This document shows positions 1 through 64,000 of a stretch of 64,000 bases of DNA, piece after piece. The translations under genes and the position numbers were made by a program. Source of the stretch: Bacteroidales bacterium (GTDB lineage Bacteria; Bacteroidota; Bacteroidia; Bacteroidales; VadinHA17); assembly GCA_020201035.1 (NCBI GenBank), contig JAIVHO010000036.1:1-64000 (forward strand), written 5' to 3'. The notes under the pieces were generated by a model, which saw nothing but the letters and a program-made list of their open reading frames with translations, was not told the origin of the DNA and ran no database searches. Positions within the stretch are counted from its first letter, which is position 1; the number at the start of each line of letters is the position of its first letter.

Positions 1-1
1 T

Positions 2-1786
2 GAAGAGAATTTCCTCCGTGTAAGTGACAACCTGGTAACCCTTCAGGGGCATATGAGTAAGATTAGGAGCAGGATCAATGAATCAAACGCCTTCACAGAC
101 AGGTCAAAAGTGAAGGTGGATCCGTTTTTCCGGGAAAGCATCCCCGGGTTTGATCCCTGGGAGAGCAGGCTGGCTCACTTTGTTCAGCTCAACTACCCAT
201 ATTACTCGCTTGATGAAAAACGGGAGATGGGACCTGGATGGGACAGGATGAAATGGGCAATGGTCAGGGTAGGGGACTACTACCATATGCGCACCGATCC
301 CGGTTTCAGCCGGGCGGAGGCAGATGAGGTCAGAGAATTTGGAAAGTATATGGACAACTACTTTTTCAGGATGAATCATATCTCTTCTCCCGATGGCACC
401 TACCCCTTCGCTGAAGGAGCGGGCTCATTTTTACATAGCCACAGGGGAATACGTGACAATGTAAAGGAGGAGTATACAAAAGCGGGAGGACTGGAGCGAC
501 AGATATTATCAGGTAAAGTGATTGAGCACATAGTAATGGGCACTGTTCCTGCAGAATTTATTACAGATACCACAACCCGGTGGGATCCATGGAAAAATGA
601 ATTATACAGGATGGAAGAAGGTAGTCCTGAGCCCATTCCCTTTACACCTGAAGGCGAGATCAGGTATGCGGGCCTTCGCAGCGCCTTTCTGAACAGGACA
701 TCCGAAGATGTTCTCTATGAACCGAATTCCACCGTTATAACACGCACCTTTGAAAATAATAATCTCAAGCCGGATGAGGTTGAAAAGCTGATCAGGGATT
801 TTCTTTCTGATCCGGTTTTTGCTGAGGTTGGCAAATTGATTGAAAATCGTCTGGGAAGAACACTTCAGCCTTTTGATTTATGGTACAGCGGATTCCAGGA
901 ACAATCCCTTTATGGGGCCGAAATGCTTGATTCAATTACAAAAGCCCGCTATCCCGATCCGATGGCCCTGCAGAATGATCTGGGAGATATCCTGGTGAGG
1001 ATGGGCTTTGAGAAGGGTGAAGCTGAATATATAGGAAACCATATCTCGGTACGACCGGTTGGTTCAGGCGGATACTCAAATCAGCCACCATTAAGGAATG
1101 ATACTGCCCTGCTCACTACTATGTTTGGTACGGACGGACTCGATTACAAATCGTACCGCGTAGCAATGCATGAGCTGGGGCATAACGTATGCGGAATTTA
1201 TTCAACACGGAATATCGACAATTTTGTGCTTGCCGGCGTTCCCACCGGAGGTATAACCGAAGGGTATGCAGAGCTGCTGGCCTACAAGAACATTCAGGGA
1301 CTGGGACTTAAGGCCTCTACACCTGAAGAGCAGAAGCATAATCTGGCGCTTGCCGCCTTCTGGTATCTTGCTGAGATGGGCGGACAGGCACTGACAGAGA
1401 TAGAGGTGTGGAAATGGATGTATGCCAATCCCGGTTTTTCTGCCGGAGAGTTGTCAGATGCAGTCAATTCGATCACTACCGGTATATGGAATCAGTACTA
1501 TTCAGAGATATTCGGGGGGCTCAGCGATCAGCATATACTGGCTATCTACAACCATTTTATAACCGGAAGCCATTACCTCTATAACTACTATATGGCCAAT
1601 GTCATTGTTTTGCAGCTCTCTGATGCATTTGAGGGAGATAATCTGGCCGCCAATCTTGAGAATGCATGTCTGGAGGGCGAAACGCTGCCAGAGCTCTGGA
1701 TGGTCCGCGCCACAGGAGAGGATATCTCCCTGAATGCTGTAATCACGGGCTCGCAGGATGCTGTAAGGTACTATAAGCAGAAATAG
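2..1786 (+). CDS. M3-like gluzincin metallopeptidase, 5' end outside window
   Basis: Zinc metallopeptidase of clan MA (gluzincin fold), probably an oligopeptidase. The zinc site is HELGH at residues 373-377, counted from the ATG at 53, and a Glu in TEGYAE follows about 26 residues later, which is the M3-like spacing. The reading frame stays open from that ATG back to base 2 and reads like protein, so the true start probably lies upstream of the window and 53 may be an internal Met. The M49 (DPP III) second motif EECRAE is absent, so I prefer an M3-like family. The C-terminal half is helical and rich in aromatic residues, as in oligopeptidases. The gene converges on the DUF2383 gene, with a strong hairpin between them. 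The substrate cannot be told from sequence. Confidence 0.75.
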   Translation, partial: EENFLRVSDNLVTLQGHMSKIRSRINESNAFTDRSKVKVDPFFRESIPGFDPWESRLAHFVQLNYPYYSLDEKREMGPGWDRMKWAMVRVGDYYHMRTDPGFSRAEADEVREFGKYMDNYFFRMNHISSPDGTYPFAEGAGSFLHSHRGIRDNVKEEYTKAGGLERQILSGKVIEHIVMGTVPAEFITDTTTRWDPWKNELYRMEEGSPEPIPFTPEGEIRYAGLRSAFLNRTSEDVLYEPNSTVITRTFENNNLKPDEVEKLIRDFLSDPVFAEVGKLIENRLGRTLQPFDLWYSGFQEQSLYGAEMLDSITKARYPDPMALQNDLGDILVRMGFEKGEAEYIGNHISVRPVGSGGYSNQPPLRNDTALLTTMFGTDGLDYKSYRVAMHELGHNVCGIYSTRNIDNFVLAGVPTGGITEGYAELLAYKNIQGLGLKASTPEEQKHNLALAAFWYLAEMGGQALTEIEVWKWMYANPGFSAGELSDAVNSITTGIWNQYYSEIFGGLSDQHILAIYNHFITGSHYLYNYYMANVIVLQLSDAFEGDNLAANLENACLEGETLPELWMVRATGEDISLNAVITGSQDAVRYYKQK

Positions 1787-1819
1787 AGCCCTGGTATTTA
1801 CTACTATTCTTATAAAGCA

Positions 1820-1856
1820 GAGCAGTACCAGACAACTTGTTTGTCTGGTACTGCTC
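1820..1856. terminator. Bidirectional hairpin terminator
   Basis: A perfect 16-bp inverted repeat (1820-1835 with 1841-1856) closes a 5-nt loop between two convergent genes ending at 1786 and 1867. There is no clear U-tract on either side. The position and stem strength make a shared terminator likely. Confidence 0.75.
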
Positions 1857-1866
1857 ATCCCTCTAT

Positions 1867-2325
1867 CTAATGATCTCCCAATGCATCCAGCAATGATTTA
1901 ATATGATCGCGGTCACCTTTGAGCATTGCTTTTTGATTGATAATCATATTTCGGTGGTCCCCGGTTAAATGTTCCGAATCATTCTCCAATGCATCATCAT
2001 ATGTATCCTTTGCCTTCTCTTCTCCAAACTCGCATGAATTGAGAATTGCTTTGCGGTCTTTCCCTGAGAGGGCTACCTTAAAATCCATCCATGCACGAAA
2101 GAATTTTCCTGAAGTCTTTGTACCTTCGGCTACCTCGCCTCCCAATGCGGTTACTTCCCTGACCAATTCTTGTCTGCATTTCTGACTGGTTGAAATGAAT
2201 TGTGCAAACAGGGTTTTTAGATCAGGTTCTTCGGTCTCTTTTGATGCCGTTTCATATCCTTCTATTCTATCGTTGTTGATAGTGACAAGTGAATTTAGCG
2301 CGTCTATTGCTTTTTCTTTTTTCAT
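1867..2325 (-). CDS. DUF2383 / PA2169-family four-helix-bundle protein
   Basis: Small all-helical, ferritin-like protein of 152 residues, the usual length for the PA2169/DUF2383 family. Acidic helices contain the family-like stretch around GEEKAKDTYDDAL, and the protein ends in HIKSLLDALGD. No signal peptide or membrane segment is seen, so it should be cytosolic. Family members often sit beside stress genes and their biochemical role is unknown. It lies 113 bp downstream of the catalase on the same strand, so read-through from that promoter is plausible. An A-rich leader without Shine-Dalgarno precedes the ATG. Confidence 0.85.
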   Translation of the reverse strand: MKKEKAIDALNSLVTINNDRIEGYETASKETEEPDLKTLFAQFISTSQKCRQELVREVTALGGEVAEGTKTSGKFFRAWMDFKVALSGKDRKAILNSCEFGEEKAKDTYDDALENDSEHLTGDHRNMIINQKAMLKGDRDHIKSLLDALGDH

Positions 2326-2438
2326 TTTGTTTTTTTTTAATTGTTTATTATGAACTGTTATGTGACTTCATTTTCAGGGTAAGTGGAACTAATCTCTGTT
2401 TTTAAGCCCCATTTCCCGGTTTGAACATATCTATCTGA

Positions 2439-4598
2439 TTATGCCGGCACATTTCTGAACTCTTCCCGATTCCAGAAACGATGTTTGGCAATAGATCCGA
2501 TAAACTTATCTGCATTGCCATCGGTAATCACTCCGGCCTCTTCCATATTCAGTTTTTTCTCTTCAATCTCTTTTATAAAGGTCTCCTTTAAAAAGGCTAC
2601 ACCATCTGCTCCTGTCGCGATTGCTTTACAATGCTTATATGCTTCATTTACAAAGTGTATTGATTTGGGCTCGGTCATTAAACCTGCAATACTTTTTTTA
2701 CCATCAGGAATATAAACGGCATCATATAATACTGAAGCTTCGGTCAGGAAACTTCCGTCTAACTTTACCTGGTTGCCCTCTTCAGTATTAATGGTACCAA
2801 GCTTCAGTGAAATTAATTTCACCATAGCTCCCTTATCCGTTAATGCTTTTTTCATTTTTTTTAACGACTCATCCTTTACCCCATTCGCTACCAGAAAAGC
2901 CACTTTCCTTGCTTTAATTGTATTTTTGATTGTCCCTTCCATGCTTAACGCCGGAGATTTTTCTACATCTGGTTTTGCCTTAATGGGTTCCGTATCGTTC
3001 TCATTTGCATCAGGAGAGACACCATGATTCATGGGCTTTTCAGGTGCGTTTGGAACAGGTAATCCCAATCCACCGGCTACTTTTGCAGCCAGGGTTTGAT
3101 CCACCTGTGTCAGCAGCCCAACCATCCTCTCTCTTATGAAGACTCTGTCAACTTTGCCCAATTCAAAAATAAATGCATCAATAAGGTGTTTCTTTTCAGG
3201 TTTTGACTGGCTGTTAAAAAACATAGTTGCCTGGCTAAAGTGATCAAAGAAACTTTCGCTTCTGCCTCTGATTTTTACTGCATCTATTCTTTCGGCATGA
3301 CTTACAAATCCACCTTCTGCAGCCTTTGCCTGCAGAGGATGACCCTCTGAAATAGAATTTGGATGGTAACTTGTTATACCGGCGTTTATGGTCTGCCTCA
3401 TGTACCCGTCACGCTGATTATTGTGCAGAGGCGACAAGGGGCGGTTTATAGGAATTTCGTGAAAATTGGGACCTCCCAACCTTATGAGTTGCGTATCAGT
3501 ATAAGAGAATAATCGGCCCTGCAAAAGAGGGTCGTTGCTAAAGTCAATACCCGGCACTATATGCCCCGGGTGAAACGCAACCTGTTCTGTTTCTGCGAAA
3601 AAATTATCCGGGTTTCTGTTGAGGGTCATTTTTCCAACGCGCTTTACAGGAACAAGTTCTTCAGGAATAAGCTTTGTTGGGTCAAGCAGATCAAAACCAT
3701 ATTTATGCTCATCAGCTTCCGGTATTATTTGCAAACCTAATTCCCATTCCGGAAAATTTCCAGCTTCAATAGATTCCCACAGATCCCTTCTGTGGAAGTC
3801 GGGGTCTTTGCCGGAAATACCCTGTGCTTCATCCCATACTACTGAATGCACACCCAGCAGAGGTTTCCAGTGAAATTTTACAAAGGAGCTTTCGTTTTTC
3901 GAATTGATAAGCCGGAATGTATGAACTCCAAACCCTTCCATCATGCTATAGCTGCGGGGTATTGCCCTGTCGCTCATTTGCCACAATACCATATGCATGC
4001 TTTCCGGCATCAGTGAGATAAAATCCCAGAAAGTATCATGAGCAGAGGCGGCCTGTGGTATTTCATTATGCGGTTCTGGCTTTACAGCATGCACCAGATC
4101 AGGAAATTTCATAGCATCCTGTATAAAAAATACGGGCATATTGTTCCCTACCAGATCATAGTTGCCTTCCTGTGTATAAAATTTTACCGCAAATCCTCTT
4201 ACATCTCTAGCTAAATCTGTTGACCCTCTGGAACCGGCCACAGCTGAAAATCGTACAAAGACAGGAGTTTCAGTTGTTGTATCATTTAAGAAAGCGGCTT
4301 TAGTGTATTTATCAAGTGACTCATACAGCTTAAAGACTCCATGTGCTCCACTTCCTCTTGCATGTACAATCCGTTCTGGTATGCGTTCATGATCAAAGTG
4401 AGTTATTTTTTCTCTCAGAATAAAGTCTTCAAGGAGCGTAGGACCCCGTTCTCCTGCTTTCAGGGAATTATTGTTGTCGTTTATTCTTAAGCCTTGATTG
4501 GTGGTCAGGAATTGGCCTTCACCATTCTCTGTATTAACAGAGAGGTCATCAATTTTTGAAAGGCTTTTATTTGTCGGGTTTTTCTCTTCTTTAGCCAT
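2439..4598 (-). CDS. katE: Large-subunit (clade 2) haem catalase
   Basis: Monofunctional catalase that converts hydrogen peroxide to water and oxygen in the cytosol. At 719 residues it is a large-subunit enzyme: a catalase core to about residue 500 plus a C-terminal flavodoxin/DJ-1-like domain (about 565-700). Visible catalytic features are the distal His79 in VHARGSGAHG, the Asn in GNNMPVFF (about 152) and the proximal haem Tyr366 in RLFSYTDTQ. The core is complete, with no frameshift. It is divergent from the cyclic-glucan synthase gene and upstream of the DUF2383 gene. Its upstream region carries the two-box element shared with the DUF892 and SDR genes, which suggests control by a stress sigma factor or regulator. 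The first 50 or so residues are a hydrophilic extension typical of KatE-type enzymes. Confidence 0.97.
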   Translation of the reverse strand: MAKEEKNPTNKSLSKIDDLSVNTENGEGQFLTTNQGLRINDNNNSLKAGERGPTLLEDFILREKITHFDHERIPERIVHARGSGAHGVFKLYESLDKYTKAAFLNDTTTETPVFVRFSAVAGSRGSTDLARDVRGFAVKFYTQEGNYDLVGNNMPVFFIQDAMKFPDLVHAVKPEPHNEIPQAASAHDTFWDFISLMPESMHMVLWQMSDRAIPRSYSMMEGFGVHTFRLINSKNESSFVKFHWKPLLGVHSVVWDEAQGISGKDPDFHRRDLWESIEAGNFPEWELGLQIIPEADEHKYGFDLLDPTKLIPEELVPVKRVGKMTLNRNPDNFFAETEQVAFHPGHIVPGIDFSNDPLLQGRLFSYTDTQLIRLGGPNFHEIPINRPLSPLHNNQRDGYMRQTINAGITSYHPNSISEGHPLQAKAAEGGFVSHAERIDAVKIRGRSESFFDHFSQATMFFNSQSKPEKKHLIDAFIFELGKVDRVFIRERMVGLLTQVDQTLAAKVAGGLGLPVPNAPEKPMNHGVSPDANENDTEPIKAKPDVEKSPALSMEGTIKNTIKARKVAFLVANGVKDESLKKMKKALTDKGAMVKLISLKLGTINTEEGNQVKLDGSFLTEASVLYDAVYIPDGKKSIAGLMTEPKSIHFVNEAYKHCKAIATGADGVAFLKETFIKEIEEKKLNMEEAGVITDGNADKFIGSIAKHRFWNREEFRNVPA

Positions 4599-4670
4599 AT
4601 GAAATAGGTCTAAATATGTGATTAGTAAATGTTAGCGCTATAAAATTAATAAAATTAACCCCGGGAAGTA

Positions 4671-4703
4671 TTACATAATTTATTGGAAAAATTACAATAT
4701 TCG
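4671..4703 (-). promoter_or_regulatory. Putative stress promoter of catalase (shared two-box element)
   Basis: Read on the minus strand, the site has the 12-mer CGAATATTGTAA, 16 nt, then TGTAA(T), ending 72 nt before the catalase start. The same 12-16-5 layout occurs upstream of the SDR and DUF892 genes. It does not match the usual Bacteroidota housekeeping promoter (TTTG / TAnnTTTG). The promoter function is inferred from recurrence, spacing and position. Confidence 0.5.
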
Positions 4704-4822
4704 TACACTTGTAATGTGTATGCAACGAGATTCCGAATATGGGAATAATGTAACTTTTTTGCATAGTTATATAACACTCATTCGGTCAGGTATAATTAAG
4801 TTGTGGGGAAATTCAGGAATTT

Positions 4823-7800
4823 ATGAAGATTGTACCTTCCATTATAAACGATTCGTTACACCTCTTAAAATCCCATCTCGGGGAAAAAGACCTCTCGCAA
4901 AAATATGCTGATGGTGAGCCTCCGCTGCGTTCAGAATTATTCAGTGCCGAGCAGATGGAGCAGTATGGGAAGGTACTGGCAGGCTTACATCTCCTGGGGC
5001 CAAAAGTTGAAAGTGGACAGCCTCTTCTTTCCCGTCTTGCAGAAAACGAAGCTATACTCCTCGAAGTACATGATCTCATATCAGAAGCAGTAAAAGCCAG
5101 CCGGCAAATTACGCCTGCTGGTGAATGGTTGCTGGATAATTTTTATTTGATTGAAGAACAAATACGTACAGGACGAAGACATTTGCCGAAGGGTTACAGC
5201 AAGGAGCTTCCGCGTCTGCTCAATGGTCCGTCTGCCGGACTTCCCCGTGTTTACGATATAGCAAAAGAAATCATTTCGCATGGAGAGGGGCATATTGATC
5301 CGGAAAGCCTGCACCGTTTTGTAGCAGCATATCAAACAATCAATCCTCTGAAACTTGGCGAATTGTGGGCTATTCCTATAATGTTGCGATTGGCACTCAT
5401 TGAGAACCTGCGACGCGTAGCAGTGAGAGAGGCTGCCGGCCGGGTAGAAAGAGATATGGCAGATGCCTGGGCAGATAAGATGATAGACAAGGCTGAGAAT
5501 GATCCCAAGAGCCTGATCCTGATAATTGCTGATATGGCAAGGTCAAATCCTCCAATGTCGCCACCTTTCGTCTCCGAATTTGTCAGACGGTTACAGGGAC
5601 AAAGTCCGGCCCTTGCTTTTCCCTTGACGTGGATTGAACAACGTCTGTCAGAATCAAACAGGACAACAGTGCAGTTGATACAGTCTGGATCCCGTCAACA
5701 GGCTGCAGATCAGGTTTCAATAAGTAACAGCATAGGCAGCCTTCGGTTCCTGAGCGCATTGGACTGGCGTGAATTTGTTGAATCAATGAGTCATGCCGAA
5801 AGGGTCCTGCGGAGTGACCCTTCCGATGCCTACATATTAATGGATTTTAAAACCAGAGACCATTATCGTCATATTATAGAAAAGATTGCAAAAAAAGGCA
5901 GTTTTTCTGAGATTGAAGTGGCTCAGAAAGCTATAGACCTGGCAAAGAACGGGGCTGACCTGTATGGTCAGGAGGATCGGAAAGCTCATGTTGGATATTA
6001 TCTGATTGGTAAAGGTCTTTCACGGCTTGAACACCTTGCAGAATCAAAAAGGAGCATCAGATCCATAATAAATAATGTGATTACCCGGGTTCCCCTTTTA
6101 TTCTATCTGGGTTCGATTATGTTGTTAACAGCTATCTGCTGCTGGAGCCTGCTGGAGAAAGCTCAGAGTGACGGAAATGGCACGTGGTATCTCTGGTCTC
6201 TGGGTATTCTTCTGGTTTTTTGTACCAGTTATCTGGCAATAGCTCTTGTGAACTGGTTGTCGACAATGCTGGTTAATCCTTTTCCGTTGCCACGAATGGA
6301 TTATTCAAAAGGGATACCTCCGGAAGCAAGAACAATTGTTATTATTCCCTCCATGCTGTTAAATAACCAGAATATTGAAGATCTGGCAGAAGATCTGGAG
6401 GTTCGTTTTCTGGCAAACAGGGACAAATCCCTTCATTTTGGACTTCTGACAGATTTTAAAGATTCAGAACATGAGAAACTTGAGGAAGATGATCATCTGA
6501 TACACTTGATAAGTAAAAGAATCAGAGAACTAAACGAAAAATATAAGGGTGAAAACAGTGATACATTTTTTCTCTTCCATCGTCCGCGAAAATGGAATCC
6601 GAATGACCGGATATGGATGGGTTATGAGCGAAAGAGGGGAAAGCTGTCAGATCTGAACTCTCTGTTGCGAGGAGGCCCTGAAGAGTTGTTTTCGGTTATC
6701 ATTGGGAACAGACAGTTTCTGAGAAATATCAAATATGTGATTACCCTTGACACTGATACACAATTGCCCCGTGATTCAGCCCGACAGTTTGTCGGGGCAA
6801 TGTCGCATCCTCTGAACAAACCGGAATACAATGAAAAAAAACAACGTGTTACAGACGGATACACAATACTTCAGCCAAGGGTTGCTGTCAGTCTACCCGG
6901 AACAAACCTCTCAAAATATGCAAAGCTTTTTGGTAATGAGCCAGGAATAGATCCCTATACCAGGGCTATATCAGACGTCTATCAGGATCTTTTTGGTGAA
7001 GGCTCTTTTATAGGAAAGGGTATATACGATGTAGACTCATTTGAACAAACTCTCAAGGACCGGTTTCCTGAAAACAGAATACTGAGCCATGATCTTCTTG
7101 AAGGTTGTTATGCACGATCTGGGTTGCTTAGTGATGTTCTCCTGTTTGAAGAGTATCCTTCAAGTTACAGGGCAGACGTAGCCCGCAGATCACGCTGGAT
7201 AAGAGGAGACTGGCAATTATTACCCTGGTTATTTCCAATTTTACCCAGGATAAATGGTACCTCCCGAAAAAATCCGTTATCCCTGTTATCGTGGTGGAAA
7301 ATACTGGATAACCTCAGAAGAAGTCTTGTTCCTTTAGCATTGACATTACTTTTATTATCAGGCTGGACTATTTTGGCCTCGCCATGGTTCTGGACTCTGG
7401 TTGTGATAGGAATTATATCTGTTCCGTCATTAATTGCTTATGTTGTTTACCTGTTTCAAAAGCCGGAAGAAGTTAACCTGGTACAACATCTTAAGGCATC
7501 CAGAGAACTGGCTGTCCGGCAAATATCCCAGGCTCTGTTTATCCTGATAAGCCTTCCTTATGAAGCATTTTACAGCCTGAAGGCTATCCTGATAACATGC
7601 TGGAGGTTGATTTTCTCAAAAAAGCGACTTCTTGAATGGAATTCAGTAGCAAGTGGCCATTCCCATGGCAGGTCTGAACTGATTGAATCATTCCGAACAA
7701 TGTGGATATCACCATTTCTTGCTATCATTTCCGCAATTTTGCTTGAGATTTTATTCCCTGTCACACTCTTAATGATTTGGCCAATTTTAGGATTATGGTT

Positions 7801-10800
7801 TCTTTTTCCCGCTATTGCCTGGTGGATCAGCATACCTGTTATATCACGTGAGGCAAAACTGACAGAAAAGCAATTCAGTTTTCTAAGAAGTTTATCCCGT
7901 AAGACATGGTTATTTTTTGAGACTTTTGCAGGGCCTGATGATAACTGGCTGCCCCCCGATAACTATCAGGAAAATCCGGTTTCAGTAACTGCCCACCGGA
8001 CATCTCCAACGAATATCGGCCTTTCTCTTCTTGCGAACCTTTCAGCTTATGATTTTGGGTACATCCTTACCGGTGAGCTTATTGCAAGAACCTCCAATGC
8101 ATTCAGCTCAATGAATAGAATGGAAAGGCATAGGGGGCATTTCTTTAACTGGTATGATACTCAGACTCTTGAGCCATTAAGGCCACTCTATATTTCATCG
8201 GTTGACAGCGGAAATTTCGTAGCTCACTTACTGACACTGCAACAGGGATTGCTCACTCTTCCGGATCAGGTAATACACGGACCAAGGATGTTTGAAGGGA
8301 TTTATGATACCTTTCAAATTCTGCTGGAGCATTCGGAAAAATCATTACCGGTACAGCTTTCTCAATTCCGGGTGTACATGAATGCTATTTTGCGTGAAAA
8401 GAAGGTTACACTTGCCTGGTTGCGAAAATGTCTTGAAAAGCTTACAGAATCATCTTCTGAAATTGTAAATACCTTAGAGGTCAATAGTGATGAACAATAC
8501 AGAGTCTGGGCAAACAAACTGTCACAACAATGTAAGTCCGCTCTTGATGAATTAACCTACCTGGTGCCCTGGATCTTTCATCCGGGCTTTCCTGAAACGG
8601 TAAAAAAATATCCGGAAATTAATACAATTCCAACGCTTCGGGAAATAGCCATCGCTCATTTACAGGAATCTGACAATTCTACTAATCTGATATATACCAT
8701 GACCAGATCAGAGATACCAGATATGGATGATGAGTTTAAGCGTATGGTCAGACTTGCTGCTGATCATGCAAAGAGATGGATTGAGGTGATTGAATCACTT
8801 GCCAGTCAGTCGGGACAATTTGCCCAAATGGAATATGGCTTCCTCTACGATAACTCCCGTCACCTTCAGTCAATAGGGTATAATGTTGAAGACCGGCGAC
8901 GTGATTCGAGTTATTATGATCTGTTGGCATCAGAGTCACGATTATCAAGTTTTGTGGCTATTGCGCAGGACCAGTTGCCACAGGAGAGCTGGTTTGCACT
9001 GGGGCGTCTTCTGACAACAATTAATGGGGAGCCAATACTTCTTTCATGGAGTGGTTCAATGTTTGAATACCTTATGCCCCTTTTGGTTATGCCATCATAT
9101 GAAAATAGTCTTTTACATCAGACCTGCAGAGCAGCAGTAATGAGGCAGATAGAATATGGTAAGCAACGGGGAGTGCCATGGGGAATCTCTGAATCAGGTT
9201 ATAACAGGGTTGATGTCCACCTGAATTATCAGTATCGTGCATTTGGAGTGCCGGGTCTTGGGTTCAAAAGAGGGTTGGCTGAAGATCTGGTAATTGCTCC
9301 CTACGCCACGGCCCTTGCCCTTATGGTTATGCCTGAAGAATCCTGTGCTAATCTTGAACGACTTGCTGACGAAGGATTTATGGGGATATATGGCTTTTAT
9401 GAGGCTGTTGATTACACCCCTTTTCGTGTGCCACGGGGACAATCAAATGTTATTGTGCGTTCATTTATGGCTCATCATGAAGGAATGAGTCTGCTTTCAC
9501 TGGCCTTTGTTCTGTTGGACCAACCGATGCAAAAGCGCTTTGAGTCTGATCCATTAATTCAGGCAACACTTCTGTTACTGCAGGAGAGAATCCCAAGGGC
9601 GACATCATTTTTTACGCACACTTCAGGTGTAATAAATATTCGCACTGCCAATAGTAATAAGGAGATGCCTCTTCGCATCTATAATACCCCTGACACACCA
9701 GTTCCTGAAGTCAAATTATTATCAAACGGAGGTCAGTACAGGGTAATAATTACAAATTCCGGCGGAGGACAGAGTAGATGGAAAGATCTGGCACTAACAA
9801 GATGGAGAGAGGATACTACCTGCGACAACTGGGGCTCTTTTTGTTATCTGCGTGATGCTGAAAACGGAGATTTCTGGTCAACCACATTCCAACCAACACT
9901 TAAGCAACCGGAGAAATACGAAGTAATATTTTCTGAAGGCCGTGCAGAGTTTCGCAGGCGTGATTACGATATCGATTCTCATACTGAAGTAGTAGTATCG
10001 CCGGAAGATGACATTGAACTGAGAAGGGTCAGGCTGACAAACCGGACAAGAACAAAAAGGATTATTGATATAACCAGTTATGCAGAGGTTGTTCTGGCAC
10101 CAAATGAATCTGATCTGGCACATCCGGCATTCAGTAATCTTTTTGTGCAGACAGAAATTATTTATCAGCGCCAGGCTATTCTCTGCACCAGGCGCCCCAG
10201 GTCAGAGGAAGAGGATCCGCCCTGGATGTTCCACCTTATGGCAGTGCATGGCGCCGAAATAGAAAATATCACCTTCGAGACTGACCGTTCGGGATTCATC
10301 GGACGAGGTAACACTCTTGAATCACCACAAGCGATGACAAATCTCAAACCTCTGTCGGGGAGTGAGGGTTCAGTACTTGATCCGGTAGTTGCCATACAGT
10401 TCCGGATAGTACTGGTACCCGAAGGATCAGTTACAATTGATATGGTGACAGGTATCAGTGCATCACGAGGGGAAGCATTAGCACTGGTTGAAAAATACCA
10501 GGATAAGCAAATAGCAGATCGTGTTTTTGAACTTGCGTGGACACACAGCCAGGTTATATTAAGACAGATCAATGCCAACCAACCGGATGCTCAGTTATAT
10601 GGTCGTTTGGCCAGTTCTATAATTTATGCCAATTCGATTTTGCGGGCAGATCCCGGAATACTTATTAAAAACCGACGGGGACAATCCGGCTTGTGGGGCT
10701 ATTCCATCTCAGGTGATCTGCCTATTGTCATTCTGCAGATTGAAGATCCTGACAATATAAACCTGGTACGACAACTGGTTCAGGCTCATGCATACTGGAG

Positions 10801-13549
10801 ATTGAAAGGATTGGCCGTTGATCTTGTAATATGGAATGAAGATCATGCCGGCTATCGTCAGTTACTACAGGATCAAATATATGGGCTAATAGCAGCTGGA
10901 ATAGAAGCCAATACCATTGACCGTCCCGGGGGAATATTTGTACGCTCTTCAGACCAGATATCAAACGAAGAACGTATTCTTTTCCTGACGGTTGCCCGTG
11001 TTGTTATAAGCGATAAAAGAGGGGCCCTTGAGGATCAGGTAAACAAGCGCGGTTATCAGGAAGTGTCAGGTTCACTTTTCAAACCAACCCGTGCCTATAA
11101 GCCCATACCTCAGTCGGAAGAGGTATTACCCCGGAAGGATCTGAAATTCTATAATGGTATCGGAGGATTTACACCTGACGGCCGGGAATATGTAATTACT
11201 ACATCGAAAGGCAAAATTACGCCGGCACCATGGGTAAATGTCCTGGCAAACCAACAATTCGGTACTGTAATTTCTGAGAATGGGATGGCATATACCTGGG
11301 CTGAAAATTCCCATGAGTTTCGTATTACGCCCTGGAATAACGATCCTGTAACCGATTCCAGCGGAGAAGCGATGTATCTCCGTGATGAAGAGACAGGCCA
11401 CTTCTGGTCTCCAACACCACTTACCAATAGCGAATCACCATTATACCTTAGCAGGCACGGATTCGGCTATAGTGTTTTCGAACATAATGAAGGAGGAATA
11501 ATTACAGAGCTATGGGTTTATGTGGCAACGGATGCTTCAGTGAAGTTTTCGGTTCTGAAAGTGCGGAATAAGTCGGGTCAGCCGTGCAAATTATCCGCAA
11601 CAAGTTATGTGGAATGGGTATTGGGTGATTTGAGGCACAAAACTCTCATGCATATAAATACAAGTGTCGACGTCAATAATGGTGTGATATATGCAACAAA
11701 TCCATATAACCGGGAATTTGCTGACAGAGTGGCGTTTCTGCAGACCGATGATACATCAATATCAGTTACCTGCGACAGAACAGAATTTATTGGACGTAAC
11801 GGTAATCTGAAAAATCCGGATGCAATGTTGAGATCACGTTTGTCGGGGAAAAATGGAGTAGCTCTTGATCCATGTGCTGCGATTCAGGTACCGTTTGATC
11901 TTGCTCCCGGACAGGAACGGGAGATAGTATTCAGGCTTGGAACAGGAAGGCATATGGAGGATGCTAACAATCTGTTACGTCGTTTCCGGGGGTCAGCGGC
12001 TGCTTATAAAGCTCTGGAAGCAGTATGGCACTATTGGAGTCAAACGCTTGGCGCCGTGCAGGTTGAGACACCGGATGTCTCACTGAATTTGCTTGCTAAC
12101 GGATGGCTTTTATATCAGACTATGGCATGCCGGGTATGGGCTCGCACCGGATTTTATCAATCAGGAGGAGCATATGGTTTTCGCGACCAGCTACAGGATG
12201 TTATGGCATTAATTCATAACAGGCCGGATATCCTGCGGGAGCATCTGCTTCTTTTTGCGAGCAGGCAATTTTCCGAAGGAGATGTCCAGCACTGGTGGCA
12301 CCCACCTGCAGGAAGAGGAGTTCGTACCCGTTGTTCAGACGATTACCTCTGGTTACCATTAGCAACATGCCGGTATATATCAGCTACCGGGGACACCGGG
12401 ATCCTTAATGAAATGGTTTACTTTCTGGAAGGACGCCCTGTAAATATGGAAGAAGATTCCTATTACGACCTTCCGGCACGATCAGAAGGTAAATCTTCTT
12501 TATACGAACATTGTAAACGTTCTATACTTCACGGACTCAGGTATGGTGATCATGGTCTCCCACTGATTGGTACCTGCGACTGGAATGATGGGATGAATCT
12601 GGTTGGGCACAAGGGCAGGGGCGAGAGCGTATGGCTGGGCTTTTTTATTTATGATATTCTGAATCAATTTATTAAGGTAGCACAATTAAAAGATGATCAT
12701 GAATTTGCTGAGCTATGTGGTAATGAAGCCAAGGTAATTCAGCAACATATTGAGGATAATGCGTGGGATGGAGAGTGGTACCGCAGGGCATATTTCGACA
12801 ATGGAGTACCGCTTGGGTCAGCAGATAACGATGAGTGCCAGATTGATTCCATATCTCAAAGCTGGTCCGTGCTTTCAGGCGCTGGCACCCCTGACAGGAT
12901 ACAGATGGCGATGGAATCACTCAATAGCAGACTTGTCAGGCATGATGATTCACTGGTACAGTTGCTGGATCCTCCATTTGACAAATCAGATTTAAATCCG
13001 GGGTATATAAAGGGTTATGTCCCGGGAGTCAGAGAAAATGGAGGCCAGTATACACATGCTGCTATCTGGGTGGCAATGGCATACTCAAAACTTGGCGACA
13101 ATAAAAGAGCATGGGAAATTTTTAGCATGATCAACCCGGTTAATCATGCCAGATCACCTGAAGAAGTTGCCACCTACAAAGTTGAACCTTACGTAATAGC
13201 AGCTGATGTCTATGCCCTTTCACCACATATTGGCAGAGGAGGATGGACCTGGTATACAGGATCAGCAGGATGGATGTACCGGCTGATCATTGAGTCGTTG
13301 CTCGGCTTAAGACTTGAAACAGACAAATTATATATTGAACCCTGTATTCCATCTGACTGGGATTCTTATAAAATTCATTACAGATACAGGGACACAGGAT
13401 ATCAGATTTTGGTAACCCAGATTCATGATCTGTTTACCAAACCAAAAATAATAGTTGACGGGATGGAATGTGAGGGTAATTTTATCTCTCTGACCAACGA
13501 CCACCGGAAGCATTATGCGGAAGTGAAAGTATCTCCAAACCTCAAATAG
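4823..13549 (+). CDS. ndvB: Cyclic beta-1,2-glucan synthase (NdvB/ChvB/Cgs type), 2908 aa
   Basis: Giant inner-membrane enzyme expected to initiate, elongate, size and cyclise a beta-1,2-glucan from UDP-glucose. Order of parts: a helical N-terminal region; two TM segments (about 425-480); a GT84 glycosyltransferase domain with DTD at 643-645 and RSRWIRGDWQ near 795; a multi-TM block (about 833-1010); a glycoamylase-like domain with ESGYNR at 1457 and MAHHEGMSLL; two carbohydrate-binding repeats (about 1600-1850 and 2110-2360); and a C-terminal GH94 phosphorylase-like domain with DWNDG starting at 2586. The length matches Brucella and Rhizobium Cgs (about 2800-2900). In those bacteria the product is a periplasmic osmoregulatory glucan. 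No exporter gene (ndvA-like ABC) is adjacent. The frame is intact, and the gene is divergent from catalase across 224 bp. The exact linkage of the product is inferred from family only. Confidence 0.93.
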   Translation: MKIVPSIINDSLHLLKSHLGEKDLSQKYADGEPPLRSELFSAEQMEQYGKVLAGLHLLGPKVESGQPLLSRLAENEAILLEVHDLISEAVKASRQITPAGEWLLDNFYLIEEQIRTGRRHLPKGYSKELPRLLNGPSAGLPRVYDIAKEIISHGEGHIDPESLHRFVAAYQTINPLKLGELWAIPIMLRLALIENLRRVAVREAAGRVERDMADAWADKMIDKAENDPKSLILIIADMARSNPPMSPPFVSEFVRRLQGQSPALAFPLTWIEQRLSESNRTTVQLIQSGSRQQAADQVSISNSIGSLRFLSALDWREFVESMSHAERVLRSDPSDAYILMDFKTRDHYRHIIEKIAKKGSFSEIEVAQKAIDLAKNGADLYGQEDRKAHVGYYLIGKGLSRLEHLAESKRSIRSIINNVITRVPLLFYLGSIMLLTAICCWSLLEKAQSDGNGTWYLWSLGILLVFCTSYLAIALVNWLSTMLVNPFPLPRMDYSKGIPPEARTIVIIPSMLLNNQNIEDLAEDLEVRFLANRDKSLHFGLLTDFKDSEHEKLEEDDHLIHLISKRIRELNEKYKGENSDTFFLFHRPRKWNPNDRIWMGYERKRGKLSDLNSLLRGGPEELFSVIIGNRQFLRNIKYVITLDTDTQLPRDSARQFVGAMSHPLNKPEYNEKKQRVTDGYTILQPRVAVSLPGTNLSKYAKLFGNEPGIDPYTRAISDVYQDLFGEGSFIGKGIYDVDSFEQTLKDRFPENRILSHDLLEGCYARSGLLSDVLLFEEYPSSYRADVARRSRWIRGDWQLLPWLFPILPRINGTSRKNPLSLLSWWKILDNLRRSLVPLALTLLLLSGWTILASPWFWTLVVIGIISVPSLIAYVVYLFQKPEEVNLVQHLKASRELAVRQISQALFILISLPYEAFYSLKAILITCWRLIFSKKRLLEWNSVASGHSHGRSELIESFRTMWISPFLAIISAILLEILFPVTLLMIWPILGLWFLFPAIAWWISIPVISREAKLTEKQFSFLRSLSRKTWLFFETFAGPDDNWLPPDNYQENPVSVTAHRTSPTNIGLSLLANLSAYDFGYILTGELIARTSNAFSSMNRMERHRGHFFNWYDTQTLEPLRPLYISSVDSGNFVAHLLTLQQGLLTLPDQVIHGPRMFEGIYDTFQILLEHSEKSLPVQLSQFRVYMNAILREKKVTLAWLRKCLEKLTESSSEIVNTLEVNSDEQYRVWANKLSQQCKSALDELTYLVPWIFHPGFPETVKKYPEINTIPTLREIAIAHLQESDNSTNLIYTMTRSEIPDMDDEFKRMVRLAADHAKRWIEVIESLASQSGQFAQMEYGFLYDNSRHLQSIGYNVEDRRRDSSYYDLLASESRLSSFVAIAQDQLPQESWFALGRLLTTINGEPILLSWSGSMFEYLMPLLVMPSYENSLLHQTCRAAVMRQIEYGKQRGVPWGISESGYNRVDVHLNYQYRAFGVPGLGFKRGLAEDLVIAPYATALALMVMPEESCANLERLADEGFMGIYGFYEAVDYTPFRVPRGQSNVIVRSFMAHHEGMSLLSLAFVLLDQPMQKRFESDPLIQATLLLLQERIPRATSFFTHTSGVINIRTANSNKEMPLRIYNTPDTPVPEVKLLSNGGQYRVIITNSGGGQSRWKDLALTRWREDTTCDNWGSFCYLRDAENGDFWSTTFQPTLKQPEKYEVIFSEGRAEFRRRDYDIDSHTEVVVSPEDDIELRRVRLTNRTRTKRIIDITSYAEVVLAPNESDLAHPAFSNLFVQTEIIYQRQAILCTRRPRSEEEDPPWMFHLMAVHGAEIENITFETDRSGFIGRGNTLESPQAMTNLKPLSGSEGSVLDPVVAIQFRIVLVPEGSVTIDMVTGISASRGEALALVEKYQDKQIADRVFELAWTHSQVILRQINANQPDAQLYGRLASSIIYANSILRADPGILIKNRRGQSGLWGYSISGDLPIVILQIEDPDNINLVRQLVQAHAYWRLKGLAVDLVIWNEDHAGYRQLLQDQIYGLIAAGIEANTIDRPGGIFVRSSDQISNEERILFLTVARVVISDKRGALEDQVNKRGYQEVSGSLFKPTRAYKPIPQSEEVLPRKDLKFYNGIGGFTPDGREYVITTSKGKITPAPWVNVLANQQFGTVISENGMAYTWAENSHEFRITPWNNDPVTDSSGEAMYLRDEETGHFWSPTPLTNSESPLYLSRHGFGYSVFEHNEGGIITELWVYVATDASVKFSVLKVRNKSGQPCKLSATSYVEWVLGDLRHKTLMHINTSVDVNNGVIYATNPYNREFADRVAFLQTDDTSISVTCDRTEFIGRNGNLKNPDAMLRSRLSGKNGVALDPCAAIQVPFDLAPGQEREIVFRLGTGRHMEDANNLLRRFRGSAAAYKALEAVWHYWSQTLGAVQVETPDVSLNLLANGWLLYQTMACRVWARTGFYQSGGAYGFRDQLQDVMALIHNRPDILREHLLLFASRQFSEGDVQHWWHPPAGRGVRTRCSDDYLWLPLATCRYISATGDTGILNEMVYFLEGRPVNMEEDSYYDLPARSEGKSSLYEHCKRSILHGLRYGDHGLPLIGTCDWNDGMNLVGHKGRGESVWLGFFIYDILNQFIKVAQLKDDHEFAELCGNEAKVIQQHIEDNAWDGEWYRRAYFDNGVPLGSADNDECQIDSISQSWSVLSGAGTPDRIQMAMESLNSRLVRHDDSLVQLLDPPFDKSDLNPGYIKGYVPGVRENGGQYTHAAIWVAMAYSKLGDNKRAWEIFSMINPVNHARSPEEVATYKVEPYVIAADVYALSPHIGRGGWTWYTGSAGWMYRLIIESLLGLRLETDKLYIEPCIPSDWDSYKIHYRYRDTGYQILVTQIHDLFTKPKIIVDGMECEGNFISLTNDHRKHYAEVKVSPNLK

Positions 13550-13603
13550 TAAGAACAATACCTTAAAATAGCAAGTACAATACCTCAGATAGCAAGCACA
13601 ATT
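13546..13603. repeat. Imperfect 21-22 bp tandem repeat at a convergent gene junction
   Basis: About 2.7 copies of a unit like ATAGCAAGTACAATACCT run from the stop codon of the glucan synthase (TAG at 13547) into the 3' end of the CheB gene. The repeats therefore encode the last codons of CheB and form the whole intergenic gap. Confidence 0.6.
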
Positions 13604-14187
13604 CGTTTAATTTCGATGGCAATATCCTCTGGTGAAAGAATATAATCAATGCAGCCGCTTGCTATGGCACTCTCGGGCATATCTGGTTGTGTGGCTGTGT
13701 CGGGTTTCTGAGCAATGGTAATACCTCCAACCTCTTTTATACCGCATAGCGCATCCGCACCGTCGCCATCATAGCCTGAAACAATTACAGCAATAAGTTT
13801 GCCATCCCAGTTCTCTGTCAGCGAACGCATAAAGACAGTAATCACATCGGGCCATCCCCGGGGTTTTGAAATCGGCTTCAGGCGAAATTCTTTATTAAGA
13901 ACATGCAGATCCTTCTTCTCCGGGATTATAAATACATGGTTGGGTTCAACAACCAGCTTTTCCGTAATCAGTTCCACAGGCATCTTTGTGTGGTCTGGCA
14001 GTATCTCGTGTAACCGAGTAGCTACTGTCCTCAGGTGATTAACGATAACAATGGCAACTCCCAGGTCAGAGGGCAAATTTTGGAGTAACCTGATATAGGA
14101 GTCAAGACCGCCTGCTGATCCTCCCACGCAAACTATGGGAAAGTTTTTTACTATGCTCTGAGATTTTATATCCTTCACTTTTTCCAC
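13585..14187 (-). CDS. Stand-alone CheB methylesterase domain protein
   Basis: CheB-type protein-glutamate methylesterase/deamidase domain of 200 residues without the N-terminal receiver found in chemotaxis CheB. The catalytic triad is visible: Ser24 in VGGSAGG, His51 in VNHL and Asp142 in SGYDGDGADAL. The frame begins with GTG (14185-14187); the overlapping ATG two bases further upstream (14187-14189) is out of frame and soon meets a stop. No CheR, CheW, CheA or methyl-accepting protein is in the window, so a chemotaxis role is unlikely. Such orphan domains also occur in stress clusters and in CheB/CheR-PAS systems. It converges on the cyclic-glucan synthase and is divergent from the AI-2E permease. 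The substrate is unknown. Confidence 0.88.
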   Translation of the reverse strand: MEKVKDIKSQSIVKNFPIVCVGGSAGGLDSYIRLLQNLPSDLGVAIVIVNHLRTVATRLHEILPDHTKMPVELITEKLVVEPNHVFIIPEKKDLHVLNKEFRLKPISKPRGWPDVITVFMRSLTENWDGKLIAVIVSGYDGDGADALCGIKEVGGITIAQKPDTATQPDMPESAIASGCIDYILSPEDIAIEIKRIVLAI

Positions 14188-14441
14188 ATTTTCTGAGTAG
14201 TAAATTTACAACATTTCTCAGTTAAAGTCAGAAAATTTACGGCATTTCCTTAAGCAGATTTGCTTTTCTGAACTGCTAAACCAATATATTTTCCATATCC
14301 AATGTCAACGGAGTTTTTTTTACACAAGGCTGTTGGAAAATCTCATTTATTAGTTTAATTTTAATGATGTAACGTACATATAATATTGATTAAAAACAAG
14401 TTGTTATTTTCTAATTGAAATGAATATTTTTTGAGAAACTC

Positions 14442-15554
14442 ATGAAACTATCCTTCCAAAAACTATTTTTTGTATCAACCTTTATATTTGGCCTATTTGC
14501 TATTTTGGTATTAGCTAAGTCAGTATTAATACCCCTGAGCATGGCATTGTTGATTTCATTCATTTTATTTCCGGTTGTCAAAAAACTGGAAAGCTGGGGC
14601 TTGAATACATTACTTTCCGCATTTGTTTCCCTGTTGATGATATTCATTATCATAGGAGGAGGTATCACTCTGTTTTCTGCTGAAATACTTAGTCTTTCTG
14701 ATAAGGTGAGTGATTTTACCGGAAAAATAATGAATACTTTATCAGAAGCTGTAGTATTCATTAATAGTAATGTGAATTTTATTGATGATTTAAGCAGGGA
14801 GGAGTTAGTTGAAAAGGGAAAAGAGTGGCTTAGTGAATCATCAGGATCATTGGTGCAAAATACTTTTAACAGTACAGCGGCATTTCTTACAGGACTGATT
14901 ACCACTATAATATTCACCTTCCTGTTTTTAATTTACAGGAAGGGACTAACCAGAGCTTTTGTTGCATTTGGTGATGATGAGAACAGGGAAAAGATTTTCA
15001 GGATGCTCAAAAATATACAGAGCGTAGGGCAAAAGTACCTTTCCGGGATGTTCCTGTTGATTATAATACTGGGTTTTGCCAATAGTTTAGGATTGTTGAT
15101 TATTGGTATTGACAGCCCGTTTCTTTTTGGTTTTCTGGCAGCTCTTCTATCTATTGTGCCTTTTGTAGGTACCACAATAGGTGCAACTATTCCGGTGCTT
15201 TATGCCTTTATGTCCTCAGATTCATTATGGGTGCCTGCAGCTGTAATAGCTTTGTTCTGGTCAATTCAAACAATAGAAAGCAATTTCTTAAATCCTAAGA
15301 TTGTGGGTAGTAGCTTAAATGTAAATGCTTTGGTGGCAATCTTAAGTTTATTAATCGGTGCTTCGGTGTGGGGGATAGCAGGTATGGTATTATTTCTTCC
15401 GTTTGCTGCAATACTGAAAGTGATATGCGAAGAGTTTGATCAGTTGAAGCCCATTTCCATGTTAATCAGCAACGATATTTCCGGGGATAAAAAAAAGGAT
15501 CGTAAAATTTCCAGATGGTTTAAAAAAGTAAAGGGCTGGTTTACGAAAAAGTAA
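14442..15554 (+). CDS. AI-2E family (PerM/YdiK-type) membrane transporter
   Basis: Polytopic inner-membrane protein of 370 residues, the usual length for the family. It has two N-terminal TM segments, a variable extracytoplasmic region (about 85-145) and then the conserved core, with IVPFVGTTIGATIPVLYAF near 230-250 and ESNFLNPKIVGSSLNVNALV near 275-300. It ends in a Lys-rich cytosolic tail. The family name comes from one member implicated in autoinducer-2 export; others move Na+/H+ or have no known substrate, so transport of a signal should not be assumed. The AT-rich 254-bp upstream region contains TGTAACG at 14368-14374, which resembles one half of the stress element, but the partner box is missing. 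A hairpin terminator follows after a 17-bp tandem repeat. Confidence 0.9.
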   Translation: MKLSFQKLFFVSTFIFGLFAILVLAKSVLIPLSMALLISFILFPVVKKLESWGLNTLLSAFVSLLMIFIIIGGGITLFSAEILSLSDKVSDFTGKIMNTLSEAVVFINSNVNFIDDLSREELVEKGKEWLSESSGSLVQNTFNSTAAFLTGLITTIIFTFLFLIYRKGLTRAFVAFGDDENREKIFRMLKNIQSVGQKYLSGMFLLIIILGFANSLGLLIIGIDSPFLFGFLAALLSIVPFVGTTIGATIPVLYAFMSSDSLWVPAAVIALFWSIQTIESNFLNPKIVGSSLNVNALVAILSLLIGASVWGIAGMVLFLPFAAILKVICEEFDQLKPISMLISNDISGDKKKDRKISRWFKKVKGWFTKK

Positions 15555-15609
15555 CTCTTTTTTATGGTTCCCCGATTTTAACTTTACTCCGCATAAAGAT
15601 AATTCAACG

Positions 15610-15677
15610 TTGGTTTAGAGAATCTGTTGGTTTAGAGAATCTGTTGGTTTAGAGAATCTGTTGGTTTAGAGATTCTA
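15610..15677. repeat. 17-bp tandem repeat, four copies
   Basis: Three perfect copies of TTGGTTTAGAGAATCTG (15610, 15627, 15644) and a fourth ending GATTCTA (15661-15677) lie just past the AI-2E gene stop and before a terminator hairpin. The unit is not a multiple of three and codes for nothing. It is a likely slippage hotspot. Confidence 0.9.
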
Positions 15678-15683
15678 AATGTA

Positions 15684-15716
15684 AAGAAGGTACCTCGTTG
15701 AATGAGGTGCCTTCTT
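15684..15716. terminator. Hairpin terminator between convergent genes
   Basis: A 13-bp stem (15684-15696 with 15704-15716, one G-U wobble) closes a 7-nt loop. It ends in CTTCTT rather than a pure T-run. It can serve the AI-2E gene on the plus strand and the small membrane-peptide gene on the minus strand. Confidence 0.7.
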
Positions 15717-15739
15717 ACAATTCCATTCTTCATATTGTC

Positions 15740-15856
15740 TCAACACTGATTTAACAGCAAGAAGATAATTACAAAAACAATAATAGTTCCAAAGCACCCG
15801 CCACCTAATTTCATTGCTCCGTAACCTGCAATTAATCCTTTGAAAATATTTCTCAT
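15740..15856 (-). CDS. 38-residue glycine-rich single-TM peptide downstream of DUF892
   Basis: Small open frame starting ATG at 15856 and ending TGA at 15740. It reads MRNIFKGLIAG, then a Gly/Cys motif KLGGGCFGT, then an uninterrupted hydrophobic stretch that would span the membrane once, ending LLLNQC. It begins 11 nt after the DUF892 stop on the same strand, so it is probably translated from the same transcript. The start is preceded by an AT-rich leader. The pattern of a basic N-terminus, GGGCFGT and a TM helix looks conserved-protein-like and I recall similar tiny Bacteroidota proteins. No function is known. Too short for most gene callers. Confidence 0.6.
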   Translation of the reverse strand: MRNIFKGLIAGYGAMKLGGGCFGTIIVFVIIFLLLNQC

Positions 15857-15867
15857 TGTGTATTGAG

Positions 15868-16398
15868 TTATGCTTCCTGATAAGCAGCTTCTACGTTTAT
15901 AGCATTTGTTGCAACTTTAGTTAGTTTTTCATCAGCCGCTTTTTCTTCTGTGAGAGTTGCTTCAAGTAGCAATACGGCTTCCTTTAAACCTAATGTGTCT
16001 GCAAACTGCCGAAGCGTTCCGTAAGATGCAATTTCGTAATGTTCTATTTTTTGTGAGGACGAAATAATCCCTGCATCGCACATTGGGCCTGATTCACATG
16101 ATTCCATTTTTTCTTCTGCCTCTTTTATCAGACCCTCCATTGCTTCGCATTTTTTGGCAGTGGCTTTTCTGTCAATGGATTTAAAAACCTTCTCCACTCT
16201 GGTAATCTGTTTTTCTGTTTCGGCAAGATGGTTTGTCAGTAAAACAATCAATTCCCCGGATGATGCGTGCTTAATCATTTTAGGAAGTGCTTTGTTTATT
16301 GCTTTTTCAGCCCAGTAAATGTCTTTCAGTTCATTTTCAAATAATTTCATTAGTTGAGATGCCAGTATAGTACCATCTGTTGTGTTTTGATTTTCCAT
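15868..16398 (-). CDS. DUF892 (YciE/YciF-type) ferritin-like protein
   Basis: Cytosolic helical-bundle protein of 176 residues, typical for the DUF892 family. It starts with the family signature LFENELKDIYWAEKAI (residues about 18-33). Acidic and His residues that could ligate a di-iron site follow in ETEKQITRVEKVF, KIEHYEIASYGTLR and EEKAADEKLT. Enterobacterial relatives (YciE, YciF) are stress-induced and their reaction is unknown. A 38-residue membrane peptide follows 11 nt downstream. The upstream region carries the two-box element shared with catalase and the SDR at a similar distance from the start (63 nt), which fits joint stress induction. Confidence 0.92.
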   Translation of the reverse strand: MENQNTTDGTILASQLMKLFENELKDIYWAEKAINKALPKMIKHASSGELIVLLTNHLAETEKQITRVEKVFKSIDRKATAKKCEAMEGLIKEAEEKMESCESGPMCDAGIISSSQKIEHYEIASYGTLRQFADTLGLKEAVLLLEATLTEEKAADEKLTKVATNAINVEAAYQEA

Positions 16399-16461
16399 TT
16401 TATTATAATTTAGTTGTTAACTATTGTTTTACAAAGATGATAATCATCAAAGTGCATAGCG

Positions 16462-16494
16462 TTACATATTTTTTGAAATATGTTGCATTTTTCA
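16462..16494 (-). promoter_or_regulatory. Putative stress promoter of the DUF892 gene
   Basis: On the minus strand: TGAAAAATGCAA, 16 nt, TGTAA(CG), ending 63 nt before the start codon. It has the same spacing as the catalase and SDR sites; the upstream box is the most divergent of the three. Confidence 0.42.
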
Positions 16495-16643
16495 CTGACT
16501 CCCCTTGCAGGGAAAATCAAATGTGCCTGGTGATCCAGCGTGAACTGACCCTAAGGCAATGGTAATAACAAAATCAAAGGCGTTCATTTTAGCCAGGGTC
16601 CTTTTACCGGAGAACCTTAATATAAGCACCATAGCAATAAAGG

Positions 16644-17678
16644 CTAAGGGATTTTTTCTTCGACTTTTTCTTCCTCAGCGGCATTTGTTTTCTCCAACCC
16701 TTCCGTGTTATCAGTATCCGGTTCATAATTCAGACCAATCAGCAGAGGGAAATGGTCTGATCCTATATCTTCAAGTTTTTTAAGGATTAATAGTCCAAAT
16801 TCCCGTGAGTAGAAAATATGATCCAGCGGATAGCGAAGTAACGGTACAAAGACACTATAGGTATTGTATAATCCTCTCCCTTCACGAGGGTCTACCAGCT
16901 CACTGTACTTTCTGAAAAGCTTTGAAGTAACCGACCATCCAACATCGTTCAGGTCACCTGCCACTATGGTTGGATTCCCGGTCTCTCTGATTTTTTCACC
17001 GATAATAAGCAATTCTGTATCTCTTTTATAGGAATCGGTGCCCGGTGTTGGTGGCTCCGGGTGAACACCATAAAAATCAATTAAGCTTCCTGATGGTAGG
17101 GTGATCCTGGTAAAAATAGATGGGATATCATCCCTTACCAAAAAATTTACAGCGCTTTCAGTCAGCGGAAGTTTTGATAGCAATATCATTCCGTAGGTGT
17201 TTTCCTGCGGATATTTGACTGAATAGGGGAAATCCCCGTCAAGCTTACTAATAGAGGCGGCCCAGGCCTTATCAGGTTCGTTTACCAGCAGAATATCAGG
17301 ATTATACTTCTTTACAAGTGCATAAAAACGCTCTTTATCTTCATTCTCCATACGTACATTTGAAACCAGAAGGGAAAAGCTGGTTCCTTCAATCGGCATA
17401 TTGCTATCCTTTGCCTGAGTTTTGTATAGGGGAGTATATACCACGACTAGCTTTACCTGATATACCAGGGCAACTACCAGAAGTGCCATCAACGGCAACT
17501 TGAATTCCCATTTAAAATCTATAAAAAAATAAGCCAGAATTAAGGCTAATATGGTTAACAGAGCAATCTGTAATCTTGGGAAATCAAAAATTCTAATCCA
17601 CCATTCTGTTGTGTTGATCAGGGGCAATCCTGTGGCCAGTAAAACAATAGTGCATAATATTAATGTAATTATCTTCAT
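16644..17678 (-). CDS. Membrane-anchored endonuclease/exonuclease/phosphatase-family protein
   Basis: Three hydrophobic segments fill residues about 1-90, followed by an EEP-fold catalytic domain (about 105-320). Visible EEP motifs are LLVNEPDKAW (metal-binding Glu), FYGVHPEPPTP, VAGDLNDVGWS (Asp/Asn), LDHIF and the terminal SDHFPLL (Asp-His pair), so the active site looks complete. The 344-residue length suits this membrane-bound subfamily, whose substrates (phospholipid, nucleic acid or phosphate ester) are unsettled. The C-terminus is acidic and lysine-rich. A purine-rich low-complexity tract (about 17690-17785 on this strand) separates it from the damaged 5'-nucleotidase upstream. It may be the last gene of the minus-strand run that starts at the SDR. 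Confidence 0.85.
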   Translation of the reverse strand: MKIITLILCTIVLLATGLPLINTTEWWIRIFDFPRLQIALLTILALILAYFFIDFKWEFKLPLMALLVVALVYQVKLVVVYTPLYKTQAKDSNMPIEGTSFSLLVSNVRMENEDKERFYALVKKYNPDILLVNEPDKAWAASISKLDGDFPYSVKYPQENTYGMILLSKLPLTESAVNFLVRDDIPSIFTRITLPSGSLIDFYGVHPEPPTPGTDSYKRDTELLIIGEKIRETGNPTIVAGDLNDVGWSVTSKLFRKYSELVDPREGRGLYNTYSVFVPLLRYPLDHIFYSREFGLLILKKLEDIGSDHFPLLIGLNYEPDTDNTEGLEKTNAAEEEKVEEKIP

Positions 17679-17785
17679 CTATCTGAATTTAACAAAACCT
17701 CTCCTTTGTCCTATGTTTCTTGTTCCTTATTCCTTGTTTCTTATTCTTCGTTCTTTTCATTCTCTCCTTTTCACACCATCTCTTC

Positions 17786-17992
17786 CTATACCGCAATAAA
17801 GGTGCCCCTCAGTTCTGCGCTAACGGGGCTATGATTAGCCAGGTATTCTCTCAATACATCTATAGTCTGTTTTGACTGATTTTCACGATTACGGCCATAT
17901 TTTTGAGGCACACCCTGCATGGTTACGAATGTTGCTGAGTAATATTTGTCAGCCTGAATCTCTTCATTGCCAACAAATAGTTTTTGAATACG
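17786..17992 (-). pseudogene. Detached C-terminus of the 5'-nucleotidase (frameshifted)
   Basis: In the frame ending TAG at 17786-17788 the minus strand reads RIQKLFVGNEEIQADKYYSA, then FVTMQGVPQKYG, ending ELRGTFIAV. This is the expected C-terminal part of the family, and it joins the upstream frame near 17988-17996. About 40-55 residues between MNPPVSTV and RIQKL appear lost, estimated from memory of family members. Confidence 0.75.
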
Positions 17993-19089
17993 GTTGAGAC
18001 AGGTGGATTCATTGGAATAATATTGTAAAGGTCATTCAGGGTTATCTGTCCCGGAACTATTGGAGCGCCATAGCGCCAGCCATTCGAAAATGCCAGTTGA
18101 GCACCGGTGCTGTCAAGTAAAGCCTGAAGAAGGAAATTGTCCATAGTCGTCTCCAGAGTTGTTTCCCGGTTAAGTGCTGTGGATGTTTCACCAACAACCT
18201 CTGCCATCTCATTCCTGAACGGAGCAAGGGCCTGCTTTACCAGGTCAGCTACTTCCGGGTCAGGTTTAATAGATGGTTCAACCTCGATCAACCGATGCCT
18301 GTAATCAACTATTTGTCCACCATCCATCTCCAGATCTAACCGACCCAGAAATGAACCATGACAGCCTGATTGTATAACAATAGTTTTTCCATTGAGAACC
18401 GGTTTGTAAAGACGGTTATGAGTATGGCCGCTGAGACAAACATCGATGCCCTGTACTTCAGATAAAAGCTTCATGTCCTGAGTGAAGCCAAGATGTGAAA
18501 TCAGGACAATCAAATCAATCTTTTCTTTTATACGCAGCAAATCAATTATTGGCGGAAGTTCATCCTTACCCAGTGTAAAGTATATACCTTCGCTGAAGGA
18601 TGGCGGCATAGTCTTGTCCACAATATTGGAGGCTATCCCAATAAGTCCGATACGCAATCCGCCGATCTCTTTTATAGCATACGACTGATAAACCAGCTTC
18701 TTTGTCACTTTATCAAAGACATTATTTGCCAGCATCGGATAATTAAGCTCAGCAACCCGCTGGTTGAAAACTGTAGGCCCATAAGCAAATTCCCAGTGAG
18801 CTGTCATGGCATCAAGTCCGAGGGAATTTAATACAGGAATCATAGCTTGTCCCTTTGTGGAGACGGCAGGGTAGGTGCCATGCAGAGTGTCACCGCAGTC
18901 GCAAAAAAGACAATTTCCGGAACTTTCAGCCCTGATCTTTTTTACTATTGTGGCTATGCGGGCATAACCCCCGGCCTGATGATATACTGCATGGTCACCC
19001 TGCCAAAACATCTCCTGATGAAGATCAAAATAGGCATGGGTGTCGTTCATCTGAACTATGGTGATACTAACTCTATTTTTTGATCTCAT
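17923..19089 (-). CDS. 5'-nucleotidase/UshA-type phosphoesterase, frame broken near the C-terminus
   Basis: Metallophosphatase of the 5'-nucleotidase family. The calcineurin-like domain carries QMNDTH (Asp16, His18), CDCGDTLHG, a region near AHWEF where the family usually has GNHEF, and SGHTHN. The second-domain motifs LQALLDSTGAQLAFSNG and LYNIIPMNPPV are also seen. There is no obvious signal peptide. In AHWEF, Trp replaces the usual Asn metal ligand, so activity is doubtful. Just after MNPPVSTV the frame shifts, and this reading ends in an out-of-family tail (AMKRFRLTNI). The genuine C-terminus continues in another frame down to 17786. Residues normally found between the two parts are missing, so the gene has an internal deletion plus frameshift, or the sequence has an error there. 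Confidence 0.8.
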   Translation of the reverse strand: MRSKNRVSITIVQMNDTHAYFDLHQEMFWQGDHAVYHQAGGYARIATIVKKIRAESSGNCLFCDCGDTLHGTYPAVSTKGQAMIPVLNSLGLDAMTAHWEFAYGPTVFNQRVAELNYPMLANNVFDKVTKKLVYQSYAIKEIGGLRIGLIGIASNIVDKTMPPSFSEGIYFTLGKDELPPIIDLLRIKEKIDLIVLISHLGFTQDMKLLSEVQGIDVCLSGHTHNRLYKPVLNGKTIVIQSGCHGSFLGRLDLEMDGGQIVDYRHRLIEVEPSIKPDPEVADLVKQALAPFRNEMAEVVGETSTALNRETTLETTMDNFLLQALLDSTGAQLAFSNGWRYGAPIVPGQITLNDLYNIIPMNPPVSTVFKNYLLAMKRFRLTNITQQHS

Positions 19090-19157
19090 CTTATTATTTT
19101 ATTATATGATTCTTTTACCTGTAAAAAGCCTGCTCTTTGGAAGGAATCAGCAAGCTC

Positions 19158-19763
19158 CTATTTCAGGTTACTGGCAGCAAAATCCCAGTTAACAAGCTGC
19201 TCAAGCACGGTGGTGACATAATCGGGGCGCTTGTTCTGATAGTCGAGATAATAAGCGTGTTCCCACACATCGATTGTTAGCAGTGGTTTTACACCCATGG
19301 TAAGCGGGGTTTCAGCATTTGGGGTTTTCATCACCTTTAGCTTGTTGCCATCCATCACCAGCCACGCCCAGCCACTTCCAAACTGAGTCTTGGCGGCTTC
19401 GGTGATCTCTTTTAGAAAGACGTCGAACGAACCAAATGATTCCTCTATCTTTTTCATTAAAACATCTGAGGGTTCTCCACCGCCATTGGAGGACAGGCTA
19501 TTCCAGAAAAATGTATGGTTCCATACCTGTGCAGCATTATTGAAAATGCCTGTATGCTCAGATTTACCGACCGTTTTTTTAATAATCTCTTCCAGCGACA
19601 GGCCTTCAAATTCGGTTCCTGAAATCAATTTGTTAACTTTATCAACGTACCCTTTATGGTGTTTGCCGTAGTGAAAACCAATGGTTTTTGCCGAGATTAC
19701 CGGCTCCAGTGCATTCTCTGCAAATGGCAGAGAGGGTTGTGTAATTTGATTGTGGTGACTCAT
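19158..19763 (-). CDS. sodB: Superoxide dismutase, Fe/Mn family (copy 1)
   Basis: Converts superoxide to oxygen and peroxide. It has 201 residues, the normal length for the family. Metal ligands are His31 (FHYGKHH), His83 (VWNHTFFW), Asp165 and His169 (DVWEHAYY). Gln79 in NNAAQVWNH sits where iron-type enzymes keep the active-site Gln, so Fe or cambialistic use is more likely than strict Mn. No signal peptide, hence cytosolic. It lies 68 bp upstream of the 5'-nucleotidase and 77 bp downstream of the CoA-disulfide-reductase-like gene, all on the minus strand. A second, diverged copy lies at 58.4 kb. Confidence 0.97.
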
Positions 19764-19840
19764 AATAGTACTTTTTTAAATTTGAAATAATTGTTGATTC
19801 AAGATATTATTATTGTTGACTCGTTATTGTTAAAACAGAT

Positions 19841-21187
19841 TTAGCGAAATCTTCTTGCGGCAATTTGTACCGGGTCCCAACCGGTAGAGAATGGCGGGGC
19901 GTATGCAAGATCAAGATTTTTTAATTGCTGTACTGTAAACCCTGCAGTAATTGCCGTTGCAATGGTGTCTATACGCTTGGCTGCACCTTTAAAACCTACT
20001 ATCTGCCCGCCTATAATTCGTTGGTTTTCTTTGTTTACCACAAGTTTCACGCTTATATTTTCTGAACCCGGATAGTAGTTTGCCGGGGTAACTGAAGTGA
20101 TTGTCTCAGTCTGATAGTCAATATCCAATTTTTTTACTTCTTTTTCAGAGAGGCCTGTACGTGAGATTTCCATCTCGTTGAATTTTGTAATGGCAGTTCC
20201 TAAAACGCCGGGGAACTCAGCGCTTCCGCCGCTTATATTGATGCCTGCAACCAGCCCGTGCTTAATGGCAACGGTACCCAATGCGATATGAACCTGCTTT
20301 CGGGTAACCAGATGATACGATTCGGCACAATCGCCTGCTGCCCAGATATCGGGCACAGAGGTTTCAAGGCGTTTGTTTACCCGGATGGCATCTTTTGCAC
20401 CCAGTTTTATGCCGGCATTGGCTGCCAGTTCAGCGTTGGGTTTTACACCCATGCCCAGAATGACAATGTCGGCAGGAATGGTTTGTTTGTTAGTTATTAC
20501 CGATTTCACCCTGCCTTTGCTATTCATTTCAAATTTTACCAGTTTCTCATCCAGAAAAACCTTTACCTGCTGCTCGGTCATGTACTCAAGAAGAATGTCT
20601 GCCATATCCTTATCCAGAGTAGTCATTAATTGTGAAGCCATATCGATTACGGTAACATCTATTGAGCTTCCGATAAAGGCTTCAGCCATTTCAATGCCAA
20701 TATAACCACCACCCACGACTACTGCCTTGGCCGGTTTTTCCTTCTCCATAAAGTTCAATACATCTATCCCGCTTTGAAGCGATGAAAGGGCAAAAACTCC
20801 ACTGTTATCAATCTTTTCCATTTTAGGTACAATAGGGGCGGCTCCTGTTGCTATAAGCAGGTCATCCCATGGTTCCCAGAAATCCTTTTCTTCAGCAAGG
20901 TTTTTGACCTTTACGCGCTTATTCTTCGTGTCAATTTCAGTTACTGCGTGCCGAATTCGAACCTCAATATTCTTATCCCTGAAAACTTCAGGTTTGCGGG
21001 CTATCAGTTGTTCCCCGGATTCAACCTGTCCGCCTATGTAATAGGGCATTCCACAGGCAATGTAGGAGATGTGATTTCCCCGCTCGAATACAACAATTTC
21101 CCGCTCAGGCTGCTCTCGCCTGACTTTCGATGCAGCCGTCATACCTGCAGCATTTCCACCTATTACAACCAATTTTCTTTTATTCAT
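19841..21187 (-). CDS. CoA-disulfide reductase / polysulfide reductase-like flavoprotein
   Basis: FAD- and NAD(P)H-dependent single-Cys disulfide reductase, 448 residues, without the C-terminal rhodanese domain some relatives carry. It has an N-terminal FAD-binding GGNAAGMTAAS (10-20), the redox Cys45 in SYIACGMPYY, the NAD(P)H-binding GGGYIGIEMAEA, the second FAD motif IWAAGDCAES and the dimerisation-domain end YAPPFSTGWDPV. Family members reduce CoA disulfide, CoA persulfide or polysulfide. The neighbouring persulfide dioxygenase and YeeE/YedE permease genes support a role in reducing CoA- or low-molecular-weight persulfides. NADH oxidase is the main alternative. A 123-bp gap from DUF1622 could hold its own promoter. 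Confidence 0.9.
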   Translation of the reverse strand: MNKRKLVVIGGNAAGMTAASKVRREQPEREIVVFERGNHISYIACGMPYYIGGQVESGEQLIARKPEVFRDKNIEVRIRHAVTEIDTKNKRVKVKNLAEEKDFWEPWDDLLIATGAAPIVPKMEKIDNSGVFALSSLQSGIDVLNFMEKEKPAKAVVVGGGYIGIEMAEAFIGSSIDVTVIDMASQLMTTLDKDMADILLEYMTEQQVKVFLDEKLVKFEMNSKGRVKSVITNKQTIPADIVILGMGVKPNAELAANAGIKLGAKDAIRVNKRLETSVPDIWAAGDCAESYHLVTRKQVHIALGTVAIKHGLVAGINISGGSAEFPGVLGTAITKFNEMEISRTGLSEKEVKKLDIDYQTETITSVTPANYYPGSENISVKLVVNKENQRIIGGQIVGFKGAAKRIDTIATAITAGFTVQQLKNLDLAYAPPFSTGWDPVQIAARRFR

Positions 21188-21310
21188 CCCCTGAATCCTT
21201 TTTTGTTAAAGTATTAAATCTCTCTTTTATATCCTGCACACTTTACTTTTGCCATGTTAATTTCTCATCTCTTTTTAACTCACCAGCTGATTTCGTTAAG
21301 TAATAGATTC

Positions 21311-21664
21311 TCACGGTTTATTTACAGCATTGAAATTTCTGATCTCTTTTTCCAAAAAGTAGCTGATCAATGTTCTGATGAACACAATGCTGGCCAGAAT
21401 GGCAATCTCCTCAAAAACCGGATGTATTACCGTGGCAATAATATCAGCCGCAATCAGAAACTCCAGTGTAAGCAACAGGTAAGAAGCAAACTGATGGCGC
21501 ACCGATTCCCTCTCACGGTATATTGACTCATTTTTCAATCTTCTGAATTCCAGCTTCAGCAACCTGTAAACCGTTAATACCACACCCCATACAATTATCA
21601 CTACACCAGTGCTGCCGATGACGAGGTACAGAAATTCAAAAACGGTTTTCAGATAAGTTTCCAT
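21311..21664 (-). CDS. DUF1622 membrane protein
   Basis: Inner-membrane protein of 117 residues with three predicted helices: residues about 8-33, 58-80 and 83-103. A charged cytosolic loop contains RLLKLEFRRLKNE. Length and layout fit DUF1622, a family of unknown function. The start lies 13 bp after the YedE-like gene stop, so it belongs to the persulfide/thiosulfate operon, where its role is undefined. Confidence 0.85.
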   Translation of the reverse strand: METYLKTVFEFLYLVIGSTGVVIIVWGVVLTVYRLLKLEFRRLKNESIYRERESVRHQFASYLLLTLEFLIAADIIATVIHPVFEEIAILASIVFIRTLISYFLEKEIRNFNAVNKP

Positions 21665-21677
21665 CTTGAGTTATTCT

Positions 21678-22274
21678 TTAAAAACCTGCTTTCTCAATCC
21701 AAAACAGTAACAGAACTATAAGGCCAACGGCAGGCACTACCACCACCCAGTCGTTTACCTTTAGCAGGCGCGGAATGGTAATATCTCCGAAACTGCCCTT
21801 TTTCAGAATACCATTCTTTAATCCGGGGTACATTACCGCAAAAATCCAGGTTCCCAGAACAATACCTGCCAATCCACCAACTATTGCGTCCAGATAACCG
21901 TTGCCAATAGCACCGGCAATGGTACCCGGGCAATAACCAAGTACGGCAAAGCCAACGCCGAAAATAAGGGCGCCAATCACATTTTTACCCACCGAGCCGC
22001 TTTTAAGCGAGAGCTTAATCCAGCCCAGCGATTTCATAGTATAAATCCCAATCATACCTGTTGCTACTGCCGAAAGCATAATTTTCACCACAGTATTATC
22101 GGTGAGCAGTAACTGACCCACAATCACATCGTATTTGGTTGCTCCACCCTTATGCAGCAGAAATCCGAACAGGATACCAAAACCCAATCCAAAGAACAGA
22201 GGTCTTCTGTCTTCAGCTGGTTCTTTATCCTTTGCGTCCTGCCTTGTTTGTGAAACTTGTTTTTTTATTTCCAT
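21678..22274 (-). CDS. YeeE/YedE-family sulfur permease half (GYCPGT type)
   Basis: Membrane protein with about five TM segments; it carries the YedE-half signature VLGYCPGTIAG with Cys115. In YeeE, which takes up thiosulfate, Cys residues in such motifs relay the substrate through the membrane. I start it at ATG 22274. A longer frame to 22304 would need a TTG start and would overlap the gene upstream, whereas ATG 22274 leaves a 16-bp gap. A polar segment (about residues 5-24) precedes the first helix. With the next gene it forms a split two-gene YeeE/YedE pair. Confidence 0.9.
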   Translation of the reverse strand: MEIKKQVSQTRQDAKDKEPAEDRRPLFFGLGFGILFGFLLHKGGATKYDVIVGQLLLTDNTVVKIMLSAVATGMIGIYTMKSLGWIKLSLKSGSVGKNVIGALIFGVGFAVLGYCPGTIAGAIGNGYLDAIVGGLAGIVLGTWIFAVMYPGLKNGILKKGSFGDITIPRLLKVNDWVVVVPAVGLIVLLLFWIEKAGF

Positions 22275-22290
22275 TATGATCTGGTTTGAG

Positions 22291-22824
22291 TTAAGCAATA
22301 ACAAGATATATGAAATGGGCAGTTATAATACCCCCGATAAAAAAGCAGATGGCCGAAACCCAGCTTGAAACGGCAAGTTGCAGTGTGCCGCTTATGCCGT
22401 GCCCGCTGGTGCATCCACCTGCAAAGCGTGCGCCGAAGCCCAGTATGATGCCCCCGGCCAGAGCAACAAGGACCCTGAGGAGTGCATTATTACCAAAAGC
22501 TGAAGCCCAGAGTGATGGCACCCATGCATTTGCCTGTAAATCACCTGAGATGACTGCCGACAGGAATGACCCTATAACAACCCCTAATACCAGCATCCAC
22601 TGCCAGTTTATCCGGAGTTTAATCTTTTTAAAGTAGGGTCTTTGTTCGGCTTTCCCTCCGGTAATAAAGTTTTCTATCATACCCCCGGTACGGGCAAATG
22701 TGGTGGAAGTGGCAATGGGTTTGCCCGAAATCAAAAAACTCATCCAGCTCAAAATCCCAATCCCAATGCCAGCAGCATAAGGCGACCAGTAGGTATCTGT
22801 AAAAATTGAAACAATTGTTTCCAT
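22291..22824 (-). CDS. YeeE/YedE-family sulfur permease half (GGCTSGHG type)
   Basis: Membrane protein of 177 residues with about four TM helices and the signature FAGGCTSGHGISG containing Cys138, the conserved Cys of the thiosulfate-uptake YeeE fold. The paired gene downstream supplies the GYCPGT half, so together they rebuild a full-length YeeE/YedE unit. The ATG is only 3 bp from the stop of the CstB-like gene upstream, so the two are likely co-translated. Import or export of thiosulfate or a related sulfur species is inferred from family and context. Confidence 0.92.
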   Translation of the reverse strand: METIVSIFTDTYWSPYAAGIGIGILSWMSFLISGKPIATSTTFARTGGMIENFITGGKAEQRPYFKKIKLRINWQWMLVLGVVIGSFLSAVISGDLQANAWVPSLWASAFGNNALLRVLVALAGGIILGFGARFAGGCTSGHGISGTLQLAVSSWVSAICFFIGGIITAHFIYLVIA

Positions 22825-22827
22825 ATA

Positions 22828-24276
22828 TTACCTGTTAAAATGAATTTTCACCTCTTTAACATTTGTGTAAAACCTTGAACCGTGCGGATTTTGACAAACA
22901 GCGCATCGCTTGGCGTATCCGGCTGCGCTATATCCGGTCATGCCTCCTGCAACATTATACAGGTTTTTAAAATCGTGCTGACCCAAAATACTAACGCCCA
23001 GACTGCTACGATTTCCTGAGCTGCAAACCAGAATAATGGCATCCTCTTTTTTCAGTTCGGTGTGCCTTTCACGCAAATCGGCCACAGGAATATTGATGGC
23101 CCCCTCAATATGAGAGTCTTCAAACTCCAGAGGTGCCCTTACATCTATTAAAATGAATTTTTTAGAACCTGTAACCATCTCGTGTAAATCTTCGGCTGAA
23201 ATTTGTGTTGCATAATTGGTTTTGTAACCATTTGTTACCCAGGCAGCCATTCCGCCATCCAGGTAACCCACAATACGGTCCTGACCAACGCGCCTGAGCC
23301 AGACATTGGTTTTTTCTGCTTCTTTAAAACTGTCTGATACCACCAGAAGGTCTTTGTCAATCGGCAGTATCCATCCTGCAAAGGTGGGTAGGTTGCCATT
23401 GAAGTCCAGGCTCCAGGAACCGTGAATATGCTGGCTGCCAAAGGCAAGATAGCTACGGGTGTCAACAACAGCAACGTTTTCTTCTTTAATCATTTTTTTG
23501 AAGTCCTCCGCATTAAGCTCTTTCATACGGGGTAGCTCTGAAACAAGGGCAGGCCCTGTGCGGTTTATTTCGGAGCAACGGCTAAAATGGTCAGGGGCAG
23601 GGGGCATATCTTCGGTAAGGGACTTGATGAACTTATCCTTTTCCTTGATTTGCAGTGCTGTGTTATACTTTCTTTCGTAGCCTATGGTTGAACGCCACTT
23701 GGCACCCATTGCCCGCCCGCAGAGAGAACCGGCACCATGTGCAGGCAGTACCTCGCAAAAGTCGGGCAGCTTCAGAATCTTATCAAACAGGCTGTGGTAT
23801 AGTTTACCGGCAAGCTCCTCAGCGATATCCGGGAAAAGATCTGGACGCCCTACGTCGCCCACAAACAGGGTGTCGCCCACAAAGGCACATACAGGGTCCT
23901 TCCCGCGCGTTGTGTCGGTAACTACATAACAGAGATGCTCTGGCGTATGCCCCGGAGTTTCCAGTACTTTGATAACAATGTCTTCTATCTCTATGGTATC
24001 CCCTTCGGCTAACGCTACATGATCGAAAGTGCATTTGGCCGACCTGGCCACATAGATTTTGGCACCCGTTTTCTCAGCAAGATCCATATGTCCCGAAACA
24101 AAATCGGCATGCAGGTGAGTTTGCAGTATATGGGTGATTTCTACACCCAGCGCACGAGCCTCATCAATGTAAACATCTATGTGGCGTTCCGGGTCAATAA
24201 CGGCACAAATATCTGATCCGGCCAGAATGTATGAACTGTGTGCAATCTTGGTAATAAAAAAATGTTTGATCAGCAT
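22828..24276 (-). CDS. CstB-like persulfide dioxygenase with two rhodanese domains
   Basis: An N-terminal metallo-beta-lactamase-fold persulfide dioxygenase (1-245) has iron ligands in THLHAD (His54, His56), TPGH (His110), FVGDTLFVGD (Asp) and LPAH (His180). Two rhodanese domains follow. The first (about 255-352) has Ser-Asp at 314-315 (VVSDSF) where a catalytic Cys would be, so it is inactive-looking. The second (about 360-460) has Cys418 in LVCSSGNRSS. This three-part layout matches Staphylococcus aureus CstB, which converts low-molecular-weight persulfides to thiosulfate. Here the adjacent YeeE/YedE pair would handle that thiosulfate. At 482 residues it is slightly longer than CstB. No CstR-like repressor is in the window. 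Confidence 0.92.
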   Translation of the reverse strand: MLIKHFFITKIAHSSYILAGSDICAVIDPERHIDVYIDEARALGVEITHILQTHLHADFVSGHMDLAEKTGAKIYVARSAKCTFDHVALAEGDTIEIEDIVIKVLETPGHTPEHLCYVVTDTTRGKDPVCAFVGDTLFVGDVGRPDLFPDIAEELAGKLYHSLFDKILKLPDFCEVLPAHGAGSLCGRAMGAKWRSTIGYERKYNTALQIKEKDKFIKSLTEDMPPAPDHFSRCSEINRTGPALVSELPRMKELNAEDFKKMIKEENVAVVDTRSYLAFGSQHIHGSWSLDFNGNLPTFAGWILPIDKDLLVVSDSFKEAEKTNVWLRRVGQDRIVGYLDGGMAAWVTNGYKTNYATQISAEDLHEMVTGSKKFILIDVRAPLEFEDSHIEGAINIPVADLRERHTELKKEDAIILVCSSGNRSSLGVSILGQHDFKNLYNVAGGMTGYSAAGYAKRCAVCQNPHGSRFYTNVKEVKIHFNR

Positions 24277-24310
24277 ATCGTTGGGTATTATATGGTTGAA
24301 TAATGGTTTA

Positions 24311-26101
24311 TTAAATGATGAAAAAATAGAACAGAGAAACTGTTATTATCAGAAAAAGGATTGTCATGCCACTCCCTGCCTTAATATAGTCAGCATTGCG
24401 ATACCCGCCTGATGACATCAGGAAAGCATTCACCTGGTGTGTGGGTAAAACAAAGGAGTTTGCTACACAAATGGCAGCCATCAGAACGAGTGGCCGGGGG
24501 TCAATTCCTGCAATACCTGCCATGCCCATTACCAGGGGAGCCAGCACTACAATTGCCCCCACATTGGACATAAACAGTGAAAAAACGGTTGACAATATCC
24601 CAACCATCAATAGAATAAAAACAGGGTGTAAATCAATAACTACACTCATAATGGATTCGGCAAGGAACATGGCAGCACCGGTTTTTTGCATGGCCACCCC
24701 CAATGGAATCAATCCTGCAAGCAGAAAAACCACTTTCCATTCAATGGCCTCATAGGCCTCTGAAATATTTAATACACGGGTAAAAACCATGCAAAGAGCT
24801 CCGGTCAGGAATGCCATGGAAATGGGAAAGCCAACCATTGCCAGGGTAATGGCAAATACAAAGCAGCCAATTGCCGGCCAGGTTTTTGATTTATCATTTT
24901 TATCCACATCAAATCCGGTGAGTACAACAAAATCAGCACTCTCTTTCAGACTCTTGATTTTGACCCACCTGCCGTAAACAATCAGGGTGTCACCCATGCT
25001 GATTGTCACATCAGAAAAATCTCCATCCACTCTTTCTCCTTTGTTGAATAGTATTACCGGCTCAACAGCATAGCGTTTTCTCAGAGAGTATTCTCTTATA
25101 CATTTCCCTGCAAGTTCTGAATCGGGTGGAATAATTACCTCGGCAAAACCGCCAACGTTGGGATTAAAGTCATCAGAGAAATAGCGTGACGCAGAGAGGT
25201 CCTCAAGCTGAAAGTCTTTTGAAAACTGCTTAATGTTCTCAGCAGAACCCAGAACTGCAAGGGTTTGCCCATCTTCAAATTTGGTTTTGCGCCAGGGGGC
25301 GTAAACCACATCATCACCCTTACCGATACCTAACAGGTTGACATGGTATTTTTTCCATAAGCCTGCTTCTTCTGTTGTTTTTCCGGCCAGTGAGCTTTCA
25401 CTGATTATGGTTAGCAACTTGATGTTGTCTGGTAAATTAAGCTTCTCAACCAGCTTTTCCTGCTCTGTTTTTCCTGTTTCCCCAACTTCTTTCTTCGGCA
25501 AGACTTTATTTCCAAGCAGCAAAAAATAGCCTATGCCCGACAAAAGAAGCACAATGCCAACAGGGGTTACACTAAATAAGTTGTAGGCTTCATGCCCCTC
25601 GTTTCTTAACAGGTCATTTACCAGGATGAGCGGACCGGAGCCAACCATGGTAAGCGTTCCCCCCAGTATGGCTGCAAACCCTATTGGCATAATAAGCGAT
25701 GATGCAGGAATTCTGGTGCGTCGTGAAACCTGCATAATTCCAGGCAGAAAAAGCGCAGCCGCGCCAATGTTTTGTATTAAGCCCGATAGTAAACCTGTTG
25801 AAATTGAGAGTAATCCAATTAAGTTTCGTTTGCGGGTGCCTGCCTTGCGGATAATAAATTTTGAAAAATCATCCATAATGCCCGTGCGGGCAATACCCCG
25901 CCCCAGAATCATTACACTCAGCATTGCAATGACTGCATTACTTGAGAACCCCGAAAACATCTCCTGCAGATCTAAAATGCCGGTCCAGCCAAGCGCCAGC
26001 ATACAACTAATGGCAACAATGTCAATACGAACCAGATCGAGTACCAGCATTATTACTGTTACACCGAGGATTAACAATACTATAATAATACCTTGTTCCA
26101 T
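24311..26101 (-). CDS. SLC13-family permease with internal RCK_C (TrkA-C) domains
   Basis: Polytopic anion permease of about 596 residues: N-terminal TM block (about 1-195), two cytosolic TrkA-C-like domains (about 205-375, including DNIKLLTIISESSLAGK and DSELAGKCIREYSLRK), and a C-terminal TM block with LAGLIPLGVAMQKTG and FVLPTHQVNAF. This LARATE-type architecture occurs in sulfate, sulfite and related anion carriers. Its place 35 bp upstream of the CstB-like gene suggests an oxidised sulfur anion, but the substrate is not readable from sequence. I chose ATG 26101. A GTG at 26125 adds eight residues and has a GGGAGAGG six bases upstream, so it remains possible. Confidence 0.88.
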   Translation of the reverse strand: MEQGIIIVLLILGVTVIMLVLDLVRIDIVAISCMLALGWTGILDLQEMFSGFSSNAVIAMLSVMILGRGIARTGIMDDFSKFIIRKAGTRKRNLIGLLSISTGLLSGLIQNIGAAALFLPGIMQVSRRTRIPASSLIMPIGFAAILGGTLTMVGSGPLILVNDLLRNEGHEAYNLFSVTPVGIVLLLSGIGYFLLLGNKVLPKKEVGETGKTEQEKLVEKLNLPDNIKLLTIISESSLAGKTTEEAGLWKKYHVNLLGIGKGDDVVYAPWRKTKFEDGQTLAVLGSAENIKQFSKDFQLEDLSASRYFSDDFNPNVGGFAEVIIPPDSELAGKCIREYSLRKRYAVEPVILFNKGERVDGDFSDVTISMGDTLIVYGRWVKIKSLKESADFVVLTGFDVDKNDKSKTWPAIGCFVFAITLAMVGFPISMAFLTGALCMVFTRVLNISEAYEAIEWKVVFLLAGLIPLGVAMQKTGAAMFLAESIMSVVIDLHPVFILLMVGILSTVFSLFMSNVGAIVVLAPLVMGMAGIAGIDPRPLVLMAAICVANSFVLPTHQVNAFLMSSGGYRNADYIKAGSGMTILFLIITVSLFYFFII

Positions 26102-26201
26102 TATTCTTAGTGTTATGTTAATCACTCAAACCTCTCCCAAAGCCTTTTTACCTCCTTTGGCTAAAATATTATTTGAATGATAGTGCCTTAATCCGGACTT
26201 A

Positions 26202-26618
26202 TCAGTTTAAGCCGGTGTTGATTTTTTGTATCGCGAATTCTAAGGTCACCAGAAAAAGTGCATTCTCCATTGCTTTTATCCTGAACTTTTTCTTCTCGCT
26301 TACAGTAAGTATCATTCCCGGGTTAAGGGTTACTGATTCCTTTCGGGTTCTGAAAACAAGTACCCCCTCAATCACCTGAAGGCTAACTGAATTAGCTGTC
26401 GGAGGAAACTCTATATCTGAGTTTTCATGTGCAGCGCTGATGATAATCTTCTTGTCAGGCTCATTTAGAAGAGGGACCGCCAATATGCTTGTTTTTGAAA
26501 AAGGAAGACAGCTTCTCAGGTTTTCCATTATATCACTCAGATTAATACTGATAAGTGAAGTATCAATTTGCAGGCTGTCATACTGAAGAATGTTATATTC
26601 CAGAGTTTTAATTTCCAT
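26202..26618 (-). CDS. Small cupin-fold protein
   Basis: Protein of 138 residues without signal or TM segments. The middle and C-terminal part (SLQVIEGVLVFRT, then VTLNPGMILTVSEKKKF) has the alternating strand and Gly/Pro turn pattern of a cupin barrel. The usual His/Glu metal ligands of cupin motif 1 are not evident, so catalysis is doubtful and a sensory or binding role is possible. It sits between the SDR and SLC13 genes, same strand, with gaps of 61 and 100 bp. No precise family recognised. Confidence 0.65.
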   Translation of the reverse strand: MEIKTLEYNILQYDSLQIDTSLISINLSDIMENLRSCLPFSKTSILAVPLLNEPDKKIIISAAHENSDIEFPPTANSVSLQVIEGVLVFRTRKESVTLNPGMILTVSEKKKFRIKAMENALFLVTLEFAIQKINTGLN

Positions 26619-26679
26619 CTTCCTTTAATTTTAATTTTTGCTATTACTTAGCCAGGATCCACCGCACTTTGCACTCAAT

Positions 26680-27438
26680 TTATTGACATGTATAACCGCC
26701 ATCAATGACCAGTTCACTTCCGGTAACGAATTTTGATTCGTCAGATATCAGGTAGAGAATACCATAAGCAATATCTATGGATTCGCCAATATGTCCTATT
26801 GGATGCAGACTGTCAAGCTGTTTTCTGAACCCGGGAGTGTTTTTTCCAAGTTCTTCAACCAGTGGAGTCCATATAAATCCCGGATGCACAGAGTTTACTC
26901 TTATATTGTCTTTTGCATAAATTAATGCATCATTTTTTGACATCAGCCGTACTGCACCTTTGGCAGCGTGATAGGGTGGTAAATCTCCGGCCCCTACTAA
27001 ACCATAAATTGATGAAAGGTTAACAATGCTACCGCTACCTGATTTCTTCATGTGAGCAATTGCATGTTTGGTGCAGAAGAAAACTCCTTTTACGTTCACA
27101 TTCATAACGGTATCCCACTCTTTTTCACTTAACTCATGAGTAGGCTTGTCGGCTCCCGCAACTCCTGCATTATTAACAGTTGCATCAAGCCTTCCAAATT
27201 CCCTGACAACTTCAGCAAAAACCTTTTCAACCTCATTTTCTTTTGCTACATCCAGGTGCCAGTACTTTGCCACACCCCCTGAACGGGTTATTTCATCTGC
27301 CAGTTTTTTACCGTCATTATCAGTGACATCTGTTACAGCAACTTTTGCACCCTCTTTTGCTAATAAAATGCATGTTTCGCGTCCTATTCCCGATGAACCT
27401 CCGGTTACGATGACTACTTTATTTTCGACTCTTTTCAT
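26680..27438 (-). CDS. Short-chain dehydrogenase/reductase (classical SDR)
   Basis: NAD(P)H-dependent oxidoreductase of 252 residues, standard classical SDR length. It has the cofactor motif TGGSSGIG (12-19), VTDV with an Asp after the second strand that favours NAD(H), NNAGVAG (89-95), the catalytic Ser in NLSSIYG (142-143), and Tyr156/Lys160 in YHAAK. The C-terminal VTGSELVIDGGYTC is typical. The substrate is unknown. It heads the minus-strand stress/sulfur run and is preceded by the two-box element shared with catalase and DUF892, so oxidative-stress induction is the best guess. Confidence 0.92.
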   Translation of the reverse strand: MKRVENKVVIVTGGSSGIGRETCILLAKEGAKVAVTDVTDNDGKKLADEITRSGGVAKYWHLDVAKENEVEKVFAEVVREFGRLDATVNNAGVAGADKPTHELSEKEWDTVMNVNVKGVFFCTKHAIAHMKKSGSGSIVNLSSIYGLVGAGDLPPYHAAKGAVRLMSKNDALIYAKDNIRVNSVHPGFIWTPLVEELGKNTPGFRKQLDSLHPIGHIGESIDIAYGILYLISDESKFVTGSELVIDGGYTCQ

Positions 27439-27497
27439 ATTGAAATTAATTATTTTGAATGATTTTCATAAAATTAATTACATTAAAAAAGAATACG

Positions 27498-27530
27498 TTA
27501 CACAATTATTGAAAGGATTTACAATATTCG
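27498..27530 (-). promoter_or_regulatory. Putative stress promoter of the SDR gene
   Basis: On the minus strand: CGAATATTGTAA, 16 nt, TGTAA(CG), ending 59 nt before the SDR start. The 12-mer is identical to that upstream of catalase and the spacing is the same. Confidence 0.5.
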
Positions 27531-27854
27531 TAAATTAATATCCGGAAGGCTCATTTTAAGAAATAGCTCCCGGGTATCTCTTTATCAGAAACACCTTGCC
27601 CGGAAACCCCATAATCTTCAGGTATGAACTACACCTGATATCCCCCCGGTATGGAGAGTGTACTATTATATACCCTTCTATTTGGGTAAACCATGTCAAC
27701 AGGATATTTCCTTTCTTTCTGTTTTAAAGGATTATCAGATAATGATTCCTGCAAAAAGGGCGATACAGATCTTAAGAAATGAATTGTGAAAATTATGTTT
27801 TAGGGCAGATTAAAAGAAGGATACAGGAAAGGGACGCTGTTGAACGGACAGGGC
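27531..27854. other. Intergenic stretch without recognisable gene
   Basis: Between the SDR promoter element and the terminator of the outer-membrane protein gene I see no convincing open frame, repeat or RNA. The composition is AT-rich, with short stop-dense frames on both strands. Confidence 0.5.
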
Positions 27855-27886
27855 AAAAAAAAGCCGGCAGTGTGTTAACTGCCGGC
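27855..27886 (-). terminator. Rho-independent terminator
   Basis: A perfect 9-bp GC-rich stem (GCCGGCAGT with ACTGCCGGC, 27863-27871 and 27878-27886) closes a 6-nt loop. On the minus strand eight T residues follow directly (27855-27862). It ends the outer-membrane barrel gene that stops at 27916. Confidence 0.92.
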
Positions 27887-27915
27887 CGGTTGGAGTCCTA
27901 AAACCTGGAATTATG

Positions 27916-28470
27916 TCAAAAACTGAGCGTGATACCAAGATTGAGGTAAGCGACGCCATATCCGAGTTCGGCCATAGCGGCAAAAGAATCATTAAATGAA
28001 TACCTTCCCCCTATATACCATGAATATGACATACTGCTGCCCACCGAGGAGTAGTCGTCCCAGATGGAATCTCCAAAAGAGGAGGAGCTTACTATATTAT
28101 AGCCAAGCATTAATCCTGTATAGGTGTCAACATTCTCAATCAGCTGATAATGCAATGACCCACGTCCGCCGATTATTATACTTGAATATTTCCAACCGTA
28201 ACCCATCTCTTCCCATTTGGCACCGGTATATCCAATATATCCACCAACACCAAGTGAACTTTTCTCATCAAACAGTTCGTCCTTTACACCTATTTCAAAC
28301 GACGCTGAGATAGGTGGGATCCTGTTTGTATAGTAGCTGCCTGTATAGAGCGTGCTGCCAATGCCTATGCCAAGATTTAACTTTTTGTCGCCCTTGTTAA
28401 ACATATTTTGTGCATCAGCACCCTGGCCGCAAAGCAGCAGGATTATAAAAACCAATAACTCTCTTTTCAT
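27916..28470 (-). CDS. Small outer-membrane beta-barrel protein
   Basis: Secreted protein of 184 residues with a cleavable signal peptide (MKRELLVFIILLLC to about residue 21, ending GADAQ). After it come alternating aromatic/glycine strands such as LNLGIGIGSTLYTGSYY and WKYSSIIIGGRGSLHYQL, ending in a strand closing with Phe (LNLGITLSF). That C-terminal Phe is the usual insertion signal of barrels. Probably eight strands. No enzyme motif. It has its own terminator and lies 128 bp downstream of the beta-helix lipoprotein. Function unknown. Confidence 0.8.
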   Translation of the reverse strand: MKRELLVFIILLLCGQGADAQNMFNKGDKKLNLGIGIGSTLYTGSYYTNRIPPISASFEIGVKDELFDEKSSLGVGGYIGYTGAKWEEMGYGWKYSSIIIGGRGSLHYQLIENVDTYTGLMLGYNIVSSSSFGDSIWDDYSSVGSSMSYSWYIGGRYSFNDSFAAMAELGYGVAYLNLGITLSF

Positions 28471-28598
28471 TCTTTTAAGGTTTAAAAAATTATTAAATCA
28501 GGATATTAGGGTCCAAATATTATAGTGTACCGTTTGTCGTTGTTATTCAACACTGTCTGTTTTGGAAGAACAATGACACACAATTTGTTTTGCTTTTG

Positions 28599-29747
28599 TT
28601 ATTGCTGGTAGTAGGTATCAACCGAAGTGTTACCCGTGTAGGTATTGCCACCCATATCTATCAGGGTAGAATACCGTGAAACATAGACCCCATATCCGGC
28701 GCTGTAATTAAAGGAGCAACCTATTATTTCTACCCTGCTGCCTCCTGAGAGCCAGAGGTTTGCCACGTCAAAACCTGACCCTCCGTATGATATATCAACA
28801 TAATGAAGTGCATTAAGCGGATTATTTGAATCCTCAAAGGTGACACTCTCAAAATATCCTGGTGATTGCACATCGCCGGTAAAGGAAATTCTTTGGGTTG
28901 GTGTTCCGCCCAAATGCATTGACCCTGTTGACTCAACATTTAGTTTTGCATCGGCTCCCATAACAAAACGTGAGCCCGCCTCTACGGTCAGATCACCATG
29001 TATATTATTATATGGCCCCATCAGAAGGGCAGCAACCGGAAGTTTCTTCCATGTAACATCCTGGTAGAGTCCGTTGCCTTCAACTTCAATATAGTTATTG
29101 TTTCCGTTGTTCAGGTATTGTGTTGCACCATCAATAAAATGAAACTGGCTGGTGTACAGCCTTATTGGCAGATTGATGCAGTTTGATATAATATTCCCTG
29201 AAAAGTTGGGCAGGGATGACTCCTCGTTTACTATGTATATACCATAGCTGCCTGAATTATCTATAAGGGTACTGGTGAAATTTACCTTTGAGCTTCCCTT
29301 AATCTCGATCATGCCCGAGCTGAAAGTGCCGCCCCCTCCGTCTGAGATAATAACCCTTTCAAATATATTGTTGTTGTTGTTTGAATTGTCAAAGGTTATC
29401 TCATCCCAGTATCCTGAGATATTCGATTTCCCCTGTATCACGATAGGGTTGTTTTCGAGTCCGACCGCTTTTAAAAATCCGTCTATTCTTACACGGATCG
29501 ATGCCTCCGGATCCATTATTATATTTACCCCGGGTTCAATAGTTACCCCGGCATTTAGAACCAGGCTTCCTGTAATTAAATAATCCGGAAGGGTTATTCC
29601 TTCGAAACGATCTTCAAGGATAAGCGGTGAGCTTATCTCGCCGGTAAGTATTACAGGCTCATTTCCGTCCGGGTTATCAGTACCCTCTTCACACGATACG
29701 ATAAACAATCCTATAGACAGGATAAGCAGGTAATTTAAAATTTTCAT
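28599..29747 (-). CDS. Beta-helix surface lipoprotein
   Basis: Lipoprotein signal MKILNYLLILSIGLFIVSC with lipid-anchor Cys19, followed by an acidic export-like tail (EEGTDNPDGNE). The body has repeated turns of a right-handed parallel beta-helix: LVLNAGVTIEPGVNIIMD, LTVEAGSRFVMGADAKLNV and others, with two FD/ED-SNN turns. No catalytic residues typical of polysaccharide lyases are evident, so adhesion or glycan binding is as likely as enzyme activity. The acidic residues after Cys resemble the Bacteroidota lipoprotein surface-export signal. Length 382 residues. Confidence 0.8.
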   Translation of the reverse strand: MKILNYLLILSIGLFIVSCEEGTDNPDGNEPVILTGEISSPLILEDRFEGITLPDYLITGSLVLNAGVTIEPGVNIIMDPEASIRVRIDGFLKAVGLENNPIVIQGKSNISGYWDEITFDNSNNNNNIFERVIISDGGGGTFSSGMIEIKGSSKVNFTSTLIDNSGSYGIYIVNEESSLPNFSGNIISNCINLPIRLYTSQFHFIDGATQYLNNGNNNYIEVEGNGLYQDVTWKKLPVAALLMGPYNNIHGDLTVEAGSRFVMGADAKLNVESTGSMHLGGTPTQRISFTGDVQSPGYFESVTFEDSNNPLNALHYVDISYGGSGFDVANLWLSGGSRVEIIGCSFNYSAGYGVYVSRYSTLIDMGGNTYTGNTSVDTYYQQ

Positions 29748-29917
29748 AATGGTTGATTTTGATTATTACTTTTGTCAATAAACCCTTAATTGGTTGATTA
29801 GGCACAAAGAAACCATCTGAGGTAATTGAAAAATTGGAAAAATGCGACAGACAGACCAACATTTATCCCGCCGCACTGTTCTGCAGAAATGGTGCAGGGC
29901 TGAATCTCAAGGAGTGG

Positions 29918-30724
29918 TTATATCAGTCCTGTAAAGAGTGAGTTGAATTTGTCTCCTTGTCTGAGATATCTTATTGGTGAGCAGCCTGAATATTCCCTGA
30001 ATTCATTTATAAAATGGGGAAGATCATAATATCCGTTCAGGTAGGCTATATCCTGCAGGTTCATATCAGACCTCTCCTTAAGCATTGAAAAAGCCCTGTT
30101 AAACCGGATAATCTTTAAAAACTTTTTCGGCGTAAGACCAATATCCTGTTTTATATTTCTTTCAAGTGTGCGTCTTGATGCCCCTGAATTGGCAATAATC
30201 TCACCGTAATTCAGCTTGTCAACAGATAGACAGTGTTTAAGTACGGAGGAGGAGAGTGCATTGATTGAATCACTGTTGATTCTCAGCATCTTTCTGAGAG
30301 TGGTCTCTATTATCCTTACTCTTTCCATATCGTTACCGGCATCGGTTAGTTTATGAAAGAGATATTGATTAAGGCCTGGGTCCACTTCCCCCATATCTGT
30401 TGTTGAATCTGTGAAGCTGCTGCTGTTTACCCTGAAGATTGCACGAAGTGAGTAAGGCATCAGCTTAACACAGAAGCACTGCAGCATTCCGCTGAAGGTA
30501 AGATTTACAGGCCGCGTGATCTGACCTGCAATGAGTGCCAGCGGCACTGAGCCTTTCTCCATGCTGCCTATCTTAATAAGGACAGGATCACCAAACTGGA
30601 ATATCAATTCGGGATATCCGGACGGAGAAATGGATGAAGGCGCCGGATATGGCGTGGTTACTTTCCAGTAGTATTTCACATACGGAATAAGATCGGATGA
30701 GGGTGGGTAGAAATTTACCTGCAT
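29918..30724 (-). CDS. AraC-family transcriptional regulator
   Basis: DNA-binding regulator of 268 residues. The N-terminal ligand-type domain (about 1-150, with YYWKVTTPYPAPSSISPSGY) resembles DUF6597-type AraC sensors. The C-terminal double helix-turn-helix (about 165-260) has GASRRTLERNIKQDIGLTPK and DIAYLNGYYDLPHFINEFRE, then GCSPIRYLR. Its targets are unknown. The gene follows the four-gene kinase/methyltransferase operon after 222 bp on the same strand, and it could be regulated by or respond to that system. Confidence 0.92.
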   Translation of the reverse strand: MQVNFYPPSSDLIPYVKYYWKVTTPYPAPSSISPSGYPELIFQFGDPVLIKIGSMEKGSVPLALIAGQITRPVNLTFSGMLQCFCVKLMPYSLRAIFRVNSSSFTDSTTDMGEVDPGLNQYLFHKLTDAGNDMERVRIIETTLRKMLRINSDSINALSSSVLKHCLSVDKLNYGEIIANSGASRRTLERNIKQDIGLTPKKFLKIIRFNRAFSMLKERSDMNLQDIAYLNGYYDLPHFINEFREYSGCSPIRYLRQGDKFNSLFTGLI

Positions 30725-30946
30725 ATTAATCTACCCTCCCCTTTTTGTTTTGTCCATAATGTATTCCAGCCTGCCGTTGGCCTGGTACTCTCAACAGGTA
30801 CAACCTTCCGCTTGAACGAGAATGAACTCACAAGAGTGTTGGCCACCGCATCATCAAGCATCCGGCATAAGAATCCTGACCCCATGCCCGGGCTGGTTTT
30901 TCCATACATTTACCCTCTGTTTATAACAAATAAACCCGGCATAGTT

Positions 30947-33124
30947 CTATACTTTTTGTATTGATTCTTCTGTTTCGGCAGGCAGTGAAACAAAGAATGT
31001 TGATCCTTTTCCGGGCTCCGAGGTGACCCATATGTTACCTCCCATAAACTCAATATACCCTTTGGAGAGTGAGAGTCCGAGGCCGGTCCCTTCATGTTCA
31101 CGTGTCTTACCACTGTCAACCTGATAGAAACGTTCAAATATTTTCTGTTGCTGGTCTTTATCTATGCCGATACCTGTATCGGTAACGTGAAATTCCAGGG
31201 AGCCCTGTTTAATAAAATATCCGAAGGTTACTGAACCCTTATCGGTGAACTTAAGGGCGTTGCCTATCAGGTTTGTCAGAATCTGTGTTAGCCTGACATT
31301 GTCAACGATATATATTGGCTCTTCATCTGTAGCAGGAACTGAATGTCTCAGCTCCAGTCCTCTCAGGTCTGCGACCGGTTGAAACTGTTTATAGAGATTG
31401 GTTATTACAGTATTAATGTTGGTTTTGGTCTTATTGACATTCATCTTGCCAGCCTCTATATTTGCAATCTCGATAATATCGGTTACTATGGCAAGAAGCT
31501 GGTCGCTGCTCTGGGTAATCAGTTCAAGATAAGCTTTGAAGGATTCAGAATCCAGATCCGGCTCTCTCAGAAGAGATGTAAATCCTACAATACCGTTCAT
31601 CGGGGTTCTTATCTCATGTGATATGTTTTGCAGGAAGGCAGTCTTAAGCCGGTCACTCTCTTCGGCCCTCTCCTTTGACATAATCAAATCATCCTTTACC
31701 TGTTTATGAATTGTAATGTCATGGAAGATCTCAAGCATTGCTTTTTTTCCCTGATACATCATACCGGTATGGTATATATTGAATGTTTTGCCTCCCATTA
31801 AACCGTCCGCTTCCAGTATCTCAGTTTTACCCTCCCTGATTCCTGAAAGCAGGGGGCATCCGGCACACTGCAATTTGTCATCGCGATAGAGATCCCAGCA
31901 TTTTTTTCCGACAGCCTCCTGTCCGAATATCCTGCGATAATTCTCACTTAAAAAGAGAACAGTCCCTTCCTCGTCAATAATATCCATTCCGAAAGGGATA
32001 GTCTTCAGCAGCACATTGTTAAATTCAGCATTGCTCCGTGAAAAGTCCTCTGCTCTTTTACGTTCGGTAATATCATGGCGGATAGTGATCAGTCGTGACG
32101 GCCCCCCATTACTGTTGGGTATCGGTATCCTGCTTGTCTGGTGCCAGTACGTAAAGCCTGTGTCATAATGTGTTCCGCTCTCAATCATATCGAGGCTAAG
32201 ACGGCCTGTCTGCAGCACCTTCTGATCTTCAATGGCTGTTTTTACAGCCTCCTCTTCAGGGAGGAAATCACCCAGTGTTTTTCCTGTTGTCTCGCTCTGT
32301 GATTCAACTCCTATAAAGCTGAGGTGTGCTCTGTTGTTAAGCAGGAATCTTCCCTCATTGTCAGTCAGTGATACCGGATCGGCCAGATTATCAATAAGTG
32401 TACGCAGAAGGTTACGTTCCTCACGGGTAACATTATCATATTTTTTTTCTTCAGCCTGAACATCCTGGTGTAGTCTTTTGCTGTACATAAGCACCAGACT
32501 GTATGTGAGCATAATTATAAGCATATTTACCATAATGATGCTGAAGGAGTCAAAAGGTGCTGCGTTAAAAAAATCCACGGGCATCTCTTTTTCTCCGGTA
32601 ATAAAGTAGATGATATTTATTGCACACACCAGAGAAAATAAGATATATACGATCCCTGCCGTGAGGGTGAGATTCCTGCTTTTTGCAGGCACTCTTCTCA
32701 GCATAAGCCAGGCTGTCTGAGAGGTTATTAACAATCCTGCGACTGAGATACTCAGGTTTCTTGCTTCCAGAGCGGGATTGGCGATTGTAAACCATATCTG
32801 GAAGGCTGTAAATAGTATCAGCACTGCAATATTATGCCATTGGAATGATCTTTTACCTGTAAAATTTTCAAGACCTCTGTGGCCTAAGATAAATCCTGCA
32901 ATAAGAAATGTATTGGCTGCTATAATTGAGATCCAGTCAGGGATTTGTCCTCTCAGCGACACCAGTAACAATGAAACTGTCAGCATTGCAAAGTTTAGGA
33001 CAAGGTAAATTGTCCCCATGTATCTTTTACGATACTGCATCCACAACATAAACACAACGAGAGTACTTACCAGCCCGGTAAATGTAAAGCTCAAGATTAT
33101 GGTGCGAATATCGATAGATACCAT
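30947..33124 (-). CDS. Seven-TM sensor histidine kinase with two PAS domains
   Basis: Membrane sensor kinase of 725 residues. Seven hydrophobic helices fill about residues 5-217, resembling 7TM-type sensor modules. PAS 1 spans about 235-355 (LADPVSLTDNEGRFLLNN). PAS 2 spans about 365-475 and carries a CxxC pair in QCAGCPLL, which could bind metal or sense redox. HisKA has phospho-acceptor His503 in NISHEIRTPMNG. The HATPase has LIGNALKFTDKG, DTGIGID and GTGLGLSLSKG, so all boxes are present. No receiver is attached. It is the fourth gene of the operon with the PhcB-like methyltransferase, hybrid kinase and CheY-like protein, 69 bp after the latter. Confidence 0.93.
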   Translation of the reverse strand: MVSIDIRTIILSFTFTGLVSTLVVFMLWMQYRKRYMGTIYLVLNFAMLTVSLLLVSLRGQIPDWISIIAANTFLIAGFILGHRGLENFTGKRSFQWHNIAVLILFTAFQIWFTIANPALEARNLSISVAGLLITSQTAWLMLRRVPAKSRNLTLTAGIVYILFSLVCAINIIYFITGEKEMPVDFFNAAPFDSFSIIMVNMLIIMLTYSLVLMYSKRLHQDVQAEEKKYDNVTREERNLLRTLIDNLADPVSLTDNEGRFLLNNRAHLSFIGVESQSETTGKTLGDFLPEEEAVKTAIEDQKVLQTGRLSLDMIESGTHYDTGFTYWHQTSRIPIPNSNGGPSRLITIRHDITERKRAEDFSRSNAEFNNVLLKTIPFGMDIIDEEGTVLFLSENYRRIFGQEAVGKKCWDLYRDDKLQCAGCPLLSGIREGKTEILEADGLMGGKTFNIYHTGMMYQGKKAMLEIFHDITIHKQVKDDLIMSKERAEESDRLKTAFLQNISHEIRTPMNGIVGFTSLLREPDLDSESFKAYLELITQSSDQLLAIVTDIIEIANIEAGKMNVNKTKTNINTVITNLYKQFQPVADLRGLELRHSVPATDEEPIYIVDNVRLTQILTNLIGNALKFTDKGSVTFGYFIKQGSLEFHVTDTGIGIDKDQQQKIFERFYQVDSGKTREHEGTGLGLSLSKGYIEFMGGNIWVTSEPGKGSTFFVSLPAETEESIQKV

Positions 33125-33193
33125 TTTCGGTTTCTCCTGTTTATTTAAATATTTGTGGTAAGCTTTACTATTATCCTGTAATGCCTCTCCGGA

Positions 33194-33574
33194 TTATTTC
33201 TGATTTTCTTCATTCAATAATCCGGTTATACTGGCCATAAACTCTTTAAGATCCAGGGGTTTTTGAAAAGCCAGGTCTGCCCCCAGATGTTTTGCGCTTT
33301 TGAGGTACCCTTCATACTGGAAGCGGCCTCCGCCGGATATAGCCACAATTTTAAGGTTTGGATTTTTACGTCTCAGATCAAAGATGATTTCAAGGCCCTC
33401 TTTTTCAGGCATAACTATATCCGTAATCAGCAGATCAGGATTAAAAGTGTCAAACACCTCCATACCCTCTTTACCGTTAACTGCAATTTCAACCATATGA
33501 CCTGATTTTTCCACCAATCTTTTCAGCATCATGGCTATTGCTGTTTCGTCGTCAATAATAAGAATTTTCGCCAT
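33194..33574 (-). CDS. Single-domain response regulator (CheY-like)
   Basis: Receiver domain only, 126 residues. The acidic pocket Asp8-Asp9 (IIDDE), the phospho-acceptor Asp52 in LLITDIVMP and the FQKPL lysine are all present. There is no DNA-binding output, so it must act by protein contact or as a phosphate relay between the two kinases that flank it. It starts 23 bp after the hybrid kinase and ends 69 bp before the PAS kinase. Confidence 0.95.
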   Translation of the reverse strand: MAKILIIDDETAIAMMLKRLVEKSGHMVEIAVNGKEGMEVFDTFNPDLLITDIVMPEKEGLEIIFDLRRKNPNLKIVAISGGGRFQYEGYLKSAKHLGADLAFQKPLDLKEFMASITGLLNEENQK

Positions 33575-33597
33575 ATGACAGTGTCTCTTTTATTCTG

Positions 33598-35562
33598 TTA
33601 ATTCTCATCTAAAACTTTTCTGATCACCTTGCTGAAATCACTAAGTATTAAGGGCTTCATTATGATTTCAGAAATTCCGTGCTTCTCCTTCATCTCCTCG
33701 GAGATGGTATCAATATATCCGGTAATTACAATAACCTTGAGTTCGGGCCGTATCAGCCTCATCTCATCAGCAAGCTCTGTTCCGAACAGTTTTGGCATTG
33801 TAAGGTCAGTCACCAGCAATGAATATTTCATGGGATTTTCCCTGAACTCCTCCAGTGCAGAAAGGCTGTCAGTTTTAATGGTAACCCTGTAGCCAAGGTT
33901 CTCAAGCATCTTTTTACCCATATAGGTAATCTCCTGTTCATCATCAACAAACAGTATATACTCATTACCCTTTGTAACTGTTTTATTCAGTTCTTCCAGG
34001 CTAGCCGGTTTGGTTCCGTGTTGAGGAAGATAAATGGTGAACAGTGTTCCCTGACCGGGGGTGCTGTCAACAGTGATTGCACCTCCGTAATTGTTTACTA
34101 TTCCGTGCACAACTGATAGCCCGAGTCCGGAACCAGAACCAACCTCCTTCCGGGTAAAGAAGGGCTCAAATATCCTCTCTCTGGTTTTACTGTCCATTCC
34201 GTGGCCGGTATCTGAGATGGCCAGTTTGATGTACTTTCCGGTTTTCAGGTTTGGAACCTTCGTCACCAGACTCTTTGTTACGTTTATTACATCCAGACTC
34301 ACTTCCAGAACACCTCCGGTCTGTATCATTGCAAAGCTGGCGTTTGTGCACAGGTTCATTATGATCTGGTGCATGTGGGTAGCATCGGCAAGTATCGTTC
34401 CTGTTTCCGGATCCAGCTTCTGTCTCACCTCAATGCCTGGAGGAAATGACCCTTTCAGGAGGTTCAGTACCTCAACCACCACATTGTTCAGTTCTATCGG
34501 TTTTTTCTCAAAATTAACCTCTCTGCTGAAGGTGAGAATTTGCTGCACAAGGTCTTTGCCCCTGATAGCTGCGTTGTTAATCTGCTCAAGATCAAATTTA
34601 AGGGTGCTTTCATCAGGCAGCTCCTCAAGTGCCATATCTGTATAACCGAGGATGGGAGTAAGGATATTGTTGAAGTCATGGGCAATGCCACCGGCAAGAG
34701 TTCCTATTGTTTCCATCTTTTTTAACTGGAATAGCTGGGTCTCAAGTTCAGCACGTTCCTTCTCATACTTCTTACGCGTTTCTATCTCCTTCTTCAGGTT
34801 CTGGTTTACCGTGGTAAGCTGTTGGGTTCTCTCTCTCACCCTTTTTTCGAGAGCATTGTTGGCGTTCTGCACATTTTCCTGCTCATGCTGCAGCAGCAGT
34901 CTCATATAGAAATCGTTTCGTGATGAGAGCTCCAGAAAGTAGCTGATAAACATCCCTATAATATTGGCGCTGATAAAGAAGTAATTGTTGTTGACAAGGA
35001 TCTCCATTGGCGTGTCAGATATCCATATAGCAGAAATCTCATATGTTATCACGATCAGCCATCCGGATACTGAGGCATATATAAACCGGGCCCTGATAAA
35101 CGTGTATCCGAAGATAAATATCAGTATAAGACCGGCATAATAGGAGTAGTTTGATACTCTTGCAGCCAGAATAATCATTATAATGATCCCGAATCCGGTC
35201 AGGAACATAATAAATGATATTATAGGCTGCATGTACTTTTTAAAAAGGTTTGAGAAAGAGAATGCAAATACTGCAATAAGCACAGGGTAAACAATGCCAA
35301 AGCGGATAAGCCAGAATACCTCCTTTAGCTGTGGTACCGATATTGCATCAAGGAATGCAAATGCACCGTAAAAGATCATTGCCAGAATAAGGGAGAACCG
35401 GAACGGGGTCAGTGATTTTTCAAAGTTATCAGCAAGATAGTCCTTCTCGTATTTTGCCAGGTCCCCGGTAAATGATAGAGTTAGCCTGTCAAGAGTCAGT
35501 GATCCCGGGGTATGTGAAGGTAACCCCAGCAAGTTTGTCATTGATCCACCGAAGACTCTCAT
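33598..35562 (-). CDS. Six-TM hybrid histidine kinase with C-terminal receiver
   Basis: Membrane sensor kinase of 654 residues. A hydrophobic sensor with about six helices (about 55-212) has signature [20 protein letters not shown]; the same sort of domain occurs in front of some adenylate cyclases. A coiled coil follows (about 222-285). HisKA carries His295 in [13 protein letters not shown], and the HATPase has DTGHGMD and [12 protein letters not shown] receiver lies at about 534-654 with Asp586 in LLVTDLTMP. In Ralstonia, PhcS is a multi-TM kinase that senses a fatty-acid methyl ester beside PhcB; here the kinase starts 27 bp after a PhcB-like gene. Ligand sensing is therefore an inference from gene order. 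Confidence 0.93.
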
Positions 35563-35589
35563 ATTCCAGGATTAAAGATGGTTAATAGT

Positions 35590-36495
35590 TTAGTCAGCCT
35601 CTCTTTTGATTCTGAGAAAGAGGTTTACACCAAGGGGTTCTGTTTCAACAGTGACATACCGCTCACCAATCCCTGCCTCACCGGCTATACGCAGAAGATC
35701 CTCCTTACTCCGGTGATTCAGGTACCATTCTGACAGCACTTCCATTAACCTTCGTGTAGGGTTTTCAGTGCTGAAATTGCTTATTATATAGTCACCTTCG
35801 TCGGCAAGGAAGTTTATGTATTTCTTTATCAGGAAGATAAAGTGTTTGTCCCTGAAATAGTCGAACAGTCCTGCACTCCATATAAGATCATATACCTTAA
35901 ATGGTTTAAACCGGAGTACATTGATCCTGTTGTATGATATCTGGCCATTGAACTTTTCATTCTGCCGCCTGGAAAAGTCTATTGCATTCTGGTCAAAATC
36001 GATAAGATCAAAGGAGATATGTTTCTCAGGTTTACTGTCTAAAAATTCATATACGTCGGTTGCCGGACCAGAGCCAAGGATTAAAACGTTTATATCCTTT
36101 TCTTTTTTGGCGGCAAGATCATTACAGTAGTTCAGAAAATACTCTTTCCTGTTCCTTACGGCTACCGCTCCGGCCTGATTCTGAAAAAAGATATCCCAGT
36201 TTTGATATTCCTTGTTCCCGTTTACGTGGAAGTCATAAATATTGTTGATCAGATTAAAATCGCCAGGATATCCGAAGGGTTTTTTCAGTCCGTACCCGAT
36301 TAATGTATTCTCATTTAACATGGGAGCCAGTAACTCCCTCAATTGATCAACCTGTGAAGGATCAAGGTTATTCACAATGGATGTGAACGTTTCATATTCA
36401 TGAAGCTCGGGGCCTCCCTTTTGAATAAGTTTTTCAAGAAATACCTTTTTTTCAGCCTCAATTATAGCCGTTGGTGCGAATAGGTTATCCGACAT
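35590..36495 (-). CDS. PhcB-like SAM-dependent methyltransferase
   Basis: Rossmann-type class I methyltransferase of 301 residues. Residues 1-110 form a helical N-terminal domain with KKPFGYPGDF (71-80) followed by NLINNIY. As I remember them, proteins annotated as 3-hydroxypalmitate methyl ester synthases (PhcB) have a similar G-Y-x-G-D-x-x-x-x-N/M motif. The SAM site is VLILGSGPATDVYE (137-150), with an acidic strand end in FDLIDFDQNAIDFS. The end of the protein contains a GDYIISNFS strand. It is first in a four-gene operon with two kinases and a receiver, which is the phcBSR-like context. The alternative is a methyltransferase acting on a different small molecule or protein. The product is unproven. 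Confidence 0.75.
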   Translation of the reverse strand: MSDNLFAPTAIIEAEKKVFLEKLIQKGGPELHEYETFTSIVNNLDPSQVDQLRELLAPMLNENTLIGYGLKKPFGYPGDFNLINNIYDFHVNGNKEYQNWDIFFQNQAGAVAVRNRKEYFLNYCNDLAAKKEKDINVLILGSGPATDVYEFLDSKPEKHISFDLIDFDQNAIDFSRRQNEKFNGQISYNRINVLRFKPFKVYDLIWSAGLFDYFRDKHFIFLIKKYINFLADEGDYIISNFSTENPTRRLMEVLSEWYLNHRSKEDLLRIAGEAGIGERYVTVETEPLGVNLFLRIKREAD

Positions 36496-36738
36496 CTATT
36501 ATTGGATAATTAAATTTAAAATAATTATTTACCTGCCATCCATGTGTAACCGGGGTAAATGTACTTTTTACTTTTTAAAAACCAAATTGGTCAGGTAAAA
36601 AAAATGAGATTACCCACTTGCGACATGGTTAGAATTATCCATGGGAAGCCGTAAAATATTTATCCCTCCTTTGAATTTGCTCCGGATGGTATTCAATAGT
36701 TTTTCTGGGAGAGAAAAGGCAGCATATAAAATAATTAT

Positions 36739-38343
36739 TCAGCTTGCAGGTTTTTCTTTTATCAGCAGAAGGTGTTGTCCGGTGTGGGTGTACCATTGGT
36801 CCTTGGATTCAACAGTTATCAGCCAGACTCCCGGTGAAAGATTGCTTACATCGGTTGTGCCCTCCCACAGGTGGGGGGTAGGTGTGGGACGGGAGGGCCT
36901 TCGCCAGGATACCTCACCCAGTGTTGCTTCTCTTTCAATAACCCTGTGAAGGAGGGAGTCGGTACGGATCACATTATTCATCGTTATCCACTCCTCCTGC
37001 TCTCCAATCTTCATTCTTACCACTGCCGATGGAAGAGCATTGAATATATTTGCCGTTACCCGTACCTCAGTCGCTTCGCCTTCGGTAATGGCTGCCGGGG
37101 CATCAATATGCATCTGGAACTCTGCGGGCCTTCGTGCGCCCTGCCACTGCAGCTTATAATCGTTTCCGTCAATATGCAGCCATGAGTAGCCCGTGGGTGT
37201 GCCGTCGGCCATCATTGAATGAGGAATGCCATATTCATCGGGCGCCCCTGACCACCAGCTTCCGCATGTGGTTCCAACACTTATCATATGATAAGGTGTC
37301 TCACCCGGGTAACCATCGTTCTTATCCATCATATGATGGTAGTGCAGGTGTGTATGTGCTGCAAGAGTTACACTCCTGGGATGTCTGGCAAGAATCTCCA
37401 TAAAGTCTGCCCGCTCTGCCTCATCATACCATGCTGTTGTTCCGGAAAAGGGGATATGGGTCAGAATTACAAGCAGCTGACCCGGATCAAGGCGCTCTGT
37501 TTCGTTTTTGAAAAACTCCAGTTGATCCGTGCCTAGTCCGGTGCGGTAACGTCTGCTATCCTCATCAACAATCCACTTTATGGTATTAAGAACCACAAAA
37601 TGAGCCGGTCCCCAGCTAAATGAGTAGTAATCGGGTCCAAAATTACGGTTCCATGAGCCCAGCGCATCGGTACGATTGTCCCCGGTAAAGTCCAGGTCAT
37701 GGTTTCCGGGCACATAAATCCAGGGAAGACCTATAGAGGCTATTGACCCTGTTATATGGTCATATAGCTCAAGGTCATCAAATACGATATCGCCCAGTGT
37801 AAGACCAAAGGAAGCCTCTGCTCCAACCAGACCGGCGATTATATCCTTCTCAATATATTCAATTTCAGTATGGTTGCGGGGTTGCGTATCGCCAAAAACC
37901 AGAACGTTCATCTGGTCGGGTTCATCGTTCCGGTAGAGGGGGAAGTTAACCGGACCGGTAATGGGTGCGGTTGGTTCCATCCCCTTAAACCTTGTCCCGG
38001 TGGCTCCCGCAGGCATATTAAGCCTGTAAAACTGAGGTCTGTTTTTGTCATCCACAGGGAACCGGTAGCCGCGCGGTTTGATAACGAATATCGCGCAGTT
38101 ATCGCGTAGCGGAAGTGTGTATATACCGTCTTTACCGGTAATAGCAATATCCCTGCCGTTTGATACGGCAACGTCTCTCAGAACCTTGTCTTTGCCTGCA
38201 TCCCATGTGCCGTTTTCATTTTTATCGAGATAAATAATTCCTGTAACCTCGCCTGCCGCGGCTACAGGTTCAACAGTTTTGCGACATGCACCTGATGACA
38301 CTGTCAGAAGAGCAAAAATAAGGAGGATTTGTGTTTTATTCAT
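36739..38343 (-). CDS. Calcineurin-like phosphoesterase lipoprotein
   Basis: Secreted metallophosphoesterase. I start it at ATG 38343, because the frame upstream would need TTG and would spoil the signal. MNKTQILLIFALLTVSSGAC then gives a lipoprotein signal with Cys20. Next come an SdrD/CNA-B-like Ig domain (about 27-105, YLDKNENGTWDAGKD), the catalytic domain (about 140-390) with FGDTQ, LGDIVFDD, PGNHDLD, THIPF and AAHTHLHYHH, and a C-terminal beta domain (about 395-530). All metal-ligand motifs are present. This three-domain layout is common in Bacteroidota and the substrate is unknown. It lies downstream of the small membrane protein gene on the opposite strand. Confidence 0.92.
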   Translation of the reverse strand: MNKTQILLIFALLTVSSGACRKTVEPVAAAGEVTGIIYLDKNENGTWDAGKDKVLRDVAVSNGRDIAITGKDGIYTLPLRDNCAIFVIKPRGYRFPVDDKNRPQFYRLNMPAGATGTRFKGMEPTAPITGPVNFPLYRNDEPDQMNVLVFGDTQPRNHTEIEYIEKDIIAGLVGAEASFGLTLGDIVFDDLELYDHITGSIASIGLPWIYVPGNHDLDFTGDNRTDALGSWNRNFGPDYYSFSWGPAHFVVLNTIKWIVDEDSRRYRTGLGTDQLEFFKNETERLDPGQLLVILTHIPFSGTTAWYDEAERADFMEILARHPRSVTLAAHTHLHYHHMMDKNDGYPGETPYHMISVGTTCGSWWSGAPDEYGIPHSMMADGTPTGYSWLHIDGNDYKLQWQGARRPAEFQMHIDAPAAITEGEATEVRVTANIFNALPSAVVRMKIGEQEEWITMNNVIRTDSLLHRVIEREATLGEVSWRRPSRPTPTPHLWEGTTDVSNLSPGVWLITVESKDQWYTHTGQHLLLIKEKPAS

Positions 38344-38586
38344 AGCTGGTGGTTTAATCACGGTGGAAAGATAGGGAACCAATATTAACAGAACGTTAAT
38401 TTAAGATGGTTTTTAACTGTCCCTTTTTTTAGTAATAAGGATATCACAAAACAATGTTGTGTGAACTGATATTTCCGCTTACTATGAATATGCGGGTGGC
38501 CATCCTTATCTGTGTTATAAACTTTTGTATTAATAAGTATAATATCGTATATTTATTTGGTTATTAACATTTAAAAGCTCTTCATT

Positions 38587-38784
38587 ATGAAAACTGCAGG
38601 TATTATTATCCTGATTCTCGGCATTATTGGCACTGTTTTTTTTGGAATTCAGGCAGTAAACAATTCAGATACATTTAACTTTCTGGGAATTGACATAGCA
38701 GTGAGTTCAGCAAACTGGACTCCTGTAATAATCAGTGTTGTATTAATCATTGTAGGACTGTTTATGATGAGGTCGCGAAAGTAA
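38587..38784 (+). CDS. Small two-TM membrane protein
   Basis: Protein of 65 residues with two hydrophobic helices, MKTAGIIILILGIIGTVFFG and PVIISVVLIIVGLFMM, separated by a polar loop with NFLGIDIAVSSANW. It ends in RSRK on the cytosolic side. The topology resembles DUF3185-type small proteins, but I cannot assign it firmly. An AT-rich region with TTATTTGG near 38556 precedes it. It is one of the few plus-strand genes in this part. Confidence 0.75.
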   Translation: MKTAGIIILILGIIGTVFFGIQAVNNSDTFNFLGIDIAVSSANWTPVIISVVLIIVGLFMMRSRK

Positions 38785-38985
38785 TGTTGATGTCTGTAGT
38801 CCTGAATTTTGCTGACTTTCACCTTAAGGCTGGCTGTAACCGATTGCCACGGTATTTCTGAACTGCCATGCCTCTGGTCTTCCTTATCACTTTACCTCTG
38901 AAGAATCGGAAATTGTCCCGGGTCTGTACGTGATAATTGTTCACACGGCTGTGTCAAAATAGAATCTTTTGAGCGCAGATAAATA

Positions 38986-40083
38986 TTACATATTTCCAAG
39001 GAAAGTGTCAAAATAGGCAGTAAAACTCAAATCTGATTCTCTGTACTGACTGACCGCTTTTTCAAGTGCTTCGTATAAAAGCCATCCATTGTCTATTTCC
39101 ATTAACCTTACGCGGTTGTATTTCACACTGCCTTCTTCGGTATCAGGCTTATAATATACCATATTGCTTATTACCCGGACAAGGTTCTCATCAAAATATG
39201 ATATCTTATCCTTATAACTTTTTCTGGCTGGACTGTTTTCTGCCTCTTCCCACACCTTGTCAACTATCTTAATGATTTTCTGCTCAAATTCGGGGTTGCG
39301 TGTAACCGGAGCTACCAGACTGTGTGTAAACTCATGGGGATGGTATCTGGGATCCTTGCCTGAACCTTTTATATCGTATTTAATGCCCATATATTCAAAC
39401 CCCATTTCAGTATTCGCGTTTTCCAGCAGGTTAGGTGTAAGCCTTATCTCTGTTATTCTCTCCAGTTCCTTTGCAGGGGTTCTTGTAAAGAGAATTGCCT
39501 CCCTTATCTGTGCTGCTGCCAGTTGCATATATCTTTCACCGTTTTCACGGTAATGGGGTATGCATTTACTGAATAATAAACCTATATTCTGCTCCTGATA
39601 GAACCGACTTAAGACAGGTCCCAGGGATTCTATCTCTTTCATACGCTTTATGCTCCACAAATCAGTTGAATCGCCTCCGTTCCTGTATTGTTTCAGTTCA
39701 TCAATCCTGCATTTTATTACGGGCGGGGGTGTTGAATTTACGGCAAACACTGAAGCAATATATTCAAACATAAAATCAAATTTTGCCTTGTAACCCTTGT
39801 AAAGGGTGATCATATCATTACGTTGCGACTCTGTCATGGATGAATCAAGATAAGCTAAAACCATGTTCACGGGTTCTGAGTCAGGCATTTTCTCATTTTC
39901 AAGATATCCTGCATACCTGATCCAGGCATATGTGGTAAACAGGGTTTCATCCATTGTAAGCCTGAATTTGGATATGGTAATATCTAAGGAGTCTTTTGAT
40001 GGTGATGCTCCGCTAATAACCTTATTTGGGGATGCTGGGTAATTTATACAAATCAGCAGCATAAGGGAAATTGACAATTTCAT
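38986..40083 (-). CDS. Secreted HExxH protein (DUF4932-like)
   Basis: Protein of 365 residues with an N-terminal hydrophobic signal (MKLSISLMLLICINY). A zinc-protease-like motif HPHEFTH is at 248-254 (His250, Glu251, His254), with Glu299 in FDENLVRVISN about 45 residues further on as a possible third ligand. I associate this layout with DUF4932-type Bacteroidota proteins, from memory. Peptidase activity is likely but untested. The gap to CorA is about 205 bp and there is no operon partner. Confidence 0.75.
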   Translation of the reverse strand: MKLSISLMLLICINYPASPNKVISGASPSKDSLDITISKFRLTMDETLFTTYAWIRYAGYLENEKMPDSEPVNMVLAYLDSSMTESQRNDMITLYKGYKAKFDFMFEYIASVFAVNSTPPPVIKCRIDELKQYRNGGDSTDLWSIKRMKEIESLGPVLSRFYQEQNIGLLFSKCIPHYRENGERYMQLAAAQIREAILFTRTPAKELERITEIRLTPNLLENANTEMGFEYMGIKYDIKGSGKDPRYHPHEFTHSLVAPVTRNPEFEQKIIKIVDKVWEEAENSPARKSYKDKISYFDENLVRVISNMVYYKPDTEEGSVKYNRVRLMEIDNGWLLYEALEKAVSQYRESDLSFTAYFDTFLGNM

Positions 40084-40288
40084 ATTTAACTTTATTAAAG
40101 AGCTTATTAAAATAATCTGGTAAATGCTTTTAAGCCTAATGACGTTTTGTATTTAGGTTCGCTGCACCTGACCGTAAATATGAAAGTTGATCTATCTTGT
40201 TTAAATATCCATTCTATCAGTCAGTAATCAAATCCTCAGACAACCCCTGAAGCCTCTGGCACCATAATAGGATTGCGCACCATTATGA

Positions 40289-41362
40289 TTAAAACCACTT
40301 TCTTTTTTTCAGAAATACTATCATGCCTGCAAAAATGATGATTAATAATACCCATACTGCCGGATATCCATATTTCCAGCGCAGTTCAGGCATATGTATA
40401 AAGTTCATTCCATAGATCCCCGCGATAAATGTAAGGGGTATAAAAACCGTTGAAACAATGGTCAGGGTTTTTACTATCTGGTTCATTCTGTGCCCCTGTA
40501 CCGAGAAGAAAAGGTTAGTATTGCTTTCCAGGGATGCCAGGATTATATCACAGCTGTCAAGCAGGGTTAAACATAAATCCTTAATCTCAAGGAAATACTT
40601 TAAATGTCTCTTTTCAATGTATTTGTTTTCGCCCCGTTCTATTATTTGTGTAAACTCCTTTATCGGAAGTATTGATTTTTTGATGAAATGGACAAATTTT
40701 TTATGATTCTCAATCATTACCAGGACATTTGGCGACAGCTCTTTATCAGGATCAGTTAAGTTCAGTTGTTCAACTTCAGTGTCAAGTTGATTTAATGTTT
40801 TAAAATAGTTATCCAGAATTGATTCAAGCATCGCAAAGAGTAAAAAATCAGATCCCCTTTCTCTGATAATGCCTTTTTCTTCCCTTAACCTGTATCTTAT
40901 ATGTTCAAAAAAGTCTGCTTTCCTCTCCTGAAATGACAGTAAGAATTTATCACCGAAAACAAAACTGATCTGCTCGGTTATCATCTCCCTGTCAGAGGGT
41001 ACTATAGATTTTAATGTTAAAAAGGAAAAATTATCAAATTCCTGATATTTTGGTCTCTGGTTAACGTCCAGAATGTCCTGTATCACCAGACTGTGAATAT
41101 CATGTCTTTTACATATTGATGCAATAATGTCCGGTTCGTTTAATCCGTACACATTCAACCAGTAGGTGTAGTCATCGGTTTGAAATTTCTCAATGCTGTC
41201 ATGTGAAATACCTCCTTCCTCTCTGCATTCTTCCTTGTTGTATTTAAACAGCTGAATATCAATTTTATCAACTGGCACGCTGCCTGTAAATATAAATTTG
41301 CCCGGGTCTCCTTTTTTTCTGTTAAGAAGAGGGATTTTTCTTATTGTTTTAAGGGTTTCCAT
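40289..41362 (-). CDS. corA: CorA-family magnesium/cobalt transporter
   Basis: Mg2+/Co2+ channel of about 357 residues. It has a large cytosolic domain (about 1-290), then two TM helices with the signature GIYGMNF at the end of TM1, a short periplasmic loop (IHMPELRWKYGYP) and TM2 ending in KKRKWF. I start at ATG 41362 (METLKTIRK). A longer frame to 41449 would need a TTG start and adds residues unlike the family. The basic N-terminus followed by LLNRKKGDPGKFIFTG fits the family start. Confidence 0.95.
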   Translation of the reverse strand: METLKTIRKIPLLNRKKGDPGKFIFTGSVPVDKIDIQLFKYNKEECREEGGISHDSIEKFQTDDYTYWLNVYGLNEPDIIASICKRHDIHSLVIQDILDVNQRPKYQEFDNFSFLTLKSIVPSDREMITEQISFVFGDKFLLSFQERKADFFEHIRYRLREEKGIIRERGSDFLLFAMLESILDNYFKTLNQLDTEVEQLNLTDPDKELSPNVLVMIENHKKFVHFIKKSILPIKEFTQIIERGENKYIEKRHLKYFLEIKDLCLTLLDSCDIILASLESNTNLFFSVQGHRMNQIVKTLTIVSTVFIPLTFIAGIYGMNFIHMPELRWKYGYPAVWVLLIIIFAGMIVFLKKRKWF

Positions 41363-41760
41363 GTTTGATCTGATTTTGATTATCTTGTTACACTGTTGAT
41401 TATGACGGGGCGATATTTGCGGTTTCGATAGTTTTACCTGTCCTGACAAACAGATTCTATTGAGGCCTCAGGTTCCAAATTTTGTTCTCAACCTTCCAGA
41501 TCACTTTCAGGAATCCGGGTAAAGTGGTCCTGCTGTCCTTGATTGTCTGGGCAGTCGATGATATGCCCGGCACCCAGATCATAGTTGTCATACTGTATTT
41601 CATGCGTTTCGGGTTTTGTTTAGTGTAGCCTTATCTCCATGCAAAGTTTAAACAAGGTAATAAATAAAATGCTGGATAGGGTTGCCAGGCACAACAACAA
41701 TACATCGGTTATCCTGAAATGGTATGTGGAGAAGGGTTTTGAAGTGATATCCTTACCAAA
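41363..41760. other. Intergenic stretch with a possible short or broken plus-strand frame
   Basis: Most of this stretch is stop-dense. From ATG 41639 the plus strand is open for 54 codons (MQSLNKVINKMLDRVARHNN, then SVILKWYVEKGFEVIS) and ends TAG at 41801-41803. It overlaps the next frame, so the two could be halves of a frameshifted gene. Similarity is not recognised. Confidence 0.3.
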
Positions 41761-42078
41761 ATGGTATACCCCCAGGATGCCCCGGGTGCAACTACCCGTA
41801 TAGCAATTCATTTCAGGGACGGGGTTCCTGTTATGGTGAAGAACAACAGTGATGGCGCTGTGGTGGAAGGGGGAGTGCCATTCAGAGAGGCGTACAGGCT
41901 GGTGGCGGCAGTGATTGAGACAACTACATTTCCGGCACCTGAGCTGAGCAGCTATACGCATAGTGGCAGCGCGGGGAATCTCTGCCTGGAAGAGATCACC
42001 GGCAGAACAGCAAACCTCCGGCAGCATTTCACGTCACCCTCAGCCAGGGAGTTGTTTGACAGGATAAAACTGGTTTAA
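41761..42078 (+). CDS. Hypothetical protein, possibly the 3' half of a broken gene
   Basis: A frame of 105 codons with protein-like composition and GC-rich third positions. It has a strand-like segment TTRIAIHFRDGVPVMVKN, a helix PFREAYRLVAAVIE and a polar C-terminus ending FDRIKLV. It opens only 18 bp after an upstream in-frame stop (41740-41742), so it lacks room for much more at its N-terminus. A short frame starting at 41639 runs into it in another phase. I do not recognise a family. It may be a remnant or a genuine small gene. Confidence 0.4.
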   Translation: MVYPQDAPGATTRIAIHFRDGVPVMVKNNSDGAVVEGGVPFREAYRLVAAVIETTTFPAPELSSYTHSGSAGNLCLEEITGRTANLRQHFTSPSARELFDRIKLV

Positions 42079-42249
42079 TCGTTTATGTGGTATTCTCTGT
42101 TTAACAGTTCCCGCGAGCAGGTATGCGGGGTGCAACTGTTGTTAATAGTGTCACCGTATGAATTATTGTGTTAAACATATTAAACTGCTGGTTGTTATAT
42201 CCTTGTAGATACTACAGGGAAAGTATTAAAACATAAAGAGGAGACAATT

Positions 42250-42483
42250 ATGAAAAAATGGAATGAAAAGAACGATCTGCTGACAGCCGATTTTTCCTTT
42301 AACGATTTTAATGAGGCAATTGGATTTGTTAACAGGGTAGCCACACTGGCAGAGGAGCATAATCATCATCCGGACATCCTTATTCACGGTTACAGTAATG
42401 TGCGTCTGACACTCACTACACATGACAAGGGTAAGGTTACGGTCAAGGATTACTCACTTGCTGAAGAAATTGAAAGACTCTGA
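42250..42483 (+). CDS. Pterin-4a-carbinolamine dehydratase (PCD/DCoH) family
   Basis: Small protein of 77 residues that dehydrates 4a-hydroxytetrahydrobiopterin in the family's best-known role. It has the signature AEEHNHHPDI with the active-site His residues, then the strand VRLTLTTHD and KDYSLAEEIE. It is shorter than the usual 95-100 residues because the N-terminal helix is reduced, though the core is complete. It lies 82 bp upstream of fumC on the same strand. No aromatic amino-acid hydroxylase is in the window, so the physiological substrate is unclear. Confidence 0.92.
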   Translation: MKKWNEKNDLLTADFSFNDFNEAIGFVNRVATLAEEHNHHPDILIHGYSNVRLTLTTHDKGKVTVKDYSLAEEIERL

Positions 42484-42565
42484 TCGGTGAATAAAGGTTT
42501 TTTGATAGAGTCGAAACGTAGGGGGAGAACCTCGATCACTGTTAACCTGCTATAAAGAACACATT

Positions 42566-43963
42566 ATGAACTACCGCATTGAAAAAGATACGGGTGGAGA
42601 GGTAAGAGTGCCATCCCACAGGTACTGGGGTGCACAGACTCAGAGGTCGCTGGAGAACTTCAGGATTGGAGCACCCGGGTCTATGCCCCGCGAAGTGATA
42701 TATGCCTATGGTTACCTGAAAAAGGCTGCCGCCATTGTGAATAACAGGTTTGGCCTTCTGTCAGAGGAGAAAAGGAATATTATCTCAGAAGTGTGCAATG
42801 AGATAACTGAAGGTTCTCTGGATGATCATTTTCCGCTGGTAATATGGCAGACAGGTTCAGGAACCCATACAAACATGAACGTTAACGAAGTTATAGCACA
42901 CAGGGCAGGCATTCTTCTTGCTAAAAAGGGAGAGGCGCTTTTTGTGCATCCGAATGATGATGTCAATATGTCGCAGTCATCCAATGATACTTTCCCCTCT
43001 GCCATGAATATTGCTGCGTTTAAAAAATTAAGTGATGCTACTATGCCTGCCATTAAGTATCTGGAAGAGGGTATAAGGAAAAGGTCCAATGAGTGGAAGA
43101 ACATTATTAAGACCGGACGCACACATATGATGGATGCCGTTCCCCTGACTCTGGGCCAGGAGTTTTCAGGATATGCGGCACAACTTGAACACGGGATAAG
43201 AGCACTCAGCAATACACTTTCACATCTTTCAGAACTGGCTGCCGGCGGTACAGCAGTGGGTACCGGACTAAATACTCCGGAAGGATATGACCAGGAGCTT
43301 GCCCTGACGGTAGCATCACTTACCGGTCTGCCCTTTAAAGCTGCTGCAAACAAGTTTGAGGCTATGGCTTCACATGACTCACTCGTGGAGGCTCACGGGG
43401 CATTAAAACAGCTGGCTGTGAGTTTAATGAAGATAGCCGGTGATATAAGGCTCCTTGCATCGGGTCCGCGAACAGCAATAGGGGAAATTCTGCTGCCCTT
43501 CAATGAACCGGGTTCATCCATTATGCCCGGAAAGTCCAATCCCACACAGGCAGAGGCCCTGGCCATGGTCTGCGCCAGAGTGATGGGGAATGATACAACC
43601 ATCTCTGTTGCCGGGGCAGGCGGGCAACTGGAGCTTAATGTCTATAAGCCGCTTATAATAAGTGCTTTTCTGGAGTCAGCATCGCTGCTGGCTGATGCCT
43701 GCAGATCATTCACCGATAACTGTATGTCTGGGATAACTCCTGACACGGCAATAATAGAGATGCACCTGGGTAATTCACTTATGATCGTTACCGCCCTGAA
43801 TAAACATATTGGATATGAAAAGGGTGCCCTTATTGTGAAAAAGGCAGCCGGTGAGGGTATAACTCTCAGGGAAGCCGCCGTATCAACGGGATTGCTGACA
43901 GGGGAGGAGTATGATCGTATTGTTGTATTGTCAGATATGACAGGTCCCTTTAAGCAATTATGA
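42566..43963 (+). CDS. fumC: Class II fumarate hydratase
   Basis: Interconverts fumarate and malate in the TCA cycle, cytosolic homotetramer. It has 465 residues, the usual length. Signatures are [14 protein letters not shown] (96-109), [13 protein letters not shown] (138-150), TGRTHMMDA with catalytic His187, and [11 protein letters not shown] (316-326) with the catalytic Ser loop. No iron-sulfur Cys motif is present, so it is class II, oxygen-stable. The start [16 protein letters not shown] fits the family. Frame intact. Confidence 0.97.
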
Positions 43964-44094
43964 TGTTATGAAACCCTGTAATGGACGTTTGTTTCCTTCA
44001 CTTTTGATTTAGTGAACCAGTAATTTCCTGTCGGGTCGCCACTTCCTTTGCCAGAATCAGATATGGCCTGGAAATTATCAGGTAATATTAAATA

Positions 44095-44421
44095 TTATAG
44101 TTCCTGACGGGCCCTGTTGTAAGACAGATCGGTTATCTCCAGGTTACACCAGGTCCAGTCTCCCTCATCTATCTTCTCGCCGGTCTCGGTGCCCAGATTT
44201 ATAATGGAATTCATCTTCATCTGCATCTCTCCCCTGCCGTCCACAAACTTATCGCGGCCTCTTATTGTGATAAAGGGCGACATCCTGAGATCTATTGTCC
44301 AGATAAAGGCAGGGTTTGCAGTTGTGAAGTATTGCTCTGCCACTGCTTCATGCCACTGCCTCTGTTCCGGCTTCAGCTTCAGCCTGAAGTTTTTCTGTAC
44401 CCCCTCCCCAGTGGGTGTTGA
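44095..44421 (-). pseudogene. Remnant of a DUF6544 (DUF6920) protein
   Basis: The minus-strand frame, open from a TGA at 44422-44424, reads KNFRLKLKPEQRQW, then AEQYFTTANPAFIWTIDLRM, then RGRDKFVDGRGEM and GEKIDEG, after which similarity is lost. These are the conserved middle motifs of DUF6544/DUF6920 proteins, which are normally more than 200 residues. No start codon with family N-terminus and no family C-terminus exist nearby. The fragment is bounded by stops, so it is a truncated relic. The gene caller frame (GTG at 44343) covers only part of it. Confidence 0.7.
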
Positions 44422-44749
44422 TCATTAGTATTAATACAATAATTCCTGAGAGATGAGTGAAACGGGGTCTGCTCTGATGTGCTTCTGCTTCATGATCTCA
44501 ATTTTGCTTTTAAAGAATATTATAATCCACCTTCGCGTTCCGCTTCGGCGGACGAGAGGGTGTGGTTAAATTCCCCGGGGCTTGCCCTGGGGTATAATAC
44601 CATTTATTCGTACAGAAACAAAAATAGAAATTTTCAGGGTGTTTAGGACACTTATCTGTTGTTTGTCCCGTTCAGTGCCAGCTGAGCCTGCTGAGGGCAG
44701 ATTTTTTTAATATTGGATGGCATAAATGGTGACTATATGATAGTTGCAA
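44422..44749. other. Intergenic stretch with two strong hairpins
   Basis: No gene is seen. Two stable hairpins lie close together: TCCGC-TTCG-GCGGA at 44539-44552 with a UUCG-type loop, and an 8-bp stem CCCCGGGG/CCCTGGGG with loop CTTG at 44573-44592. They are embedded in a GC-rich patch (44528-44592) unlike the AT-rich flanks. This looks like an intergenic repetitive element or an RNA structure; it has no T-run typical of a terminator. Confidence 0.45.
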
Positions 44750-45973
44750 TCAGAGACTCTTCACTGTTTTACCGTTCTGAATAACCATCACCACATTACG
44801 CAGCTCTGAGATATCCCTCAGCGGATCACCGTCCACCACAATCAGGTCGGCGGTCTTGCCGCGTTCAATGGTTCCCAGCGTTCTGTCAATACCGAGCGCT
44901 TCGGCACCAATGCGTGTGGCAGCCTCTATTGCTTCCATGGGGGTGTAACCGTTTTTTACAAATCTCTCTGTTTCAAGAAAGTAAAGCCCGGGGTTCTCCT
45001 TCATAAATTCATAGAGGGCATCGGTGCCAACCGCCATCTTTACACCGGCATCCTTCAGTTTCCTGAATATTATTTCATATTCATGAAGCTCGCTGTTGTC
45101 AGGGTCAAACCTGTCACGCAACTGGTTTTTCATCATTATGGTCATGGTGGGAACGCTATAGATTCCTTTACGGCTCATCTCCTCTATAACATCATCAGGC
45201 AGGGCATAGGCATGCATAATAATATCCGCGCCAAGCTCAGCCGCCCATCTCACGAACTGATACTGTTTGTTGTAAATACCCGAATGGACGGCAACCCTTT
45301 TCTGGTGGAGGTGTGTCTCCTCTATTGCAGCCTCCAGCTCAGCCTTTGAATAGGGTGGGAGTATCTTTACAATATCTGCTCCTGCATAGAGCTGTTCCCT
45401 TACCGCCTTTCTGAACTGATCAGCACCGTCGGCCTCAACAGCCATATCGAATCGTGATACTCCGTGTCCGCCCGTACCGTTTATCCGTTCACCGCATACG
45501 ACAGGACGGGAGCCGGTTATATACCCCTCATTAAATGCCTTTTTGGCCATAATGGTTGTGTTGTGATATCCGCCGGCATCAAAAAGTGTTGTTATACCTG
45601 CCATCAGGTGGTTGTAGAGGTAGGGAACCGATCTGTAGGCACAGATTGCCTCATTCAGAAGGGGTGGTTTGTCACTGAAATCGGGGTAGTTCATATGAAA
45701 ATGGGCATCTATCAGTCCGGGAAGCACTGTTTTGCCCTCCATGTCAACAACACGGTCGTTTCTTCCGGCTCTCACCCTTTCTGTTGTGATTTCCTGAATC
45801 CTGCTGCCACTGATGATAATGGTTACATCCTCCATGGCATCCGCTCCCGTTCCGTCTATCAGCCGTGCATTGGTAAGGATCAGCAGCGCCGGCTCCTGTT
45901 GTGCCGCCAGTGGCATACTGGTTATTAGTGTCAGGCACATCATCAGGATTACTGTTATCACTTTTCCTCTCAT
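44750..45973 (-). CDS. Secreted amidohydrolase (imidazolonepropionase-like)
   Basis: Metal-dependent hydrolase with signal peptide MRGKVITVILMMCLTLITSM ending AAQ. The amidohydrolase fold has composite beta domains at both ends and a TIM barrel. Metal motifs are DAHFHMN (His91, His93), ADIVKILPP (likely carboxylated Lys), AVHSG and IMHAY (His residues) and VGTDAL (Asp). The length of 407 residues suits the prolidase/Xaa-Pro or imidazolonepropionase-like group. Periplasmic location follows from the signal. The substrate (dipeptide, N-acyl amino acid or a cyclic amide) cannot be chosen from sequence. Confidence 0.92.
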   Translation of the reverse strand: MRGKVITVILMMCLTLITSMPLAAQQEPALLILTNARLIDGTGADAMEDVTIIISGSRIQEITTERVRAGRNDRVVDMEGKTVLPGLIDAHFHMNYPDFSDKPPLLNEAICAYRSVPYLYNHLMAGITTLFDAGGYHNTTIMAKKAFNEGYITGSRPVVCGERINGTGGHGVSRFDMAVEADGADQFRKAVREQLYAGADIVKILPPYSKAELEAAIEETHLHQKRVAVHSGIYNKQYQFVRWAAELGADIIMHAYALPDDVIEEMSRKGIYSVPTMTIMMKNQLRDRFDPDNSELHEYEIIFRKLKDAGVKMAVGTDALYEFMKENPGLYFLETERFVKNGYTPMEAIEAATRIGAEALGIDRTLGTIERGKTADLIVVDGDPLRDISELRNVVMVIQNGKTVKSL

Positions 45974-46213
45974 ATCCCGTTATTTTTTTTATTTAGTGCA
46001 AGATATAAATAAGAGTGTGGCAGACTCACTGTCCAGATGTTAAAAATGTCAAAAAATAAGAGTGAACCAGCCCTTAGCCGTGACCTTGACTGCTACCGGT
46101 TAATGTTTCGGGAAGACTGATTGAGCGGATCACTGTTCATTGGACCGATTTACCAGCTGAGATGGTTCTATTACGGATAAGTATGGCTATTTTTGCGGTA
46201 CAAGCTGATTATT

Positions 46214-46552
46214 ATGACAACAGAGGAGAGAGCCGAACTTATAGGGATTATTGAGGAGCAGATTGAGAAGCTGGAGGGTAAGATTGAGGAGTTAAAGGAG
46301 TTTACCGAACCGATTTCACCTGACGATTCAATAGGCCGGATATCACGTATGGATGCTATCAATAACAAGACAGTCTTTGATGCAAGCATGAGAAATACAA
46401 GGGAGAGGCTGCTGCAGTTGCAGAATATCCTGACACAAAAGGATGATCCGGATTTTGGCCGTTGCCTTAAATGCCATCAGGAGATTCCCATGGGAAGACT
46501 TAAGATAAGACCAGAGATAAGAGTGTGTGCCGGCTGCCTACGGACTGTTTGA
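46214..46552 (+). CDS. TraR/DksA-family C4 zinc-finger protein
   Basis: DksA-like protein of about 112 residues. An N-terminal coiled coil (MTTEERAELIGIIEEQIEKL onwards) precedes acidic and polar residues at the tip region (EPISPDDSIGRISRMDAINN). A C4 zinc finger CLKCHQEI...CAGC lies at the C-terminus. DksA relatives insert the coiled coil into the RNA polymerase secondary channel to modulate transcription. I use ATG 46214; the longer frame from 46193 begins with TTG. Its stop (46550-46552) abuts the stop of the HelD-type gene on the other strand with zero spacing. Confidence 0.9.
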   Translation: MTTEERAELIGIIEEQIEKLEGKIEELKEFTEPISPDDSIGRISRMDAINNKTVFDASMRNTRERLLQLQNILTQKDDPDFGRCLKCHQEIPMGRLKIRPEIRVCAGCLRTV

Positions 46553-48610
46553 TTACTCCTTCATAAAGGGGGTACACTCCTTGACATACATAAGACTTAA
46601 CCTGTGCATAGCTCTTGTGCATGCTATATACAAAAGACCACGCTCCTCCTCATTGCTGTAGTTTCTACTGTCAGTTCCCGGAACAATTACATGGTCGAAC
46701 TCAAGTCCCTTAGCCATATGAACGGATGTGACAACTATTCCATTTGAAAAGGCATTGCTCTGGTCCGACAGGTGCACTGCTTTGGGATAATACTCCTTAA
46801 TGGATTTATGCATATGGTCTGCCTGTTTTCTGGTTTTGCAGACTATTCCCAGAGAGTTGAAACCGGATTCTTTGAAGGAATCTATTGTATCTCTTATTGC
46901 CTTAAATTCCTCATCCCGTGTTTTGAATCCCCTTACCGATGGCTTTTCCCCATGTCTGTCCACCACCTCCATCTCACTGTCGGGTCTTATCTTCTGGGCA
47001 AAACGGGCAATTTCTGATGTTGACCGGTAGCTTTTTGTCAGTTTCATACAGGAGGCTCCCGGAAAGATAGCTGCTATAGCTTCAGAGTCGGATGATGCTG
47101 ACTCATTTACTATCTGGCCGGCATCACCAAGAATCGTTTTTCTGCATGGAAAGAGACGGGCCAGTACTGCATACTGTACAGCTGTGTAGTCCTGCATTTC
47201 ATCTACCAGAAGGTGCTTAACGTTATCGAACGGTTTAATACCCTCCATCCTTAATCTGAGGTAGATAAGAGGGAAGAGGTCTGAATACTCCCATACAGAG
47301 CCTCTGGCATATCTGAACATCTCCTCCTTTTCCATCCATTTGAAAAAGTCAATATAGAGATTACGCAGGTTGGTAATGCGGAACATATTTTTCACTGATC
47401 TTCTGAGGTCATTACGTTCCTTTGCAGAAATTGTATAGTTATTATAGAACTGCAAATCACGTTCTATATGGTTGACTATTTCGTTAAACCGTTCAAACAG
47501 TGGTATCCTGTGCAGGGTCCTGAACTTCTCTTCTACATATGTTGCCGGCACAGGGTACCTTTTAACAACAAGGGTTTCTGCATTGAAATAGTTATTCTCA
47601 ATATGGGTGATATATTGATTCAGCCGACCTGTAAACTCTGAATTAGCCTTGAAGCGGATTCGCTCCCTTAGCCCTTCATCATTTTTTTCATGCAGCAGGT
47701 TAACCTGATCAAAGAAGGTTTGAAACCGGTATTTATTGTCGATTAGCTCACGTGCCAGCTCCTCCATTCCCTTTTCAGGGATCTTTTCCTCACCCAGTTC
47801 CGGCAGCACCCCGGAGATATAGTCGGCAAAAACCTTATTGGGTGACAGGATCAGGATATCCTTTGATGCAATAGTATCACGGAACCGGTATAGCAGAAAA
47901 GCAACCCGGTGCAGTGCAATGGATGTTTTGCCGGAGCCTGCCACTCCCTGGATAATCAGCACCGGACTCGTTTCGTCCCTGATGATAGCATTCTGGTTGC
48001 GCTGAATTGTTGCAACAATATGTTTCATCCGATCGTCAGAGGCTTTGCTGAGCTCCTGCTGCAGTATGTCATCGTGGATATTCAGAGAACTCTCGAGCAT
48101 ATACTCCATCTGCCCGTTTCTTATCCGGTACTGCCTCTTAACCGTTATCTCACCCTCAACATATCCTTTTGGTGCTTTATAGCCTGCTGTGCCCAGTTCA
48201 AAATCATAGAACATTGTTGAAACGGGTGAACGCCAGTCGTATATTATATTCTCTTTCCGTTCCTCATCATACCAGGCATGCACTCCTATATAGACAGGTG
48301 ATGGAACTTTTTCTTTTTCCTCACGAAAATCGAGCCGGCCAAACCAGGGAGACGAAATAAGCTTCTGAAGCCGTTTCTTCTTCTCAACAGCAGCTTCACC
48401 TGTAAGGGCAGCCCTGGTAACGGACTGCCGTACAGCCACCTTTTCAACATGATCCATCCCGGCACGGTGTTCCCACAGATAATCCTTCTGCTCCTGAAGC
48501 TCTTTGGTATAGCCTGCTACTGCACTGTCAATCCTGTCTATGGCAGCCCTGAGCATATCCTTTATTTTTGTCAGGTATTCTCTTTCGTCTATCTCCGTTC
48601 TGTTAAACAT
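46553..48610 (-). CDS. helD: HelD-type UvrD-like ATPase (RNA polymerase recycling)
   Basis: Superfamily 1 ATPase of 685 residues. The N-terminal arm (1-100) is a long helical region that in HelD reaches into RNA polymerase; the fold then follows with Walker A GVAGSGKTS at 222-230, LILSPNK, the DEMQD Walker B variant (LLVDEMQDYTAVQY), GDAGQ and the C-terminal motifs SVHMAKGLEFDHVIVPG and LLYIACTRAMHRL. Family members release stalled or idle RNA polymerase. The alternative, a UvrD DNA helicase, is less likely given the N-terminal arm. The gene converges on the DksA-like gene with abutting stops. Confidence 0.88.
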   Translation of the reverse strand: MFNRTEIDEREYLTKIKDMLRAAIDRIDSAVAGYTKELQEQKDYLWEHRAGMDHVEKVAVRQSVTRAALTGEAAVEKKKRLQKLISSPWFGRLDFREEKEKVPSPVYIGVHAWYDEERKENIIYDWRSPVSTMFYDFELGTAGYKAPKGYVEGEITVKRQYRIRNGQMEYMLESSLNIHDDILQQELSKASDDRMKHIVATIQRNQNAIIRDETSPVLIIQGVAGSGKTSIALHRVAFLLYRFRDTIASKDILILSPNKVFADYISGVLPELGEEKIPEKGMEELARELIDNKYRFQTFFDQVNLLHEKNDEGLRERIRFKANSEFTGRLNQYITHIENNYFNAETLVVKRYPVPATYVEEKFRTLHRIPLFERFNEIVNHIERDLQFYNNYTISAKERNDLRRSVKNMFRITNLRNLYIDFFKWMEKEEMFRYARGSVWEYSDLFPLIYLRLRMEGIKPFDNVKHLLVDEMQDYTAVQYAVLARLFPCRKTILGDAGQIVNESASSDSEAIAAIFPGASCMKLTKSYRSTSEIARFAQKIRPDSEMEVVDRHGEKPSVRGFKTRDEEFKAIRDTIDSFKESGFNSLGIVCKTRKQADHMHKSIKEYYPKAVHLSDQSNAFSNGIVVTSVHMAKGLEFDHVIVPGTDSRNYSNEEERGLLYIACTRAMHRLSLMYVKECTPFMKE

Positions 48611-48952
48611 TAATTTTTGGTTTAGTCCTTCTCCATATTTCCGGGAAAATCATCCTCTGCCGGCATCTCTTACCTGATTGTTAACAGGTGATTGCCGGTA
48701 TCAATATTACTGTTGATGGTAAACCCGGAATGCAGCGGGGATAGTCCATTGATATTCACTCCATCGTTAACCCGAACCTTTCTCTCAGCTTGCTGGTGGA
48801 GATTTATGGCGATACAATACCCGTTGCTTAATCAAGAGTGCAAAAATAGCAGAAAATGGGACAGGTGCCAAACAGAATCTACCGGTACCCTGTTATCTGA
48901 AACCGAAAATCAGCGGGAAGAGGAAAACAACAATCACTAACCAGATGACATA
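48611..48952. other. Intergenic stretch upstream of the HelD-type gene
   Basis: Region of 342 bases with no supported gene. One plus-strand frame of 82 codons (48692-48940) has no start context, no family likeness and a composition unlike its neighbours. Confidence 0.4.
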
Positions 48953-49168
48953 AACCGCTGAGCTACTGGTTACTTCTTTTTTCTGACTCTGTTTCGTGGT
49001 TTAAGCTGACAGGCACATGAACCGCTTAGTTGCTGGTTACTGTTTTTTCCTGACTCTGTTTCGTGGTTTAAGCTGACAGGCGCATGAACCGCTTAGTTTC
49101 TGGTTACTGCTTTTTTCTGACTCTGTTTCGCGGTTTAAGCTGACAGGCACATGAACCGCTTAGTTGCT
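48953..49168. repeat. 67-bp tandem repeat (three copies plus a part copy)
   Basis: Units at 48953-49019, 49020-49086 and 49087-49153 are each 67 bp, with a 15-bp start of a fourth at 49154-49168. On the minus strand each carries the rhodanese-like gene's last codons and its stop (GCAGTAA, ACAGTAA, GAAGTAA variants). The first copy in gene order is coding and the others lie downstream of the stop. Because 67 is not a multiple of three, the copies fall in different frames. Confidence 0.9.
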
Positions 49169-49535
49169 CTCTTTTGTCAATTGAAAGCGGGAGGCCGTCA
49201 CGTTCCCATTCGATAATTCCACCTGCCAGATTTGCGATATTTTTATATCCATTTTCTATCAGCATTATTATTGCATCATGGCTTTTCAGTCCGGCCGAAT
49301 CAGCCACAATCACCGGTCTGTCAGCCGGGACCTGACTAATATTCTCGTTTAATCTGCTGAAAGGTAAGTATATTAACTCCGGTACATCAAACCGTTTTGC
49401 TCCTATAAGTTCAGGTTCCCTCACATCCAGAATCAGAGCATCTTTGCTTACTGCCTCGGATAAGGCATCACGCGGAGTAAGATTGTTAAATCCTGAACTG
49501 AGAAAGCATTTTCCTGAAAAAAAATCCTCTTGCAT
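49104..49535 (-). CDS. Degenerate rhodanese-like protein (no catalytic Cys)
   Basis: Rhodanese-fold protein of 143 residues with the CH2A-like LILDVREPELIGAKR (34-48) and the closing NLAGGIIEWERDGLPL. At the catalytic loop it has VIVADSAGLKSHD, so Asp79 stands where the nucleophilic Cys belongs; it probably cannot transfer sulfur itself. The tail ends SGSCACQLKPRNR with two Cys. This tail and the stop are embedded in a 67-bp tandem duplication. It lies 78 bp downstream of an intact rhodanese on the same strand, so the pair may form a scaffold plus enzyme set. Confidence 0.85.
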   Translation of the reverse strand: MQEDFFSGKCFLSSGFNNLTPRDALSEAVSKDALILDVREPELIGAKRFDVPELIYLPFSRLNENISQVPADRPVIVADSAGLKSHDAIIMLIENGYKNIANLAGGIIEWERDGLPLSIDKREQLSGSCACQLKPRNRVRKKQ

Positions 49536-49613
49536 GGTTTAAGTAATTTAAAGTTAATACACTGTGCATTAGTTCCTTGACTGTGCGGAAAGATCTTTAT
49601 GCACCATAAAGAA

Positions 49614-50057
49614 TCAGCAACATCCTTTGGAGTTAACGGCTGAGCCGCACCCTGCACATCCGCTCCCGCATCCATCAGGAAGATCATAATCTGTGTGGTT
49701 TTCCCAGGGCAGGCCTTTTGACCGCCACAGGTCATACCCGCCATCAAGATTGGCAACATTTTGAAAACCCTTCATAATTAGCAGGTTTGCCACTTTTGTG
49801 CTACGGATTCCTCCGGGACATCCGGTAATAATATTCTGATTTGAAGATATATTATCAATTCTGTCCAGTATCATAGACATTGGATGGTACAGAACGTTTT
49901 TAGTTCCGACACCATTCTTCACTATCTCATGTTCTTCACGTACATCTATTAGCACTGCACTGTTTTCTGCGAGTAATTTGTTTGCATCCTCCGGGCTGAT
50001 ATGTTTAACGCCATCTATTTGAAAGTCCTGGAACCGGGGTTTATCTGTTGTTTTCAT
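49614..50057 (-). CDS. Rhodanese (sulfurtransferase) with Cys-rich C-terminal tail
   Basis: Single-domain rhodanese that transfers sulfane sulfur via a persulfide on Cys80 in ITGCPGGIRSTKV. SAVLIDVREEHEIVKNG (33-49) and VANLDGGYDLWRSKG are the standard flanking motifs. After the domain comes a tail with five Cys, at 130, 134, 137, 146 and 147 (DGCGSGCAGCGS, then KGCC), able to bind metal or carry sulfur. I use ATG 50057; the extended frame to 50183 has a TTG start and a non-rhodanese leader. It supports the sulfur theme of the 19.8-26.1 kb operon, though it is 24 kb away. Confidence 0.9.
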   Translation of the reverse strand: MKTTDKPRFQDFQIDGVKHISPEDANKLLAENSAVLIDVREEHEIVKNGVGTKNVLYHPMSMILDRIDNISSNQNIITGCPGGIRSTKVANLLIMKGFQNVANLDGGYDLWRSKGLPWENHTDYDLPDGCGSGCAGCGSAVNSKGCC

Positions 50058-51322
50058 TATGGTGATTGTTATGTATAATGTTAAAAGGTTAATGTATAGA
50101 CTTGCAGGGATTATCATAGTTATGAAATAATTGGGGTCACAGCCTGATAATAGGCCTGCATCACTTAATTTGCTATTTCGCAAAATAACGAAATGATTTT
50201 GTTCCGGTCAAGAAATGCACGGTATCTTTCCAAAAAAAGTGCAGATAATATGAGAAATATCACATTTGACGGGTCGGAATTAACTCTCACCCCCGATGGA
50301 GCGCGAAATCATTGGTGCTGAAATATATTAAATACAGTTAACCATATAGATCCGGTTGTCCTGATTATTATTTTCCAGGCCCGCGACTCAGGCACTGTAA
50401 GTACAATTTTAATAGTATCCGGCAATAATGGGAGGCTGATAGTGCTCTTCATACGATGGTTGTGTCTGTTCCCACCTGGTAGGGTCGGCAGGGGAGGGCT
50501 GAAGGAAGGCAATTGCAGTTGAGTTGAAGCGGAACGAGTAATTATTTTGCTCAGATTTCATTATTCCGTCTGTTATTCCAAAAAGTGGTTCTATTTTTTC
50601 TCAGCCATTCCTCCGTTGTAACCTCTGTTATCCTGCCTTACCCATAAACTTTCCTGTCTCATTACCCTGTTACGAGCGGGGGGGGTCAATGCCTCGATTG
50701 CCGGTTTCCCGGCGGTAATTCTCCCTGCTATCAGGCAGTAACTCCCCTCCTTCAGAACCCCTTCGCGGTTCTCTTCTTCTACTGTATAATTGTCTCCACA
50801 GGTGAGGTTCCTTTCAGCTTAAACCTGTAGGGCCACTGCTCCTCTTTCGGTTGTTCGGTATTTCCGCGTCTCCTGCCAGGGATCTGCCAGGGATCTGCCA
50901 CTGTTCTGTTGGTGCTCCGGTACCTCCAGCCGGATGCCGTTATAGCCGTAGTTCTGGGGGGCTTTCTCCGTGGCTATACGGTACCATCCCTTGCCGTCAG
51001 CATTAATTATTCTGTTTTATTGTTTTTTCTTTGATTGCCATTTAACTTTTTTCTCTCTTTCTGCCATCCGGGCAGGGTATTCGTGATGCCCCGGTCCAAT
51101 AATCCTTCTTATCTATCCTTGTCATTCCTGAAACACTTCCGGGTTACACTCTTTATTATATACGTGTAAATACTAAACTTAAAGGAATCAGGGTTTAATC
51201 CATTTTGGATCAATACCCTTTACCTTTCTGTTATCAGCCGGCGACTTTTCAAGGCCTTGCGGTACAGTTACTTCCGCTCTTCAGGCCGGCGATCGTTCAG
51301 GGCCTCGCGGTGCAGCGTAGAA
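50058..51322. other. 1.26-kb stretch without an intact gene
   Basis: No full-length gene. The part 50600-51014 holds minus-strand decayed coding sequence (separate entry). The remainder is stop-dense. A 13-bp tandem duplication (CCAGGGATCTG repeated) lies at about 50876-50898. Confidence 0.55.
50600..51014 (-). pseudogene. Decayed minus-strand coding region
   Basis: Three protein-like segments in different frames follow one another. First, DGKGWYRIATEKAPQNYGYN then IRLEVP (about 50925-51014). Next, EQWPYRFKLKGTSPVETIIQ (about 50780-50860). Last, GDNYTVEEENREGVLKEGSY then AGRITAGKPAIEAL (about 50605-50818). The first resembles the terminal strands of secreted Bacteroidota domains. Frameshifts and stops separate them, so this is a relic of a secreted protein gene, perhaps linked to the adjacent GH43 gene. 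The family is not identified. Confidence 0.45.
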
Positions 51323-53467
51323 CTATCTGGGATCAGTCTGGTTCATCAGTTCACTGATCTCTTCTTTTGAAAGAGCCCTGTCATACATTCTCAGTGATGC
51401 CATAAATCCGGAGTAGTTTTCACCTCTTCCGTCAGATGCCCCAACAATAAATCTGGCATTGTCAACAGCCGATGCCAGGGTCATTATCTGGGAGTTGTCA
51501 AGCACCCCGTTCACATAAATCTTTTCCACCACTCCATCAAAGGTAAGCACTATATGGTGCCATTTATTTGCTTCAGGCACATTGCTATAGCGCATATCAA
51601 AATGTCCGTCGAGGTGTGCAGCAGCACCGTGGTTACCGCTATTGTAGAACAGGGCGTTCCATGAGTTTGCCAGCCGGTGTTCATGTCTGTCGCACCACGA
51701 CACCAGGCATTCTCCTTCGCGGGGAACCTCAGGATTTTTAACCCAGGTGGAGACTGTAAATGCTCCGTTCCATGCCAGCGTCTGTGGCACAGGCGTATTG
51801 TCCAGGGTAAGAGAGCCCCTTGTAAACTCTATTGCCTTTATACCCTCCTCATCGCGTACCATTTTTACATCGCCACGTTTTGTAAAGGTACCCCCTGCGG
51901 TGCCGCTGTTTGGCAGTGCATCCAGGGGATCATTATACTCAATATCAGTAAGATCAATTTCAAACACCAAATCTCCGCTGCCTGCCTGACCGGGTTCATT
52001 TTCAGAGGGTTTGTTTACCAGTCCGAGCGGAATATCGAATCGTGATCCGTATACCCTGATATTCCACACGGCTGCCAGAAGTCCTGTCTTTTCTGTTTCC
52101 AGCACCGTCAGTCTTATATAGCGGGCTTTCACACTGTTATCATCTATCATTGGACTGCCTGAGGTATAATTCCCGGACCTGTCGGCGTACATCTTCCACT
52201 TTTTGCCGTTTACCGAATATTCCAGCCTGTATCGGTAGTAGTAGCTTGCAAACTCAAACTGGGTCATCACCCTGCTCACCTGTTGCACCGATCCCAGATC
52301 AAGGGTAAGGTTCTGCGGAAAGGTATTGTCTGCAGCTTTCCACATGGTGGCATTGTTGTTGTCTGTTGCGTACGACGGGAGGTAGGGATAGTCATGTCCT
52401 GCCGCATCCAGGTGGTAGTATGATGATGCTGTTGTTTTGGCCCGCCAGGCAATATCTTCAGGAGCTTCGGACTCTGTGAAAAACTCTATTCCACGATGCG
52501 ATGGAATTACCTTTCTTATTGTTGAGTCATTTTCAAATATCATGCTGTCAATGGCTACCTGTCGTGACAACCCCCCGCGTGTCATGGGGTAGTCGTGGCG
52601 ATGATAGACTATATAGTAATCGTTGCCGTTCTGCAGAACCGAGTGGTGGCCGGGGCCGTGCACCGAGAGATCCTCGTTGGTACTCAGAATCGGGTTATTG
52701 GCCCCGGGTGTGAAGGGGCCGTACGGACTGTCAGAGTAGGAGTAGCGGACATTGTAGGTCTCATCATGACACACCGCACTGGAATACATAAGGATATACT
52801 TATTGCCCTTTTTTATCATATAGGGCGCCTCAAAGGGTTCGGGTGTCTGCTTAATGGGTATATTGGCAGCATCGGTTACCTTGTCAAGAGTTTTATTATC
52901 AAGTACACCCACTGCATATCCGCCGTTATAGTGTACCCATGTACCCCAGTGAGCGTATATGGTACCGTCATCATCCATAAAGAACTGTGCATCCAGCGAT
53001 GGAAATCCCCTGCGCGGATAGCCATCGGGTATCACCGGAGTATCATTCTCATGCAGTTTTTCCCAGGGTCCCACCGGAGTGTCTGACACATAGCCGTAAA
53101 TTTTGCATCCGGCCTGACAGTTACCAAAATATAGATAGTACCTGCCGTCGGCTCCCTCTACCATATCAGGAGCCCAATAGTTGCGGAGGTTAACCGATTC
53201 GAGCGACGGAATCTCAGGGGTATAGTTATACCAGTTCTGAAAGTCCCTGCTGTACCAAAGGGTAGGGGCTCCTGATGCCAGCATCTCGTTGTCAGTTGTG
53301 GCGTATATATAGTAAATATCACCTATCTTTTTAATTGTTGGGTCTGCAAAATAGCCTGGCAGCAACGGGTTTCCTGCACCAGGGGTGTTTGCCTTAAACT
53401 CTTCCTGTGCTGTTGCGGCTGCATGGGATAACATTATTATGGTAATCAGTATCAGCGTTTTTCTCAT
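51323..53467 (-). CDS. GH43 glycosidase with F5/8 type C and LamG domains
   Basis: Secreted five-bladed-propeller glycoside hydrolase. Signal peptide MRKTLILITIIMLSHAAATA starts at ATG 53467; the longer frame needs TTG. In the GH43 domain (about 30-345) the three acidic residues are Asp42 (GYFADPTI), Asp158 (FPSLDAQFFMDDDG) and Glu212 (PFEAPYMIKKG). An F5/8 type C (CBM32-like) domain lies at about 360-480 and a LamG-like jelly roll at about 510-705 (WNGAFTVSTWVKNP, KWHHIVLTFDG). The catalytic set is complete. GH43 covers arabinofuranosidases, xylosidases and galactosidases, so the bond cleaved is unknown. No SusC/SusD pair is nearby. Confidence 0.93.
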   Translation of the reverse strand: MRKTLILITIIMLSHAAATAQEEFKANTPGAGNPLLPGYFADPTIKKIGDIYYIYATTDNEMLASGAPTLWYSRDFQNWYNYTPEIPSLESVNLRNYWAPDMVEGADGRYYLYFGNCQAGCKIYGYVSDTPVGPWEKLHENDTPVIPDGYPRRGFPSLDAQFFMDDDGTIYAHWGTWVHYNGGYAVGVLDNKTLDKVTDAANIPIKQTPEPFEAPYMIKKGNKYILMYSSAVCHDETYNVRYSYSDSPYGPFTPGANNPILSTNEDLSVHGPGHHSVLQNGNDYYIVYHRHDYPMTRGGLSRQVAIDSMIFENDSTIRKVIPSHRGIEFFTESEAPEDIAWRAKTTASSYYHLDAAGHDYPYLPSYATDNNNATMWKAADNTFPQNLTLDLGSVQQVSRVMTQFEFASYYYRYRLEYSVNGKKWKMYADRSGNYTSGSPMIDDNSVKARYIRLTVLETEKTGLLAAVWNIRVYGSRFDIPLGLVNKPSENEPGQAGSGDLVFEIDLTDIEYNDPLDALPNSGTAGGTFTKRGDVKMVRDEEGIKAIEFTRGSLTLDNTPVPQTLAWNGAFTVSTWVKNPEVPREGECLVSWCDRHEHRLANSWNALFYNSGNHGAAAHLDGHFDMRYSNVPEANKWHHIVLTFDGVVEKIYVNGVLDNSQIMTLASAVDNARFIVGASDGRGENYSGFMASLRMYDRALSKEEISELMNQTDPR

Positions 53468-53747
53468 CTTTTTGTCCCTTTTATCTGTTATTCTTTTAAA
53501 ATACCTTCTGTAAAGATTTTGTTCATTTGCCAAAATACGCAATTCCCTTTTAGTTTCGAAGTTTTCCGGAGTCAGAGACTAATATTATGCAGCAGCTTTT
53601 AAGGATCCCGCTGCCATACTGTGGTTAATCCCTGAACCCCAGGATATCTCCCGGCATTTTATTATACTGGAATAATTTATGAGCCGGTTTTAGGAAAGAT
53701 GCCTCATCGGGAGTTAATGCACGGCTTGAAAATATTAACTTTACATC

Positions 53748-54731
53748 ATGAAAATGAGATTAATTGGAAATCCGGGCATTGAGGTGTCTGCAATAGGCCT
53801 TGGCTGCTGGGGGATGTCCGGAGCCTACGGGAGCAGCGACAGGCAGGAGGCATTGGCCACAATAGACCTGGCAATAGGGGAGGGTATCAACTTTCTGGAT
53901 ACCGCTGATGTATATGGTGAGGGCCATAATGAGCAGCTGGTGGCTGAGGCTATTCGGGGAAGGAGGCCGGCAGTGGTGCTTGCCACCAAGTTTGGGTTTG
54001 TGGGGTCTGAGAGCGGGGAGCTGGATGTTTGCGGGCGGCCCGATTATGTGCGCAGGGCGTGCGAGGCAAGTCTGCAGAGGCTGGGGACCGATTATATTGA
54101 CCTGTACTATCTGCACCGTATAGACCCTGAGGTGCCGGTGGAGGAGACAGTAGGGGCTATGGCCCGCCTGGTGGAGGAGGGGAAGGTGAGGTTCCTGGGG
54201 CTATCGGAGGTAACTGGCAGCACACTCAAACGTGCTGCGGCCGTTCACCCCATTGCGGCACTGCAGAGCGAATATTCACTTACCACACGTGATATAGAGG
54301 ATGAGGTGATACCGGTATGCCGTGAACTGGGGATAGCAATAGTTCCCTTTAGTCCGTTGGGCAGGGGACTGCTTACCGGATCAATACGCAGTGGCAGCGA
54401 TCTGGAGGGGGGCGACTACCGCAAAAATCTGCCCCGTTTCAGTGATAAGAATCTCGCCGCCAACCTGAGGCTGGTAAAGGTAACAGAGGAGATTGCCGCA
54501 GCAAAAAGGGTGAAGCCCACCCAGATTGCACTGGCATGGCTGCTGCAGCAGGGAGGGGATATTATCCCCATTCCGGGAATGAAAAGGCCGCGCTACGTAA
54601 GGGAGAATATCGGATCGTGCAATATCGTTCTCTCGACAGAGGAGCTCTCTCAGCTTAACGTTATCTCAGAGCAGGTTGCCGGTGCCAGATACGGTGATAC
54701 CGGAGCCAGGTTTGTGGATCATTCCGGTTAA
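53748..54731 (+). CDS. Aldo/keto reductase
   Basis: NADPH-dependent carbonyl reductase of 327 residues, TIM barrel. The catalytic tetrad is visible: Asp51 (FLDTADVYG), Tyr56, Lys81 (LATKFGF) and His123 (YYLHRID). IPFSPLGRGLLTG-like and PIPGMKRPRYVREN motifs of the YghZ/YajO-like AKR branch are present (VPFSPLGRGLLTGS near 200). The gene is plus strand, divergent from the GH43 gene across about 280 bp. Physiological substrate unknown. GC content is higher than that of its neighbours, with G-rich runs, but no sign of transfer is certain. Confidence 0.93.
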   Translation: MKMRLIGNPGIEVSAIGLGCWGMSGAYGSSDRQEALATIDLAIGEGINFLDTADVYGEGHNEQLVAEAIRGRRPAVVLATKFGFVGSESGELDVCGRPDYVRRACEASLQRLGTDYIDLYYLHRIDPEVPVEETVGAMARLVEEGKVRFLGLSEVTGSTLKRAAAVHPIAALQSEYSLTTRDIEDEVIPVCRELGIAIVPFSPLGRGLLTGSIRSGSDLEGGDYRKNLPRFSDKNLAANLRLVKVTEEIAAAKRVKPTQIALAWLLQQGGDIIPIPGMKRPRYVRENIGSCNIVLSTEELSQLNVISEQVAGARYGDTGARFVDHSG

Positions 54732-54768
54732 ACCATAAACCTGTATAAACCTGAAACCTGTATAACAC

Positions 54769-55617
54769 TCAACTCTGGCTGGTAATCTCATCCAGCTCTT
54801 TCAGCAAAAGACTGAGCTTGTTTTTGGTCAGGTTAAACGGGGTAAGCAGTTTATGATTTTCTGACAACTGCCTGCAGGTCACTATATGCTTGTCGAGCAG
54901 CTGCTGTTTCTGATCGCGGGTAAGATTTTTCAGGATGGTAAGCGGGAAGATATTAAGCCTTTCAATCATATCCTTGAGGCCGTTGCCTTCGGGGTAGTCC
55001 CACCCCAGCAGGTTGATACCCCGGCATTTGCTGTAGTTTTCGGAGTCAGAGGAGAAACGGGCATTGGTCACCACCCATGTGGTGAAGTTGAGATCCTGGT
55101 ACTCAGGGAGCTTACCTCTCTTGTCAATAATATCCTCAACACGTGACTTGACATATAGCGGTACCTGTATGCCGAGGTGATTGCCGCGGTCGTGGGTGTA
55201 CTTGCACTCCATCAGGTGCTGGGTGCCGTTCCTGGTAGCGATAACATCCATCTCATGGGTGACGCATTTGCCCTCAAGTACCTGTGCCACGGAAACCTCA
55301 TAGCCGTCGCAACGAAAGATCTCCCCTACAAACCTCTCAAAGGGGTATCCGCTGGGACCAAACTCAAAGAGTGCCTCTTTCAGCCTGTACCTGTAGCCTG
55401 ATGACCTGCTCATGCTGCGGAACAGCTTAAAGGCCCTGTCGTAGATCTTTTTTGTGGTTACGCCATCCGTGATCCATGATGCAATGTCTGCTGCAATCTC
55501 ATTGACCGTCTCTTCTGAAGCGCCTGCCTTGCGCAGTGAGTTTTTTAGCTTATTGGTATTAAATGGCTCAGTTTCGCCGGAGGCTTTTCTTATAATAATG
55601 GAAGAATGGTTGGTCAT
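54769..55617 (-). CDS. ATP-cone fused to PD-(D/E)XK (Mrr-like) nuclease
   Basis: Protein of 282 residues joining two domains. Residues about 6-85 form an ATP-cone like that of NrdR and ribonucleotide reductases (IIIRKASGETEPFNTNKLKN, GVTTKKIYDRAFKLF). Residues about 92-205 form a restriction-endonuclease-like domain with EMDVIATRNGTQHLMECK, giving Asp124, Glu137 and Lys139 of the D-ExK centre. A helical end (about 215-282, TRDQKQQLLDKHIVTC) may bind DNA or partners. No methyltransferase or other restriction gene adjoins. A nuclease that responds to ATP or dATP level is the obvious model. Confidence 0.88.
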   Translation of the reverse strand: MTNHSSIIIRKASGETEPFNTNKLKNSLRKAGASEETVNEIAADIASWITDGVTTKKIYDRAFKLFRSMSRSSGYRYRLKEALFEFGPSGYPFERFVGEIFRCDGYEVSVAQVLEGKCVTHEMDVIATRNGTQHLMECKYTHDRGNHLGIQVPLYVKSRVEDIIDKRGKLPEYQDLNFTTWVVTNARFSSDSENYSKCRGINLLGWDYPEGNGLKDMIERLNIFPLTILKNLTRDQKQQLLDKHIVTCRQLSENHKLLTPFNLTKNKLSLLLKELDEITSQS

Positions 55618-55671
55618 ATACCGTATTTGAGGGTTCAGGGTATCGTTAATTGGATTTTGGAAAGATCAAAT

Positions 55672-57036
55672 TTAGCGATTCCTTTCGGAAAACCGGATAA
55701 CTATCTCCACTCTTCTCTCTTCATTAATAATTGTTTCTGAGGCGTACTGACTGCCAAAGTTCTGTGTAAAGATAATAGTATCGTCAATCCCCATGCCGGT
55801 AAGCGACTCTCTTAACAGGTTGAGTCGGCGCGATGTTATTGCCCTGTTTACTTCGGCTGATCCCGACCGGTCAGTGTATCCCTTAAGTATTATTGTGACC
55901 GGCTTTTTCTCCGTGGTTATCTCAGCAATTTTCCTTAGGATATCATCCTTGTTCATGGCCTCTGCTGATCCGCGGGTATAATTAAGAATCAAGGTATCAG
56001 GAGTCGCCTGCTCTATTGCCCTGGTTTGTGCCGCTGATTCTTCTGCTGCCAGTGAATCTGTCTGGCTCTTAAGTACGGCCAGACTGTCCAGTTTTCGCTG
56101 ATCTTCAAGTGCCTGATTATTGAGTGCGGCCAAACTGTCTCGCTGCTGCCTGATTATCAGTTCCTGTTCCTTAAGTTGAGCCAGACTGTCCCGTTGCTGA
56201 TGTATTAATAGTGCCTGACTTATCAGTATCCTCTGTTTCGTTGCTGCCACTGAATCGCTCTCCGTTATGACTATGAGTGAGTCGGGGCGCAGAGTGTCAG
56301 CAACTACTGTATCCCCGCTATTTGCCAGGTTATTTACCTCAACAGGCACCTCCACGGGTACGGGAACCTCCACACGAACCGGTACTTCCACCGGTACGGG
56401 TACCTCCACACGAACCGGCACCTCCACCGGTACGGGTACCTCCACACGAACCGGTACTTCCACCGGTACGGGTACCTCCACACGAACCGGCACTTCCACA
56501 AACACTGTGTCATGATGCATCTCCCGGTTCCCCGGCAGCAGGGAATCCGGTGTTGTCTGAACTGTTTTCTCACGTTCCTCCATCTGCAGTGTGTCAGGCA
56601 TCTCAGCCGCTGCATCATAGGGTTCTGCTTGCAGGTTATCCGGCACCTCAACTGCTGCATTTCGCTCTACCGCTTTCAGGGTATCCGGTTTCTGGATATC
56701 TGCCGCCAGCATCTTCTTCAGCAGTGTGTCAGGCATCTCAGCCGCTGCATCATAGGGTTCCGCTTGCAGGTTATCCGGCACCTCAACTGCTGCATTTCGC
56801 TCTACCGCTTTCAGGGTATCCGGTTTCTGAACCGTTTCATGTTCTCTTCTATCCTGATTATTCGGCTTTTTGATATCAACTGAGTCTGATCGTGAACCTT
56901 CCGTTACTGCCTGATCGCTGTATTGATTTTCAGAGACATACAGTGATATTCCAATCGGCCTATTAGTGCTGCAGGAGGCAATGGTTAGAAGAATAACCAC
57001 AATAAAGGCACTTCCTATTTTTTCAGTCCAAGCCAT
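55672..57036 (-). CDS. Repeat-rich OmpA-family lipoprotein
   Basis: Lipoprotein signal MAWTEKIGSAFIVVILLTIA with Cys22. A long repetitive stalk follows: a 36-residue unit (QKPDTLKAVERNAAVEVPDN onwards) twice with 9 residues between, then four tandem VEVPVRVEVPVP units, then a Gln/Arg-rich coiled coil (about 265-330). The C-terminal OmpA peptidoglycan-binding domain (about 340-450) has LKGYTDRSGSAEVNRAITSRR. The stalk would reach from outer membrane to peptidoglycan. The start overlaps the stop of the upstream gene by 22 bp, implying translational coupling with it. The DNA repeats are nearly identical, so the length may vary between isolates. Confidence 0.85.
   Translation of the reverse strand: MAWTEKIGSAFIVVILLTIASCSTNRPIGISLYVSENQYSDQAVTEGSRSDSVDIKKPNNQDRREHETVQKPDTLKAVERNAAVEVPDNLQAEPYDAAAEMPDTLLKKMLAADIQKPDTLKAVERNAAVEVPDNLQAEPYDAAAEMPDTLQMEEREKTVQTTPDSLLPGNREMHHDTVFVEVPVRVEVPVPVEVPVRVEVPVPVEVPVRVEVPVPVEVPVRVEVPVPVEVPVEVNNLANSGDTVVADTLRPDSLIVITESDSVAATKQRILISQALLIHQQRDSLAQLKEQELIIRQQRDSLAALNNQALEDQRKLDSLAVLKSQTDSLAAEESAAQTRAIEQATPDTLILNYTRGSAEAMNKDDILRKIAEITTEKKPVTIILKGYTDRSGSAEVNRAITSRRLNLLRESLTGMGIDDTIIFTQNFGSQYASETIINEERRVEIVIRFSERNR
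56341..56500. repeat. 36-bp coding tandem repeat (about four copies)
   Basis: In-frame repeat of a 36-bp unit containing TCCACACGAACCGG and ACCGGTACGGG, encoding VEVPVRVEVPVP on the minus strand within the OmpA-family gene. Copies differ by single bases only. Confidence 0.9.
56587..56829. repeat. 108-bp near-perfect direct repeat within the OmpA-family gene
   Basis: Copies at 56587-56694 and 56722-56829 (period 135 bp) differ at one base (TTCTGC against TTCCGC). Each encodes the same 36 residues. Such conservation at synonymous sites means a recent duplication or gene conversion. Confidence 0.9.
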
Positions 57037-58199
57037 ATATTCAGTTCCAGTGAGAGTCCGGCCGTGGGCAAGACACTCAGATTGCTAAAATCCTCGGTTC
57101 CCTTTTCTCCCAGAATAATTACGCCTGCGTTGAAGCGAACGACTTTAAACAGCCTGAAGCCCAATCCGGTATAGACAGGCAGAGTGACTCCCGGTGTTAC
57201 AAATTCGGTTCCGTCAGCATCGGCTACCGGTTCAAAGAGCAGTCCAATCGAATAGCCAAAAGAATCAAAAAGCCTTGATCTGCTTGCCAGTCGGCTCCTG
57301 TTGCTAAAGGGTATTGTTACACCGGCCCCGGGAGTAAAGTTTACATTATGAACAGAAGCGTTGTTAATGGTCATGCTCTTATCCCAGGCATACATCCCGA
57401 TATTTACAGGCAGCGTAAACTGTTCCCTGTCGGTTGATACTGATCTTACCAGCACGGTCCTGTGATGCTGTACCAGGTCACTGCTTATAAAGGGGTGAAG
57501 TTCTGACATAATCAGATCATTAATATGTTTAACCCTTTCATTGACCATTTGGTCGGCAACGCTGTCACGTTCGAAGTTACCGCGGCTGCGAAGGAATCTT
57601 TTAAACCTGAAATCGCTTTGGTTCTTAAGCTCCTCCAGTACAAGTATTGAGGGAGCGGCATAGCCAATGCTGTTCTTTGATATCTGGTAGATCAGAGCTT
57701 CGTCTATAAGTGTTTTGAGATCTGAATATACAGAGTTGGGATTGCTGATATTGAGGTTTTTACCGTCAAAATAGTAATTGTTTTTAAGAAAGAAGGTTAT
57801 CCTTTCGGCGAGATTGTCTGCCAGAATATGCTTCTGCTGTTCAGACATCTGTTTGTATGTGGTTATCTGAAAATCATATTTACTGCCAGATTTAAGTACT
57901 CCCGGTATTACCACGCTGAATGTACTTGTGTTATTATCTGCTGTCCTGTTCCAGGCAAAGGAGTGAATGGGCTTTTTGCTGTTCTCATTGAATATATGCA
58001 CCACGACATACTCAATATCTATGCCCGCATCACCCTGAATAATAAATGGCTGATCAAACGGGACTACCGGGGTGTTTACAAATGACCCCGATTCAAAATC
58101 GACCTTTACCAGCCGCTCCTGTGTAAAGGCGGGATTTACTGCAATGAGTAGCATTATTGCGAAAGCAGTACCTGAAATGAGTTTTATTCTTTTCATCAT
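57015..58199 (-). CDS. Hypothetical secreted protein with barrel-like C-terminus, coupled to the OmpA lipoprotein
   Basis: Signal peptide at MMKRIKLISGTAFAIMLLIA...AFTQ from ATG 58199; the longer frame to 58313 starts with TTG and lacks a leader. An N-terminal Ig-like strand set (about 25-125) has FIIQGDAGIDIEYVVVHIF. A helical middle spans about 130-265, and the C-terminus (about 270-394) has strands ending in SLELNIWLGLKK that look like outer-membrane barrel strands. No known family recognised. It overlaps the OmpA-family gene by 22 bp, so the two probably form one envelope complex. Confidence 0.75.
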   Translation of the reverse strand: MMKRIKLISGTAFAIMLLIAVNPAFTQERLVKVDFESGSFVNTPVVPFDQPFIIQGDAGIDIEYVVVHIFNENSKKPIHSFAWNRTADNNTSTFSVVIPGVLKSGSKYDFQITTYKQMSEQQKHILADNLAERITFFLKNNYYFDGKNLNISNPNSVYSDLKTLIDEALIYQISKNSIGYAAPSILVLEELKNQSDFRFKRFLRSRGNFERDSVADQMVNERVKHINDLIMSELHPFISSDLVQHHRTVLVRSVSTDREQFTLPVNIGMYAWDKSMTINNASVHNVNFTPGAGVTIPFSNRSRLASRSRLFDSFGYSIGLLFEPVADADGTEFVTPGVTLPVYTGLGFRLFKVVRFNAGVIILGEKGTEDFSNLSVLPTAGLSLELNIWLGLKK

Positions 58200-58352
58200 A
58201 TTTTTTTGTTTGGTCAGTTTTTGCTGGTGTGTTTCCGACTCAGATTGTAACAATAGTTTAATTATAGAAATATAGGTAAACAGCAATCTCATTTCACACC
58301 TGTCTCTAATCAACAGTTGCGGGCCATCCTGTTTACCATTGATATATAGTTG

Positions 58353-58958
58353 TCATCGTAAATTTTTCGCCGCAAACTCCCAGTTAAGCAGTTTGTCAAT
58401 CACCGCACTTACATATTCAGGCCTGCGGTTCTGGTGATCAAGGTAATATGCATGTTCCCATACATCAATGGTAAGCAGCGGTTTTGTTCCCCTGATAAGA
58501 GGAGTGTCTGCATTACCTGTTTTTACCACCCTCAGCCTTTCGCCGTCGAGTATAAGCCAGGCCCATCCGCTACCGAACTGGCCGGTTGCTGCCGTAGCCA
58601 GTTCTTTCCTGAATGCTTCGGTTGATCCGAATGACTCATTAATTTTCTGAGCCAGTTCAGCCGGGGGCTCACCTCCGCCTGCAGGCTTCAGGCTGTTCCA
58701 GTAGAACGTGTGGTTCCATACCTGGGCAGCATTGTTGAAGATAGCTGCATGGTCAGGTTCTCCTGCCGATTTAATTATGATCTCTTCAAGCGACATCTTC
58801 GCATAATCTGTTCCCTTAATAAATTTATTGAGGTTGTCAACATATGCCTGGTGGTGTCTGCCGTAGTGGAATGATATGGTTTTAGCAGAAATTACCGGTT
58901 CCAGAGAATTCTCAGGCCAGGGTAATTGTGGTAGTAGATGAGTGTTTTTTTCAGTCAT
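58353..58958 (-). CDS. sodB: Superoxide dismutase, Fe/Mn family (copy 2)
   Basis: Second SodB-type enzyme of 201 residues, with the same ligands as copy 1 ([23 protein letters not shown]) and Gln in NNAAQVWNH. It is clearly a paralogue of the 19.2 kb copy but differs at many positions, so the duplication is old or one copy was acquired. No signal peptide. It lies 154 bp downstream of the hypothetical envelope gene and is preceded by a short intergenic region. Whether one is Fe- and the other Mn-loaded cannot be read from the ligands. Confidence 0.97.
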
Positions 58959-59044
58959 TTTGTTAAGTTTTTATTAGGTTCCACATCTCTGTTTTTGTTT
59001 CTGCTGAAAGCAAACAGAAGTACAGAATCAGGTAGGAATTAAGA

Positions 59045-59470
59045 TTATAATATACTAAAAAAATGGCTTATCTCCAAATAAATTATCTTCAAATCCGATT
59101 GTATACTGACCGACACATGGTGAATAAAGACAATTGGCAGAATAATTCCGGCAATAGCTGTCACCATTGCTGCAAATACTGAAATTACCGGAACAAAGTT
59201 TATATCCCCGTTCCCCTTTATGGAGTTAAGGATAATCAGGCAGTAAATAAATGACGATACATAGGTATCCGGCACAACCTGATTAAGGCGGTCATACATA
59301 AAGTTGCGTACCAGTCTTGAGCCAAACTGAGACGATGCCAGTGCCAGAACCACCCGGGTAATTAAGAAGATTGTTCAGGCTACGCCGTTCATGGCCCCTG
59401 AAATAATGGAAAGTATAGTGCTGGCTGAGTCAACGCTGCCTGAAAAGAAATATTTCAGGAATCCGTTATG
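59045..59470 (-). pseudogene. DUF2254 membrane protein remnant with in-frame stop
   Basis: The minus-strand frame reads SASTILSIISGAMNGVA, then TGA (59375-59377), then TIFLITRVVLALASSQFGSR and FVYCL-like SFIYCLIILN, which are the hallmark of DUF2254. Family members have over 400 residues; here about 140 codons remain, with the N-terminus missing next to the ion-channel gene stop and the C-terminus lost after 59045. The gene caller frame 59045-59353 (GTG start) is the part after the stop. Confidence 0.8.
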
Positions 59471-59472
59471 TC

Positions 59473-60288
59473 TTACGAGTGGTCTTCAGTATTAAGTGAG
59501 TTGCCGCATTTCTTGCAGTAAAGGGCATCATCATCATGTATGTCATACAGACATTTTGAGCAAACCTGAGTATTATACTTCCTGGGCATGTTTATCATTT
59601 CGGAAGTCACTATACCTGTTGGGACAGCAATTATAGCATATCCCATTATCATTAGAAGGCTGGCTATAATCTGACCGGCTCCTGTAGCCGGAGAAATATC
59701 ACCGTATCCAACGGTTGTCAGGGTAACAATAGCCCAGTAGATACTTACCGGGATACTGGTAAAGCCATTCTCATGGCCCTCTACCATATACATCACTGTA
59801 CCAAAGATCAATACCATCGTCAGGATTACAGCCAGGAACATAAAAATCTTTTCCCTGCTTCTGTACATTGCAATCCCCAGCATCCGGCCTGCCGACGTAT
59901 AACGTGTAAGTTTCAGTACGCGGAATACCCTGATCAGTCTTACTGCCCTTATAATCATCAGGCTCTGGGCACCTGCTAAAATAAATATAAGGAAACCAGG
60001 TATTATGGCAAGCAGGTCAATTATTCCGTAGAAACTGAAGATATAACGTGAAGGCTTATCTACTATATAGATACGGAGCAGGTATTCCGCTGTGAAAAGG
60101 CCGGTGATTATCAGTTCAGCAAACTTAAGCTCAGAGGCATATACCTTATTTACCGATTCCATGCTGTCGGCCAATACCAGTCCCACACTTGCCAGAATAA
60201 ATATGATAAGGATTAGGTCAAAGGTTTTTCCTCCTCTGGTGTCAGCCTCAAAAATTATCTTATAAAGTTTATCCTTTGTTCGATGCAT
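59473..60288 (-). CDS. Voltage-gated potassium channel-type ion transporter with zinc ribbon
   Basis: Six-TM channel of 271 residues. Its S4 has the arginine ladder RAVRLIRVFRVLKLTRYT (114-131). The pore has the K+ filter TTVGYGD (191-197) and ends in S6 (about 205-228). After S6 the cytosolic tail has a zinc ribbon, Cys243-x2-Cys246 and Cys258-x2-Cys261 (CSKCLYDI, YCKKCGNS). Tetramer expected. A zinc ribbon on such a channel is uncommon in my experience and may sense zinc or redox state. It is directly upstream of the DUF2254 relic. Confidence 0.9.
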   Translation of the reverse strand: MHRTKDKLYKIIFEADTRGGKTFDLILIIFILASVGLVLADSMESVNKVYASELKFAELIITGLFTAEYLLRIYIVDKPSRYIFSFYGIIDLLAIIPGFLIFILAGAQSLMIIRAVRLIRVFRVLKLTRYTSAGRMLGIAMYRSREKIFMFLAVILTMVLIFGTVMYMVEGHENGFTSIPVSIYWAIVTLTTVGYGDISPATGAGQIIASLLMIMGYAIIAVPTGIVTSEMINMPRKYNTQVCSKCLYDIHDDDALYCKKCGNSLNTEDHS

Positions 60289-60325
60289 TAATTAATAATT
60301 ATCAGGATTAAATTAATTCATCAGT

Positions 60326-60991
60326 TCAATTCAAAAGGGGCGTTACCGGTAATCTTCTGTCTTCGGCACTGATAATCCAGTAGACAGTTATACTGATAAA
60401 TGCCGCAAAGAAGCACCATACAGATGTAAGGTACTCTCTGAAAAAGATTCCTGTCAAAAATAAGGAGATAGTTGCAAGAATGCCAAACAGGTAAATGTTT
60501 TTTATACTGGAGATATAGAGCGGTATCAGAGTCGCGAGCAGGTATAGAATAAACACCGGGATTACCAGTGAACGCGGAAAGTCGTTGACATACTTTATAT
60601 GGTGGTGACTGATCTGCGGCTCTACATTATGAATTATCAGTCCGGTGCCATAATAGAGTGATATGATAATACCTGCCCCAAGGAAAATCTTCAGGTATCT
60701 GCGTCTTGAAGGATTGTGTTCCATCTTAAGCACAGCCAGTGGTACCATGGTTGGCCAGATAACCACTGCTGCAAGCAGGAACAGGTAACCGGATATGTTC
60801 AGCATAACCTGGTTTCCCGGGTTCTGCAGCGCTACCCAAACAAAGCCCTCCGAGATCTGCTGCAGGCCAAATAACAGCGGGATTGCAGAAAAGAGTCTCT
60901 GTTCAGGTTTCCGCATCCTTTTTACCGTCGCTATACCAATGGCGGTTACCACGGCACCACCTGCGAAACTTGCTCCTGCTGAAAAACACAT
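60326..60991 (-). CDS. DUF6629-type membrane protein
   Basis: Membrane protein of 221 residues that begins MCFSAGASFAGG, the hallmark N-terminus of DUF6629, followed by six to seven TM segments including LLFGLQQISEGFVWVAL. Charged loops contain RKPEQRLF and KMEHNPSRRRYLK. Function unknown; no catalytic motif. It lies 37 bp upstream of the ion channel on the same strand and may share its transcript. Confidence 0.85.
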   Translation of the reverse strand: MCFSAGASFAGGAVVTAIGIATVKRMRKPEQRLFSAIPLLFGLQQISEGFVWVALQNPGNQVMLNISGYLFLLAAVVIWPTMVPLAVLKMEHNPSRRRYLKIFLGAGIIISLYYGTGLIIHNVEPQISHHHIKYVNDFPRSLVIPVFILYLLATLIPLYISSIKNIYLFGILATISLFLTGIFFREYLTSVWCFFAAFISITVYWIISAEDRRLPVTPLLN

Positions 60992-61126
60992 AGGCAGATC
61001 ATCTATTTTGGCTTCGGAGAGCCATCCCTTACTTCATCAGGAATAAATATAGCCAATTATAAGGGAAGATACTGCATTAGCCCGGGTTAATCTGGGTATT
61101 TCCTTACAACCGGGATCTTAAACAGA

Positions 61127-61786
61127 TTATTTTCCTGCTTTCTCTATCATCTTCTCGTTAGCGGTTATTACAAACTCAACCCTTCGGTTGCTTGCCCTGC
61201 CTTCATCGGTATCATTGGTGTACCTGGGGTCAGATTCTCCGTATCCTGCAGTTTTTAGTCGTGCCGCAGATATACTTTTCTGAACCAGGTATCCTGATAC
61301 AGCTCCTGCTCTCCTTTCAGAGAGCGCAATATTATAAGCTTCGGTACCTGCATCATCAGTGTGTCCGGTGATCAGTATATCAGTATCTGGATATCTGTTA
61401 AGGATGATAACCAGATTGTCGAGACTCTCTTTGGCATTTGCCATGATAACGGATGAATCAAAGCCGAAAAGGATATCACTGGTAAACTCAATTACTATAC
61501 CCTCACCAACACGCTCAACAATAACACCCGGGATCTCTTCCTCAATCTCGGCTGCCTGTTTGTCCATCTGGTTACCGATTATTGCTCCGGTGGCACCGCC
61601 AACCGTTGCGCCTATTACAGCACCCATCGCAGTATTGCCTGCTGCCCGTCCTATAATTGCTCCTGCAGCGCCTCCTGCTGCCGTTCCTATTGCTCCTCCC
61701 TTAGCTGCTTTGCTCCAGGATGCACATCCGGAGAAGGCAACTGTTATCGCCAATAATGGCAGAATCAAAAGTTTTGATGTTTTCAT
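61127..61786 (-). CDS. OmpA/YiaD-type lipoprotein with glycine zipper
   Basis: Lipoprotein signal with Cys21 in AFSGCASW. Residues about 30-75 form a glycine-zipper region (GGAIGTAAGGAAGAIIGRAA, GNTAMGAVIGATVGGATGAI), a membrane-inserting segment. The C-terminal OmpA peptidoglycan-binding domain (about 100-210) has ITGHTDDAGTEAYNIALSERR and ESDPRYTNDTDEGRASNRR. The 219-residue length fits YiaD-type proteins. The upstream leader, including the start codon, is duplicated 140 bp further upstream. Confidence 0.93.
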   Translation of the reverse strand: MKTSKLLILPLLAITVAFSGCASWSKAAKGGAIGTAAGGAAGAIIGRAAGNTAMGAVIGATVGGATGAIIGNQMDKQAAEIEEEIPGVIVERVGEGIVIEFTSDILFGFDSSVIMANAKESLDNLVIILNRYPDTDILITGHTDDAGTEAYNIALSERRAGAVSGYLVQKSISAARLKTAGYGESDPRYTNDTDEGRASNRRVEFVITANEKMIEKAGK

Positions 61787-61979
61787 ACGTTTAAAATTTT
61801 GTAATTATATGACAATAAGTTAATTAAAAATTTGAGAACGAATGTAACCGCTTCGCTCTCGCATAATATTTTTTAAACATATTCTTTGGTGATATTTATG
61901 CTTAAAAAACATCATGCTCGTTTCATACGTTTAAAATTTTGTAATTATATGACAATAAGTTAATTAAAAATTTGAGAAC
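61781..61979. repeat. 59-bp perfect direct repeat in the OmpA-lipoprotein leader
   Basis: 61781-61839 and 61921-61979 are identical over 59 bp (TTTCATACGTTTAAAATTTT onwards). The first copy includes the start codon (61784-61786) and leader of the lipoprotein gene. In the second copy the corresponding ATG opens a frame that stops after four codons. The region 61787-62094 holds no other gene. Confidence 0.95.
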
Positions 61980-62094
61980 AGAGACATCTGTATTGCCCTC
62001 ACAATAATTAAATTACTGAATGGAAATGTTGTCTTGTTGTTGGTAAATGGTGTATAATAACTGAACAGCGATATTCCGTGGTGGAGTTAATCTG

Positions 62095-62406
62095 TCAGCT
62101 GTAAGATTTGGTCTGGTCTATATCTGTTTTATCATTTTTGTCACCGGAAGAAACCTCTTTTTTATCTGATGACTTCTCCTTTGGTTTTGACTGCCTATCC
62201 AGTTCAACAACCTTTTTCAGCATAGAGAAGAGGAGGCCGCCGGTCAGAGCTCCCAGTACATATATTCCCATCAGGGTGACCGCTATAGGGAGATTGATAC
62301 TCCATACAATAAATTTAATATTTACCGTTTCAAAGTTCTGTGCTGAAAAGATCAGGGCTACTGCCAGCAGCAGCAACAGAATTATTTTTTTTATGGATGT
62401 CTTCAT
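62095..62406 (-). CDS. LapA-domain (DUF1049) membrane protein
   Basis: Small inner-membrane protein of 103 residues with two helices (about 5-22 and 38-62) joined by NFETVNIKFIVWSINLP, the LapA pattern. The charged cytosolic tail (residues about 65-103, rich in Lys, Asp and Ser) contains KKVVELDRQSKPKEK. In Enterobacteria LapA works with LapB in LPS assembly; here no LapB is adjacent. Role not established in Bacteroidota. Confidence 0.85.
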   Translation of the reverse strand: MKTSIKKIILLLLLAVALIFSAQNFETVNIKFIVWSINLPIAVTLMGIYVLGALTGGLLFSMLKKVVELDRQSKPKEKSSDKKEVSSGDKNDKTDIDQTKSYS

Positions 62407-62603
62407 AATGAAATCTATTTGGGTTTTATTTCATCGGTGAATGGGTATAATCCATTAAGCGCCACGGTGATCAGCAGTAACGGGTATACCGGTTTTTATG
62501 TTCATTTTTTAAAAGTGAATGTTTATCAAATATAAACATATTTAGCGAATTACGGAATATAAAAGCGTCATTTAAATACGGTTTATTACCTCTGGGGCAT
62601 TGG

Positions 62604-63998
62604 TCAGAAAACAAACCTTATCCCCTGTGCAAGGGGGAGATCGTCACCATAATTGATGGTGTTGGTCTGGCGCCTCATATATGTTTTCCATGAGTCTGAT
62701 CCAGCCTCACGTCCTCCTCCGGTATCTTTCTCGCCACCGAAGGCGCCGCCTATCTCAGCACCCGAAGTCCCTATATTAACATTGGCAATGCCGCAGTCGG
62801 ATCCCGCCTCTGACATAAATTTCTCTGACTCTCTGATATCACTGGTGAAAATTGAAGAGGAGAGCCCCTGGGGCACACTGTTGTTAAGTCTTATTGCCTC
62901 TTCTATATCCCTGTATTTCATCAGGTAGAGGATAGGTGCAAAGGTCTCCTCCTGTACAATTGAGTAGTGATTTTCTGCTTCAACAAGAGCAGGTACTACA
63001 TAATTACCGCAGCATTGGTCTTCACCGTTCAGTACATCACCTCCAATTAGGATTCTGCCACCCTCTTCAACTACTCTCAGGAGTGCATTCTTAAAGTCGG
63101 CAACTGCACTGTTATCTATCATAGGGCCAACAAGGGTTGTTGTATTGTACGGATTGCCGATCCGGCCGGCAATATCCTGATATGCTTCAGTCAGCCGTTC
63201 CTTTACCTCATTATAAATCTTCTCGTGAATAATCAGTCGCCTCGTTGATGTGCATCTCTGTCCGGCCGTCCCCACGGCGCCAAACACAACAGATTTTACC
63301 GCCATCTCCAGATCAGCCCTGTCAGATATTATCACAGCATTGTTTCCTCCCAGCTCCATTATTGAGCGACCCAGTCGGGCCCCCACAATGGCACTAATTC
63401 TTTTACCCACCGCAGTAGATCCTGTTACCGACACCAGTGGAATCCTCCTGTCGGCCACGAAATTATCGCCCAGAACTCCTGATCTGGCAATAATCATATT
63501 AAAGACTCCCTCTGGCACGCTATTTTTCTTCAGTACATCCCTGATGATATTCTGAACGGCAATAGCTGTCAGCGGGGTTCTGGAGCTGGGCTTCCATATA
63601 ACCACATCACCTGCTACCGCTGCTATCATGCTGTTCCATGCCCACACCGCCACAGGAAAGTTAAATGAGGTAATAAGGCCCAGTATACCAAGGGGATGGT
63701 ACTGGTCGTACATCCTGTGATCATGGCGTTCAGAGTGCATTGTGAATCCGTTCAGCAGACGCGACTGTCCCACCGCAAAATCACAAATATCTATCATCTC
63801 CTGTACTTCACCCAATCCCTCCTGGTAAATTTTTCCCATCTCCAGAGTTACCAGCCATGCCAGATCATCCTTATTTTTTCGCAGCGCCTCACCTATCTGT
63901 CTCACTACTTCACCCCGCATAGGGGCGGGGGTTTTTCTCCAGACAACAAAGGCCTCTTCTGCCTGCCTTATAATAAGTTCGTAATCCTCAACAGATGC
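62604..63998 (-). CDS. ALDH7-family aldehyde dehydrogenase, 5' end outside window
   Basis: NAD(P)+-dependent aldehyde dehydrogenase resembling ALDH7A1 (alpha-aminoadipic semialdehyde dehydrogenase, antiquitin). The frame stays open past the ATG at 63920 to 63998 and reads EAFVVWRKTPAPMRGEVVRQ, the family N-terminal region, so the start is beyond the window. Conserved sites: ITSFNFPVAVWAWNS, WKPSSRTPLTA, ELGGNNAVI (catalytic Glu) and GTAGQRCTSTRRL (catalytic Cys). IGGAFGGEKDTGGGREAGSD is the ALDH7 C-terminal signature. Roles include lysine catabolism and aldehyde detoxification. Confidence 0.95.
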   Translation of the reverse strand, partial: ASVEDYELIIRQAEEAFVVWRKTPAPMRGEVVRQIGEALRKNKDDLAWLVTLEMGKIYQEGLGEVQEMIDICDFAVGQSRLLNGFTMHSERHDHRMYDQYHPLGILGLITSFNFPVAVWAWNSMIAAVAGDVVIWKPSSRTPLTAIAVQNIIRDVLKKNSVPEGVFNMIIARSGVLGDNFVADRRIPLVSVTGSTAVGKRISAIVGARLGRSIMELGGNNAVIISDRADLEMAVKSVVFGAVGTAGQRCTSTRRLIIHEKIYNEVKERLTEAYQDIAGRIGNPYNTTTLVGPMIDNSAVADFKNALLRVVEEGGRILIGGDVLNGEDQCCGNYVVPALVEAENHYSIVQEETFAPILYLMKYRDIEEAIRLNNSVPQGLSSSIFTSDIRESEKFMSEAGSDCGIANVNIGTSGAEIGGAFGGEKDTGGGREAGSDSWKTYMRRQTNTINYGDDLPLAQGIRFVF

Positions 63999-64000
63999 AT

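Follow-up and report, generated by a model that had tools for sequence, protein, structure and literature searches.

Gene content of the locus

The window analyzed here (the whole stretch of DNA, 64,000 nucleotides in length) is a section of a 2.83 Mb draft genome, and it contains a row of four genes transcribed in the same direction and separated by gaps of 27, 23, and 69 bp. The features discussed below, with the methyltransferase abbreviated as MT and the six-transmembrane domain as 6TM, are the following, each given with the evidence used to place it.

35590..36495, minus strand: SAM-dependent methyltransferase (MT), 301 aa, putative ligand synthase (ORF, Pfam, model)
33598..35562, minus strand: hybrid sensor kinase, 654 aa, with 6TM sensor, HisKA (His295), HATPase_c, and receiver (Asp586) (ORF, Pfam)
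34903..35466, minus strand: 6TM sensor domain of the hybrid kinase, residues about 33-220, with a predicted adenylyl-cyclase/ImcA fold (profile, model)
33625..33957, minus strand: C-terminal receiver domain of the hybrid kinase (Pfam)
33194..33574, minus strand: lone CheY-like receiver, 126 aa, Asp52, without an output domain (ORF, Pfam)
30947..33124, minus strand: PAS sensor kinase, 725 aa, a neighbor outside the conserved cassette (Pfam, locus survey)

An earlier note, made from the sequence alone, had described four co-directional genes with this spacing, and the ORFs bear out both their positions and the gaps between them. Its domain calls (methyltransferase, hybrid kinase, single receiver, and PAS kinase) agree with Pfam, which assigns the first product to the class I methyltransferases with a weak match, finds HisKA, HATPase_c, and Response_reg in the second, a single Response_reg and nothing else in the 126 aa regulator, and PAS_4, HisKA, and HATPase_c in the fourth. 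The two motifs that it had picked out of MT, KKPFGYPGDF and GSGPATD, are both present, its four phospho-sites (His295, Asp586, Asp52, and His503) are all in place, and the N-terminus of the second product, its six-TM hybrid kinase, models as a membrane helix bundle running into a long signaling helix. Scans for sigma-70 promoters and for terminators yielded sites no commoner than in shuffled sequence, and the intergenic gaps contained no TAnnTTTG promoter motif.

The methyltransferase

Members of the MT family share a signature consisting of KPxGYxGD, NR, GSGP, WSAGLFDYF, NF..NP, and EPLGvNLF. In an alignment of 27 sequences drawn from several families within the phylum, the invariant positions included KPxGYxGD (72-79), Asn115-Arg116, Gly143-Pro144, Asp168, Ser207, Gly209, Asp212-Tyr213, Asn240-Phe241, and Asn291-Leu-Phe293. 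The predicted structure of MT has a pLDDT of 93.8, and its best fold match is 3ocj, an uncharacterized Bordetella protein, followed by many small-molecule O-methyltransferases. Searches with sequence profiles retrieved generic methyltransferase matches only, NCBIfam held no methyltransferase model matching the window MT, and the MT sequence used by itself found nothing useful in the PDB. Because the fold matches and the profiles are equally non-committal, the substrate of MT is not fixed by homology; neither contains a pointer to fatty acids, which counts against the function that we propose below. A contextual hint of a fatty-acyl substrate may come from a Deinococcus plasmid, where the genes lined up with an MT homologue encode a fatty acid desaturase, a FeeM-like N-acyl amino acid synthase, and another methyltransferase.

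The 6TM sensor domain

No Pfam family was matched above cut-off by the 6TM domain of the window itself. Its relatives reach AC_N, a family for the membrane region of adenylyl cyclases (best 6.3e-5), and a profile of 40 such relatives searched against the PDB retrieved 8wcn, a diguanylate cyclase, with E=0.0013 and adenylyl cyclase 5 with E=0.012. The AlphaFold model of the domain (pLDDT 82.8) was matched by Foldseek to ImcA (8wcn) with E=7.8e-4 and a probability of 1.00, with chains of adenylyl cyclase 9 next (probability 0.84-1.00, E 0.2-1.1, the latter values counting against the function proposed below). Profile and model searches alike thus suggest that this is a receptor domain of the adenylyl cyclase type, the similarity being modest for the cyclases and stronger for ImcA.

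The membrane domains of ImcA and of class III adenylyl cyclases share the fold predicted for the sensor. Unlike those proteins, the window protein has a histidine kinase as its output, and its gene adjoins that of a candidate ligand-making enzyme. The CqsS and LqsS quorum-sensing receptors for CAI-1 and LAI-1 resemble the window protein in layout, having a 6TM sensor followed by a kinase (and in CqsS also a receiver), and their ligands are lipophilic, as we propose for the window sensor. The synthases CqsA and LqsA, the second of which the earlier note had named for an HMM check of MT, are PLP-dependent enzymes, not methyltransferases. No PLP-dependent synthase of this type lies beside the window sensor, whose conserved neighbor is instead MT. 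Lipids are reported to act on mammalian adenylyl cyclases at their membrane domains (PMC11606603), and an adenylyl cyclase whose own 6TM part has been exchanged for that of CqsS comes under the control of CAI-1 (PMC4821796); by analogy, a lipophilic ligand would be the natural guess for the 6TM domain.

Conservation of the cassette in Bacteroidota

We collected the best 80 MT matches from named genomes, nearly all of them Bacteroidota-type by record title; close relatives by MT sequence come from records titled Bacteroidales. Most of the host genomes are drafts of uncultured organisms. At 71 of the 80 loci, a gene for a kinase with this 6TM sensor lies on the strand of MT and no more than five genes away, and at the remaining 9 the contig ends near MT. 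Three gene layouts were found among the 71. Type 1, to which the window belongs (44 loci), has MT followed by the 6TM hybrid kinase, and wherever the contig continues the lone receiver comes after the hybrid kinase, with one exception. Type 2 (24 loci, with domains assigned by Pfam on one representative) has the 6TM kinase, sometimes a lone receiver, a protein of ~350 aa with receiver, HisKA_2, and HATPase, a receiver with LytTR, which is a regulator inside the operon in these relatives, and then MT; several of its hosts are titled Prolixibacteraceae or Draconibacterium. In type 3 (3 loci), the 6TM hybrid kinase precedes MT. One family (f18) has MT beside hybrid kinases with a different membrane domain, and this counts against the function proposed below. 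That the f18 kinases might share the window sensor domain was ruled out by hhalign.

Relatives belonging to the family and order of the window genome have a unit made up of MT, the hybrid kinase, and the lone receiver. The gene order reported in the earlier note is therefore conserved in Bacteroidota for genes 1-3 and not for the fourth, and the conserved unit is of three genes rather than four. The same note had proposed the second kinase, with a CxxC in a PAS domain (residues 420-423), as a new element of the system, and this did not hold up, as the kinase is absent from the cassettes of relatives. Searched at E<=1e-20 against the other MT-bearing genomes (19 within a set of 60 relatives), its TM/PAS region had no counterpart, and no PAS-type kinase follows a type 1 cassette on the same strand elsewhere, one locus having an unrelated 1201 aa kinase. 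The presence of a CxxC within a PAS domain does not set a protein apart. We dropped the PAS kinase, a bystander particular to the window genome, as a component of the system.

Co-occurrence of enzyme and receptor

Among the 60 relatives, MT is found in 20 genomes and the 6TM domain in 24, and every genome with MT also has the 6TM domain (Fisher p=2.5e-12, a value that ignores shared ancestry). Across 198 genomes of the order, MT is present in 12, and 11 of these also have the 6TM domain. By these counts MT seldom occurs without the 6TM receptor, and the receptor often occurs without MT. Two observations weigh against the function proposed below: the 6TM domain is present in 11 of the 186 genomes of the order that have no MT, and in two genomes surveyed at the order level (G415 and G488) MT lies apart from any 6TM gene. 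Within type 1, the divergence of MT tracks that of the sensor with r=0.94, compared to 0.86 between the sensor and the kinase core of the same protein; common descent inflates every value of this kind, and the co-divergence is no more than suggestive.

The pair outside Bacteroidota

We also inspected the neighbors of plasmid-borne MT homologues using an HMM built from Bacteroidota 6TM domains only. The kinase adjoining MT matches this HMM both on a plasmid of Pseudanabaena sp. PCC 7367 (E=2.7e-27) and in an operon on a plasmid of Paraburkholderia graminis PHS1 (E=2.2e-15). At 9 of 12 mostly rhizobial loci, the match is to a long protein encoded divergently beside MT, and profile iteration added the locus of R. 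etli CFN 42, where MT is RHE_RS24565 and the GGDEF-EAL protein RHE_RS24570, for 10 of the 12 in total; the two of these rhizobial 6TM proteins that were checked with Pfam contain GGDEF-EAL. No other membrane protein in these loci matched the 6TM HMM at E<0.01. The Bacteroidota and non-Bacteroidota sensor sets align to each other in a profile-profile comparison with E=5.4e-16 over 199 columns. The recurrent element, judging from the pairs in Pseudanabaena, P. graminis, and the rhizobial loci, is MT together with the 6TM receptor, with the output domain being exchanged.

Comparison with the Phc system

Literature reports of methyl-ester quorum sensing come from Ralstonia and a few relatives, and we found no report of a PhcB-like system in Bacteroidota in the open-licence papers covered. 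The Phc system produces and senses 3-hydroxy fatty acid methyl esters, and its PhcB and PhcS have the accessions WP_011002642.1 and WP_072633512.1 (PMC10653808). Among the plasmid matches listed for MT there was no Ralstonia record, and our comparison of the window with Phc was made through one proxy, the P. graminis plasmid operon. Its proteins are 468, 445, 134, and 344 aa long; the 468 aa protein has Arg22, the 445 aa protein its conserved His at position 233, and the 344 aa protein Arg157. Published lengths are 464-468 aa for PhcB, 368-374 for PhcR, and 336-337 for PhcQ (PMC8578825), PhcS is phosphorylated at His230 (PMC11960443), and the functional residues Arg22 of PhcB and Arg154 of PhcQ are conserved in Paraburkholderia homologues (PMC6989110). 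With sizes and key residues matching those published for PhcB, PhcS, and PhcQ, the P. graminis operon is probably of the Phc type, although a 134 aa receiver takes the place that PhcR has in Ralstonia. Over 260 aa, the window MT shares 30% identity with the 468 aa P. graminis methyltransferase, aligning to its C-terminal part only. The window sensor domain is homologous to that of the P. graminis kinase; the window kinase adds a receiver and has its His at 295.

The earlier note had called the window operon PhcB-like, and this is correct in part. What stands is the conserved pair of MT and multi-TM kinase in a PhcB/PhcS-like layout: as in Phc, the MT gene comes first, a multi-TM kinase next, and then a receiver protein without a DNA-binding domain. 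Unlike PhcB (464-468 aa), however, the window MT of 301 aa has no N-terminal extension, the part that holds Arg22, and unlike PhcS the window kinase carries a receiver. The soluble protein with receiver and histidine kinase that is PhcR has no equivalent in the window, although its architecture (receiver, HisKA_2, and HATPase) is present in the type 2 relatives, and in place of a PhcQ-like protein of about 336 aa there is a regulator of 126 aa. Lacking several of the features that define Phc, the window operon may work like Phc without being Phc.

Proposed function and alternatives

We propose that genes 1-3 form a synthase-receptor-regulator cassette for a lipophilic methylated ligand, a reading drawn from sequence, structural models, and analogy to which we give a probability of a little under 0.6. 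MT would methylate a fatty-acyl-type molecule, most likely converting a carboxylate to a methyl ester as PhcB does, and the product would be a lipophilic ligand, for which the Phc parallel makes a fatty acid methyl ester the leading candidate. Such a ligand would partition into membranes and could pass between cells. Both the predicted fold and the pairing with MT suggest that the 6TM domain binds it within the membrane and thereby alters kinase activity at His295, after which phosphate would move to Asp586 of the attached receiver, to Asp52 of the lone receiver, or to both; these acceptor sites are present in the sequence. The lone receiver would then act on a partner encoded elsewhere, the final effector being placed outside the cassette because the lone receiver has no output domain. 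The recurrence of the MT-6TM pair in further bacterial groups makes it probable that the pair both produces and perceives a fat-like signal of its own.

The pairing and the fold evidence would also fit if MT modified an intracellular membrane lipid or precursor and the 6TM kinase monitored that pool, giving internal feedback rather than cell-to-cell signaling. Such a role agrees with a cassette in which no exporter is constant and whose lone receiver lacks a DNA-binding output. Nevertheless, fatty acid methyl esters may need no exporter, and the parallel with Phc that the P. graminis operon provides favors a diffusible ester, so that we regard internal feedback as rather unlikely. Alternatively, MT could serve ordinary metabolism, its gene being no more than regulated by the two-component genes or linked to them by descent; its generic profile matches would agree with this, as would the solo MTs of Aureimonas, one Rhizobium locus, G415, and G488. 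The pair persists through three gene orders in Bacteroidota, however, and descent of a single operon would poorly explain why it turns up again in other phyla, joined there to another type of kinase or to a c-di-GMP enzyme; we consider this explanation improbable.

That MT acts in adaptation as CheR does, with the sensor protein as its methylation substrate, appears very improbable to us. The CheR profile does find weak matches in 35 of 49 MT relatives (best 8.8e-5), one MT homologue is annotated as CheR, and the Bacteroidota sensors have conserved linker residues, including Glu239, that could suit such a role. In contrast, the window MT has no match to the Pfam CheR domain at E<0.1, no CheR is among the best 50 folds listed for it, where small-molecule O-methyltransferases dominate, and the partner proteins have only the 6TM domain in common, their cytoplasmic parts differing (kinase or GGDEF-EAL).

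Wider occurrence of the pair

The larger finding beyond the proposed cassette is that of a recurrent enzyme-receptor pair reaching beyond Bacteroidota. Tentatively, and at somewhat less than even odds, we suggest that MT and the adenylyl-cyclase-type 6TM receptor constitute a portable, cross-phylum signaling module whose outputs (hybrid kinase, plain kinase, or GGDEF-EAL) are interchangeable, with the Ralstonia Phc system as one branch. If this were true, the MT gene would identify the natural ligand class of otherwise orphan 6TM receptors related to adenylyl cyclase membrane domains. The reach of the enzyme-receptor pair would take in Bacteroidota, Cyanobacteriota, and rhizobia, with c-di-GMP enzymes among its directly coupled outputs. 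An MT gene beside the receptor would also offer a genetic handle on what bacterial 6TM domains of the adenylyl cyclase type sense. Among laboratory strains, R. johnstonii 3841 carries the MT-receptor pair, as does Rhizobium etli CFN 42.

Variant arrangements at related loci

The hybrid kinase and the lone receiver are also found on their own: at one fetched locus (L158:6210-8528, genome G305), the SAM-dependent methyltransferase is absent while both of these genes are retained, and the hybrid kinase there is possibly a solo receptor. At six loci of one family of relatives, f18 (L063, L064, L065, L066, L072, and L073), the methyltransferase adjoins hybrid kinases whose multi-TM sensor is of another kind. 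That this sensor is of the same type as the six-TM membrane domain of the window's hybrid kinase was ruled out, the two being unrelated by hhalign; the f18 sensor may resemble CqsS/LqsS-type sensors. A membrane domain similar to that of these f18 kinases is found in a hybrid kinase on Paraburkholderia caribensis plasmid 2 (L167:5921-9562), where the kinase gene is immediately preceded by one for a 3-oxoacyl-ACP synthase III-like protein, and these two genes are possibly another lipid-signal synthase/sensor pair.

A gene row on a Deinococcus actinosclerus plasmid (L162:3392-6750) contains a fatty acid desaturase, a FeeM-like N-acyl amino acid synthase, a methyltransferase, and a protein of the window methyltransferase's family with a CheR annotation. 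Another member of this family (L071:5541-6998) carries an N-terminally fused cyclic-nucleotide-binding domain.

Within the window, the following gene lies downstream of the PAS kinase:

29918-30724, same strand as the PAS kinase, AraC-family regulator that carries a DUF6597 domain at its N-terminus
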